Assembly: GCF_030373265.1 (NCBI RefSeq)
Contig: NZ_JAUCZC010000030.1
Coordinates: forward strand, 1 to 40,775
Reading direction: 5' to 3'
Length of the DNA stretch: 40,775 nt
Source of the DNA: Blastomonas sp.
GTDB lineage: Bacteria; Pseudomonadota; Alphaproteobacteria; Sphingomonadales; Sphingomonadaceae
Part shown: piece after piece, positions 1 through 40,775 of the stretch
Layout of the letters: the number at the start of each line of letters is the position of its first letter
How positions within the stretch are numbered: the stretch's first letter is position 1
Made by a program: the position numbers and the translations under genes
Notes under the pieces: generated by a model
What the model saw: only the letters and a program-made list of their open reading frames with translations
Told to the model about the DNA's origin: nothing
Database searches by the model: none

Positions 1-42
1 ACGTTCGCGGCTATCTTCATCTTCTGGATCAATGAGTCCTGA
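1..42 (+). CDS. possible C-terminal tail of an upstream gene (partial)
   Basis: The first 13 codons read in frame 1 as a hydrophobic tail ending FIFWINES before a TGA at 40-42. This could be the last membrane segment of a gene that begins outside the window. A small GGTGGC-AAA-GCCACC hairpin (48-62) follows at once, without a T-run. The tail is too short to assign a family, and it could be chance reading. Confidence 0.3.
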   Translation, partial: TFAAIFIFWINES

Positions 43-239
43 CCCTAGGTGGCAAAGCCACCAAGTCTCGCTGCCTCTCCCATCAAGGGAGAGGCGATAA
101 GGGGGCGTTACGCTCACAACAGTCTTCGGTCCCCTACGAAGGCCGGGGCTCTTCTCCTGCAAGTGCATACCCCACACCGCTGGCTGAACATGGAAGGGTT
201 CGATGATGGGCCCCTGCCTGCGCAGGGGACCGGCATCGG
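43..239. other. intergenic region with two short palindromes
   Basis: No convincing gene is seen here. The region holds a CCTCTCCC/GGGAGAGG hairpin near 72-93 and, at 205-233, a 29-bp GC-rich palindromic unit (core CCCCTGCCTGCGCAGGGG). That unit recurs in the same orientation at 36254-36282. These look like dispersed non-coding repeats between convergent transcription units. Confidence 0.5.
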
Positions 240-509
240 TTAACTGGGTTTGCCCAACATCCCGCGTCGCCACAAGTCTGCGATATGCACCGGGAACGAC
301 AGCATCAGCGGCAGCGCGATCAGCGGCCAGGCAGCACCGGTCAGCGCGCCGCGCAGGGCCAGCACGATGAACACCGCAGGCCCCAGCGCCAATGCGACAT
401 CCAGTGCCTTGCCGCCGCGCGTTACCAGCCAGACGAACTCGGCCGCCAGCACGATCAAAATCAGGTCCGCCGCATGACCGCTGGCGAAGAGGGCGGATAC
501 CGCACCCAT
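240..509 (-). CDS. small hydrophobic membrane protein, unknown function (89 aa)
   Basis: This 89-residue protein is almost wholly hydrophobic, with about three predicted membrane segments (roughly residues 13-30, 35-52 and 58-75), and ends in a basic tail (WRRGMLGKPS). I do not recognise a family. Its ATG (507-509) lies one base after the tspO stop codon, so it is very probably translated by coupling with tspO. It is the last gene of the minus-strand unit bchG-bch2-bchP-tspO-orf89. By position it may help TspO or pigment handling in the membrane, but that is inference only. The reading frame is uninterrupted and has normal GC-rich codon use, which argues that it is real. Confidence 0.6.
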   Translation of the reverse strand: MGAVSALFASGHAADLILIVLAAEFVWLVTRGGKALDVALALGPAVFIVLALRGALTGAAWPLIALPLMLSFPVHIADLWRRGMLGKPS

Positions 510-510
510 C

Positions 511-993
511 TCAGCCGAACGGTCCGTTGAGCTGGACGATTCCGTAATTGAGCGCGGCCGCGACGCTCACCCAGGCGATATAGGGCAGCAGCAGCCACGC
601 GGTCGCCTTCGAGAAACGCCCGCAATAGACGATCAGCACCGCGACCGAGAGCCACAAGGCCGCGACCTCGATCAGCGCCCAGTCGGGCCGCTGGACGCGG
701 AAGAACAACAGGCTCCACAGCACGTTGAGGAAACCGTTGAACGCGAACAGCCCGATGACGTTGGTGCGCGCATTGCGCGTCGGCGCGGCGCGCCAGGCGG
801 CGAGCGAGGCCATCGCGGCCAGCGCGAAGATCAATGTCCACGCGACGCCGTACAACCAGTTCGGCGGCGCCCAGTCCGGTTGGGTGAGCCTTTGGTACCA
901 TGGCCCCAGATCGGTAATCGTCGCGCCGCCTGCGGCCACGATCAATGCCGCCATCGCCGCCAGGATGACGGGCAGAAAACCTTCACGATGCAT
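511..993 (-). CDS. tspO: TspO/MBR family tryptophan-rich sensory protein
   Basis: TspO proteins are five-helix membrane proteins that bind porphyrins and, in Rhodobacter sphaeroides, modulate photosynthesis gene expression in response to oxygen. At 160 aa this one has the family length. Its signatures include LTQPDWAPPNWLYGVAW (about residues 36-52), the N-x-LWSLLFF stretch in helix 3 (about 109-117), RPDWALIE, and a final helix with LLPYIAWVSVAAALNYGI. The gene lies 43 bases after bchP on the same strand, with the orf89 start one base past its stop. It therefore belongs to the bchG-bch2-bchP operon and should share its PpsR-type control. Family assignment is firm. A role in tetrapyrrole sensing or efflux here is inferred from the family and the location. 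Confidence 0.93.
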   Translation of the reverse strand: MHREGFLPVILAAMAALIVAAGGATITDLGPWYQRLTQPDWAPPNWLYGVAWTLIFALAAMASLAAWRAAPTRNARTNVIGLFAFNGFLNVLWSLLFFRVQRPDWALIEVAALWLSVAVLIVYCGRFSKATAWLLLPYIAWVSVAAALNYGIVQLNGPFG

Positions 994-1036
994 TCGACTT
1001 CAGCCTCCCAGCTGCAAAAATCACGTAGCCTTCATA

Positions 1037-2248
1037 TCAGGCGCGTGACAGCCCGAGCAGATGTCCCATATCCTTCACGAAAATCTTGGCATGCGCCACC
1101 GGTTTGCGGCGGACCAGTTCCTTGTGCATGTAGCTCTGCCAGGTGAGATACTGAACATCGGGGTCGGCGCACATCTTGACGAAACGCTCGCGGCGCTTGT
1201 CCGACGAATACCAGAAATACTGCATCATCCCCAGGATCCAGAACACCTTGCCGTGCTTGGCCATGAACTGCTTGCGGGCCTGTTTGAGCGCGGCCGGCTT
1301 GCCAGTGACGAGGAACTGGAACACCGCGTCGCCCGCCAGCCGCCCGCAGGCCATCGCGTAATAGATGCCCTCGCCCGAGGCCGGGGCGACCACGCCGGCG
1401 GCATCGCCCGCGACCACCAGATCGCGGCCATTGTCCCAGCGCTTCAAGGGCTTCAACGGGATCGGCGCGCCTTCCTTGCGGATCGTCTCGCAGCCCGCCA
1501 GCCCGATCTGCTCGCGCATCAGCGCGGTGGTTTCGCGCAACGGAAAGCCCTTGTTGGCGCTGCCCAGGCCGATGCTCGCGGTGTCGCCGTGCGGGAACAC
1601 CCAGGCGTAGAAGTCAGGCGACAGCTTGCCCTGATAATAGACATCGCAGCGGTCGGCGTCGAAATCGGTGGCGTGGGCGAGCGCCGGTTCGGGGGCCTTG
1701 ATGATCTCGTGATACGCGAACACGCATTTGACCTGTTCGGCGCCCTTGATGTTCTGCCTGGCGACGGCCGAGCGTGCGCCGTCGGCGCCGATCACCGAGC
1801 GCACCCGCACCCGCCGGTCGGGCCCGCCGCGCTCGCTGCGATACACCAGCACCGCCATGCCGTCCTGGTCCCGGTCGATGCGTTCATAGGTGCCGGTGAT
1901 GCGTTCTGCGCCGTTGAGCGCGGCGCGCGCGCGCAGCCATTCGTCGAACACGTCGCGGTCGACCATGCCGACATAGCCCTTGCCCTCGGGCCCGTCGCCC
2001 ACCGGCATGTCGACCTTGCGCCCGGCAGGCGAGATCATCCGTGCGGCGCGCGCCTTGGCGACCAGCAAAGATTCGGGGATTTCGAAATCCTTGAGCGCGC
2101 GCGGCGGGATCGCGCCGCCGCACGGCTTGATCCGGCCATCGCGGTCGAGCAGCAGCACCTTGAGTCCCCGCTTGGCCAGATCGTTGGCCGCGGTCGCGCC
2201 CGATGGTCCGCCACCAATGACCGCGACATCGAAATCCGCATTTGCCAT
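1037..2248 (-). CDS. bchP: geranylgeranyl diphosphate/bacteriochlorophyll reductase BchP
   Basis: BchP reduces three double bonds of the geranylgeranyl tail of bacteriochlorophyll a, giving the phytyl ester, with NADPH as reductant. The 403-residue protein is a flavoprotein of the GGR family. It has an N-terminal Rossmann FAD motif (VAVIGGGPSGATAA, residues 8-21), the family's DRD/CGGAIPPR region (about 35-50), SVIGADGARSAVAR (about 151-164), and the second FAD motif GDAAGVVAPASGEGI (about 281-295). An AGGAGA ribosome-binding site precedes the ATG at 2248. It lies between bch2 and tspO in one minus-strand operon starting at bchG, the gene order seen in many purple bacteria. Assignment is firm. 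Confidence 0.97.
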   Translation of the reverse strand: MANADFDVAVIGGGPSGATAANDLAKRGLKVLLLDRDGRIKPCGGAIPPRALKDFEIPESLLVAKARAARMISPAGRKVDMPVGDGPEGKGYVGMVDRDVFDEWLRARAALNGAERITGTYERIDRDQDGMAVLVYRSERGGPDRRVRVRSVIGADGARSAVARQNIKGAEQVKCVFAYHEIIKAPEPALAHATDFDADRCDVYYQGKLSPDFYAWVFPHGDTASIGLGSANKGFPLRETTALMREQIGLAGCETIRKEGAPIPLKPLKRWDNGRDLVVAGDAAGVVAPASGEGIYYAMACGRLAGDAVFQFLVTGKPAALKQARKQFMAKHGKVFWILGMMQYFWYSSDKRRERFVKMCADPDVQYLTWQSYMHKELVRRKPVAHAKIFVKDMGHLLGLSRA

Positions 2249-2269
2249 TGCCTGTCTCCTGTATGGCCC

Positions 2270-3634
2270 TCAGGCCGGTGCCGCCAATATGAGCGGATCG
2301 GCGGTGCGCATGGTCACGCGCACCCCCAGAAGCGCCGCGAGGATGAACAACCCCGCCTCGCCTGCAAAAATCATCTGGAACGCTGCGCCGTCACTCGCCA
2401 GCAGGTCGCGCGCGATGTCGACGCCGATCGCGCCGGTCAGCCCGCCCAGCCCGAAGGCGATCGCCTGTGCCGCGCCCCACACGCCCATGCGCACGCCTTC
2501 CTTGGATTGCTGGCCGGCGCCCGCCAGCCCCATCATCGCGCCGATCGCCGAGACTGCGAACAGCCCGTTGGCAAAGCCCAGCACCGCGACATTGGCCTTG
2601 ATCGGCCAGTCACCGCCGCCAAGAGTGGGGGTGGTGGCGGCGATCGCCAGCCCCGCCAGCGCCAGCGCCGAGCCGCCGCAGCCCGCCAGGATCCACCAGC
2701 GCAGATCGGATGGCCGCCGTCCGGCAAAGGCGCTGCCGCCGATCCCTGCTACGATCATCCCAGCCATCACGCCGCCATGCTGCAGGCCCGAGAGCTTGGT
2801 CGATTCACCCGGGGTCATCGCGAACACCAGTCCGGCGAACGGCTCGAGGATCAGGTCCTGCATCGCATAGGCCAGCATCGAGATGAACACGAAGATGGTG
2901 AAGCGGCGCGCGGTGGCATCGGCCATGATTTCGCGCAAGGCTTCGCCGAAGCTGCCCGTCGGCGCATCGCCATGGGGGTGCGCGGGCGGCACCAGCCGCC
3001 TTTCGATCCCGGCGATGGCGACGCAGGCAAGCACGAATGCGCTCAGCGCAACCCCGCCCGAAACGACCGCGAGCCGCTGCTCACTGAACGGATCGATCAG
3101 ACTGCCCGCGGTCGCGGCCGCCATCACGATGCCGCCGACCATCATGATCCAGGTGATCGCGGCAGCTGGAGCACGGCGTTCGGGCACCACGCCCGAGGCG
3201 AGCATCGCCAGCAGCGACGTTCCGGCCGCGCCCACGCCCGCACCGATCATGCTGAAGGCGACGATGGCGAGCAAGGTGCCGTAGAGCGGCGAGGCCGGGA
3301 GCAGGATCGTCGCGTTGACCGCAACGATGCCGCCCAGCGCCAGCACCCCCATGCCACCGATGATCCACGGCGTGCGCTTGCGGCCCCGGTCGGAGCCATG
3401 GCCCCAGATCGGGCGCGAGAGCTGCACCGCATAATGCCAGGCGACGAGGCCCGCAGGCAGCGCGGCGGGCAGCGCGTATTCGACCACCATTACCCGGTTG
3501 AGCAACGAGGTGGCCAGCATGACGATCGCGCCGATGCTCGCCTGGACCAGCCCCATGCGAATGATGTCGGTCCAGCCCAGGCCGATACGGGGGGCGCCGA
3601 TCCGCGCGTTGCGCATCAAGGCGGAGGCGCTCAT
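2270..3634 (-). CDS. bch2: PucC/LhaA-family MFS protein Bch2 (ORF428 type)
   Basis: This 454-residue, about 12-helix protein belongs to the PucC/LhaA/BCH2 branch of the major facilitator superfamily. The family is thought to move or deliver (bacterio)chlorophyll during assembly of pigment-protein complexes. Family marks include LLNRVMVVEYALPA near residue 44, the W-HYAVQLSRPIWGHGSDRGRKRTPWI loop, and TKLSGLQHGG. The position between bchG and bchP matches ORF428/bch2 of Rhodobacter rather than pucC of LH2 operons or lhaA, which is present separately in this window. The ATG overlaps the bchG stop codon by 4 bases (ATGA), implying translational coupling. The exact transported ligand is not established for this subgroup. 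Confidence 0.92.
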   Translation of the reverse strand: MSASALMRNARIGAPRIGLGWTDIIRMGLVQASIGAIVMLATSLLNRVMVVEYALPAALPAGLVAWHYAVQLSRPIWGHGSDRGRKRTPWIIGGMGVLALGGIVAVNATILLPASPLYGTLLAIVAFSMIGAGVGAAGTSLLAMLASGVVPERRAPAAAITWIMMVGGIVMAAATAGSLIDPFSEQRLAVVSGGVALSAFVLACVAIAGIERRLVPPAHPHGDAPTGSFGEALREIMADATARRFTIFVFISMLAYAMQDLILEPFAGLVFAMTPGESTKLSGLQHGGVMAGMIVAGIGGSAFAGRRPSDLRWWILAGCGGSALALAGLAIAATTPTLGGGDWPIKANVAVLGFANGLFAVSAIGAMMGLAGAGQQSKEGVRMGVWGAAQAIAFGLGGLTGAIGVDIARDLLASDGAAFQMIFAGEAGLFILAALLGVRVTMRTADPLILAAPA

Positions 3635-4533
3635 ATCCAGCCCCCCAGGCCCAGAGCCGCAGCGAGCATGCCGAAGACATAGGACGAAACGCCCGTAGCG
3701 TTGTACCAGGGCGCGTATTTGTTGGGATCGGTGAGCAACCGGCGCATGAACACCAATTGCATCGCCAGCAGCAGGGTGACCGCGATCGCCGAGATCGCCA
3801 AGCCCCAGTTGAGCAGCAATGCGATGACCACCACCTGCGGCACTGCCATCACCGCGCAGGCCAGCCTTGCCGCGTTGGCGACGCCCAGGGTCACCGGCAA
3901 GGAGCGCACGCCCATCGCGGTGTCGCCTTCGACCGCCTTGAAATCGTTCAAGGTCATGATGCCATGCGCACCGATGCTGTACAGCAGGATGACGATCAGC
4001 ACCCGGGTGTCGGGCAGTCCGCCCGTCATCACGCTCGCACCGGTGAACCAGCTCAGCCCCTCATAGCTCAACGCCACCACGCCCGGTCCGACCCAGCCGC
4101 TCATCTTGAAGCGGAACGGCGGCGCGCTGTAGCCCCAGGCGCACAGCAGCCCGACGATGGTCGCGATAAACACCCAGAAGCCGAGCACCGCGCCCAGCAC
4201 CAGCGACAGCGCAGAGCCAATCAGCGCGACATACAGCCCCCATCGGCCCGCGATCCGGCCCGAAGGGATCGGCCGCTCGGGCTGGTTGATCGCATCGACA
4301 TGCCGGTCGTACCAGTCGTTGACCGCCTGGCTGGTGCCGCAGACCATGGGACCTGCCAGCAGCACACCGCCGACGAGGAACAGCCAGCGACCATCGAGCG
4401 ATGCGCCCGACGACATCACCCCGCAGAAAAACGCCCACATCGGCGGAAACCAGGTGACCGGCTTGAGCAGCTCAAGCACATCGCGCGGGGCGGGAATCGG
4501 GACAGGGCGGGGGATGTTGGCGGAGCGATCCAT
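3631..4533 (-). CDS. bchG: bacteriochlorophyll synthase BchG
   Basis: BchG is a UbiA-family membrane prenyltransferase that esterifies bacteriochlorophyllide a with geranylgeranyl diphosphate. The protein is 300 aa from the ATG at 4533. It has the first Asp-rich motif NDWYDRHVDAINQPERPIPS (starting at residue 72), the second NDFKAVEGD region, and about eight hydrophobic segments. The open frame extends upstream only through a TTG that sits inside the -35/PpsR region, so ATG 4533 is preferred. No Shine-Dalgarno is visible before this ATG, and a good promoter (TTGACA 4564-4569, TAGCTT 4541-4546 on the minus strand) would start transcription within a base or two of it. The mRNA is therefore probably leaderless. 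It is the first gene of the bchG-bch2-bchP-tspO-orf89 operon. Confidence 0.97.
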   Translation of the reverse strand: MDRSANIPRPVPIPAPRDVLELLKPVTWFPPMWAFFCGVMSSGASLDGRWLFLVGGVLLAGPMVCGTSQAVNDWYDRHVDAINQPERPIPSGRIAGRWGLYVALIGSALSLVLGAVLGFWVFIATIVGLLCAWGYSAPPFRFKMSGWVGPGVVALSYEGLSWFTGASVMTGGLPDTRVLIVILLYSIGAHGIMTLNDFKAVEGDTAMGVRSLPVTLGVANAARLACAVMAVPQVVVIALLLNWGLAISAIAVTLLLAMQLVFMRRLLTDPNKYAPWYNATGVSSYVFGMLAAALGLGGWI

Positions 4534-4540
4534 GCGGGCA

Positions 4541-4569
4541 AAGCTATGCCCGGACCCACAGAGTGTCAA
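4541..4569 (-). promoter_or_regulatory. sigma70-type promoter of the bchG operon
   Basis: On the minus strand a perfect TTGACA (-35, 4569-4564) is followed after exactly 17 bases by TAGCTT (-10, 4546-4541). The predicted start at about 4534 coincides with the bchG ATG. The -35 hexamer is inside the PpsR-type site at 4564-4581, a repressor-occlusion layout. The bchF promoter in this window has nearly the same hexamers (TTGACA / TAGGTT), which supports both calls. Confidence 0.7.
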
Positions 4570-4581
4570 TCAAAATGGACA
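4564..4581. promoter_or_regulatory. PpsR/CrtJ binding site upstream of bchG
   Basis: The sequence TGTCAATCAAAATGGACA fits the PpsR/CrtJ consensus TGT-N12-ACA exactly. It overlaps the -35 box of the bchG promoter and lies 30 bases before the bchG start. Occupancy should block RNA polymerase when PpsR is in its repressing state. It also lies upstream of the divergent exported-protein gene at 4718, so that gene might fall under the same control. Binding itself is inferred. Confidence 0.75.
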
Positions 4582-4717
4582 GTTCAGGATGTCAGGTCGG
4601 TGGGGTTGCGGAACGCGGTCTGCCAGGGAGGTATGGCGATTATGTCGAAAATTAAGCTATAGCAGCTAGGCCGTGTTCTCTGGAGCGGCGAGAACACGCA
4701 GGCAGGTTGGAAGTCGG

Positions 4718-6157
4718 ATGATGTCACGACGCAGATTGGCGATCCTGCTGGCGTTGGTGCCGACCACATTGCTGTCGTCCGCCGGGCCCGTAAAGCAAAC
4801 GCCCGGGGTGATGCTGCCAACAGAAACGCTCGCGGCGACCGAGAATGTCACGTCGCGCGAACCGCCGCAAAACGCTGCGCAGCGCGATCGCGCCTATCCA
4901 TTCTATATGCCGATGCAGAATCTGCGCACGCCGGCAGCGACCCTGCGGATCCGCTGCGACGCCTCGCGCGCCGCACGGCGTGAGGTGTATGCCGGCCCCT
5001 CTGCCGAATCGCTCTACGGCCGGGTCGAGGGCGGCTTCGAGTTTATCTACGAGGCCTATGACAGCTCGGGCCAGCCGTGCGTCTATCCCTTCGCCCCCTG
5101 GATGCCGCAGATCGTCGGATCGACTCAGGGCACGCAGTATATCTTCCGCTCGTCGGTTCCCGGCGTGCCTGTCACCTTCCGCACCGATGACGCCTGGGCC
5201 TCGATCAACTTGCGGCTGTTCGACCTGGGGCCGCAGCGGGTGCATTTCGAGATGCGCGACATCGCGCTCGATTTCCCCGGCGCGGGCGAGGCCAAGGGCG
5301 CGGTGCACCTCGAGGTGACCGGGGTGACCCGGCCGGGGCTGCTGACCGCGGTGATCCGCAGAGCGAAGGTCTTCGGCGGCAAGAATGCGCTGTTCGTTCC
5401 GGGCGGGCAGACCATGGTCTATGTCGAGGACAGCGAAATCCGCGGCAATGTCGGCGACAATGTCGATCAGGAGCATTCGACCTATATCAACGGTACTTTG
5501 GTCTCGCATCTGCGCAACTCGGTCTGGTATGGGCAGAAGGGCTGGATCGACGTTGCCAGCGGGCATCAGCTCAAGGACAAGGCGTATCTTCGCATTTACG
5601 AAGACGTCACCGTCGCCAATCTGCCGGGTGTGACCACGCCGTCGGCGATGCCGCTGGTCGATATCTCGGCGTTCGGCTTCACATGGTCGAACAATCTGCG
5701 TCTGAAACGCGTCGCACCGGCACAGGCGCCGCGCGACGCGCTGGTCGATCTGCGCACCGAGATCGTCTATGGCGCGCCCGAAAATTACCCGTGGAACATC
5801 ATGGTCAGCCCCGACTGGCGGATGCCGTCCTCGCCGCTGGCCGCGCTCGATCAGGTCTATCTGTCGGTATTCCAGAACACGGTGGTCGAGAGCTTTCGGA
5901 CCGAACCGTATGTCTTCGCGCTGCGGCCGCAGGGCCTGGGCGTGGAACCCGGCACCCCCACGGTGATGGGCAACGAGCGCACCACCAGGGCGCAGCAGCG
6001 CATGGTATCGCTGGCGTTCGCCACGCGCGGGACCATCCGCAAACCCTATTCGCCCGAGGGGTGGACCTATGTCGATCCCGCGTTGCCGCCCGAGGCGTCC
6101 TGGGTGCGCGACCGCGACGCGTTCATCCGCCATGCCCTGGGTCTGATCGGGCAATAA
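4718..6157 (+). CDS. exported protein with right-handed beta-helix-like region, unknown function
   Basis: This 479-residue protein begins with a Sec-type signal: MMSRRRLAILLALVPTTLL, then a small-residue region around residues 20-25. I chose the ATG at 4718 because the open frame upstream adds only a polar arginine-rich stretch that would spoil the signal. The centre (about residues 195-310) has short beta-strand-like turns rich in Gly, Asn and Val, including VYVEDSEIRGNVGDNVDQEH, HLRNSVWYGQKGW and SGHQLKDKAYL. These recall right-handed parallel beta-helix proteins of the pectate-lyase type. Cysteines in RIRCDAS and SGQPCVYPF could form a disulphide. It sits between bchG and a CHAT gene and is not a standard photosynthesis gene. 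Enzymatic activity is unproven; the fold call is tentative. Confidence 0.75.
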   Translation: MMSRRRLAILLALVPTTLLSSAGPVKQTPGVMLPTETLAATENVTSREPPQNAAQRDRAYPFYMPMQNLRTPAATLRIRCDASRAARREVYAGPSAESLYGRVEGGFEFIYEAYDSSGQPCVYPFAPWMPQIVGSTQGTQYIFRSSVPGVPVTFRTDDAWASINLRLFDLGPQRVHFEMRDIALDFPGAGEAKGAVHLEVTGVTRPGLLTAVIRRAKVFGGKNALFVPGGQTMVYVEDSEIRGNVGDNVDQEHSTYINGTLVSHLRNSVWYGQKGWIDVASGHQLKDKAYLRIYEDVTVANLPGVTTPSAMPLVDISAFGFTWSNNLRLKRVAPAQAPRDALVDLRTEIVYGAPENYPWNIMVSPDWRMPSSPLAALDQVYLSVFQNTVVESFRTEPYVFALRPQGLGVEPGTPTVMGNERTTRAQQRMVSLAFATRGTIRKPYSPEGWTYVDPALPPEASWVRDRDAFIRHALGLIGQ

Positions 6158-6311
6158 TCGGTCCGGTCGGTCGCCTTGTCGGGGGCTGACGCCGGCGCTT
6201 CGATCTGTATCGCCACGGGACGCACGCTGCCCCCCGCCGAAGGAATCGCTTTCCATTTGTTTCGTGTCTCGCCAATTTGGGATGGGGCCAGCAATGGCAA
6301 AGGGGGCATTC

Positions 6312-9125
6312 ATGAAAAAATCTGTTGCGGCGTTGGCAATGTGGGTCGCTCTGGGGGTTGCGTCGGCGCAGGCCGCGCCCGACCGGACGCGGCTGGATGA
6401 CCTGATCGCGCGGTTCGAAGCGGCGGACGCCAACAGCGATGCCGCCGGCTACCGCGCGCTCGCCGACCAGACGCTGGCGGAGGCGAAGCGGCTGTATCCT
6501 GCAGACCACCCCGAAATCGCCGCGCGGGCTTTGTATGTGGCGCAAGCCTATGCTGCGGCGGGCGAAATGGACAAGGCGCAGGCCGAGGTGGACTGGATCG
6601 TGGCAAGGCTCGCCGGGGCCGAAGGCTATCGCGCCGACTGGCGCAACGCGCTCAGCCTGCGTGCCTATATCCTCAACTTCAAGGCGGACCATGCCGGTGC
6701 GCTGGCGATCAACGAGCAGCTTGCCGCCGAATACGACAACGATCCTTCCGCCCAGGGGATTCGCGACCATGCCGTGACGCTGTCGAACCTCGCGGCATCC
6801 TATCTGGAGCATGGCCGGCTGGAGGATGCACTGGCGCGCAACGCCGAGGCGATCCGGATCGGTCTCGCGCTCGATCCGGTGCCGCAGGACGTCGCCATCT
6901 GGAGCGCCAACCGGGTGGTGTATCTGTACACCGCAGGCCGGACCGAGGACGCGGTGATCACGGCGCAGGATGCGATCGCCAAGACGGGCGGCGCGCTGGG
7001 CGCCGATCATCCGGCGATGGCCAATCTCTATGCCAATCTGGGGGCCATCCTGATGCGCCTCAACCGTCCGCACGATGCGATGGCGCCGATCCGCCAGGGC
7101 TTCGAGCTGATCGAAAAGGCCAATGGCGGGCCCAACCAGAACAGCGCGACCATGCGCACGCAATTCGCTCAGGCGCTGGTGCGGGCGGGGCGTCATGCGG
7201 ATGCCAATGCCTTTCTCGATTACGCCACGCCGATCATCGATGCGCAACTCGGCGTGCAGAGCGACCGCTCGCTGAGCGCGCGCGACACCCGGCTGATCGC
7301 GCTGATCGCTTTGGGGCAGGGGGTTCAGGCCGAGGCGCTGGCGCAGGAACTGCTCGCGGTGCGCGATGCCCGGTTGCCGGAGGGGCACAGGGACCGGGCC
7401 AATGCGCGCGACAACCTCGCCAAGGCGGCGTTTGCGCGAAGCAACTGGACAACCGCGCGCGATGCCGCGCAGCAGGCGGTGGCGGTGCGCAGCCGGATGT
7501 TTGCGCCCGACCATCCCGACCTCTTGCTGTCGCGCGCGTTTGCGTTGCGGGTGGAGGATCGCGGCGATCTGCGGCCCGCGGCCGAACTGTTGGCCCAGGC
7601 CCGCGCGGTATTCGAGGCGCTGACGCTCAACGCCCAGCTTGTCCGCGGATCGACGCAGGCCGAGCGACAGCGGCCCGCTTATGGCTGGCTTGCGGAAATT
7701 TTCGCGCGCCGCGGCGCTGCGGAGGATGCGTTTCGCGCGCAGCAATGGGCAGCGCGCACCGCGCTGGACGATGTTCTCGCCATCGCGGCGACCGAGCGCG
7801 CGGCAAAATCGGATCCCACACTCGCCGGGTTGCTGGCACAAAGACGCGAACTGGTGTCGGCGCGGCAGGGGCTCGAAGCCCGGATCGATGCCAATGGTGG
7901 CAAGCCCGACCCCGCGTTCGACCTCGCTGGGGTGTCGGGCGAGCTGGCGCGCAACCGGCAGGCCATTGCAGCGCTGGATGCCGGGCTCACGCCCGATCAG
8001 CGGGCCAGCCTGATCTTCGCGCCTGCCGCGCTCGCCGAGATTCAGGCGACGGCGACGGCCGGTGATGTGAGCGTGATGGTCACCGATATCGGCAAGGACT
8101 GGCTGGTCACCGCGATCGGGCCTGACACGGTCCGGCAGGCGCTGGTCGGGGCCGATGCGCCGATCGATGCGCTGATCCGACGACTGCGCGCTGTCGCCGA
8201 TCCGGAGGGAGAGGGTGCGCTCGACCGGGGCGCTGCGGCGCAGCTTTTCGCAAGCCTGTTTCCTGACGATATCGGCACCATGGTGCGATCGGCGGGGCAG
8301 CTGTATGTCACGACCAATGGCGCGCTGTCGTCGCTTCCCTTCGGCCTGCTGTCCGGCGACAGGGACGGGCGCAGGCTGTTGGTGGAGACGACAACGATCG
8401 TCCGGCGCGTGGGCGTTCCGCATGGCCGCAAGGGGGCGTTCGCGCCGATGAGCAAGACACTTATCGCGTTCGGCGGTGTGGCGGGCGCGCCCGCACGCTC
8501 GCTGATGGCGATGCGCTCGGCGACCACCGCCAAGACCATCGCCGATCTTCCCGATCTGCCCGATTCCCGGCGCGAGCTGGCTTCGCTGGGCAATGCGATC
8601 GGGGCAGGGTCGGCGCAACTTCTGGTGGGGGATGCGGCGACCGAAGAGGCGCTGCGCAGTGCGATCGTTCCGTCGGGCGCGGTGCTGGCCTTCGCCACGC
8701 ATGGTCTGCTGTCGGGCGAGCTCGACGGCTTGAGCGAGCCTGCGCTGCTGCTCTCGCCCGCGGGCAGCGACGATGGGCTGCTCAAGCCCAGCGAGATCGG
8801 CGCGATGAGCCTGCCCGCCGGGCTGGTGATCCTGTCGGCTTGCAACACCGCGGCGACCAGCCTGACCGACCGGCCTCAGCTGGCCGGGCTGGTGCAGGGG
8901 TTCTTTCTGGCAGGCGCGGGGCGCGTGCTGGCAAGCCACTGGCCGGTTCGCGACGATGTCTCGAGACGGCTGTCGGTCGGCACCGTACTGGGGATGGGTG
9001 ATGGTCTGGTCCCGGCAGAGGCGCTGCGCCGGGCCATCGCCAAGGTCCGCGATGGCAGCGACGGCGAAGCAGCGCTCGACAGACCGGGGTTGTGGGCGAT
9101 GTTCGAGCTCTTCGAGGCCAATTGA
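6312..9125 (+). CDS. exported TPR-CHAT domain protein (caspase-like putative protease)
   Basis: This 937-residue protein has an N-terminal signal peptide (MKKSVAALAMWVALGVASAQA), then a long run of TPR-like helical repeats (about residues 25-420; for example ALADQTLAEAKRLYPADHPE and DHAVTLSNLAASYLEHGRL). A C-terminal CHAT domain (about 650-937) follows. The caspase-type dyad is present: His797 in FATHGLL and Cys844 in LSACNTA. The ATG at 6312 is chosen because it is preceded by AAAGGGGG and begins a clean signal peptide. CHAT proteins are clan CD cysteine peptidases or signalling proteins. Export to the periplasm or beyond is implied by the signal. It follows the beta-helix gene by 154 bases on the same strand. 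The substrate is unknown, and any link to photosynthesis is positional only. Confidence 0.9.
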   Translation: MKKSVAALAMWVALGVASAQAAPDRTRLDDLIARFEAADANSDAAGYRALADQTLAEAKRLYPADHPEIAARALYVAQAYAAAGEMDKAQAEVDWIVARLAGAEGYRADWRNALSLRAYILNFKADHAGALAINEQLAAEYDNDPSAQGIRDHAVTLSNLAASYLEHGRLEDALARNAEAIRIGLALDPVPQDVAIWSANRVVYLYTAGRTEDAVITAQDAIAKTGGALGADHPAMANLYANLGAILMRLNRPHDAMAPIRQGFELIEKANGGPNQNSATMRTQFAQALVRAGRHADANAFLDYATPIIDAQLGVQSDRSLSARDTRLIALIALGQGVQAEALAQELLAVRDARLPEGHRDRANARDNLAKAAFARSNWTTARDAAQQAVAVRSRMFAPDHPDLLLSRAFALRVEDRGDLRPAAELLAQARAVFEALTLNAQLVRGSTQAERQRPAYGWLAEIFARRGAAEDAFRAQQWAARTALDDVLAIAATERAAKSDPTLAGLLAQRRELVSARQGLEARIDANGGKPDPAFDLAGVSGELARNRQAIAALDAGLTPDQRASLIFAPAALAEIQATATAGDVSVMVTDIGKDWLVTAIGPDTVRQALVGADAPIDALIRRLRAVADPEGEGALDRGAAAQLFASLFPDDIGTMVRSAGQLYVTTNGALSSLPFGLLSGDRDGRRLLVETTTIVRRVGVPHGRKGAFAPMSKTLIAFGGVAGAPARSLMAMRSATTAKTIADLPDLPDSRRELASLGNAIGAGSAQLLVGDAATEEALRSAIVPSGAVLAFATHGLLSGELDGLSEPALLLSPAGSDDGLLKPSEIGAMSLPAGLVILSACNTAATSLTDRPQLAGLVQGFFLAGAGRVLASHWPVRDDVSRRLSVGTVLGMGDGLVPAEALRRAIAKVRDGSDGEAALDRPGLWAMFELFEAN

Positions 9126-9165
9126 ACCGACCGGGGGCCATCGGCCTGCCGGTATCGGCGCGCTT

Positions 9166-10593
9166 CTAGCTGAGCTCGTCCTTGCGCCCGACCAGATTGC
9201 CAAGGCCATGGCGATGGAGCTTGGAATACAGGCTCTGGCGGCTCAAGCCCAGGATTCCGGCCGCCGAGGCGCGGTTGTCCGAGGTGTAGGCCAGCGCCGC
9301 CTCGATGCACATCCGTTCGATCAGGTCGGTCGATTCGCGCACGATCTCGCGCAGCGGCATCCGCCCGACCAGTTCGGTGAGCTGGTCGACCGAGCGCGGC
9401 AGGTCACGGTCTGCAGGCGGCAGGTCGCGCATCCGCCGGCTGACGGTGCGGATGGCAAAGCCGTAATGTCCGCCCTGGCTGTCGGTCTTGACCCCCGAGA
9501 CCTCGATCGCCTCTTCGATGGCGTCGTCGGCATGGATGATCGTGGTGGCGTTGCGCACCTGGCCGTGGGTGTCGAGTTGCTTGCGCATCAAATCGACATC
9601 GATCCCGGGACGCCCGATGAAGCGGCCGAGCGGCTGTCCGGTGATCGCTTCCTTCGAGCTGCCGTGCACGAGATCGACAAAAGCCGAGTTGGCGGTGATG
9701 ATCTGCATTGCGCCATCGGTCAGCACGAACGCATCGGGCATGCGCTCGATCAGCTCGTGCAGCGGCCGTTGGTCGCCATCGGCGCCCGGGCTCTCGCCGG
9801 TGTGCGTCAGGCGGATCATGAACTGCCGGCCGCTGTCCTGGCGGAAGGGCATTGCGGTGAGCAGCATCGGTGCTTCGCCCGTAACGATGCTGACCTGCAT
9901 TTCGCAGCGCTCGCCTGTGGCAGTGGCGCCGCCAAGGCTGGCGATCAGATCGTCCCGCGAGATTCCGCCGATGACATTGGCGAGATCGCGATTGTCCAGC
10001 GAGCCCGACTTCACGCCGAACAGACGGTAGCTGGCTGGGTTGGCCGCGGTGATCCGGCGGGTGCTGGCATCGATAATCAGCACCGGATCGGTGATCATGT
10101 CGAACAACAAGCGGTAGCGCGCTTCGGTCTGGCGCAACTTCAGGTAATCGCGCTCGAGCGACTGCTGGGTCTGCAACAACCTCTGCTGCAGGCTGGCCCA
10201 GGCGCGGACATCGCGGCCGATAGCCATGCGCGGATTGCCTTCGCCCAGGTCGACAAGGCGGTAATGAATCGGCAGATTGCCGTCGGGGCCGGGGTGGTTG
10301 ACCTGGCGCCAGCGATCGGGGGTGTCGGACGGCTGGCTGGCCAGCATCTCGTTGATCTTGGGCTTGCTGTCGAGGGCAACCGTATCCTCCCAGCGCCTGC
10401 CAATCCAGGCGCTCAGGTCGGGCATGTCTTCGGCACTGACGGAAACATCGCTGATGACGCCATCGGAATCGAGCGCCAGGGCGATATCGCCTGCGGCGAG
10501 CACCAAAGCGAGTGCTGCACCGATTTCAAGTTTGCCGACGACGCCTTTGAGGTCGCGAAAAGGCATAGGGATCGCGGAGGGCTCGTCCTTCAT
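9166..10593 (-). CDS. ppsR: PpsR/CrtJ redox-responsive photosynthesis repressor
   Basis: PpsR represses bch, crt and puc-type promoters under oxic or high-light conditions by binding TGT-N12-ACA. The 475-aa protein (from ATG 10593) has an N-terminal PAS-like region, a Q-rich linker helix (LQQRLLQTQQSLERDYLKLRQTE, about 135-157), two PAS domains (about 158-270 and 280-390) and a C-terminal Fis-type helix-turn-helix (NRASAAGILGLSRQSLYSKL, about 440-459). Two cysteines, Cys230 and Cys429 (ERMCIEAAL), correspond to the redox pair described in Rhodobacter PpsR/CrtJ. An in-frame TTG at 10620 overlaps the aerR stop codon, but ATG 10593 is the more usual start; neither has a clear ribosome site. It is co-directional with aerR and probably co-transcribed. 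Confidence 0.96.
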   Translation of the reverse strand: MKDEPSAIPMPFRDLKGVVGKLEIGAALALVLAAGDIALALDSDGVISDVSVSAEDMPDLSAWIGRRWEDTVALDSKPKINEMLASQPSDTPDRWRQVNHPGPDGNLPIHYRLVDLGEGNPRMAIGRDVRAWASLQQRLLQTQQSLERDYLKLRQTEARYRLLFDMITDPVLIIDASTRRITAANPASYRLFGVKSGSLDNRDLANVIGGISRDDLIASLGGATATGERCEMQVSIVTGEAPMLLTAMPFRQDSGRQFMIRLTHTGESPGADGDQRPLHELIERMPDAFVLTDGAMQIITANSAFVDLVHGSSKEAITGQPLGRFIGRPGIDVDLMRKQLDTHGQVRNATTIIHADDAIEEAIEVSGVKTDSQGGHYGFAIRTVSRRMRDLPPADRDLPRSVDQLTELVGRMPLREIVRESTDLIERMCIEAALAYTSDNRASAAGILGLSRQSLYSKLHRHGLGNLVGRKDELS

Positions 10594-10616
10594 TATTGCC
10601 GCGCCGGGAGCGGACT

Positions 10617-11711
10617 TCAAAACGTCAGAGCAGTGCGCTCAACCCCGGCAGATACAAGTTCGTCGGCCATCTTGAGCGCGGCCTCGGCATCGGGAGCGGT
10701 TCCATCCGCACCCAATTCACGCGCACGTACGGGGTCATAGCCAAGGGCCGGACCGCCGATCATGATTGCCAGATTGGAATTGCAGGACACGCTTCTCATC
10801 GCCGTCAGCAGCTTGGGAACCGCCCCGATAGAAAAGTCGGTCGTGACTGTCAATCCAACCAGATCGAATGATGTTGTGCTCAACGCCTGCAGAATGTCCG
10901 ATTGTTGCGGCTCGATCAGAGTTTCGACATCCCAGCCTGCCCGCTGGAAGCATTCCGAAATGATCAGCGTGCCCAGGCTGTGCTGGTCATCGGGCATGGC
11001 CGTGAACAGCGCCTTGTTGGTCCGCAGGTTCCAGCCCGGCGAGGGCGGGGCCCACAAGGCGACGGTCCGCAGCAGCGATTGCAGCCGCCACAATCCCATG
11101 GTGACATCGACAAAGTCGCATTCGTCGCGGGTCCATTTCTCTCCCAGCTCGCGCGCCGCCGGCGCGATCAGCTGGATGAACAGCGTCTCGGGCGCGATAT
11201 TCTGATCGAGATAGGCGCTGACCATATCCGACAGGACATCGACCTCGTGGATCAGCACATCAGAGGCGAAAGCCCGGACCGTCGCATCGTCAAAGCGCGG
11301 TGCGTCGGTCTTCAGGGCCATGGCTGGTTTCGGGGCCATCGCGGTGTTGGGGCCAGCCGTGGATTGGGCTGCGGCATCCCGGACGTTGTCGTTCGACTGC
11401 ATGCCGGATGTGTTGCGAAATTCGTTGGCGTCGTCGTCTGCCCCGGTGGCAGGCAAGGTTCCGGAACTCATGGTCGCTGGCATATCGGCGGGAAACTGGC
11501 TCATTCGTGGGTCATCCTGGTGCACCATTAGCAGCCGCGGGATGATTTCGTCTTCCACAAGGCGACCAACGTCGTCGCTGGCGCGATGGCGTGCAGCACG
11601 GCCATAGCCGGTCTGCTCGCCATCCCAAGGCGACCCCTTCTTGCGCGTGCGCGCATTGCGGAACAGTCCTGTCGTCGACTTGATTAAATCGATGCCAAAA
11701 ACTGAGGCCAT
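10617..11711 (-). CDS. aerR: AerR/PpaA antirepressor with B12-binding-type (SCHIC) domain
   Basis: AerR/PpaA proteins bind cobalamin (or heme) and counter PpsR/CrtJ repression. This 364-aa copy has the conserved N-terminal motif VGRLVEDEIIPRLLMVHQ (48-65), a low-complexity linker (about 66-140), a four-helix bundle (about 141-220, including ARELGEKWTRDECDFVDVTMG), and a Rossmann-like cobalamin-type domain (about 232-355) with PDDQHSLGTLI. In that motif His244 is the likely counterpart of the ligand-region histidine, and GGPALG follows. It lacks the DxHxxG motif of classical B12 enzymes, as usual for this group. GGGAGAG precedes the ATG at 11711. The linker makes it longer than the roughly 220-260 aa Rhodobacter proteins. 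It lies upstream of ppsR, so regulator and antirepressor are made together. Confidence 0.93.
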   Translation of the reverse strand: MASVFGIDLIKSTTGLFRNARTRKKGSPWDGEQTGYGRAARHRASDDVGRLVEDEIIPRLLMVHQDDPRMSQFPADMPATMSSGTLPATGADDDANEFRNTSGMQSNDNVRDAAAQSTAGPNTAMAPKPAMALKTDAPRFDDATVRAFASDVLIHEVDVLSDMVSAYLDQNIAPETLFIQLIAPAARELGEKWTRDECDFVDVTMGLWRLQSLLRTVALWAPPSPGWNLRTNKALFTAMPDDQHSLGTLIISECFQRAGWDVETLIEPQQSDILQALSTTSFDLVGLTVTTDFSIGAVPKLLTAMRSVSCNSNLAIMIGGPALGYDPVRARELGADGTAPDAEAALKMADELVSAGVERTALTF

Positions 11712-11832
11712 TCAGACTCTCCCGGTCTCGTCGATGCGTCGTGCATCGGCCTCGAGGCTGGAGACTTCTTGGACCGTTCTCTCGCCAGGCCTCAACCCTA
11801 CGCCTGTCCAGTGGGCCTGACAACACCCAATT

Positions 11833-11866
11833 TGTCAAGAAAGCTATACGTCAATTTAACTTGACA
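11833..11866. promoter_or_regulatory. double PpsR-type operator between aerR and bchF
   Basis: Two near-consensus sites face each other. TGTCAAGAAAGCTATACG lies on the plus strand (11833-11850) and TGTCAAGTTAAATTGACG on the minus strand (11866-11849). Each is TGT-N12-ACG, one base from TGT-N12-ACA. They share a central ACGT, so the whole 34 bp is an imperfect palindrome with identical TGTCAAG ends. The right end is also the -35 of the bchF promoter. The layout suggests cooperative PpsR binding controlling bchF, and perhaps aerR. Confidence 0.65.
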
Positions 11867-11890
11867 CTTTTGGCGAGCGCGGCGTAGGTT
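11861..11890 (+). promoter_or_regulatory. sigma70-type promoter of the bchF superoperon
   Basis: A perfect TTGACA (11861-11866) is followed after 18 bases by TAGGTT (11885-11890), about 34 bases before the bchF ATG. The -35 box is the outer arm of the PpsR-type palindrome. The hexamers closely match those of the bchG promoter. The expected transcription start is near 11897. Confidence 0.65.
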
Positions 11891-11923
11891 TCAGTTCTTG
11901 ATACGGGAGACGCAACGGCGCTT

Positions 11924-13782
<1,859 letters not shown>

Positions 13783-13786
13783 GGCG

Positions 13787-15466
13787 ATGCAGCTATCGGT
13801 CTGGACCTATGAAGGGCCTCCTCATGTAGGGGCAATGCGGGTCGCGACCGGCATGAAAGACGTGCACTATCTGCTGCACGCGCCGCAGGGCGATACCTAT
13901 GCCGACCTGCTGTTCACGATGATCGAACGGCGCGGCAAGCGTCCGCCGGTCACCTACACCACCTTCCAGGCGCGCGATCTGGGCAAGGACACCGCCGAAC
14001 TGTTCCAGACCGCCGCACGCGATGCTGTGGCGCGGTTCAATCCGGCTGCTTTGCTCGTTGGATCGTCGTGCACCGCCGAACTGATCCAGGACGACCCCGC
14101 CGGCATGGCGCAGGCGATGCGGCTGGATATTCCCGTCATTCCACTCGAGCTGCCCAGCTATTCCCGCAAGGAGAATTGGGGCGCTTCAGAGACTTTCTAC
14201 CAGATAGTCAGGACTCTCGCGGTCGGGGATTCCTCCCGCCCCGCACCGTGCCAGGCAGGTTCTCCGCGTCCCAAAGCGAACCTGCTTGGGCCGAGCGCAC
14301 TGGGTTTTCGCCATCGCGACGATATCGTCGAGATCGCGAAGATACTGGCTGCGCTCGGCATAGAGATTAACGTCACCGCGCCGATGGGGGCAAGCGCGGC
14401 CGACATCGCCCGGATCGGCGAGGCCGATTTCAACATCGTGATGTATCCCGAAATCGCCGATACCGCGGCGCGGTGGCTGGAGAAGAGCTTCAAGCAGCCC
14501 TTCACCAAGACCATCCCCATCGGCCACGGCGCAACGCTCGACTTCATCCGTGAAGTCGCGGCATTGGCCGGTGTCGATGCCGCTCCGGCGCTGGACCTCG
14601 CCGAAGCGCGGATGCCGTGGTGGAGCCGTTCGGTCGATTCGACCTATCTCACCGGCAAGCGCGTCTTCATCTTCGGCGATGCGACCCACGCCATCGCCGC
14701 GGCCCGCGTGGCACGCGACGAGCTGGGCTTCGTGGTCTGCGGCCTGGGTTGCTACAACCGCGAATTCGCCCGCGATATCCGCGCTGCCGCCGCCGAACAT
14801 GGCGTCGAGCCGCTGATCACCGACGATCATCTCGAGGTCGAGGACGCGATCGCCGCCGCGCATCCCGAGCTGGTGCTGGGCACGCAGATGGAGCGCCACA
14901 TCGCCAAGCGGCTGTCGGTCCCCTGCGCGGTGATCTCGGCGCCGGTGCACGTGCAGGATTTCCCGGCGCGGCACAGCCCGCAGATGGGCTTCGAAGGCGC
15001 CAACGTGCTGTTCGACAGCTGGGTGCATCCTTTGGTCATGGGTCTGGAAGAGCATCTGCTCACCATGTTCCGCGACGATCCGGAGTTTCACGACGGCGCC
15101 GGCGCGAGTCATCTGGCGCATGGCACGACATCCAATCCTCCCCGGACCGGGGAGGGGGACCATGCGCAGCATGGTGGAGGGGAAGCCGGATTGCACTTCC
15201 CTGACGACATTGCGCCCGAACGCTTCCCCTCCGTCAGCGCTGACGCGCTGCCACCTCCCCGTACCGGGGAGGATCTGGGTTCTGCCCACGGCGATGTGCT
15301 CGAACTGACCCGCTGGACCGCCGAAGCGGAGACAGAACTCAAGAAAATCCCCTTCTTTGTGCGTGGCAAGGCGCGGCGCAACACTGAGGCTTATGCCGCT
15401 GAGCGTGGGCTGGCCTCCATCACTATAGACACGCTGTACGAGGCAAAGGCGCATTATGCCCGGTAG
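13787..15466 (+). CDS. bchB: dark-operative protochlorophyllide reductase subunit BchB, with in-frame insertions
   Basis: BchB pairs with BchN in the DPOR NB complex. It contributes the unusual aspartate ligand to the NB 4Fe-4S cluster, and Asp36 is present here ([11 protein letters not shown]). Other marks are [47 protein letters not shown] and the C-terminal protochlorophyllide-binding helix domain (about 505-559, [16 protein letters not shown]). At 559 aa it is longer than the usual roughly 510-530. Two extra stretches explain this: about eight residues near 156-167, encoded over a hairpin (14251-14289), and about 46 residues (450-496) encoded by a palindromic repeat element (15137-15272). 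Both keep the frame and fall in loops or the linker, so the enzyme could still work. The end overlaps bchH by 11 bases. Confidence 0.95.
14251..14289. repeat. 12-bp inverted repeat inside bchB
   Basis: CCAGGCAGGTTC (14251-14262) and GAACCTGCTTGG (14278-14289) are inverted copies with one mismatch (a G-U pair in RNA), separated by 15 bases. They encode most of the Pro/Ser/Arg-rich stretch between QIVR and NLLGP that seems longer than in other BchB proteins. It may be a small palindromic insertion. Confidence 0.5.
15137..15272. mobile_element. MITE-like palindromic repeat element inserted in frame in bchB
   Basis: The segment begins with CCTCCCCGGACCGGGGAGG and ends with CCTCCCCGTACCGGGGAGG, each itself a hairpin. 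The outer 46-47 bases are imperfect inverted repeats of each other (shared blocks CCTCCCC, GGGGAGG, GG-GGAGGGG). One or two more bases (AT/AT) extend the symmetry. This is the form of the small dispersed palindromic units common between genes in Sphingomonas and Caulobacter. Here it lies within the coding frame and adds about 46 codons without a stop, in the variable linker before the C-terminal domain. It has no coding capacity of its own. Confidence 0.75.
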
Positions 15467-18400
15467 AGCCAACCCGTCTGCGGCCAAGAGCCGCTCCGCT
15501 GCGATCCGCGTGGTGTTCATCACGCTCGACAACCATCTGTCGGGTGCCGTCGATCGGGCCGAAGCGGTGCTGGTCAACGATCTTCCCGGCCTGTCGATCG
15601 GCTTCCACGCCGCTGCCGACTGGGACCGCGACCCCGGTGCGATCGATGCCGCGCGCGCCGATATCGCGCGCGCCGACATCGTCATCGCCACCATGCTGTT
15701 CCTCGAGGACCATGTGCGGGCCATCCTGCCCGCGCTCGAGGCCCGGCGCGAGCATTGCGACGCGATGCTGGGGCTGATGTCGGCAGGCGATATCGTCAAG
15801 CTCACCCGCATGGGTGGCTATCGCATGGATGCGCCCGCACGCGGGCCGCTGGCGCTGCTCAAGAAGCTGCGTGGCTCTTCCAAGCCGGGCGCGAGCTCGG
15901 GCGCGGGGCAGATGAAGATGCTGCGCCGCCTGCCCAAGATCTTGAAGTTCATCCCCGGCACCGCGCAGGACGTGCGGCACTATTTCCTGACCCTGCAATA
16001 CTGGCTGGCCGGCAGCGACGACAATGTCGTCTCGATGATCCGCAGCCTGATCGACCGCTATGCCGCGGGCGACCGCGCCGCGCTCAAGGGCACCACGCCC
16101 GCGCAGGCACCGCGCGAATATCCCGAGCTTGGCCTGTATCACCCCGCCTTGCCGCAGCGCATGACCGAAGATGCAGCCGCGTTGCCGCGCGTCGCGCAGG
16201 CCACCGGAACGGTGGGCCTGGTGCTGTTGCGCTCGTATCTGCTGGGCAAGGACGCCGCGCATTATGACGGCGTGATCGCCGCGCTCGAAGCCCGCGGGCT
16301 CAATGTCGTCCCGGTGTTCGCCAGCGGGCTCGATGCGCGCCCGGCCATGGACCGCTTCCTGGTCCGCGACGGCCATCCGGTGGTCGATGCGGTGATCAAC
16401 CTCACCGGCTTCTCGCTGGTCGGTGGCCCGGCCTATAACGATGCTGCTGCGGCCGAAGAGGTGCTAGCGGGCATAGATCTGCCGTATATCGCCGCGCATC
16501 CGATCGAGTTCCAGACTCTCGAGCAATGGGGCAGCCGCCACCAGGGCCTGCTACCGCTCGAAGCGACGATGATGGTGGCGATTCCCGAGCTTGACGGCGC
16601 GATCATGCCGCATGTCTTCGGTGGCCGTTCCGATGGCGCCGGCGTGCCGTGCGAAGGCTGCGAACGCCATTGCCTGTTCACCGCGCCCGATGCGATGCGC
16701 GCGATGCAGAGCTGCCCCGAGCGCGCCGAGATGCTCGCCGCCAAGGTCGAGCGCATGGTCACGCTGCGCCGGTCCGAGCGCGCCAAGCGCAAGCTCGCGA
16801 TCATCCTGTTCAACTTCCCGCCCAATGCCGGCGCCACCGGCAGCGCGGCGCATCTTGCGGTGTTCGAATCGCTCCACGCCACGCTCCACCGGCTGGCGGC
16901 GGAAGGTTATGACTGCTCACCGCCCGCCACCGTCGATGGGCTGCGCGATGCGATCCTCAAGGGCAATTCGGAGCGCTTCGGTTCGGACGCCAATGTCGCG
17001 GTGCGGATCTCGACCGACGACCATGTCACCAACGAGCCGCACCTGCGCGCGATCGAAAAGCAATGGGGCCCCGCGCCCGGCAAGCTGAACAGCGATGGCT
17101 GGTCGATCCATGTGCTCGGCAAGCAGTTCGGCAATGTGTTCGTCGGCGTCCAGCCCAGCTTCGGCTATGAGGGCGATCCGATGCGGCTGCTGTTCGATGG
17201 CGATTTCGCCCCGACGCACGCCTTCGCCGCCTTCTATCGCTGGATCCGGGAAGACTTCCGCGCCGATGCCATGCTGCACTTTGGCACCCACGGCGCGCTC
17301 GAGTTCATGCCGGGCAAGCAGGCCGGGCTTTCGGGCGATTGCTGGCCCGACCGGCTGCTGGGCACCGTCCCCAATTTCTATCTCTATGCGGCCAACAACC
17401 CGTCCGAAGGCATCATCGCCAAGCGCCGCTCGGGTGCGACCCTGGTGTCGTATCTCACCCCGCCGCTCGCCGAAGCAGGCCTGTACAAGGGCTTTGCCGA
17501 TCTGAAAGCCCTGGTGGAACGCTGGCGTTCGCTGGCCGGCGAAGGCGTCGAACGCGCCGCGCTCGAGATCATGATCCACGATGCCGCAATCGCGCTCGAT
17601 ATCGACGGTTCGGATATCGCCGCGCTCGCGGGCAACCTGTACGAGCTCGAACGCGCGCTGATCCCGTTCGGCCTGCATGTGCTGGGCAGCCAGCTCGAAG
17701 GCGAAGAGCGCGAGGCGTTCCTGAACGCGCTGGCCGCCGCCGACAATGGCGCGACCCGCGCCGAACTCGAGGCGAAGCTTTCGGCCAATGACGAACTCGG
17801 CGCTTTGGTCCATGCGCTCGATGGCGGTTATGTCCGTCCGGCACCCGGCGGCGACATCCTGCACAACCCCGAAGTGCTGCCCACCGGCCGCAACACCCAT
17901 GGCTTCGACCCCTTCCGCATCCCTAGCGCCTTTGCCTGCGCCACCGGCACCATTCAGGCCGAAGCTTTGCTGGCGCGGCATGTCGAGGCGGGCGACCCGC
18001 TGCCCGAAAGCATCGCGATGGTGCTGTGGGGCACCGACAATCTGAAGAGCGAGGGCACGCAGGTTGCCCAGGTGCTGTGCCTGATGGGCGCGCGCCCGCG
18101 CTTCGACACCTATGGCCGCCTCGCCGGTGCCGAGCTGATCCCGCTCGCCGAACTCGGACGCCCGCGCATCGACGTGATCGCGACGCTGTCGGGTGTGTTC
18201 CGCGATCTGCTGCCGCTGCAGACCCGGATGATCGCCGAAGCCGCCTGGCTGGCATCGACCGCCGACGAGCCCGAAGAGCTGAACTTCGTGCGCAAGCACA
18301 CGCTGGCGCATGCCGGCCGCATCGGCTGCGATCTGGAGACCGCTTCCCTGCGCGTCTTCTCCAACGCCGAAGGCGCTTATGGCGCGCAGGTCAACATGAT

Positions 18401-19076
18401 GATCGACGGCGGCGCCTGGACCGATCCCGACGAACTCGCCGAAGCGTTCGAAACCCACAAGGGCTATGCCTATGGCCGCTCGGGCGCGCCGGTGAAGCAC
18501 CGCGAACTGCTCGAAAGCGCGCTTTCCTCGGTCGATTTCACCTATCAGAACCTCGACTCGGTCGAACTGGGCGTCACCGATATCGACCAGTATGTCGATG
18601 CTTTGGGCGGGGTCAGCCGCTCGGTCGCCCGCGCCCGCGGCGGCAAGGCCGCGCCGGTCTACATCGTCGATGCCACCGAAGGCGCCGCCAAGGTGCGCAC
18701 CTTGTCCGAACAGATCGACCGCGAGACCCGCACCCGCATGCTCAACCCCAAATGGTACGAAGGCATGCTCAAGCACGGCTTCGAGGGCGTCCGCCAGATC
18801 GAGGGCCATGTCACCACGACGATGGGCTGGTCGGCCACCACCGGCCAGGTCGCACCCTGGGTCTATCAGCAGATCAGCGAAACCTATGTGCTCGACGATG
18901 CGATGCGCGCGCGTCTTGCCAGCCTCAATCCCAAGGCCTCGGCCCGTGTTGCCGAACGCCTTCTGGAAGCATGCGACCGCCGGCTGTGGGAACCGGATGC
19001 CGCAACCCTGGCAGCGCTGCGCGCCGCCGCGGACGATATCGAAGACAGGCTCGAAGGCCTGATCGCAGCAGAATGA
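15456..19076 (+). CDS. bchH: magnesium chelatase subunit BchH
   Basis: BchH is the porphyrin-binding subunit of Mg-chelatase. With BchI and BchD (not in this window) it inserts Mg2+ into protoporphyrin IX, committing it to bacteriochlorophyll. The 1206-aa length is typical. Visible family motifs include the N-terminal [14 protein letters not shown] (about 19-32), [32 protein letters not shown] (about 396-407), [36 protein letters not shown] (about 609-628), and the cobaltochelatase/CobN-type C-terminal half. The ATG at 15456 overlaps the end of bchB by 11 bases; bchL follows after 15 bases. The assignment is firm. Confidence 0.97.
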
Positions 19077-20676
<1,600 letters not shown>

Positions 20677-20680
<4 letters not shown>

Positions 20681-22110
20681 ACCTTGCCGGCGTCTCGACC
20701 CGGTTCTTCGCCGGCCTGGGAAGCAGTTTCCTGCCGTTCGCCGATGCGGCGAGCGCAGAGCTGCCGATCGGCCGTCTGCTGCGGCTGTCGCTGTTCCAGG
20801 TGACCGTCGGCGTGGCGACCGTGCTGCTCAACGGCACGCTCAACCGGGTGATGATCGTCGAGCTGGGCACGCCGGCCTGGCTGGTCGGGCTGATGATCGC
20901 GATTCCTTTGCTGGTCGCGCCTTTCCGCGCGCTGATCGGCCACAAGTCGGACAACCACAAGTCGATGCTCGGCTGGCGCCGGGTGCCGTATATCTGGTTC
21001 GGGTCGCTGCTGCAGTTCGGCGGGCTCGCGATCATGCCGTTCGCATTGCTGCTGCTGTCGCGCCCCGAAACCTTCACCGTCGGGTTGATCGCAGGCGCGC
21101 TCGCCTTCCTGCTGACCGGGCTCGGCATGCACACCACCCAGACCGCAGGGCTGGCGCTCGCGACGGATCTCGCGCCCGAAGACACCCGCCCGCGCGTCGT
21201 CGCTTTGATGTTCGTGATGCTGCTGGTCGGCATGATGATGGCGGCGTTCGTGATGGGATCGCTGCTCGCCGACTTCTCGGCGACCCGGCTGGTCGCGATC
21301 GTTCAGGGCGCAGCGATGTTCACGATGGCGCTCAACATCATCGCTTTGTGGAAGCAGGAGGCACGCCGTCCCTCGACCACGCGGCCCGAGCGTCCGACCC
21401 CCAAATTCTCGGTCGTGTGGCGCGAATTCACCGCTGAAGCGCGCAACGCACGGCTGCTCGCAGCGATCGGCTGCGGCACCGCGGCGTTCAGCATGCAGGA
21501 CGTGCTGCTTGAACCGTTCGGCGGCGAGATCCTGGGGATGTCGGTCGGAGCGACCACGATGCTGACCGGGCTGTGGGCGTTCGGCATGCTGCTGAGCTTT
21601 GCCTATGCCGCGCGCCGCCTGGGCGCGGGTGCCGATCCGTTGCGGCTGGCAGGCTTTGGCGCGGTTGTCGGCATGCTGGCGTTTGCGATGCTGCTGTTTG
21701 CGGTTCCGCTCGATGCCAGTTTTATGGTCTTCGCCGGAGCGCTGTTGATCGGTATCGGCTCGGGCCTGTTCTCGGTCGGCACGCTGAGCGCGATCATGGC
21801 GATCGCCGGCAGCGGCCAGCACAAGGGTTCGGGCCTGGCATTGGGCGCCTGGGGCGCGGTGCAGGCCAGCTGCGCAGGTCTTGCGATCCTGGCGGGCGGG
21901 CTGATCCGCGATGGGGTGTCGGCGCTCGCGCTGGCGGACCAGATCGGTCACACCCTGGCCTATCGCGCCACCGGCTATGGCACCGTCTACCTGATCGAGA
22001 TCGTTTTGCTGCTTGTCACCATGATCGTGCTTGGCCCGCTTGTCGGGGGCCAAAGCGCCGATACCGCGGTGCCGAACTCGCGGTTCGGGCTGACCGAGTT
22101 TCCGACATGA
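20677..22110 (+). CDS. lhaA: light-harvesting 1 assembly protein LhaA (PucC family MFS)
   Basis: LhaA helps assemble the LH1 antenna around the reaction centre, perhaps by handing bacteriochlorophyll to the polypeptides. The 477-aa protein has about 12 membrane helices and the family marks LPIGRLLRLSLFQVTVGVA, LLNGTLNRVMIVELGTPAWL, and the loop IGHKSDNHKSMLGWRRVPYI (about residues 86-105). The position between bchM and puhA is the standard one for lhaA and separates it from the paralogue bch2 in this window. It starts at ATG 20677 overlapping the bchM stop; puhA follows after 27 bases. Confidence 0.95.
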
Positions 22111-22137
22111 AGGTTTTGAAGAAGAGAGGTAATCGCC

Positions 22138-22911
22138 ATGTTTAACGGCAATATCGTGGGCAATATTGATGTTGCATCGATCGCTTTCTGGGCTTTCGTG
22201 CTCTTTTTCATCGGTCTGATCTATTATCTCAGGCGCGAGGACCGGCGAGAGGGTTTTCCGCTTGAGGACGAGCTGACCGGACGTTCGCTGAACATGGGCG
22301 GCCCGCTGCTGCATGCCAGCCCCAAGTCGTTCAAGCTGCCCTTCGGCCGCGGCACGGTCACCACGCCGACGATCGGCAAGGAGCCGTTCAACATCGCCGC
22401 GCGCAAGGCAGGTCCGGGCGCTGGCGATCCCTATATCCCCACCGGCAACCCGCTGACCGACTGCATCGGCCCGTCGGCTTATGCCCAGCGCAGCCCGCTG
22501 CCCGACATCGACGCCTTCGGCCGCAACCGCATCGTTCCGATGACGCTTGAGCCCAGTTTTTCGATCGCACGCGGCGATCCCGATCCGCGCGGCATGACCG
22601 TGATTGGCGCCGATGGCGCGGTCGCAGGCACCGTATCGGAAATCTGGGTCGATCGTGCCGAGCATCAGGTGCGATACCTCGAGGTTGTCACTGCCGAAGG
22701 CGTGCATGCGCTCGCCCCGATGGCGATGGCGAAGGTCCGCAAGACCGCCCGGCAGATCGTCGTCGACGCGATCAACGCTGCGGACTTCTCCGGCTGCCCG
22801 CAGGTTGAAACCGCAGGCCAGATCAGCCGCTTCGAGGAGGACAAGATCTCCGGCTACTTCGGCGGCGGCTATCTCTATGCCAACCGTGCCCGTCAGGAGC
22901 CGCTGATATGA
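22138..22911 (+). CDS. puhA: photosynthetic reaction centre H subunit PuhA
   Basis: PuhA is the H subunit of the type II reaction centre. It caps the cytoplasmic face of the L/M core and helps proton delivery to QB. The 257-aa protein has a single N-terminal membrane helix (IAFWAFVLFFIGLIYYLRRED, about 15-35, shown in part: FWAFVLFFIGLIYYLRRED). A cytoplasmic PRC-barrel domain follows, with LKVRK-type and DFSGCPQV segments. AAGAGAGG precedes the ATG. Its L and M partners (pufLM) must lie outside the window. The puhB ATG overlaps its stop by 4 bases. Confidence 0.97.
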   Translation: MFNGNIVGNIDVASIAFWAFVLFFIGLIYYLRREDRREGFPLEDELTGRSLNMGGPLLHASPKSFKLPFGRGTVTTPTIGKEPFNIAARKAGPGAGDPYIPTGNPLTDCIGPSAYAQRSPLPDIDAFGRNRIVPMTLEPSFSIARGDPDPRGMTVIGADGAVAGTVSEIWVDRAEHQVRYLEVVTAEGVHALAPMAMAKVRKTARQIVVDAINAADFSGCPQVETAGQISRFEEDKISGYFGGGYLYANRARQEPLI

Positions 22912-23540
22912 TCCTCACAGAATATGATGACGAGCCCATCCGGGGCTTGCCGGGAGACCTGCCACAAGGCGAAACGCTGCTCTGGCAGGGATCGCCCGAG
23001 TGGCGCTTGCTGGCCCGCAGCGCGTTCTTTACCCGCTTCGTGGGGCTGTACTTCGCGGTGCTGGTCGCTTTGGCCGTTGCCAACGGCAGCACCAGCGGGG
23101 TGATCGCCACGATCATCGCAGGCGCAGTCGGCATCGGCCTGCTGATGCTCTATGCCTGGGCGGTCGCGCGCACCACGGTGTACACGCTGACCAGCCGCCG
23201 TGTCGTGCTGCGCATCGGCGTGGCGCTCAACATGTGCATCAACCTGCCTCTCGCCAAGATTGGCGGCGCCAATCTGCGTCCGCTCGGGCCGGTCGAGGGC
23301 GATCTGGCGCTGCAGCTCATCGGCCCGCATCGGCTGGGCTATCTGGTGCTGTGGCCGCACGCCCGTCCCTGGAAACTGGGCAACCCGCAGCCGATGCTGC
23401 GCGCGCTGCCCGACGCTGCCGTGGTCGGTGAGCGGCTGGCCCGCGCCGTTGCCGCGATCGCTCCGGTCGATCGCGCCCAGGAGCAGGTCGCACCGCAGAG
23501 CGAACCGATGCCCGCAGGCCTTCAGGGAGCCGTCGCATGA
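22908..23540 (+). CDS. puhB: photosynthetic complex assembly protein PuhB
   Basis: PuhB is a membrane protein with a PH-like domain needed for efficient reaction-centre assembly in Rhodobacter. The 210-aa protein has the N-terminal FxLPxGExLLWQGxP signature (GDLPQGETLLWQGSPEWRLL, about 15-34), two or three hydrophobic segments (about 46-85), and TTVYTLTSRRVVLRIG (about 89-104), typical of bacterial PH/DUF304-like folds. Position between puhA and puhC is canonical, with ATGA overlaps at both ends, so the three are translated together. Confidence 0.94.
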   Translation: MILTEYDDEPIRGLPGDLPQGETLLWQGSPEWRLLARSAFFTRFVGLYFAVLVALAVANGSTSGVIATIIAGAVGIGLLMLYAWAVARTTVYTLTSRRVVLRIGVALNMCINLPLAKIGGANLRPLGPVEGDLALQLIGPHRLGYLVLWPHARPWKLGNPQPMLRALPDAAVVGERLARAVAAIAPVDRAQEQVAPQSEPMPAGLQGAVA

Positions 23541-24043
23541 CCACCGCCCAGCCTATCAACAATCCCGGTCACAGCCATGGCGGCCATGGCCACAGCCATG
23601 AGAACACCGTGCCCAGAGGCGCGCTGGTGATGGCTTGCGGCGTGGTGCTGGTCACCCTGGCGCTGACCGGGGCGACCCAGATCGGATGGATCGCACCGTC
23701 GCCCTCGGCGAGCGATGTCCGCGCCTCGCAGGCGGCCAGCGCGATCGCCTCCAAGGTGCTGCGCTTTGCCGACGGCCCGGGTGGTACCGTGGTGGTCACC
23801 GATGCGACCAACAACGCCACCGTGCATGTCTATGGCGAGGAAGGCAGCGGCTTTATCCGCGGCGTCCTGCGCGGCATGGGACGCGACCGGCACAGGCGTT
23901 CGATCCCGATGGATGCGCCCTATGAGCTCAACCACTGGAGCGACGGATCGCTGTCGCTCACCGACACGGCAACCAACCGCATCGTCGAGTTGGGCGCCTT
24001 CGGGCACACCAATCGCGACACCTTCGCGGCTTTGCTCAAGTGA
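23537..24043 (+). CDS. puhC: photosynthetic complex assembly protein PuhC
   Basis: PuhC is a single-pass membrane protein involved in organising the reaction centre-LH1 complex. The 168-aa protein has a cytoplasmic N terminus that is unusually His/Gly-rich (GHSHGGHGHSHEN, residues 11-23). It continues with one membrane helix (about 29-48) and a periplasmic domain with LRFADGPGGTVVV, FIRGVLRGMGRDR and FGHTNRDTFAALL, which match the PuhC pattern. The start overlaps the puhB stop; orf97 follows after 13 bases. The histidine cluster might bind a metal, which is speculative. Confidence 0.92.
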   Translation: MTTAQPINNPGHSHGGHGHSHENTVPRGALVMACGVVLVTLALTGATQIGWIAPSPSASDVRASQAASAIASKVLRFADGPGGTVVVTDATNNATVHVYGEEGSGFIRGVLRGMGRDRHRRSIPMDAPYELNHWSDGSLSLTDTATNRIVELGAFGHTNRDTFAALLK

Positions 24044-24056
24044 AGGGCCTCAACTG

Positions 24057-24350
24057 ATGGGACTGCTCCGCGAGCCAGCCTTTGACACCCCCTGCCGGAT
24101 CGCAGTGGAGCAGAGCGAGGCGCATTTCCACGCGCATGTCGAGCTGGATGGCGATGTCGCGATCCAGCCGGGCGACAAGGTGCGGGTGCATGGCGCGCCA
24201 ATTATAGTTGGTTTTGGCGAGTCAATTTTGATCCAGCGCATGGCAACGGTGCAACCGGCGGGTCCATTGCTGCGCGCATGGACCAAGCTGACCGCGATGG
24301 GCGAGCTCAAGGAGCTCTACGAAGTGAGTTTCACCACCAGCCGGTGGTGA
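24057..24350 (+). CDS. small conserved photosynthesis-cluster protein, unknown function (97 aa)
   Basis: This 97-aa soluble-looking protein lies between puhC and acsF. I recall similar short ORFs in this slot in other alphaproteobacterial PGCs, but no established function. It begins [15 protein letters not shown], has [13 protein letters not shown] and PGDKVRVHG, and ends LKELYEVSF, suggesting a small beta-rich domain with a C-terminal helix. The ATG at 24057 follows the puhC stop by 13 bases. Codons around 24200-24235 are strikingly AT-rich (ATT ATA GTT GGT TTT, then TCA ATT TTG) compared with the rest of the operon. A role next to AcsF or RC assembly is inference. Confidence 0.8.
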
Positions 24351-24381
24351 GCGCTGTTCAGAAGATAACGGGAGTGGTGTG

Positions 24382-25476
24382 ATGAACATGCAGGCGAAGA
24401 TCAAACCGGCACCGGCCAACGCCGCAGCGCTGGCAGATGTCCCTGATACCATGGAGCTGGCGACGCAGGAGACCGTGCTGTCCCCGCGTTTCTACACCAC
24501 CGATTTCGATGCGCTCGACGCCATCGATGTCAGCCTGGTGCGCGCCGAGTGGGACCAGCTGATGGCCGATATGGAGGGCGACCCCAACAAGGCGCATTTC
24601 CGCCGCAGCGAATCGTTCGATGGTGTCATCGAATCGCTCGAGCCTGCGCTGCGCCGCGAATTCATCGATTTCCTGGTCAGCTCGCTGACCTCCGAATTCT
24701 CGGGCTGCATCCTCTATGCCGAGATCGCCCGCCGCACCAAGAACCCTGATGTCAAGAAGCTGTTCAAGCTGCTGGCGCGCGATGAAAGCCGCCATGCCGG
24801 TTTCATCAACGAGGTGCTCAAGGATGCCGGGATCGGCATCGACCTGAGCTTCCTCACCAAGACCAAGAAATACACCTTCTTCAAGCCCAAGTTCATTTTC
24901 TACGCGGTCTATCTGTCGGAGAAGATCGGCTATGCGCGCTATATTGCGATCTTCCGGCATCTGGCGAAGCACCCGGAATACCGCTTCCACCCGATCTTCA
25001 ACTGGTTCGAGCAATGGTGCAACGACGAGTTCCGCCATGGCGAGGCGTTCGCGATGCTGCTCCACGCCGATCCCAAATTGCTCAAGGGCATGAACCGCTA
25101 CTGGATCAAGTTCTTCATCCTGTCGGTCTATGCCACGATGTACGTGCGCGATCACACCCGTCCGGTGTTCCACGCCGCCTTGGGCATGGACCCGACCGAT
25201 TATGATTACGAAGTGTTCCGCATCTGCACCGCGATCAGCCGCCAGGTGTTCCCGGTGGAGATCGACACCGACAGCCCGGCGCTGCGCGCGCAGATGGAAA
25301 AGCTGCGCCTCGCCTCGGATCGCATTGCTGCGGGCAAGGCCAAAGGCGGCCTTGGCGGTCTGGTCCAGCGTGCAGGCGGCATGATCGGTGCCGGCACGGC
25401 ATTCGCGCGGATGTATTTCCTGCCCGGCAAGCCCAACCGCCTGCCGGCCACCATCCGCCTGCAGCCGGCCTGGTAA
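24382..25476 (+). CDS. acsF: aerobic Mg-protoporphyrin IX monomethyl ester cyclase AcsF
   Basis: AcsF is the diiron, O2-dependent oxidative cyclase that forms the isocyclic ring E, converting Mg-protoporphyrin monomethyl ester to protochlorophyllide. The 364-aa protein has the two-histidine/carboxylate motifs [15 protein letters not shown] (about 109-123), [13 protein letters not shown] (about 133-145) and [11 protein letters not shown] (about 213-223). It also has [20 protein letters not shown], distinctive for this enzyme. The ATG at 24382 is preferred over the GTG three bases earlier because GGGAG lies 7 bases before it. The presence of acsF, with no bchE in this window, fits an obligately aerobic lifestyle. 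The puhE start follows the stop by 4 bases. Confidence 0.97.
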
Positions 25477-25480
25477 GCGC

Positions 25481-26296
25481 ATGAGCCTGTACGGCCATAT
25501 CCTGCCCGCTGTGGTGGTCCTGCTTGCCTGGTTCGGCAGCACCGGCGTTGTCGCCTGGCTGGCCAATCGCGGCAAGGACACCTTTGCGCGCAGCATCTCC
25601 TGGGCGGGCTTTGCCGCCGGGATATGCCTGTGCGTGATCGTCTATGCCGGCCACGGCCATGGCGCTGCAGGTCCCGAACGGACCGATGCCTATATCAGCT
25701 TCGCGGCGGCGCTGGTGATCTGGGGCTGGCTGGAGCTGACGTTCCTGACCGGGATCGTCGCAGGACCCCGCCGCATCGTCAGCGATCCGCTGGCGCGCGG
25801 CTGGCGGCGGTTCTCCGAGGCCGCGGCCACGCTGATCTATCACGAGCTGGCGATCGCCGCGGTGATGATCATCCTGGTGTCGCTGACCTGGGACAGCGCC
25901 AACCCGACCGGGACGGTGATCTTCACCCTGTTGTTCGCGCTGCGGCTGTCTGCCAAGCTCAACCTGTTCGTCGGTGTGCCCAACATGAGCGACGAGATCA
26001 TGCCGGGGCATCTGGAGTATCTGAAGACCTATTTCGGCCCGCGCCGCCTGCATGGCGCGCTGGCTTTCAGTCTGGTGGCGTTGCTGGCGCTGTCTGTGTA
26101 TCTGGGGATGCGCGCGCTCGCCGCCCCGGCGGACAGCTTTGCGGCGGTCAGTGCCACCTTGGTGTTCACGCTCGCGGCGCTGGGTTCGCTCGAGCATCTG
26201 TTTCTCGCGTTGCCGTTCAGGGACGGCGCGTTGTGGCGCTGGGCAATTCCAGCTACCGACAAGGATAAGAAGAAGGAGAGTGGTTATGGATTATGA
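25481..26296 (+). CDS. puhE: photosynthetic complex assembly protein PuhE (DUF3623)
   Basis: PuhE is a membrane protein that negatively modulates bacteriochlorophyll levels and supports RC assembly in Rhodobacter. The 271-aa protein has about seven hydrophobic segments, a [18 protein letters not shown] loop (about 57-74), [27 protein letters not shown] and [20 protein letters not shown] (about 158-177), the DUF3623 signature. ATG 25481 is 4 bases after acsF; the end overlaps hemA by 11 bases, so hemA is translated from within it. Confidence 0.94.
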
Positions 26297-27506
26297 GGGC
26301 TTTTTCCAGAGCGAGATCGATACGATCCGCGACGAGGGGCGCTATCGCATATTCGCCGAACTGGAACGCCATCGTGGCCGCTTTCCGCATGCCACGCGCT
26401 ATACCGAAGAAGGCACCGACGAGGTCACCGTATGGTGCTCGAACGACTATCTGGGAATGGGCCAGCACCCCAATGTGCTCAAAGCCATGCACGACACGCT
26501 CGACCAGTGCGGCGCGGGCGCCGGCGGCACCCGCAACATTTCGGGCACCAACCACCACCATGTCGTGCTGGAGGCCGAGCTTGCCGATCTGCACGGCAAG
26601 GAAGCCGCCCTGCTGTTCACCTCGGGCTATGTCTCGAACTGGGCGGCGCTGGGCACGCTGGCGGCCAAGCTGCCCAACTGCGTCGTGCTTTCGGACGCGG
26701 GCAACCACGCCTCGATGATCGAGGGCATCCGTCACAGCCGCGCGGAGTGCTTGAAGTTCAAGCACAACGATCCTGAAGATCTCGACCGGCTACTCGCGGG
26801 CATCGCGCCGGGCCGTCCCAAATTGGTCGCGTTCGAAAGCGTCTATTCGATGGACGGCGACATCGCCCCGATCGCCGAGATCCTCGACGTCTGCGAAAAG
26901 CACGGCGCGATGAGCTATATCGACGAAGTCCACGCGGTCGGCCTGTATGGCCCGCGTGGCGGCGGCATCGCCGAGCGCGAAGGCCTGATGGACCGGATCA
27001 CCGTGATCGAGGGCACCCTGGGCAAGGCGATCGGCGTCATGGGCGGTTATATCGCGGCCTCCTCGGCGCTGTGCGATTTCGTCCGCAGCTTTGCCAGCGG
27101 CTTCATCTTCACCACCGCGCTGCCGCCCGCATTGGCTGCCGGCGCCACCGCCAGCCTCCGTCACCTGAAGAGCAGCCAGATGGAGCGCGCGCGCCATCAG
27201 GATCGCGTTGCCAAGGTTCGCAAGCGGCTTGACCTGATGGGCATCACCCATCTCGACAACCCCAGCCACATCATCCCGGTGATGGTCGGCGATCCGCACA
27301 AATGCAAAAGAATCAGCGACTGGCTGATGGACAATCACGGCATCTATGTGCAGCCGATCAACTATCCCACCGTGCCCAAGGACACCGAGCGGCTGCGCAT
27401 CACGCCTTCGCCGGTGCACAGCGATGGCGACATCGACAAGCTGATCCACGCGCTGAGCGACATCTGGTCGCAATGCGAGCTGGCACGCCGCGCGGTGGCC
27501 GCCTGA
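26286..27506 (+). CDS. hemA: 5-aminolevulinate synthase HemA
   Basis: HemA condenses glycine and succinyl-CoA to 5-aminolevulinate, the first tetrapyrrole precursor (Shemin pathway). The 406-aa protein is a PLP alpha-oxoamine synthase with [38 protein letters not shown] (part), [20 protein letters not shown] (about 217-236), and the PLP lysine Lys247 in [14 protein letters not shown]. The ATG at 26286 has a GGAGAG site before it. As the last gene of the superoperon, its copy links ALA supply to pigment synthesis; another hemA elsewhere in the genome is possible. A bidirectional terminator lies downstream (27653-27692). Confidence 0.97.
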
Positions 27507-27525
27507 TCCGTTCGTCCAGCCGTAT

Positions 27526-27606
27526 CGTCATTCCTGCGAAGGCGGGAATCCCGCTTCGGCGCCGACGCCGGCGCAGAGCGGGACCCCCGCCTTCGCGGGG
27601 GTGACG
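27526..27606. repeat. dispersed intergenic inverted repeat
   Basis: The ends CGTCATTCCTGCGAAGGCGG and (reverse complement) CGTCACCCCCGCGAAGGCGG are inverted copies flanking a GC-rich centre. This is the common alphaproteobacterial non-coding palindrome that often sits just after genes. Here it lies in the hemA 3' region. Confidence 0.8.
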
Positions 27607-27652
27607 AAAGATGGGGGCAATGCCCGATTTCGATTCGTCGGATCGTGCAGCC

Positions 27653-27692
27653 AAAGAAAAAGGCCGCCCCGTAAGGGACGGCCTTTTGTTTG
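27653..27692. terminator. bidirectional Rho-independent terminator between hemA and cytochrome c gene
   Basis: GGCCGCCCC (27662-27670) and GGGACGGCC (27675-27683) form a 9-bp stem with one mismatch and a short loop. An A-rich run (27653-27661) lies on one side and TTTTGTTTG on the other, so it can stop transcription from both the hemA superoperon and the convergent cytochrome c gene. Confidence 0.85.
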
Positions 27693-27719
27693 TCGGCAGA
27701 TGCCTGCGATCGCTGGCGA

Positions 27720-28235
27720 TCAGGGCTGCTGCAGATAGGCGATCAGATCGGCGCGCTTCTGCGCATCGGGAAGGCCTGCGAACACCATCTTGGTGCCGGG
27801 AACCACGCGGGCGGGCTTTTCCAGATACTGGAACAGCTTTTCCGGGGTCCAGGTAATGCCGCTGTTCTTGTTGGCGGGCGAGTAGTTGAACCCTTCGACG
27901 GTTCCGGCAGCACGGCCGACGATGCCGGCGAGCGAGGGGCCGACGCGGTTCTGGCCGGCTTCCTTGACGTGGCAGGTCTTGCACTGGATGAAGACCTTCT
28001 CGCCTTCAGCAGCAACGCCGGTCATGTCGGCAAACTTCGTGCCGTCGAGCGTGTCGGTATTGTCCGCAGCCGGTGCTTCGGCAGCAGCAGGCGTCGGAGT
28101 GGCGGCGGGGGCGTCAGCAGCCGGTGCGGCGGCGTTTTCCTCAGCGGCGGGGGTTTCGCTGCCGCCCGAGCAGGCGGCCAGCAGCGCGAGACCGGCAAAG
28201 GCTCCGGAATAGCGCAGTGCATTCAATCTTGACAT
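27720..28235 (-). CDS. lipoprotein cytochrome c (class I, c2-like)
   Basis: This 171-aa protein begins with a lipoprotein signal ending LLAAC (Cys22), then an Ala/Pro-rich flexible linker (about 26-63). A class I cytochrome c domain follows, with the heme site CKTCH (85-89), GPSLAGIVGR, YSPANKNSG, and the axial Met150 in PGTKMVFAGL. The domain resembles mitochondrial or c2-type cytochromes. A strong AAAAGGAGA site precedes ATG 28235, which decides the start over an upstream in-frame ATG. A membrane-anchored cytochrome at the end of a PGC is a good candidate electron donor to the reaction centre, comparable to the anchored cytochrome cy. It could instead serve respiration. Confidence 0.88.
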   Translation of the reverse strand: MSRLNALRYSGAFAGLALLAACSGGSETPAAEENAAAPAADAPAATPTPAAAEAPAADNTDTLDGTKFADMTGVAAEGEKVFIQCKTCHVKEAGQNRVGPSLAGIVGRAAGTVEGFNYSPANKNSGITWTPEKLFQYLEKPARVVPGTKMVFAGLPDAQKRADLIAYLQQP

Positions 28236-28279
28236 GAACTCTCCTTTTGCTCGGCGACCTTCGCCCTTAAGCACCCGCC

Positions 28280-28307
28280 AATATAGACGGACTGCACCGG
28301 TTGAAAA
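28280..28307 (-). promoter_or_regulatory. possible promoter of the cytochrome c gene
   Basis: On the minus strand TTTTCA (28307-28302) and TATATT (28285-28280) are separated by 16 bases, about 45 bases upstream of the ATG. The -10 is good and the -35 weak. No TGT-N12-ACA site is seen here. Confidence 0.35.
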
Positions 28308-28452
28308 GTGGGCAAGCCATAATATGAACGCGCGATGAAAGATTTTGTTCAAGCAGGGACCACTGGGCAGCGCATTAATGGCCGGTTTGCCCCCTTCGCC
28401 AATCGTCCCGCAAGATCGATACCGTTGGAATCCCGCCCGGTCGCAGAGCGGT

Positions 28453-29133
28453 TCACACCCAGAATCCCCGTCTGAACCATTTGGTGACGATGTACTTGGT
28501 TCCCGCTGTCACCGGGTTGCCGCTGTGCAGCAGGTTGAGGTTGGGCCTGCCGTCGAGACCCATATTGTTCCAGATCAGCAGCATGCCCGTGCGCGGCATC
28601 ATCTTGAAGCTGAGCTGCGGGAACTCGGTTTCGCCTCCGCTTTTGGGTTCGTTGAGGAATATCATCGCGGTCCAGCTGCGCTGGCCGCCCGCCTTGCGTT
28701 CCTTCTGCCAGTAAGACTGATTGGTGTGGAAGAAGTCGTGATGCGGCTTGAACTGCTGGCCCTTGGCATAGCGCTGCCCCTGCAGCGTCTCGCCGCGGCG
28801 CGCATCGATGCCGGTCAGCCCGCAGATGCGATCATCGATGCGCAGAACATCGGGGTGCCAGCGATCGAGATTGCAGCTGTAGCTAGTGCGAAAATCGTTC
28901 CCGTCCTGCTGGCCGGAGCGATAAAGTTCGGACGGGATGGCATCGGCATCGATCATCTGCATCATGTCGCGGCACTCGGCGCGGGTCATGAAGTCCTGAT
29001 AGCAATAGACCTGCATCGGCACGCGCACATCGTCGAAGGTGATCCGTTGCACGCGCTCGTGCGCATCCAACCGCTCACCCACCTCCCGCCCGATCCGCGC
29101 GAGTTGCCTGCGATGAAAATAGTCGGCGATCAT
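28453..29133 (-). CDS. prolyl 4-hydroxylase-like 2-oxoglutarate/Fe(II) oxygenase
   Basis: This 226-aa protein matches the P4H alpha-subunit catalytic domain family of 2-oxoglutarate-dependent dioxygenases. The iron-binding HxD is in FKPHHDFFH (about 138-146), the distal His in NLLHSGNPV (about 200-208), and the 2-oxoglutarate Lys in GTKYIVTKWFRR near the C terminus. RYAKGQQFKPHHD and GGETEFPQL are typical of bacterial P4H-like enzymes. No signal peptide is evident, so it is probably cytoplasmic. The substrate could be a protein prolyl residue, but is unknown. It stands alone between the cytochrome gene and the RcnB-like gene. Confidence 0.88.
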   Translation of the reverse strand: MIADYFHRRQLARIGREVGERLDAHERVQRITFDDVRVPMQVYCYQDFMTRAECRDMMQMIDADAIPSELYRSGQQDGNDFRTSYSCNLDRWHPDVLRIDDRICGLTGIDARRGETLQGQRYAKGQQFKPHHDFFHTNQSYWQKERKAGGQRSWTAMIFLNEPKSGGETEFPQLSFKMMPRTGMLLIWNNMGLDGRPNLNLLHSGNPVTAGTKYIVTKWFRRGFWV

Positions 29134-29192
29134 AGCTGACCGTTGTGCGCAGCGGCGGCGTCAAGTCAACCCGCCTGACGCCGTGCAACGAT

Positions 29193-29222
29193 ACAGCCCG
29201 CCGGATTGCTCCGACGGGCTGT
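29193..29222. terminator. stable hairpin between RcnB-like and oxygenase genes
   Basis: Read on the minus strand, ACAGCCCG and CGGGCTGT enclose a further CGGA/TCCG pairing with a GCAA (GNRA) loop, giving a 13-bp stem with one G-U pair. It lies 29-58 bases after the RcnB-like stop. There is no T-run, so it may be a weak terminator or an RNA-stabilising 3' end rather than an intrinsic terminator. Confidence 0.45.
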
Positions 29223-29250
29223 CGTGTCGCAGCCGTAACGGTCGTCCGTT

Positions 29251-30288
29251 TTACCAGAAGAAGTCGGGGATCACGTCCACCACCTGGCCGGAGAAGGTAT
29301 CGACCAGCAGGACGTCGCCGAAGTAGCGCACCCAGCGCAACTGGCCATAAGCGGGCGGCAGGCGATAGGCCCAGGGGTCGTTGATCCAGAAGTTGCTGGC
29401 AAAGAACGGGGCGCCCAGCGTGAAGCCTATCCCCAGCCGGCGATAGCCCCAGCCGCGCACCGGCGGGTAATAGCGCCCGGCGCGGAAGAAATTGCGGTTC
29501 TGGTTGCGAAAGCCACGCCAGTCATAGCGGTTGTCGTTGCGCCAGCCGCGGTTCCAGTTGCCGCCGCGCCCGCCACGGTTGTCCCAGTTTCGGTTGTCCC
29601 AGCCCCGGTTGCTATAGCCGCGGCGATTGTCCCAGCCGCGGCGATCATCGCGAAAGTTGCGGTTGTCGAAGCGGCGGTCCTGGCGGAAATCGCGGCGATC
29701 ATTGCGCCGGTCGACCTGGAAGTCCCTGCGATCATTGCGCCGGTCGACGCGGAAGTCGCGGCGGTCGTTCCGGCGTTCGGCGCGAAACTCGGGCCGGGTG
29801 ATGTTGCCCTGGCGCAGATCGCGGCGGTCACCGCGGCGATCCTGGCGGAAATCCCGCTGGTCGGAGCGGCGCTCCTGGCGGAAGTCGCGCCGGTCGACAC
29901 GGCGTTCCTGGCGGAATTGCTGACGGTTCTGGGGGCGTGCGGTGCCGATGTTGTTGCGGTTCTGGCCGCGGAATTCGCGTCCGCCGCCGCCGCGGTTGCC
30001 GCGCATGTCGCGTCCGCCGCCGCGATTGCCGCGCATTTCGCCGCCACCGCGCCGACCGTCGCGCTGTTGTGCGACCGGCTGCAGCCCGGCCTGCTGTGCT
30101 ATGCTCTGATTCTGCGACGCTGGCTCGATCGCCGCGGCTTCGGCCTGGGAGACCGGCAGGAGGAGGCTGGCGAACGCAAGGCCCGCGATCAGCAGCGGCA
30201 TGCGATGGAGTGTGCCCATCAGGCGCTGGCCGATGGCGAGCGCATCTGTGCCGGGGGGGTGGGTGGTTGGATAATATGACATGACCAT
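29251..30288 (-). CDS. exported RcnB-like protein with Arg/Asp-rich repeats
   Basis: The 345-aa protein has a hydrophobic signal (MPLLIAGLAFASLLLPVSQAE, just over twenty residues into the chain). Then comes a Gly/Arg-rich segment and more than ten degenerate copies of RRDFRxDRR (about residues 120-210), followed by an Asn/Trp/Gly/Arg-rich stretch. The C-terminal domain (about 265-345) is of the RcnB/YcfJ-like type, with YPPVRGWGYRRL, PPAYGQLRWVRYFGDVLLVD and VIDV-like end. RcnB relatives are periplasmic and linked to nickel/cobalt homeostasis, but that role is not implied by the repeats. The start at 30288 is taken for its AAAAAGG site; an internal ATG nearer the signal is possible. The repeat block makes the opposite strand look open. 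Confidence 0.75.
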   Translation of the reverse strand: MVMSYYPTTHPPGTDALAIGQRLMGTLHRMPLLIAGLAFASLLLPVSQAEAAAIEPASQNQSIAQQAGLQPVAQQRDGRRGGGEMRGNRGGGRDMRGNRGGGGREFRGQNRNNIGTARPQNRQQFRQERRVDRRDFRQERRSDQRDFRQDRRGDRRDLRQGNITRPEFRAERRNDRRDFRVDRRNDRRDFQVDRRNDRRDFRQDRRFDNRNFRDDRRGWDNRRGYSNRGWDNRNWDNRGGRGGNWNRGWRNDNRYDWRGFRNQNRNFFRAGRYYPPVRGWGYRRLGIGFTLGAPFFASNFWINDPWAYRLPPAYGQLRWVRYFGDVLLVDTFSGQVVDVIPDFFW

Positions 30289-30497
30289 AGTCGACCTTTT
30301 TCGAAAATGGCCTGAGCAATCGTGTCGGCAACCACGCGGCACAGGACGGTTGTGATTGCAGCCATGTCTATCAGGCCCATGCTGACCCCCAGCTTAACCG
30401 GATCATCAGGGTCTTGTTCAGAGTCGTAACACCGTGTCTGCCAGCAAAGGTGAATAAGATTGCACCAAGTAGCTGCGCGGTTTAGCCTCTGTCTTGC

Positions 30498-31163
30498 ATG
30501 AGTTCGCACGCAGTTCGCATCCTGGCGCTGCTCACCGGCACGCCCCGTCCGTTTCGTGAAGATGGCACGAAGAGCGCCATCGCGCGCCAGCCCGTAACCG
30601 GGCCGGTAATGCTGGGCGAACTGGGTTTCGAGGGCGACCAGGTGGCCGATCCGGTCCATCACGGCGGGCCGGACATGGCGGTGCACCATTATCCGTTCGA
30701 CCATTACGGCTTTTGGCAGCAGCGGCTCGACGCGCACAAATTGTTGCAGAAGCCCGGTGCCTTTGGCGAGAACATCTCGACCCGCGGGCTGGTCGAAAGC
30801 GACCTGCGCATCGGCGACCGGTTCCGGCTGGGCGAAGCGCTGGTCGAGCTGACCAAAGGCCGCCAGCCCTGCTGGAAGCTCGATCACCGCTTTGGCGTCT
30901 CGGGCAAGCAATCGGTGATGGCGGAAATCGTCCGCACCGCGCGCTGCGGCGCCTATTACCGGGTGCTGGAGCCCGGACGGGTGCAGGCAGGCGATGTGAT
31001 GCGGCTGGTCGAGCCGGGGCCGACCCCCTGGACGGTCGACCGGGTGTTCAAGCTGCTGGTGGGCGGGCAATACAAGGCGGAGCCCGAAGCGGTGCGCGCG
31101 CTGGCGCAGCTGCCGCAGCTGGCGGCTGACTGGCGCAAACGCGCCCAGGGTCTGATCGATTAA
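30498..31163 (+). CDS. MOSC domain protein (YiiM-like)
   Basis: MOSC domains occur in molybdenum-cofactor sulfurases and in YiiM-type proteins that handle N-hydroxylated compounds with Mo. The 221-aa protein has the YiiM-like order: LGELGFEGDQVADPVHHGGPD (in part, about 40-58), AVHHYPFDHYGFW, PGAFGENISTRGL (about 87-99), and the conserved cysteine in KGRQPCWKLDHRFG (about 120-133). The ATG has no obvious Shine-Dalgarno. It precedes the dipeptidase gene by 14 bases and may share its transcript. The exact substrate is unknown. Confidence 0.88.
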   Translation: MSSHAVRILALLTGTPRPFREDGTKSAIARQPVTGPVMLGELGFEGDQVADPVHHGGPDMAVHHYPFDHYGFWQQRLDAHKLLQKPGAFGENISTRGLVESDLRIGDRFRLGEALVELTKGRQPCWKLDHRFGVSGKQSVMAEIVRTARCGAYYRVLEPGRVQAGDVMRLVEPGPTPWTVDRVFKLLVGGQYKAEPEAVRALAQLPQLAADWRKRAQGLID

Positions 31164-31177
31164 AGGGAGATACGGGT

Positions 31178-32377
31178 TTGCGACATTGGATTTCGGGCGC
31201 GCTGGCGCTGGCGCTGGGCGCTGCTCCCGCGCTGGCGCAGACGGCCTCTGCCCCATCGACCGATGCTGCCGCAGTGCATGAGCGCATCCTGACGCTCGAC
31301 ACGCATCTCGACAGCCCGGCCAATCTCGACCGCACCGGCTGGGCGATTACCGACCGGCACGATGTAGACCACGACACCACCCAGGTCGATCTGCCGCGCA
31401 TGATCGAGGGCGGGCTCGATGGCGGCTTCTGGGTGATCTACACCGGGCAGGGGCCGACCGATGCCCAGGGCTATGCCCGCGCGCTCGCGCATGCGCTCAA
31501 AAGACTGCACCAGATCCACGATTTCGTCGCCGCCACGCCCGACAGCTTCGCGCTGGCGACCAGTGCTGCCGACGCTGCGCGCATCGCCGCCAGCGGCAAG
31601 CGCATCGTCTATATCTCGATGGAAAACGGCTATCCGCTGGGCATGGACCTCGCCAACCTGGAAGCCTTTTACCAGCTTGGTCTGCGCATGGCCGGGCCGG
31701 TGCACAATGGCAGCAACCAGCTCGCCGATTCGACCAATGGCGAGGCGGTGCACGGCGGCCTCAGTGACCTCGGCAAGGCCTGGGTGAAGGAGGCCAACCG
31801 GCTGGGCATCATCATCGATGCCAGCCATGCCGCGGATACGTCGTTCGACCAGATGCTGGCGCTATCCAAGGCGCCGATCATCCTGTCGCATTCGGGCCCC
31901 AAGGCGCTCCACGATCATCCGCGCAATCTCGACGACGCGCGGCTCAAGGCGCTGGCCGCCAAGGGCGGGGTGATCCAGATCAACAGCCTGTTCCTCGCAC
32001 CCGATCTGCCGCGTCCAACGGTGGATGCCATGCGCGAACGGATGCGCAACGCCGACAGCCTGCCGCCGACAGAACGCGCCGCTCTGATGAAGGAGTGGGC
32101 CAGGGTCAACGCGGCAGAGCCTCGCTCCGCCGCAGACTTCGATCGCTATATGGAGGCGGTGTTCCACTGCATCGACCTGCTGGGGGTCGACCATGTCGGC
32201 ATCGGCGCGGACTGGGATGGCGGCGGCGGCGTGCCGGGGCTCAACCAGATCAGCGACATCCCCAAGATCACCCGGGCGCTGCTTGCGCGCGGCCTCACCG
32301 AGCAGGACGTGGAGAAAATCTGGAGCGGCAACGTGCTGCGGGTGATGGCCGAGGTGGAGAAGGCCGCAGGCGGCTGA
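31178..32377 (+). CDS. membrane dipeptidase, peptidase family M19, exported
   Basis: M19 (renal dipeptidase family) enzymes are zinc hydrolases that cleave dipeptides, including some with D-residues. The 399-aa protein starts at a TTG supported by AAAGGGAGA 7 bases upstream. Its N terminus is a signal peptide (RHWISGALALALGAAPALAQ). Zinc-site motifs are LDTHLDSPAN (about 40-49), SMENGYPLG (Glu), IDASHAAD and ILSHSGPKALHDHPRNL, and VDHVGIGADWDGGGGVPGL near the C terminus. It follows the MOSC gene closely and ends one base before the convergent LytTR regulator's stop. Confidence 0.92.
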   Translation: MRHWISGALALALGAAPALAQTASAPSTDAAAVHERILTLDTHLDSPANLDRTGWAITDRHDVDHDTTQVDLPRMIEGGLDGGFWVIYTGQGPTDAQGYARALAHALKRLHQIHDFVAATPDSFALATSAADAARIAASGKRIVYISMENGYPLGMDLANLEAFYQLGLRMAGPVHNGSNQLADSTNGEAVHGGLSDLGKAWVKEANRLGIIIDASHAADTSFDQMLALSKAPIILSHSGPKALHDHPRNLDDARLKALAAKGGVIQINSLFLAPDLPRPTVDAMRERMRNADSLPPTERAALMKEWARVNAAEPRSAADFDRYMEAVFHCIDLLGVDHVGIGADWDGGGGVPGLNQISDIPKITRALLARGLTEQDVEKIWSGNVLRVMAEVEKAAGG

Positions 32378-32378
32378 T

Positions 32379-33206
32379 TCAGCGCCCCGCCATCTCCTTG
32401 ACCCGCGCCAGATAGGTGCGGCCGACGCGCAGCTCGCTGCCGTCCGCCAGGCACGCAAACCACACACCGCCGCCATTGTGGCGCAGCGATGTGATATAGT
32501 CGTTCCGCACTATGTGCGAGCGGTGCAGCCGCACGAAGCGCGACGGGTCGAGCCGCTCTTCCAGCGTCTTGATCGTCTCGTGCATCAGATAGCTGCGGGT
32601 GCCGACGTGCAGCCGCATGTAATCGCGCTCGGCATCGATGCGCTCGATCAGCTCGGCATCGATCCGCTTGAGCTCGGAGCGGTGCGGCACCCAGAATTCG
32701 CGCACCCACGACTGGCTGGCGGGCGTGGCGTCAGGCGCGGGGTTGGCGAGCACGAAGTTGCGCCGGTCCATCACGCGGGCGACCGCGCGCTCGAGCCGGT
32801 CGGTGGCGACGGGCTTGAGCAGATAGTCGATGGCCGCCAGATCGAACGCCTCGACCGCGAATGCCTGGTAGGCGGTGACGAAGATGATCGCAGGCGTCTG
32901 GTCCATCTTGCCCAGCGCGCGGGCGACGCCCATGCCGTCGAGGCGGGGCATGTTGATGTCGAGGAACACCAGTTCGGGACGCAGCTGCTCGGCCAGCCGC
33001 AGCGCCGATTCGCCGTCGCTTGCGGTGCCGACGAGGCTGATTCCGGTCAGCCGCGCGCACAGCAGTTGCAGCCGCTCGACCGCCAGCGGCTCGTCGTCGA
33101 CGATCATGGTGCGCAAGGGCGCACCTTCGGGCATCGTGCGCAGGGGCGCACCTTCTGGCATCGTGCGCAAGGGCGCACCTTCAGGGCTGTCGGGCTCAGA
33201 ACTCAT
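32379..33206 (-). CDS. LytTR-type response regulator
   Basis: This 275-aa protein has a receiver domain (about 33-150) with acidic pair VDDEP, phosphoacceptor Asp83 in LVFLDINMPRLDG, and the switch residues FVTAY and LLKPV. A LytTR DNA-binding domain follows (about 170-275; ELIERIDAERDYMRLHVG, RLHRSHIVRNDYI). It forms a pair with the upstream sensor kinase, whose stop it overlaps by 11 bases. The N terminus is odd: three 27-bp tandem repeats (33109-33189) give three copies of PEGAPLRTM, each with an in-frame ATG, so translation could begin at several places. Without the repeats the protein would start just before RTMIVDDEP, as usual for the family. Confidence 0.92.
   Translation of the reverse strand: MSSEPDSPEGAPLRTMPEGAPLRTMPEGAPLRTMIVDDEPLAVERLQLLCARLTGISLVGTASDGESALRLAEQLRPELVFLDINMPRLDGMGVARALGKMDQTPAIIFVTAYQAFAVEAFDLAAIDYLLKPVATDRLERAVARVMDRRNFVLANPAPDATPASQSWVREFWVPHRSELKRIDAELIERIDAERDYMRLHVGTRSYLMHETIKTLEERLDPSRFVRLHRSHIVRNDYITSLRHNGGGVWFACLADGSELRVGRTYLARVKEMAGR
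33109..33189. repeat. three tandem 27-bp repeats in the response regulator 5' end
   Basis: Units at 33109-33135, 33136-33162 and 33163-33189 differ at only a few positions. Each contains GTGCGC-A(A/G)G-GGCGCAC, an inverted repeat able to form a hairpin. The 27-bp length keeps the reading frame, so copy number can change without frameshift. Confidence 0.9.
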
Positions 33207-34317
33207 GGCGCACCGCCGGCAATGTCAGTTCCACCACGAAGCCTCCTTCAAACGGGACGTGCCATTCGATTCGCGCCGCGCTGCCATAGCGCGCGTCCAG
33301 CCGGTCGCGGACATTGGCCAGGCCGATGCCGCTTCCCTTGTCCTGATCGGTGGGGATGACATCGCCATCGTCGCTGACGGTGATGCGCAGCACGCCATCC
33401 TCCTCGCGCGCGCCGACGCGGATCGTCACCGGACGGGTGGCGCGCGCAACGCCGTACTTGATCGCGTTTTCCACCAGCGGCTGCAGGATCAGGCCCGGCA
33501 CGCAGCAGTTCATCAGCGCATCGGGAACCTCGATCTCGATCTTCAGCCGGTCGGGGAATCGCACCGCCTCGATCGCGAGGTAAAGCTGCTGCAGCTGGAC
33601 CTCGTCGGCCAGCGGCACATCGTCGAGCGGGTCTCCGGTCAGGCTGGTGCGGTAGAAGGTCGACAGGTTCATGATCATCGATTCGGCCTCGTCCGGGCGG
33701 TTGCGCAGCACCAGCGTCGAAAGCGAATTCAGGGTGTTGAACAGAAAGTGCGGGTTCACCTGATAGCGCAGGGATCGCAGTTCGGCCTGCTGTGCGGCCT
33801 GGGCGAAGCGCGCGGCGCGGCGCTCGGCGGCGCGCACCTCGCTGGCATAGCTCAGCGCCAGATACAGCATCGCCCAGGACATCAGGAAGTAATAGCTCGA
33901 GATCGCGAACTCGAGCACGATCGCCAGCGGGTCGATCTCGGCAATCTTCTCGCGCAGCTCGTTGTCCTCGAACACGCTGATCGGATCATAGACGTTGAAC
34001 GCGAAATAGTTGAACGACGAGATCGCCAGCGCCGCAGGGATCGCGCCGATGCACGCCGCGATGATGCGCGGGGTCAGCGGCTTGTCCTCGAACCAGCGCA
34101 GGCCCAGATACAGCGCCACGTTGGTCACGATGCCGAACACCGTGACCCCCACCCGGCGGATGACCAGCTCCTCCTGCGCGGGGAAATCCAGCACCGCCGC
34201 GCGCAGCGTGACGATGATCATGTAGAACAGCCAGAACCCCAGGATCGAAAGCAGGGCAACCTGCTGGTCTACCCTTGGCCGGGTATGGCGCGTCGCAAGC
34301 GTTTTCATCGCGCCCAT
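33196..34317 (-). CDS. LytS-like sensor histidine kinase
   Basis: This 373-aa protein has about four membrane helices (roughly 21-45, 56-75, 84-105, 132-157), a short coiled-coil-like linker (ASEVRAAERRAARFAQAAQQ), the His_kinase domain with His190 in RYQVNPHFLFNTLNSL, and a HATPase_c domain with N-box LVENAIKYGV and G-box GSGIGLANVRDRL. No extracytoplasmic sensor domain is seen, so the membrane helices themselves may sense the signal. The gene overlaps the response regulator start by 11 bases. An alternative ATG lies at 34308. The signal and targets are unknown. Confidence 0.92.
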   Translation of the reverse strand: MGAMKTLATRHTRPRVDQQVALLSILGFWLFYMIIVTLRAAVLDFPAQEELVIRRVGVTVFGIVTNVALYLGLRWFEDKPLTPRIIAACIGAIPAALAISSFNYFAFNVYDPISVFEDNELREKIAEIDPLAIVLEFAISSYYFLMSWAMLYLALSYASEVRAAERRAARFAQAAQQAELRSLRYQVNPHFLFNTLNSLSTLVLRNRPDEAESMIMNLSTFYRTSLTGDPLDDVPLADEVQLQQLYLAIEAVRFPDRLKIEIEVPDALMNCCVPGLILQPLVENAIKYGVARATRPVTIRVGAREEDGVLRITVSDDGDVIPTDQDKGSGIGLANVRDRLDARYGSAARIEWHVPFEGGFVVELTLPAVRHEF

Positions 34318-34414
34318 TCTTAACCGCAGATGACGCGTATGTCTTTAACGCCGCTGCCTGCTGGTCGAACAGGGGGGAAGGTTGGTCGAAAGCGGTGCGT
34401 CGGCAAGCGGTGGA

Positions 34415-36142
34415 TCACTCGGCCAGCGCGACCCCCGGGCTGCGCGGATCGGCATAGCCTGTCCAGCGCGTGCCATCGAACTGCGCGGCGTTGAGCTTGG
34501 ACCCCAGGTCACTGGCCACCACGGGCTGGCCCAGAGCGGCCAGCGCCTCGCTCATGCTGCCAAGGTCCGAGTCCTTTTCGACCATCAACGACCCGTTGCC
34601 GAAATAGATGTTGGGCAGCGCCAGTGCCTCGCCTGCGGGCAGGCCGAAGTCGATCACGCCGATCAGCGCCTTGGTGACGTGCATGATAATGCGCTTGCCA
34701 CCGGCAGAGCCCACCGCCAGCACCGGCCGGTCGGCGGCGTCATAGACGATGTGCGGCGACATCGACGAGAGCGGCCGTTTGCCGGGCTGCACCCGGTTGG
34801 CGACCGGCGCGCCGTTCTTCTCGGGCGCAAAGGTGAAGTCGGTCATCTCGTTGTTGAGGAAATAGCCGTTGGCGATGAGCTGGCTGCCGAACGGGCCTTC
34901 GACCGTCGAGGTCATGCTGACGACATTGCCCGCGCCATCGACCGCGACGAAATGGGTGGTGCCCTCGACCTCGCTCGAGATTGCTGCAGTGCGTGGCTGC
35001 GCGCCCGGCGGGGTGCCCGCCTCATAGCGATTGAGCGCCTTGGCCGGATCGATCATTGCGGCGCGGCTGGCGACATAGCTGGGATCGAGCAGGCCGTTGA
35101 CCGGAACCGAAACGAAATCGCTATCGCCCAGATACTGTTCGCGGTCGGCATATGCGAGCTGCATCGCCTCGCCGATCAGGTGCCAGGTCTTCGGGTCGTC
35201 ACGGCCCAGCGCGCCGATATCGTGGGCCTGGAGCATGCCGAGGATCTGCTGGACCGTGGTTGCGCCCGACGAGGGCGGGCCCATGCCGCAGACCTTGTAG
35301 CCGCGATAGCGCGAGCACACCGCAGGGCGTTCCTTGGCGGTGTAGGCGGCAAGATCGGCCATCGTCATCGCGGCCGGGTTGACGCTCGCCTTGCTGACCG
35401 CGTCGACCAGAGCCTGGCCGTGCTTGCCGGTGTAGAACGCGTCGGGGCCGTTCTTCGCCACCGCGCGCAGCAGTTCGGCGAGCGCGGGGTTGGTCACTTT
35501 CTCGCCGGCCGCCTTGGGACCGGTGGCGTTCCAGTAGATCGCGCGGGCATCGGGGAAGCGCGCCCAGATCGGCGCTAAGCGCTTCAAGGTGCTGGCGAGA
35601 ACGTTGCTGACCTCGAAGCCCTCGTCCGCAAGCCGGATTGCAGGGGCAAACACATCCGCCCAAGGCAATTTGCCCCATTTGGCGTGAGTCATCGCCATCA
35701 GCCGGATGTTGCCGGGAACGCCCACCGCGCGTCCGCCCTGAAAGGCGTCGATGAACGGCAGCGGCTTGCCGTCCTTGCCCAGCAGCCATTGGTCGGTGGC
35801 TGCAGATGGCGCCATTTCGCGCCCGTCGATGGTGCTGAGCGTACCGGTCGTCGCATCATGGTGCAGCAGCAGCCCGCCGCCGCCGATCCCCGAGCTTTGC
35901 GGTTCGACCACGGTTAGCGCCAGCATCATCGCCATCGCGGCATCGGCGGCAGACCCGCCCTTGCGCAGGATTTCCTGCCCGGCCGCGGTCGCGCGCGGGT
36001 CAGCGGCGGAAACGACGCCCTTGCCGATTTCAGCGGTGGCGGATGTGTCGCGTGGCGCCGGCGCCTGCGCGTGGCAGGCGATCGACAGCGAGGAGAGGGC
36101 GAAGGCGGCTGCGACGAGCAGCGGACGGGGAAAAGCGATCAT
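34415..36142 (-). CDS. ggt: gamma-glutamyltransferase, exported
   Basis: GGT cleaves the gamma-glutamyl bond of glutathione in the periplasm and transfers or hydrolyses the glutamyl group. The 575-aa precursor (ATG 36142) has a signal peptide (MIAFPRPLLVAAAFALSSLS...). The large-subunit GGSAADAAMAMMLALTVVEPQ and SSGIGGGG follow (about 58-85). The self-processing and catalytic site is Thr395 in EGTTHFVAVD, followed by NVVSMTSTVEGPFGS and the GSAGGKRI loop. The open frame extends upstream by 24 codons, but those lack signal-peptide character. It stands alone, with the pyrD stop about 150 bases upstream. Confidence 0.94.
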   Translation of the reverse strand: MIAFPRPLLVAAAFALSSLSIACHAQAPAPRDTSATAEIGKGVVSAADPRATAAGQEILRKGGSAADAAMAMMLALTVVEPQSSGIGGGGLLLHHDATTGTLSTIDGREMAPSAATDQWLLGKDGKPLPFIDAFQGGRAVGVPGNIRLMAMTHAKWGKLPWADVFAPAIRLADEGFEVSNVLASTLKRLAPIWARFPDARAIYWNATGPKAAGEKVTNPALAELLRAVAKNGPDAFYTGKHGQALVDAVSKASVNPAAMTMADLAAYTAKERPAVCSRYRGYKVCGMGPPSSGATTVQQILGMLQAHDIGALGRDDPKTWHLIGEAMQLAYADREQYLGDSDFVSVPVNGLLDPSYVASRAAMIDPAKALNRYEAGTPPGAQPRTAAISSEVEGTTHFVAVDGAGNVVSMTSTVEGPFGSQLIANGYFLNNEMTDFTFAPEKNGAPVANRVQPGKRPLSSMSPHIVYDAADRPVLAVGSAGGKRIIMHVTKALIGVIDFGLPAGEALALPNIYFGNGSLMVEKDSDLGSMSEALAALGQPVVASDLGSKLNAAQFDGTRWTGYADPRSPGVALAE

Positions 36143-36253
36143 TGCAGCGTTATAGCGCCGGGGCAGGGTGCGGCAAGGCTGGTGGTAAGGGAGGGGCCCA
36201 TCCCCCCTGCCCACGCCCCATTGCCGCCGGCGTATCCGTACGAAAGCTTAGAA

Positions 36254-36282
36254 GATGGGCCCCTGCCTGCGCAGGGGACCGG
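36254..36282. repeat. second copy of a 29-bp repeat
   Basis: This is identical to 205-233 and in the same orientation. The core CCCCTGCCTGCGCAGGGG is a palindrome. It lies in the non-coding gap between ggt and pyrD. Confidence 0.8.
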
Positions 36283-36296
36283 ATGGGCTTTGACCC

Positions 36297-37328
36297 TTAA
36301 TCGACCCCAACCGCGTCGGCCAGTGTCGCGAATCCGTCGCGCTTGAGCAGGGCCTTCACCCCCCGGTTGATCTGTCCCGCCAGCCCCGGACCCTGATACA
36401 CCAGCGCGGAATAGATCTGCACCAGCGACGCGCCTGCGCGGATGCGGGTATAGGCGTCCTCGGCCGAGGCAATTCCGCCCACGCCGATCAGCGGGATCGC
36501 GCCGCCGCTCGCCACCCGGAAATCCTTGAGCCGCTGCTGTGCCAGGTCGCGCAAGGGCGCGCCCGACAGCCCGCCTGCCTCGCCGGCATGGCGCGAGCGC
36601 AGCGCGGGGCGGGTGATCGTGGTGTTCGATACGATCAGCGCATCGAGCTTCCGGTCCATCGCGATCCGGGTGATGTCGTCGATGTCCGCCGGTTCCAGAT
36701 CGGGCGCAAGCTTGAGGAATATGGGGCACGGATGTCCGCCGCGCGCCTCGGTCACCGCATCCAGCAGCGCCCCCAGCGCGTCCGCATCCTGCAACGCGCG
36801 CAGACCCGGCGTGTTGGGCGAGGAGATGTTGACGGTTAGATAGCGCGCCAGCGGCGCCATGATCCGGGTCATCGTCGCATAGTCGGCGACTCGATCCACC
36901 GAGTCCTTGTTGGCGCCGATGTTGACGCCGATGATCCCGGCCTTGTCTCTGGCGGCCACCAGCCGCTCGACCACGGCGCCGGCGCCGTCGTTGTTGAACC
37001 CCATGCGGTTGATCACCGCCTTGTCCTCGACCAGCCGGAACAGCCGCGGGCGCGGGTTGCCCGCCTGCGGCAGCGGGGTGACGGTGCCGATCTCGACAAA
37101 GCCGAAACCGAAGCCGAACAGCGCGTGCGGCGCTTCGGCATTCTTGTCGAACCCGGGAGCCAGGCCCACCGGCGCGGGAAAATCGATCCCCGCCACGCGC
37201 ATCGCAAGCACCGGATCGGGCGCAGGCGGGGCAGAGGCGGGCATCAGGCGCAGCGCCGCCAGCGTCATCCGGTGCGCGGTCTCTCCATCGAGCAGGAACA
37301 GGGCGGGCCGGGCGAGCGAAAACAGCAT
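36297..37328 (-). CDS. pyrD: dihydroorotate dehydrogenase (quinone), class 2
   Basis: PyrD oxidises dihydroorotate to orotate in pyrimidine synthesis, passing electrons to quinone at the membrane. The 343-aa protein has the class 2 N-terminal helices (LFSLARPALFLLDGETAHRM), FPAPVGLAPGFDKNAE, FVEIGTVTPLPQAGNPRPRL (about 77-96), NRMGFNNDG, the catalytic Ser in NISSPNTPGLR (about 167-177), and the FMN-binding IPLIGVGGIAS and ALVYQGPGL. The length is normal. It is divergent from the DUF885 gene, with a 118-bp gap containing a 14-bp palindrome (37365-37378). Confidence 0.96.
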   Translation of the reverse strand: MLFSLARPALFLLDGETAHRMTLAALRLMPASAPPAPDPVLAMRVAGIDFPAPVGLAPGFDKNAEAPHALFGFGFGFVEIGTVTPLPQAGNPRPRLFRLVEDKAVINRMGFNNDGAGAVVERLVAARDKAGIIGVNIGANKDSVDRVADYATMTRIMAPLARYLTVNISSPNTPGLRALQDADALGALLDAVTEARGGHPCPIFLKLAPDLEPADIDDITRIAMDRKLDALIVSNTTITRPALRSRHAGEAGGLSGAPLRDLAQQRLKDFRVASGGAIPLIGVGGIASAEDAYTRIRAGASLVQIYSALVYQGPGLAGQINRGVKALLKRDGFATLADAVGVD

Positions 37329-37446
37329 GCTGTCCTATGGCTTTGCGATGGGTCGATGGTCAAGCGCTCCGCGGAGCGGTTTACCCGGTGGAACCAACCG
37401 TATACGCTTTGGGCCAAGTCCTCCCAGAACAACGGAAAGTCGCCCT

Positions 37447-39258
37447 ATGTCCTTGCGTACCCTCGCCCAAGCCCTGTTCCTCGCCGCCAGCCCGCTGGTG
37501 CTCGCCAGCCCGCTGGCTGCCCAGACGCAAGCCGCCCCCGCTGCTGCACCCCAGAATGCCGAGCTTGCCGCGTTCTTCGAGCAGGTGGATGCCGAGAATC
37601 TCGCCAAATCCCCTCAGGGCAAGGCTTATCGCGGCATTCGCGACGAGGACTATGGCAAATGGAACGATCCGTCGGACACCACGGCCGTGGTCGATTTCCA
37701 GCGGGGACAGCAGGCGCTGGCGACGATGAAAGAGCGCTTCGATCCGGCCACGCTCAGCGAGGAAGACCGGTTGAGCTACCGCTTGTTCGAATATCAGGCC
37801 GAGCGGTCGGCCAGGGCGCACCCGTTCCGCCGCAACGATTACGTCTTCGATCAGATGAACGGCGCGCAAAGCCAGATGCCTGCCTTTCTGATCAACATCC
37901 ACCGGGTCGCGAACAGGAGCGATGCCGAGGCGTATGTCGCGCGGCTGCAGGGGATGGGGCCCAGGCTCGACAGCCTGATCGCCGATTCGCGCGCGCGCGC
38001 CGAAGCGGGGGTCATGCCGCCCAAATGGGTCTTTCCGTTCGTGATCGACGATGCGCGCAACGTCATCAAGGGCGCGCCATTCGATGATGGCGCGCCCTCG
38101 ACGCTGCTCGCCGATCTCACCAAGAAGGTCGAGGCGCTCGATATCGCGGCAGACGAAAAGGCGGCGCTGATTGGAGCCGGCAGCCAGGCGCTGCGGACCA
38201 GCGTGCAGCCATCCTATCAGCGGCTGATCACCGAAATGGAACGGCAGCAGGCCATCGCCCCTGCCGAAGACGGCGTGTGGCGGTTCGAGAACGGCGCGGA
38301 GTATTATGCCGAGCGGCTCGCGAACTACACCACCACCGACCTCAGCGCCGACGAAGTGCACAAGATCGGACTGGACAATGTCGCGCGCATCCATGGCGAA
38401 ATGCGCGAGATCATGAAGACCGTCGGCTTCAAAGGCACGCTGCAGGAATTCTTCGTGTTCGTGCGCACCGACGAGCGCTTCTATTTCAAAACCCGCGAAG
38501 ACTATCTCGCCGCGGTCGACACCAAGCTGGCAGCGATGCAGGCAAAGCTGCCGGCGTATTTCAACACCTTGCCCAAGGCACCGCTGACGGTGAAGGCGGT
38601 CGAGGCGTTCCGCGAGAAATCTGCCGGAAAGGCATTCTACCAGAGCCCCGCGCCCGACGGGTCGCGCCCCGGCACCTATTATGTGAACCTGTACAACCTC
38701 AACGACATGGCGTCGACCGAGCTCGAGGCGCTGGCCTATCATGAAGGCCTGCCCGGCCATCACCTCCAGCGCGCGGTGCAGACCGAACTGGGCGATCTGC
38801 CCCCGTTCCGCCGCTTTGGCGGGGTCACCGCCTATACCGAGGGTTGGGGCCTGTACTCGGAAGAGCTGGGCAAGGACATGGGCTTTTATGAAGATCCCTA
38901 TTCGGACTTCGGCCGGCTGGGGATGGAATTGTGGCGCGCCTGCCGTCTGGTGGTCGATACCGGCATCCACCACAAGCGCTGGAGCCGCGAGCAGGCGATC
39001 CAGTATCTCACCGACAACACCCCCAATCCCGATGGCGACATCTCCAAGGCAATCGAGCGCTATGTCGTCTATCCGGGCCAGGCCAACGCCTATATGATCG
39101 GCAAGCTCAAGATCATGGAATTGCGCGATCGCGCGCAAAAGGCGCTGGGGGACAAGTTCGAATACGGCCGTTTCCACGATGCGATTCTCAAAAGCGGACC
39201 GGTGCCGCTGACGGTGCTCGAAGAGCGCATCGATGCCTGGGTGAGCCAAGGCGGCTGA
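37447..39258 (+). CDS. DUF885 family exported metallopeptidase-like protein
   Basis: DUF885 proteins resemble M32/M2-type zinc peptidases. The 603-aa protein has a signal peptide (MSLRTLAQALFLAASPLVLA, then SPLAAQ), a mainly helical body, and the zinc motif HEGLPGHHLQ at His432-His439 with the following GWGLYSEELG (a glutamate ligand) about 35 residues later. PGTYYVNLYNL and YPGQANAYMIGKLKI are also typical of the family. It is transcribed away from pyrD; the reading frame upstream of ATG 37447 lacks signal character. The peptidase activity is predicted from the motif only. Confidence 0.9.
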   Translation: MSLRTLAQALFLAASPLVLASPLAAQTQAAPAAAPQNAELAAFFEQVDAENLAKSPQGKAYRGIRDEDYGKWNDPSDTTAVVDFQRGQQALATMKERFDPATLSEEDRLSYRLFEYQAERSARAHPFRRNDYVFDQMNGAQSQMPAFLINIHRVANRSDAEAYVARLQGMGPRLDSLIADSRARAEAGVMPPKWVFPFVIDDARNVIKGAPFDDGAPSTLLADLTKKVEALDIAADEKAALIGAGSQALRTSVQPSYQRLITEMERQQAIAPAEDGVWRFENGAEYYAERLANYTTTDLSADEVHKIGLDNVARIHGEMREIMKTVGFKGTLQEFFVFVRTDERFYFKTREDYLAAVDTKLAAMQAKLPAYFNTLPKAPLTVKAVEAFREKSAGKAFYQSPAPDGSRPGTYYVNLYNLNDMASTELEALAYHEGLPGHHLQRAVQTELGDLPPFRRFGGVTAYTEGWGLYSEELGKDMGFYEDPYSDFGRLGMELWRACRLVVDTGIHHKRWSREQAIQYLTDNTPNPDGDISKAIERYVVYPGQANAYMIGKLKIMELRDRAQKALGDKFEYGRFHDAILKSGPVPLTVLEERIDAWVSQGG

Positions 39259-39354
39259 ATTCCGCCACTGTTAACCAAATTTCGCCTAGCCGACAGATTT
39301 TGCATGATTTTTCATAGTGTCGAATCTGTCCAATCCACGTTCGAAATCATGGCT

Positions 39355-39452
39355 TATAGCCCCCCTGCGACCCGAAGGGCTCAAGGCAGAGATGCCAAGA
39401 GTTCTTTTCCTAACAGGCGATCCTGCCCTTGTGGCGGGATCGCCTTTTTTTT
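39355..39452 (+). ncRNA. candidate small RNA ending in a strong terminator
   Basis: Between the DUF885 gene and the AraC gene lies a non-coding stretch with a C-rich start (CCCCCCTGCGACCC), a CTGC...GCAG hairpin enclosing CCC-GAA-GGG (about 39365-39389), a U-rich single-stranded segment (GTTCTTTTCC) and a perfect terminator. The layout, hairpin then U-rich linker then terminator, resembles Hfq-type sRNAs. The 5' end is uncertain: TTATAG at 39354-39359 could be a -10, but no good -35 is seen. It could equally be the DUF885 3' UTR. Confidence 0.4.
39416..39452 (+). terminator. strong Rho-independent terminator
   Basis: GGCGATCCTGCC (39416-39427) pairs with GGCGGGATCGCC (39433-39444) in a 12-bp stem with one G-U pair and a CTTGT loop, followed by eight Ts. 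It ends the DUF885 transcript or the candidate sRNA. Confidence 0.92.
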
Positions 39453-39556
39453 GTGCGCCAATCGGTCTATAGGATTTAACGGGTCGACTAAAACATAACA
39501 CCGGCACAGGACGAGCGGGCAATCCGCTGCCTGTTGTACCGGGAGTGGGGCCGCGC

Positions 39557-40396
39557 ATGCCGAATCTTCAATACGCCCTTCCGGGCGAACCGCTTCGCGA
39601 ATTCGTGTCCGTCTATTATCTGTTCGACAGTCCGGACCCGTATGTCATGGATGGCGAACGCGCAGCGATCGCGCAGTTGCGGCTGGCAACTCGCGGGCGT
39701 GTAACCATGCATTTCCCCGATGGCTCGAAGACGCAATGCAGCGGCGCGGTGCTGATGGGGCCGACCACTGCGGCGGTGAAGTTCGAGATCGAGGGGCCGT
39801 TCCACATGTTCGGTCTGGGGATCACGGCGGCGGGCTGGGGTGCGCTCACCCAGCAGAGCGCGGCGGATTATCTCGACCGGATCGAGCCTGCGGTGAAGGT
39901 GTTCCCCAATATCGAACAACGGCTCGAGGAGGTCCGCGCGCTCGATTCGCTGCCCGCGATGTGCGCTGCCGCCGACGCCATATTGGGTCCGATCATGGAG
40001 CAGGCCAATCCCGAGATGGTGGCCTTCACCCGGATGGTCGATCAGTGGCTGGCGTCGAGCGTGTCGCCGATGGTCACCGAACTGCATGCCATGAGCAAGC
40101 TGTCCGAGCGGCAGCTCACCCGGCGGGTGAAGCAGCTTTACGGGATGCCGCCCAAATATCTGTCGCGCAAATATCGCGCGCTGCGGGCGGCGCGCGCGCT
40201 GATCGATGCCCAGCCCGACGAGGCGGATTTCCTGCGCGACGCATTCTACGACCAGTCGCACATGATTCGCGAGCTCAAGCTGTTTGCCGGGACCACGCCC
40301 AACCGGCTGCGCACCGGTGAGGGCGCGCTGGCCAGGCTGATCGACCAGCGCGGCAAGCTCAAGGGCCGGATCAACCCGCTGGTGGCCGACACGTGA
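39557..40396 (+). CDS. AraC family transcriptional regulator
   Basis: This 279-aa protein has an N-terminal effector-type domain (about 1-150, beginning MPNLQYALPGEPLREFVSVYY) and a C-terminal AraC/XylS DNA-binding domain with two helix-turn-helix units. The first is in MSKLSERQLTRRVKQLYGM and the second in DAFYDQSHMIRELKLFAG-TTPNRLR. The ATG at 39557 is chosen because GGGAGTGGGG ends 6 bases upstream. The pattern resembles regulators with an AraC-type DUF6597-like N-terminal domain. The ligand and targets are unknown, and no operon partner is in the window. Confidence 0.9.
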   Translation: MPNLQYALPGEPLREFVSVYYLFDSPDPYVMDGERAAIAQLRLATRGRVTMHFPDGSKTQCSGAVLMGPTTAAVKFEIEGPFHMFGLGITAAGWGALTQQSAADYLDRIEPAVKVFPNIEQRLEEVRALDSLPAMCAAADAILGPIMEQANPEMVAFTRMVDQWLASSVSPMVTELHAMSKLSERQLTRRVKQLYGMPPKYLSRKYRALRAARALIDAQPDEADFLRDAFYDQSHMIRELKLFAGTTPNRLRTGEGALARLIDQRGKLKGRINPLVADT

Positions 40397-40452
40397 GACG
40401 TAAGGCAGCTAGCCGAAACCCGGCCTCCCTGATGCCGATAGTCGGCCTGGTC

Positions 40453-40543
40453 CGTCATCCCGGGCTTGACCCGGAACCCAGGGTTTGAATTCCATTCGGC
40501 GCACAGACACGCCCTGGGCCCCGGATCAGGTCCGGGGTGATGA
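40453..40543. repeat. dispersed intergenic inverted repeat
   Basis: The left end CGTCATCCCGGGCTTGACCC and the right end (reverse complement, CTCATCACCCCGGACCTGAT) are the arms of a well-known type of alphaproteobacterial intergenic palindrome; a CCCAGGG/CCCTGGG pair lies inside. It is non-coding. Confidence 0.8.
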
Positions 40544-40591
40544 GGAAAGACAGGCCGGGACGGGATTTGCCTTTGGCGATGCCCGCCTGGT

Positions 40592-40674
40592 CCTTCCTTG
40601 AGCCCGCGAAGTCGAAGGGCCGCCACCCAGGCAGGCCGTATAGCGGGGCCTTCGACAAGCTCAGGCTGAGCGGA
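40592..40674. repeat. dispersed intergenic repeat, sphingomonad type
   Basis: A unit containing GCGAAGTCGAAGG (40606-40618) faces a unit beginning CCTTCGACAAGCTCAGGCTG (40649-40668). Such CTTCGAC-AAGCTCAG units are frequent between genes in Sphingomonadales genomes. No gene is evident from 40397 to the window end; the last 100 bases show nothing I can identify. Confidence 0.75.
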
Positions 40675-40775
40675 GGGGTGGCGGCTTTGGAGCATGTCTG
40701 GCAAAAGTTGCCATTCAGCAAGCGACCCCTGTGTGGACGGCTCTCCGTTGGCAAGGGTGTTTCTGCACTGCGCTG

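Follow-up and report, generated by a model that had tools for sequence, protein, structure and literature searches.

A dispersed palindromic repeat lying in frame within bchB of a Blastomonas species, and repeated filling of one valyl-tRNA synthetase loop by palindromic inserts

The DNA analysed here (the window) is a 40,775-nucleotide stretch of a Blastomonas sp. draft genome (contig NZ_JAUCZC010000030.1). It carries a photosynthesis gene cluster in which, among the 10 ORFs scanned, bchP, bchF, bchN, bchH, bchL, puhA, and a 5-aminolevulinate synthase gene were found. Blastomonas is a free-living photoheterotroph, and the pigment gene cluster points likewise. The bchB gene (13787..15466, plus strand) encodes the 559-residue subunit B of the light-independent protochlorophyllide reductase. 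Directly 5' of it is an ORF containing bchN (12055..13782, plus strand; 625 bits to NF002768 over ORF residues 161-574), and its 3' end shares 11 bp with the ORF of bchH, magnesium chelatase subunit H, taken from the first listed ATG (15456..19076, plus strand; 1982.5 bits to NF009942). In profile searches BchB scored 588.6 bits against the DPOR_BchB model TIGR01278 (cut-off 490), PF00148 matched residues 12-416, and the conserved C-terminal domain PCP_red (PF08369, E = 5.8e-21) matched residues 510-554 (15314..15448, plus strand). Two stricter models gave BchB scores under their cut-offs, namely NF002790 (795.5 versus 912 bits, with residues 1-450 as the best stretch) and NF002789 (414.3 versus 509). 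Apart from the insert described below, which lies upstream of PCP_red, BchB looks intact by TIGR01278, PF00148, and PCP_red. The closest named relative judged by BchB is Blastomonas aquatica (96% identity).

Within bchB lies a 140-bp palindromic element (15135..15274, plus strand), the only copy in the window of a repeat that we call family A. Its left 48 bp (15135..15182, plus strand) and right 49 bp (15226..15274, minus strand) pair with one another as imperfect terminal inverted repeats, 39 of 51 alignment columns being identical when the left arm is compared with the reverse complement of the right arm. The two self-complementary ends are CCTCCCCGGACCGGGGAGG (15137..15155), which belongs to direct-repeat family D1 and inverted pair I1, and CCTCCCCGTACCGGGGAGG (15254..15272), from the repeat listing of the window. 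The terminal inverted-repeat score of the element is 24, and the maximum among 4064 window stretches sampled every 10 bases is 20. Folded as RNA, the element has a predicted free energy of -96.9 kcal/mol (z -8.4), and none of 200 shuffles was equally stable. The bchB frame is open through the whole element, which provides 47 codons (N450-D496) rich in Pro, Gly, Ser, and His. A first-pass annotation made from the window alone had placed the element at 15137-15272, in the bchB frame without stop or frameshift. The palindrome is real and the frame is open as it said, and the boundaries move to 15135-15274 on the basis of the ATCCTCC...GAGGAT ends found throughout the family in an alignment of 42 copies.

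A sliding hairpin scan with a threshold of 5 standard deviations (sd) called nothing and also missed the bchB element itself. The rescaled scan, run over 24 bch loci (17,954 scan windows), ranked the bchB linker of the window first at -5.1 sd and gave -3.6 sd for the BchB linker of B. aquatica; strong hairpins were present elsewhere in the 24 loci too, and no hairpin was found in the remaining BchB linkers that could be placed. A palindrome arising by chance is ruled out by the other genomic copies and by an inverted-repeat score above that of all window stretches sampled. A known structured RNA was also considered and rejected; an Rfam search returned microRNA models only, far under their thresholds. 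Separately, the rescaled scan found a second unusually strong hairpin within bchB (14221-14360, -4.0 sd), in a stretch that is longer than in the solved homologue 8vqi and does not match the family-A model. A hairpin of comparable strength is found at a comparable position in locus L044.

Searching the 3.66-Mb host draft genome with the element and its flanks gave at least 69 matches, both strands counted, with 40 of 86 first-look candidates scored. From the window and 32 stretches fetched around listed matches we aligned 42 distinct family-A copies, a lower bound for the host genome, in which at least one further place (C3:72665) gave a match. Most copies are about 120-160 bp and one is truncated. 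The left end reads ATCCTCC in 36 of the 42 copies and the right end GAGGAT in 37, with both present in 31; several of the 41 other copies are 80-81% identical to the bchB element over almost its full length. All nine Blastomonas genomes contain family-A matches at E <= 0.001 (at least 68, then 36, 16, 21, 5, 13, 5, 7, and 8, counts that are lower bounds for part of the genomes). The element had been described at first pass as a mobile-like palindromic unit, and the lack of any other genomic copy had been named as the outcome that would speak against this; the 42 or more host copies and the matches in all nine genomes uphold the description.

When the nine Blastomonas bchB genes were aligned, the family-A elements of the window species and B. 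aquatica fell at one and the same position. The insertion is common to two species and is therefore not strain noise. Six other complete bchB genes lack family A and have an unrelated, shorter linker, and the ninth, from CACIA14H2, is cut by a contig end. The second outcome that had been set against the first-pass reading, an ancient linker with the same residues in all close relatives, was thus not found. That reading had also predicted that the element adds about 46 residues, visible as a precise gap of 45-47 residues in an alignment of relatives. The element does encode 47 residues, but the net gain relative to the nearest uninserted relative is about 14 and no such gap is seen. With so small a difference in length from the nearest uninserted linker, the insertion is not a clean addition, and some of the former linker sequence was lost or replaced. 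The accompanying statement that this linker is variable in the family was borne out in a wider set of 83 BchB proteins, in which the linker could be read in 73 and is variable and often Pro/Ala-rich.

Both ends are readable in 37 copies, and 29 of these have no stop in the bchB frame, the most open of the six. A second in-frame copy, in the valyl-tRNA synthetase gene valS, is read from the other strand in the least open frame, which is stop-free in 18 of the 37. Copies without a stop are therefore frequent whichever frame is read, so that in-frame survival is easy, but the valS frame is not among the favoured ones. Between the window species and B. aquatica the bchB insert differs in 7 of 47 codons, three silently and four with replacement, without stops or indels, a number of changes insufficient to show constraint. 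We compared orthologous copies by fetching 19 B. aquatica places (of 36 matches), of which 12 have matching flanks in the host; for one of these, L226, the match is clear on one side only. Seven of the 12 pairs, including those in bchB and valS, are gap-free with 6-10 substitutions. The other five (L010/L226, L013/L212, L033/L227, L038/L211, and L039/L216) have 27-41 substitutions, four of them also with gaps, between ordinary flanks. Since five of the ten orthologous copies outside bchB and valS are equally intact, intactness alone is no proof of selection for coding. The five divergent sites suggest that elements were exchanged, or underwent gene conversion, at fixed positions.

In all, 30 stop-free frames span family-A copies, and 22 of the 42 copies have one or more of them. 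Of the 28 such frames that lie outside the window, 20 were compared with Pfam, a scan that would miss intragenic copies in genes without Pfam families, and four contained a family. The sole scanned frame with Pfam domains on both sides of the element is valS. In the ABC transporter, DUF559, and GspH-like frames the element precedes the domain and probably lies upstream of the true start. The host valyl-tRNA synthetase (ValS) has 958 residues, of which about 503-548 are encoded by the element in the orientation opposite to that in bchB. The insert peptides of BchB and ValS both start N-P and end P-P-P-x-x-G-E-D. The ValS site aligns between residues 473 and 474 of the solved valyl-tRNA synthetase 1gax, which we take to be the Thermus enzyme. 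The valS genes of genomes G000 and G001 carry family A, and the loop of G002 is a natural empty allele, with 24 residues between WFSSALWP and GFDILFFW versus 67 in the window species. The clean gap between uninserted and inserted proteins that had been predicted for BchB therefore occurs in valS, in the comparison with G002. In-frame insertion was thus found in two conserved and unrelated genes, both of which have uninserted homologues. As a side observation, the uninserted valS of G007 (L159/L205) has, at about residues 453-480 of host ValS, a longer divergent segment, CFNHVTLETQIF..., in place of GSDGKCYVAETE...; this segment is absent from the other eight aligned Blastomonas valS genes and may reflect exchange with a distant valS.

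The same ValS loop is filled in other genomes. We sampled 118 genomes of the order; 111 had a ValS match, 35 of these belonged to the family of the host, and the loop was read in all 35. Its length, host included, is 23-30 residues in 25 family genomes (exactly 24 in 19), 49-67 in nine, and 39 in one. Long palindromic inserts are present in nine of the 35 family genomes. The inserts follow GWPD (L014/L151 in the host, and L152, L153, L191, L192, L195, L198, L199, L202, L203, and L206-L208). Among the nine Blastomonas genomes six have inserted loops: G000 and G001 have family A, G006 family B, G003 and G008 family C, and G005 a family that we call D-prime, at a contig break; G002, G004, and G007 are uninserted. 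Outside the family of the host, 61 of the 76 genomes with a ValS match, those in which a single match spans the loop, were checked, and none had net extra length relative to G002; a 62nd row of this comparison, G061, belongs to the family of the host and is left out of the count. As DNA, all 12 complete long inserts, those of Blastomonas among them, are much more stably folded than shuffled sequence (z -4.0 to -10.1), versus -1.6 to +0.5 for three uninserted loops. Folding was unremarkable for the truncated G005 insert (z -0.5) and a short insert in G081 (z -1.1).

The palindromes at this loop were assigned by eye from their sequences to about six families, most of which are, by matches to their sequences, dispersed repeats in their hosts. 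Match counts for families B-E cover both strands and also count the place of the query itself. The family-B query, from G006 valS, had 47 matches in G006 and 82 in the host genome, and the G033 and G064 ValS inserts were placed in this family by eye. The family-C query, from G008 valS, had 84 matches in G008, 94 in G003, 16 in G013, 15 in G052, and 4 in G038. The family-E insert of G078 had 21 matches in its own genome. Family D, from the G075 insert, is weak as a repeat, with only one other place in G075. Six families imply at least six gains at the ValS loop. In a maximum-likelihood tree of 42 ValS proteins with the loop removed the inserts are scattered, and a hand count that allowed shared descent among tree neighbours only and left out losses gave about ten gains, on a tree in which several inner branches are weakly supported and G000 and G001 are unpaired despite sharing family A (SH-aLRT 77, 10).

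The BchB linker likewise took palindrome families other than A, to judge from repeat matches; the folding signal is weak (hairpin z -1.6 to -3.6 for the ursincola, natatoria, and Citromicrobium-type linkers). A search with the ursincola linker (family D-prime) gave 22 matches in the ursincola genome, both strands and the linker's own place included, and also hit the end of the truncated insert in valS of CACIA14H2 (G005:C64:37-77). In the Sphingomonas MAGs L047 and L098 the linker is family-C-like, and their genomes contain 70 and 56 family-C matches, respectively. The Citromicrobium-type linkers (L055:4353 and L088:4344) contain a CGTC-headed stem-loop read as RHAELVSASS. In CACIA14H2 the two contig ends that cut bchB both lie within a family-B-like repeat and share an overlap of 32 identical bases, and the family-B query taken from valS matches the first of these ends (E 1.2e-15). 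The CACIA14H2 draft assembly is thus interrupted within in-frame repeats in bchB (L129/L130) as well as in valS (L206); given such breaks, in-frame inserts may be under-reported in draft genomes or wrongly annotated as truncated genes.

Mobilisation by a resident RAYT enzyme was considered and rejected. The host draft genome (95.8% complete) has no match to PF01797, the Y1/RAYT transposase family. Two of the nine Blastomonas genomes have PF01797 matches (L209 and L210), and the 3.3-kb loci around these Y1 genes contain no family-A copy and no match to seven queries from families B-E. No target-site duplication was seen by eye at the valS site relative to G002; the bchB site is too diverged. 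Family A has the ends ATCCTCC/GAGGAT, and its internal CCGTCAG adjoins a 6-bp stem, versus the 8-9 bp stem given in the main text of PMC3733652.

A multi-copy family, its in-frame position, its presence and absence among relatives, and the recurrence of inserts at the ValS loop are what was observed. We read family A, with a probability of roughly 0.85, as a non-autonomous dispersed palindrome of about 140 bp, MITE- or BIME-like, that was inserted in bchB of an ancestor of the window species and B. aquatica and is near-neutral there. The unit would be mobilised by an enzyme acting in trans and would land at many places. Most intragenic insertions would be lost, and those that are in phase and stop-free within tolerant protein stretches would remain. 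In bchB the insertion would have occurred in the common ancestor of the two species, with part of the variable linker replaced or lost. The 47-residue insert would sit in the stretch that tethers the small C-terminal domain to the nitrogenase-like core, where it is presumably translated in vivo, flexible, and at the surface. Near-neutrality would require no particular selection for the insert, and the same tolerance logic may account for the family-A copy in valS and for the repeated filling of the ValS loop by unrelated families.

The alternatives fare less well. That the insert is an ancient Pro/Gly-rich spacer, its DNA palindromic by chance or through GC-rich codon use, would agree with a BchB linker that is variable and often Pro/Ala-rich; related copies at 41 other places, the unrelated linker sequence of the closest uninserted species, and the first rank of the bchB linker among the 24 bch loci make this extremely improbable, and we take the ancient-linker reading to be refuted by the dispersed copies. 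The term "domesticated" used at first pass holds insofar as a dispersed mobile-like repeat became coding in bchB, but a useful function is unsupported, and so is the effect on expression of bchB versus bchH that had also been suggested. A co-opted insert, whose peptide or RNA hairpin alters BchB activity or the bchB:bchH translation ratio, would explain its persistence in two species with neither stop nor indel and would give a role to the highly stable hairpin that its RNA forms some 180 bp upstream of where bchH is listed to start, in an operon where the two ORFs overlap. Six related species do without the element in bchB, however, relatives have unrelated sequence at the same place of BchB, and substitutions within the insert are not clearly constrained, so that we hold co-option to be quite unlikely; an influence of the RNA hairpin on bchH is a possible, candidate regulatory effect.

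A slightly less improbable alternative, though still an unlikely one, is that the ValS loop and the BchB linker are hot spots through the choice of DNA target, beyond what the proteins tolerate. About six families and a hand-counted ten or so gains in one ValS loop would fit such targeting, as would the different families in the BchB linker. By eye, the bchB and valS flanks have no motif in common, and a single target rule serving unrelated families is implausible, whereas tolerance plus removal of harmful insertions suffices for the two sites that were surveyed, the ValS loop and the BchB linker. The near-neutral insertion of a dispersed palindrome is therefore the reading that we prefer. A tentative and rather doubtful extension of it is that the ValS loop and the BchB tether are general landing pads in the family of the host, where palindromes replace one another and some are perhaps recruited.

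Palindromes lying in frame within conserved genes are a known phenomenon, which possibly includes some of these synthetase cases. The Rickettsia palindromic elements (RPE), 100-150 bp long and of several families, are described in parts of PMC10969869 and PMC2229807 as lying in frame in conserved protein genes, and these sources date the reports to 2000-2002 (Ogata 2000, 2002). By description family A resembles them as a multi-copy palindrome of about 100-150 bp found in frame in conserved genes. It differs in its host, in that only one of the 20 tested spanning ORFs besides bchB shows a gene location, and in the several unrelated families that share one protein loop here. Wolbachia palindromic elements are, by title, reportedly like those of Rickettsia.

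Another precedent is the report, in the main text of PMC3733652 (2013), of GTAG/CGTC REPs within genes, free-living bacteria included, with tRNA synthetases of E. litoralis and S. alaskensis named and with two Xanthomonas recB genes noted as having different REPs at nearly the same position. That main text leaves the synthetase type unnamed and does not use the word "valyl", the gene list being in its supplement, and we found in it no description of one loop filled by about six families in one bacterial family (PMC3733652). In contrast to those REPs, the 140-bp family-A unit is a composite and has neither GTAG nor CGTC as a terminal tag. The L055 and L088 BchB linkers do resemble CGTC REPs. 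We take E. litoralis and S. alaskensis to be species of Erythrobacter and Sphingopyxis, respectively. Bacterial MITEs and BIMEs (ERIC, NEMIS/Correia, and QMITE) are characterized, in passages of PMC5896051 and PMC2229807, as non-autonomous, with inverted-repeat ends and occasional in-frame fusions. Family A is like these in its terminal inverted repeats (48/49 bp, imperfect), a feature of MITEs, and unlike them in that no TA ends or target duplication were seen. In the open-licence literature we found no report of in-frame palindromes in bchB, Blastomonas, or ValS, and what appears to be new is family A in bchB, together with a single ValS loop that about six families have come to occupy again and again.

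The title of a 2002 paper is said to have called such palindromes unique to Rickettsia; here they lie in frame in pigment and tRNA-charging genes of another bacterial group. Filled and empty alleles of the ValS loop form a matched natural series in which to ask how selfish DNA adds peptide to a protein, neutrally or not. If the landing-pad idea is true, essential proteins of the family would have a segment that is encoded by selfish DNA and turns over.
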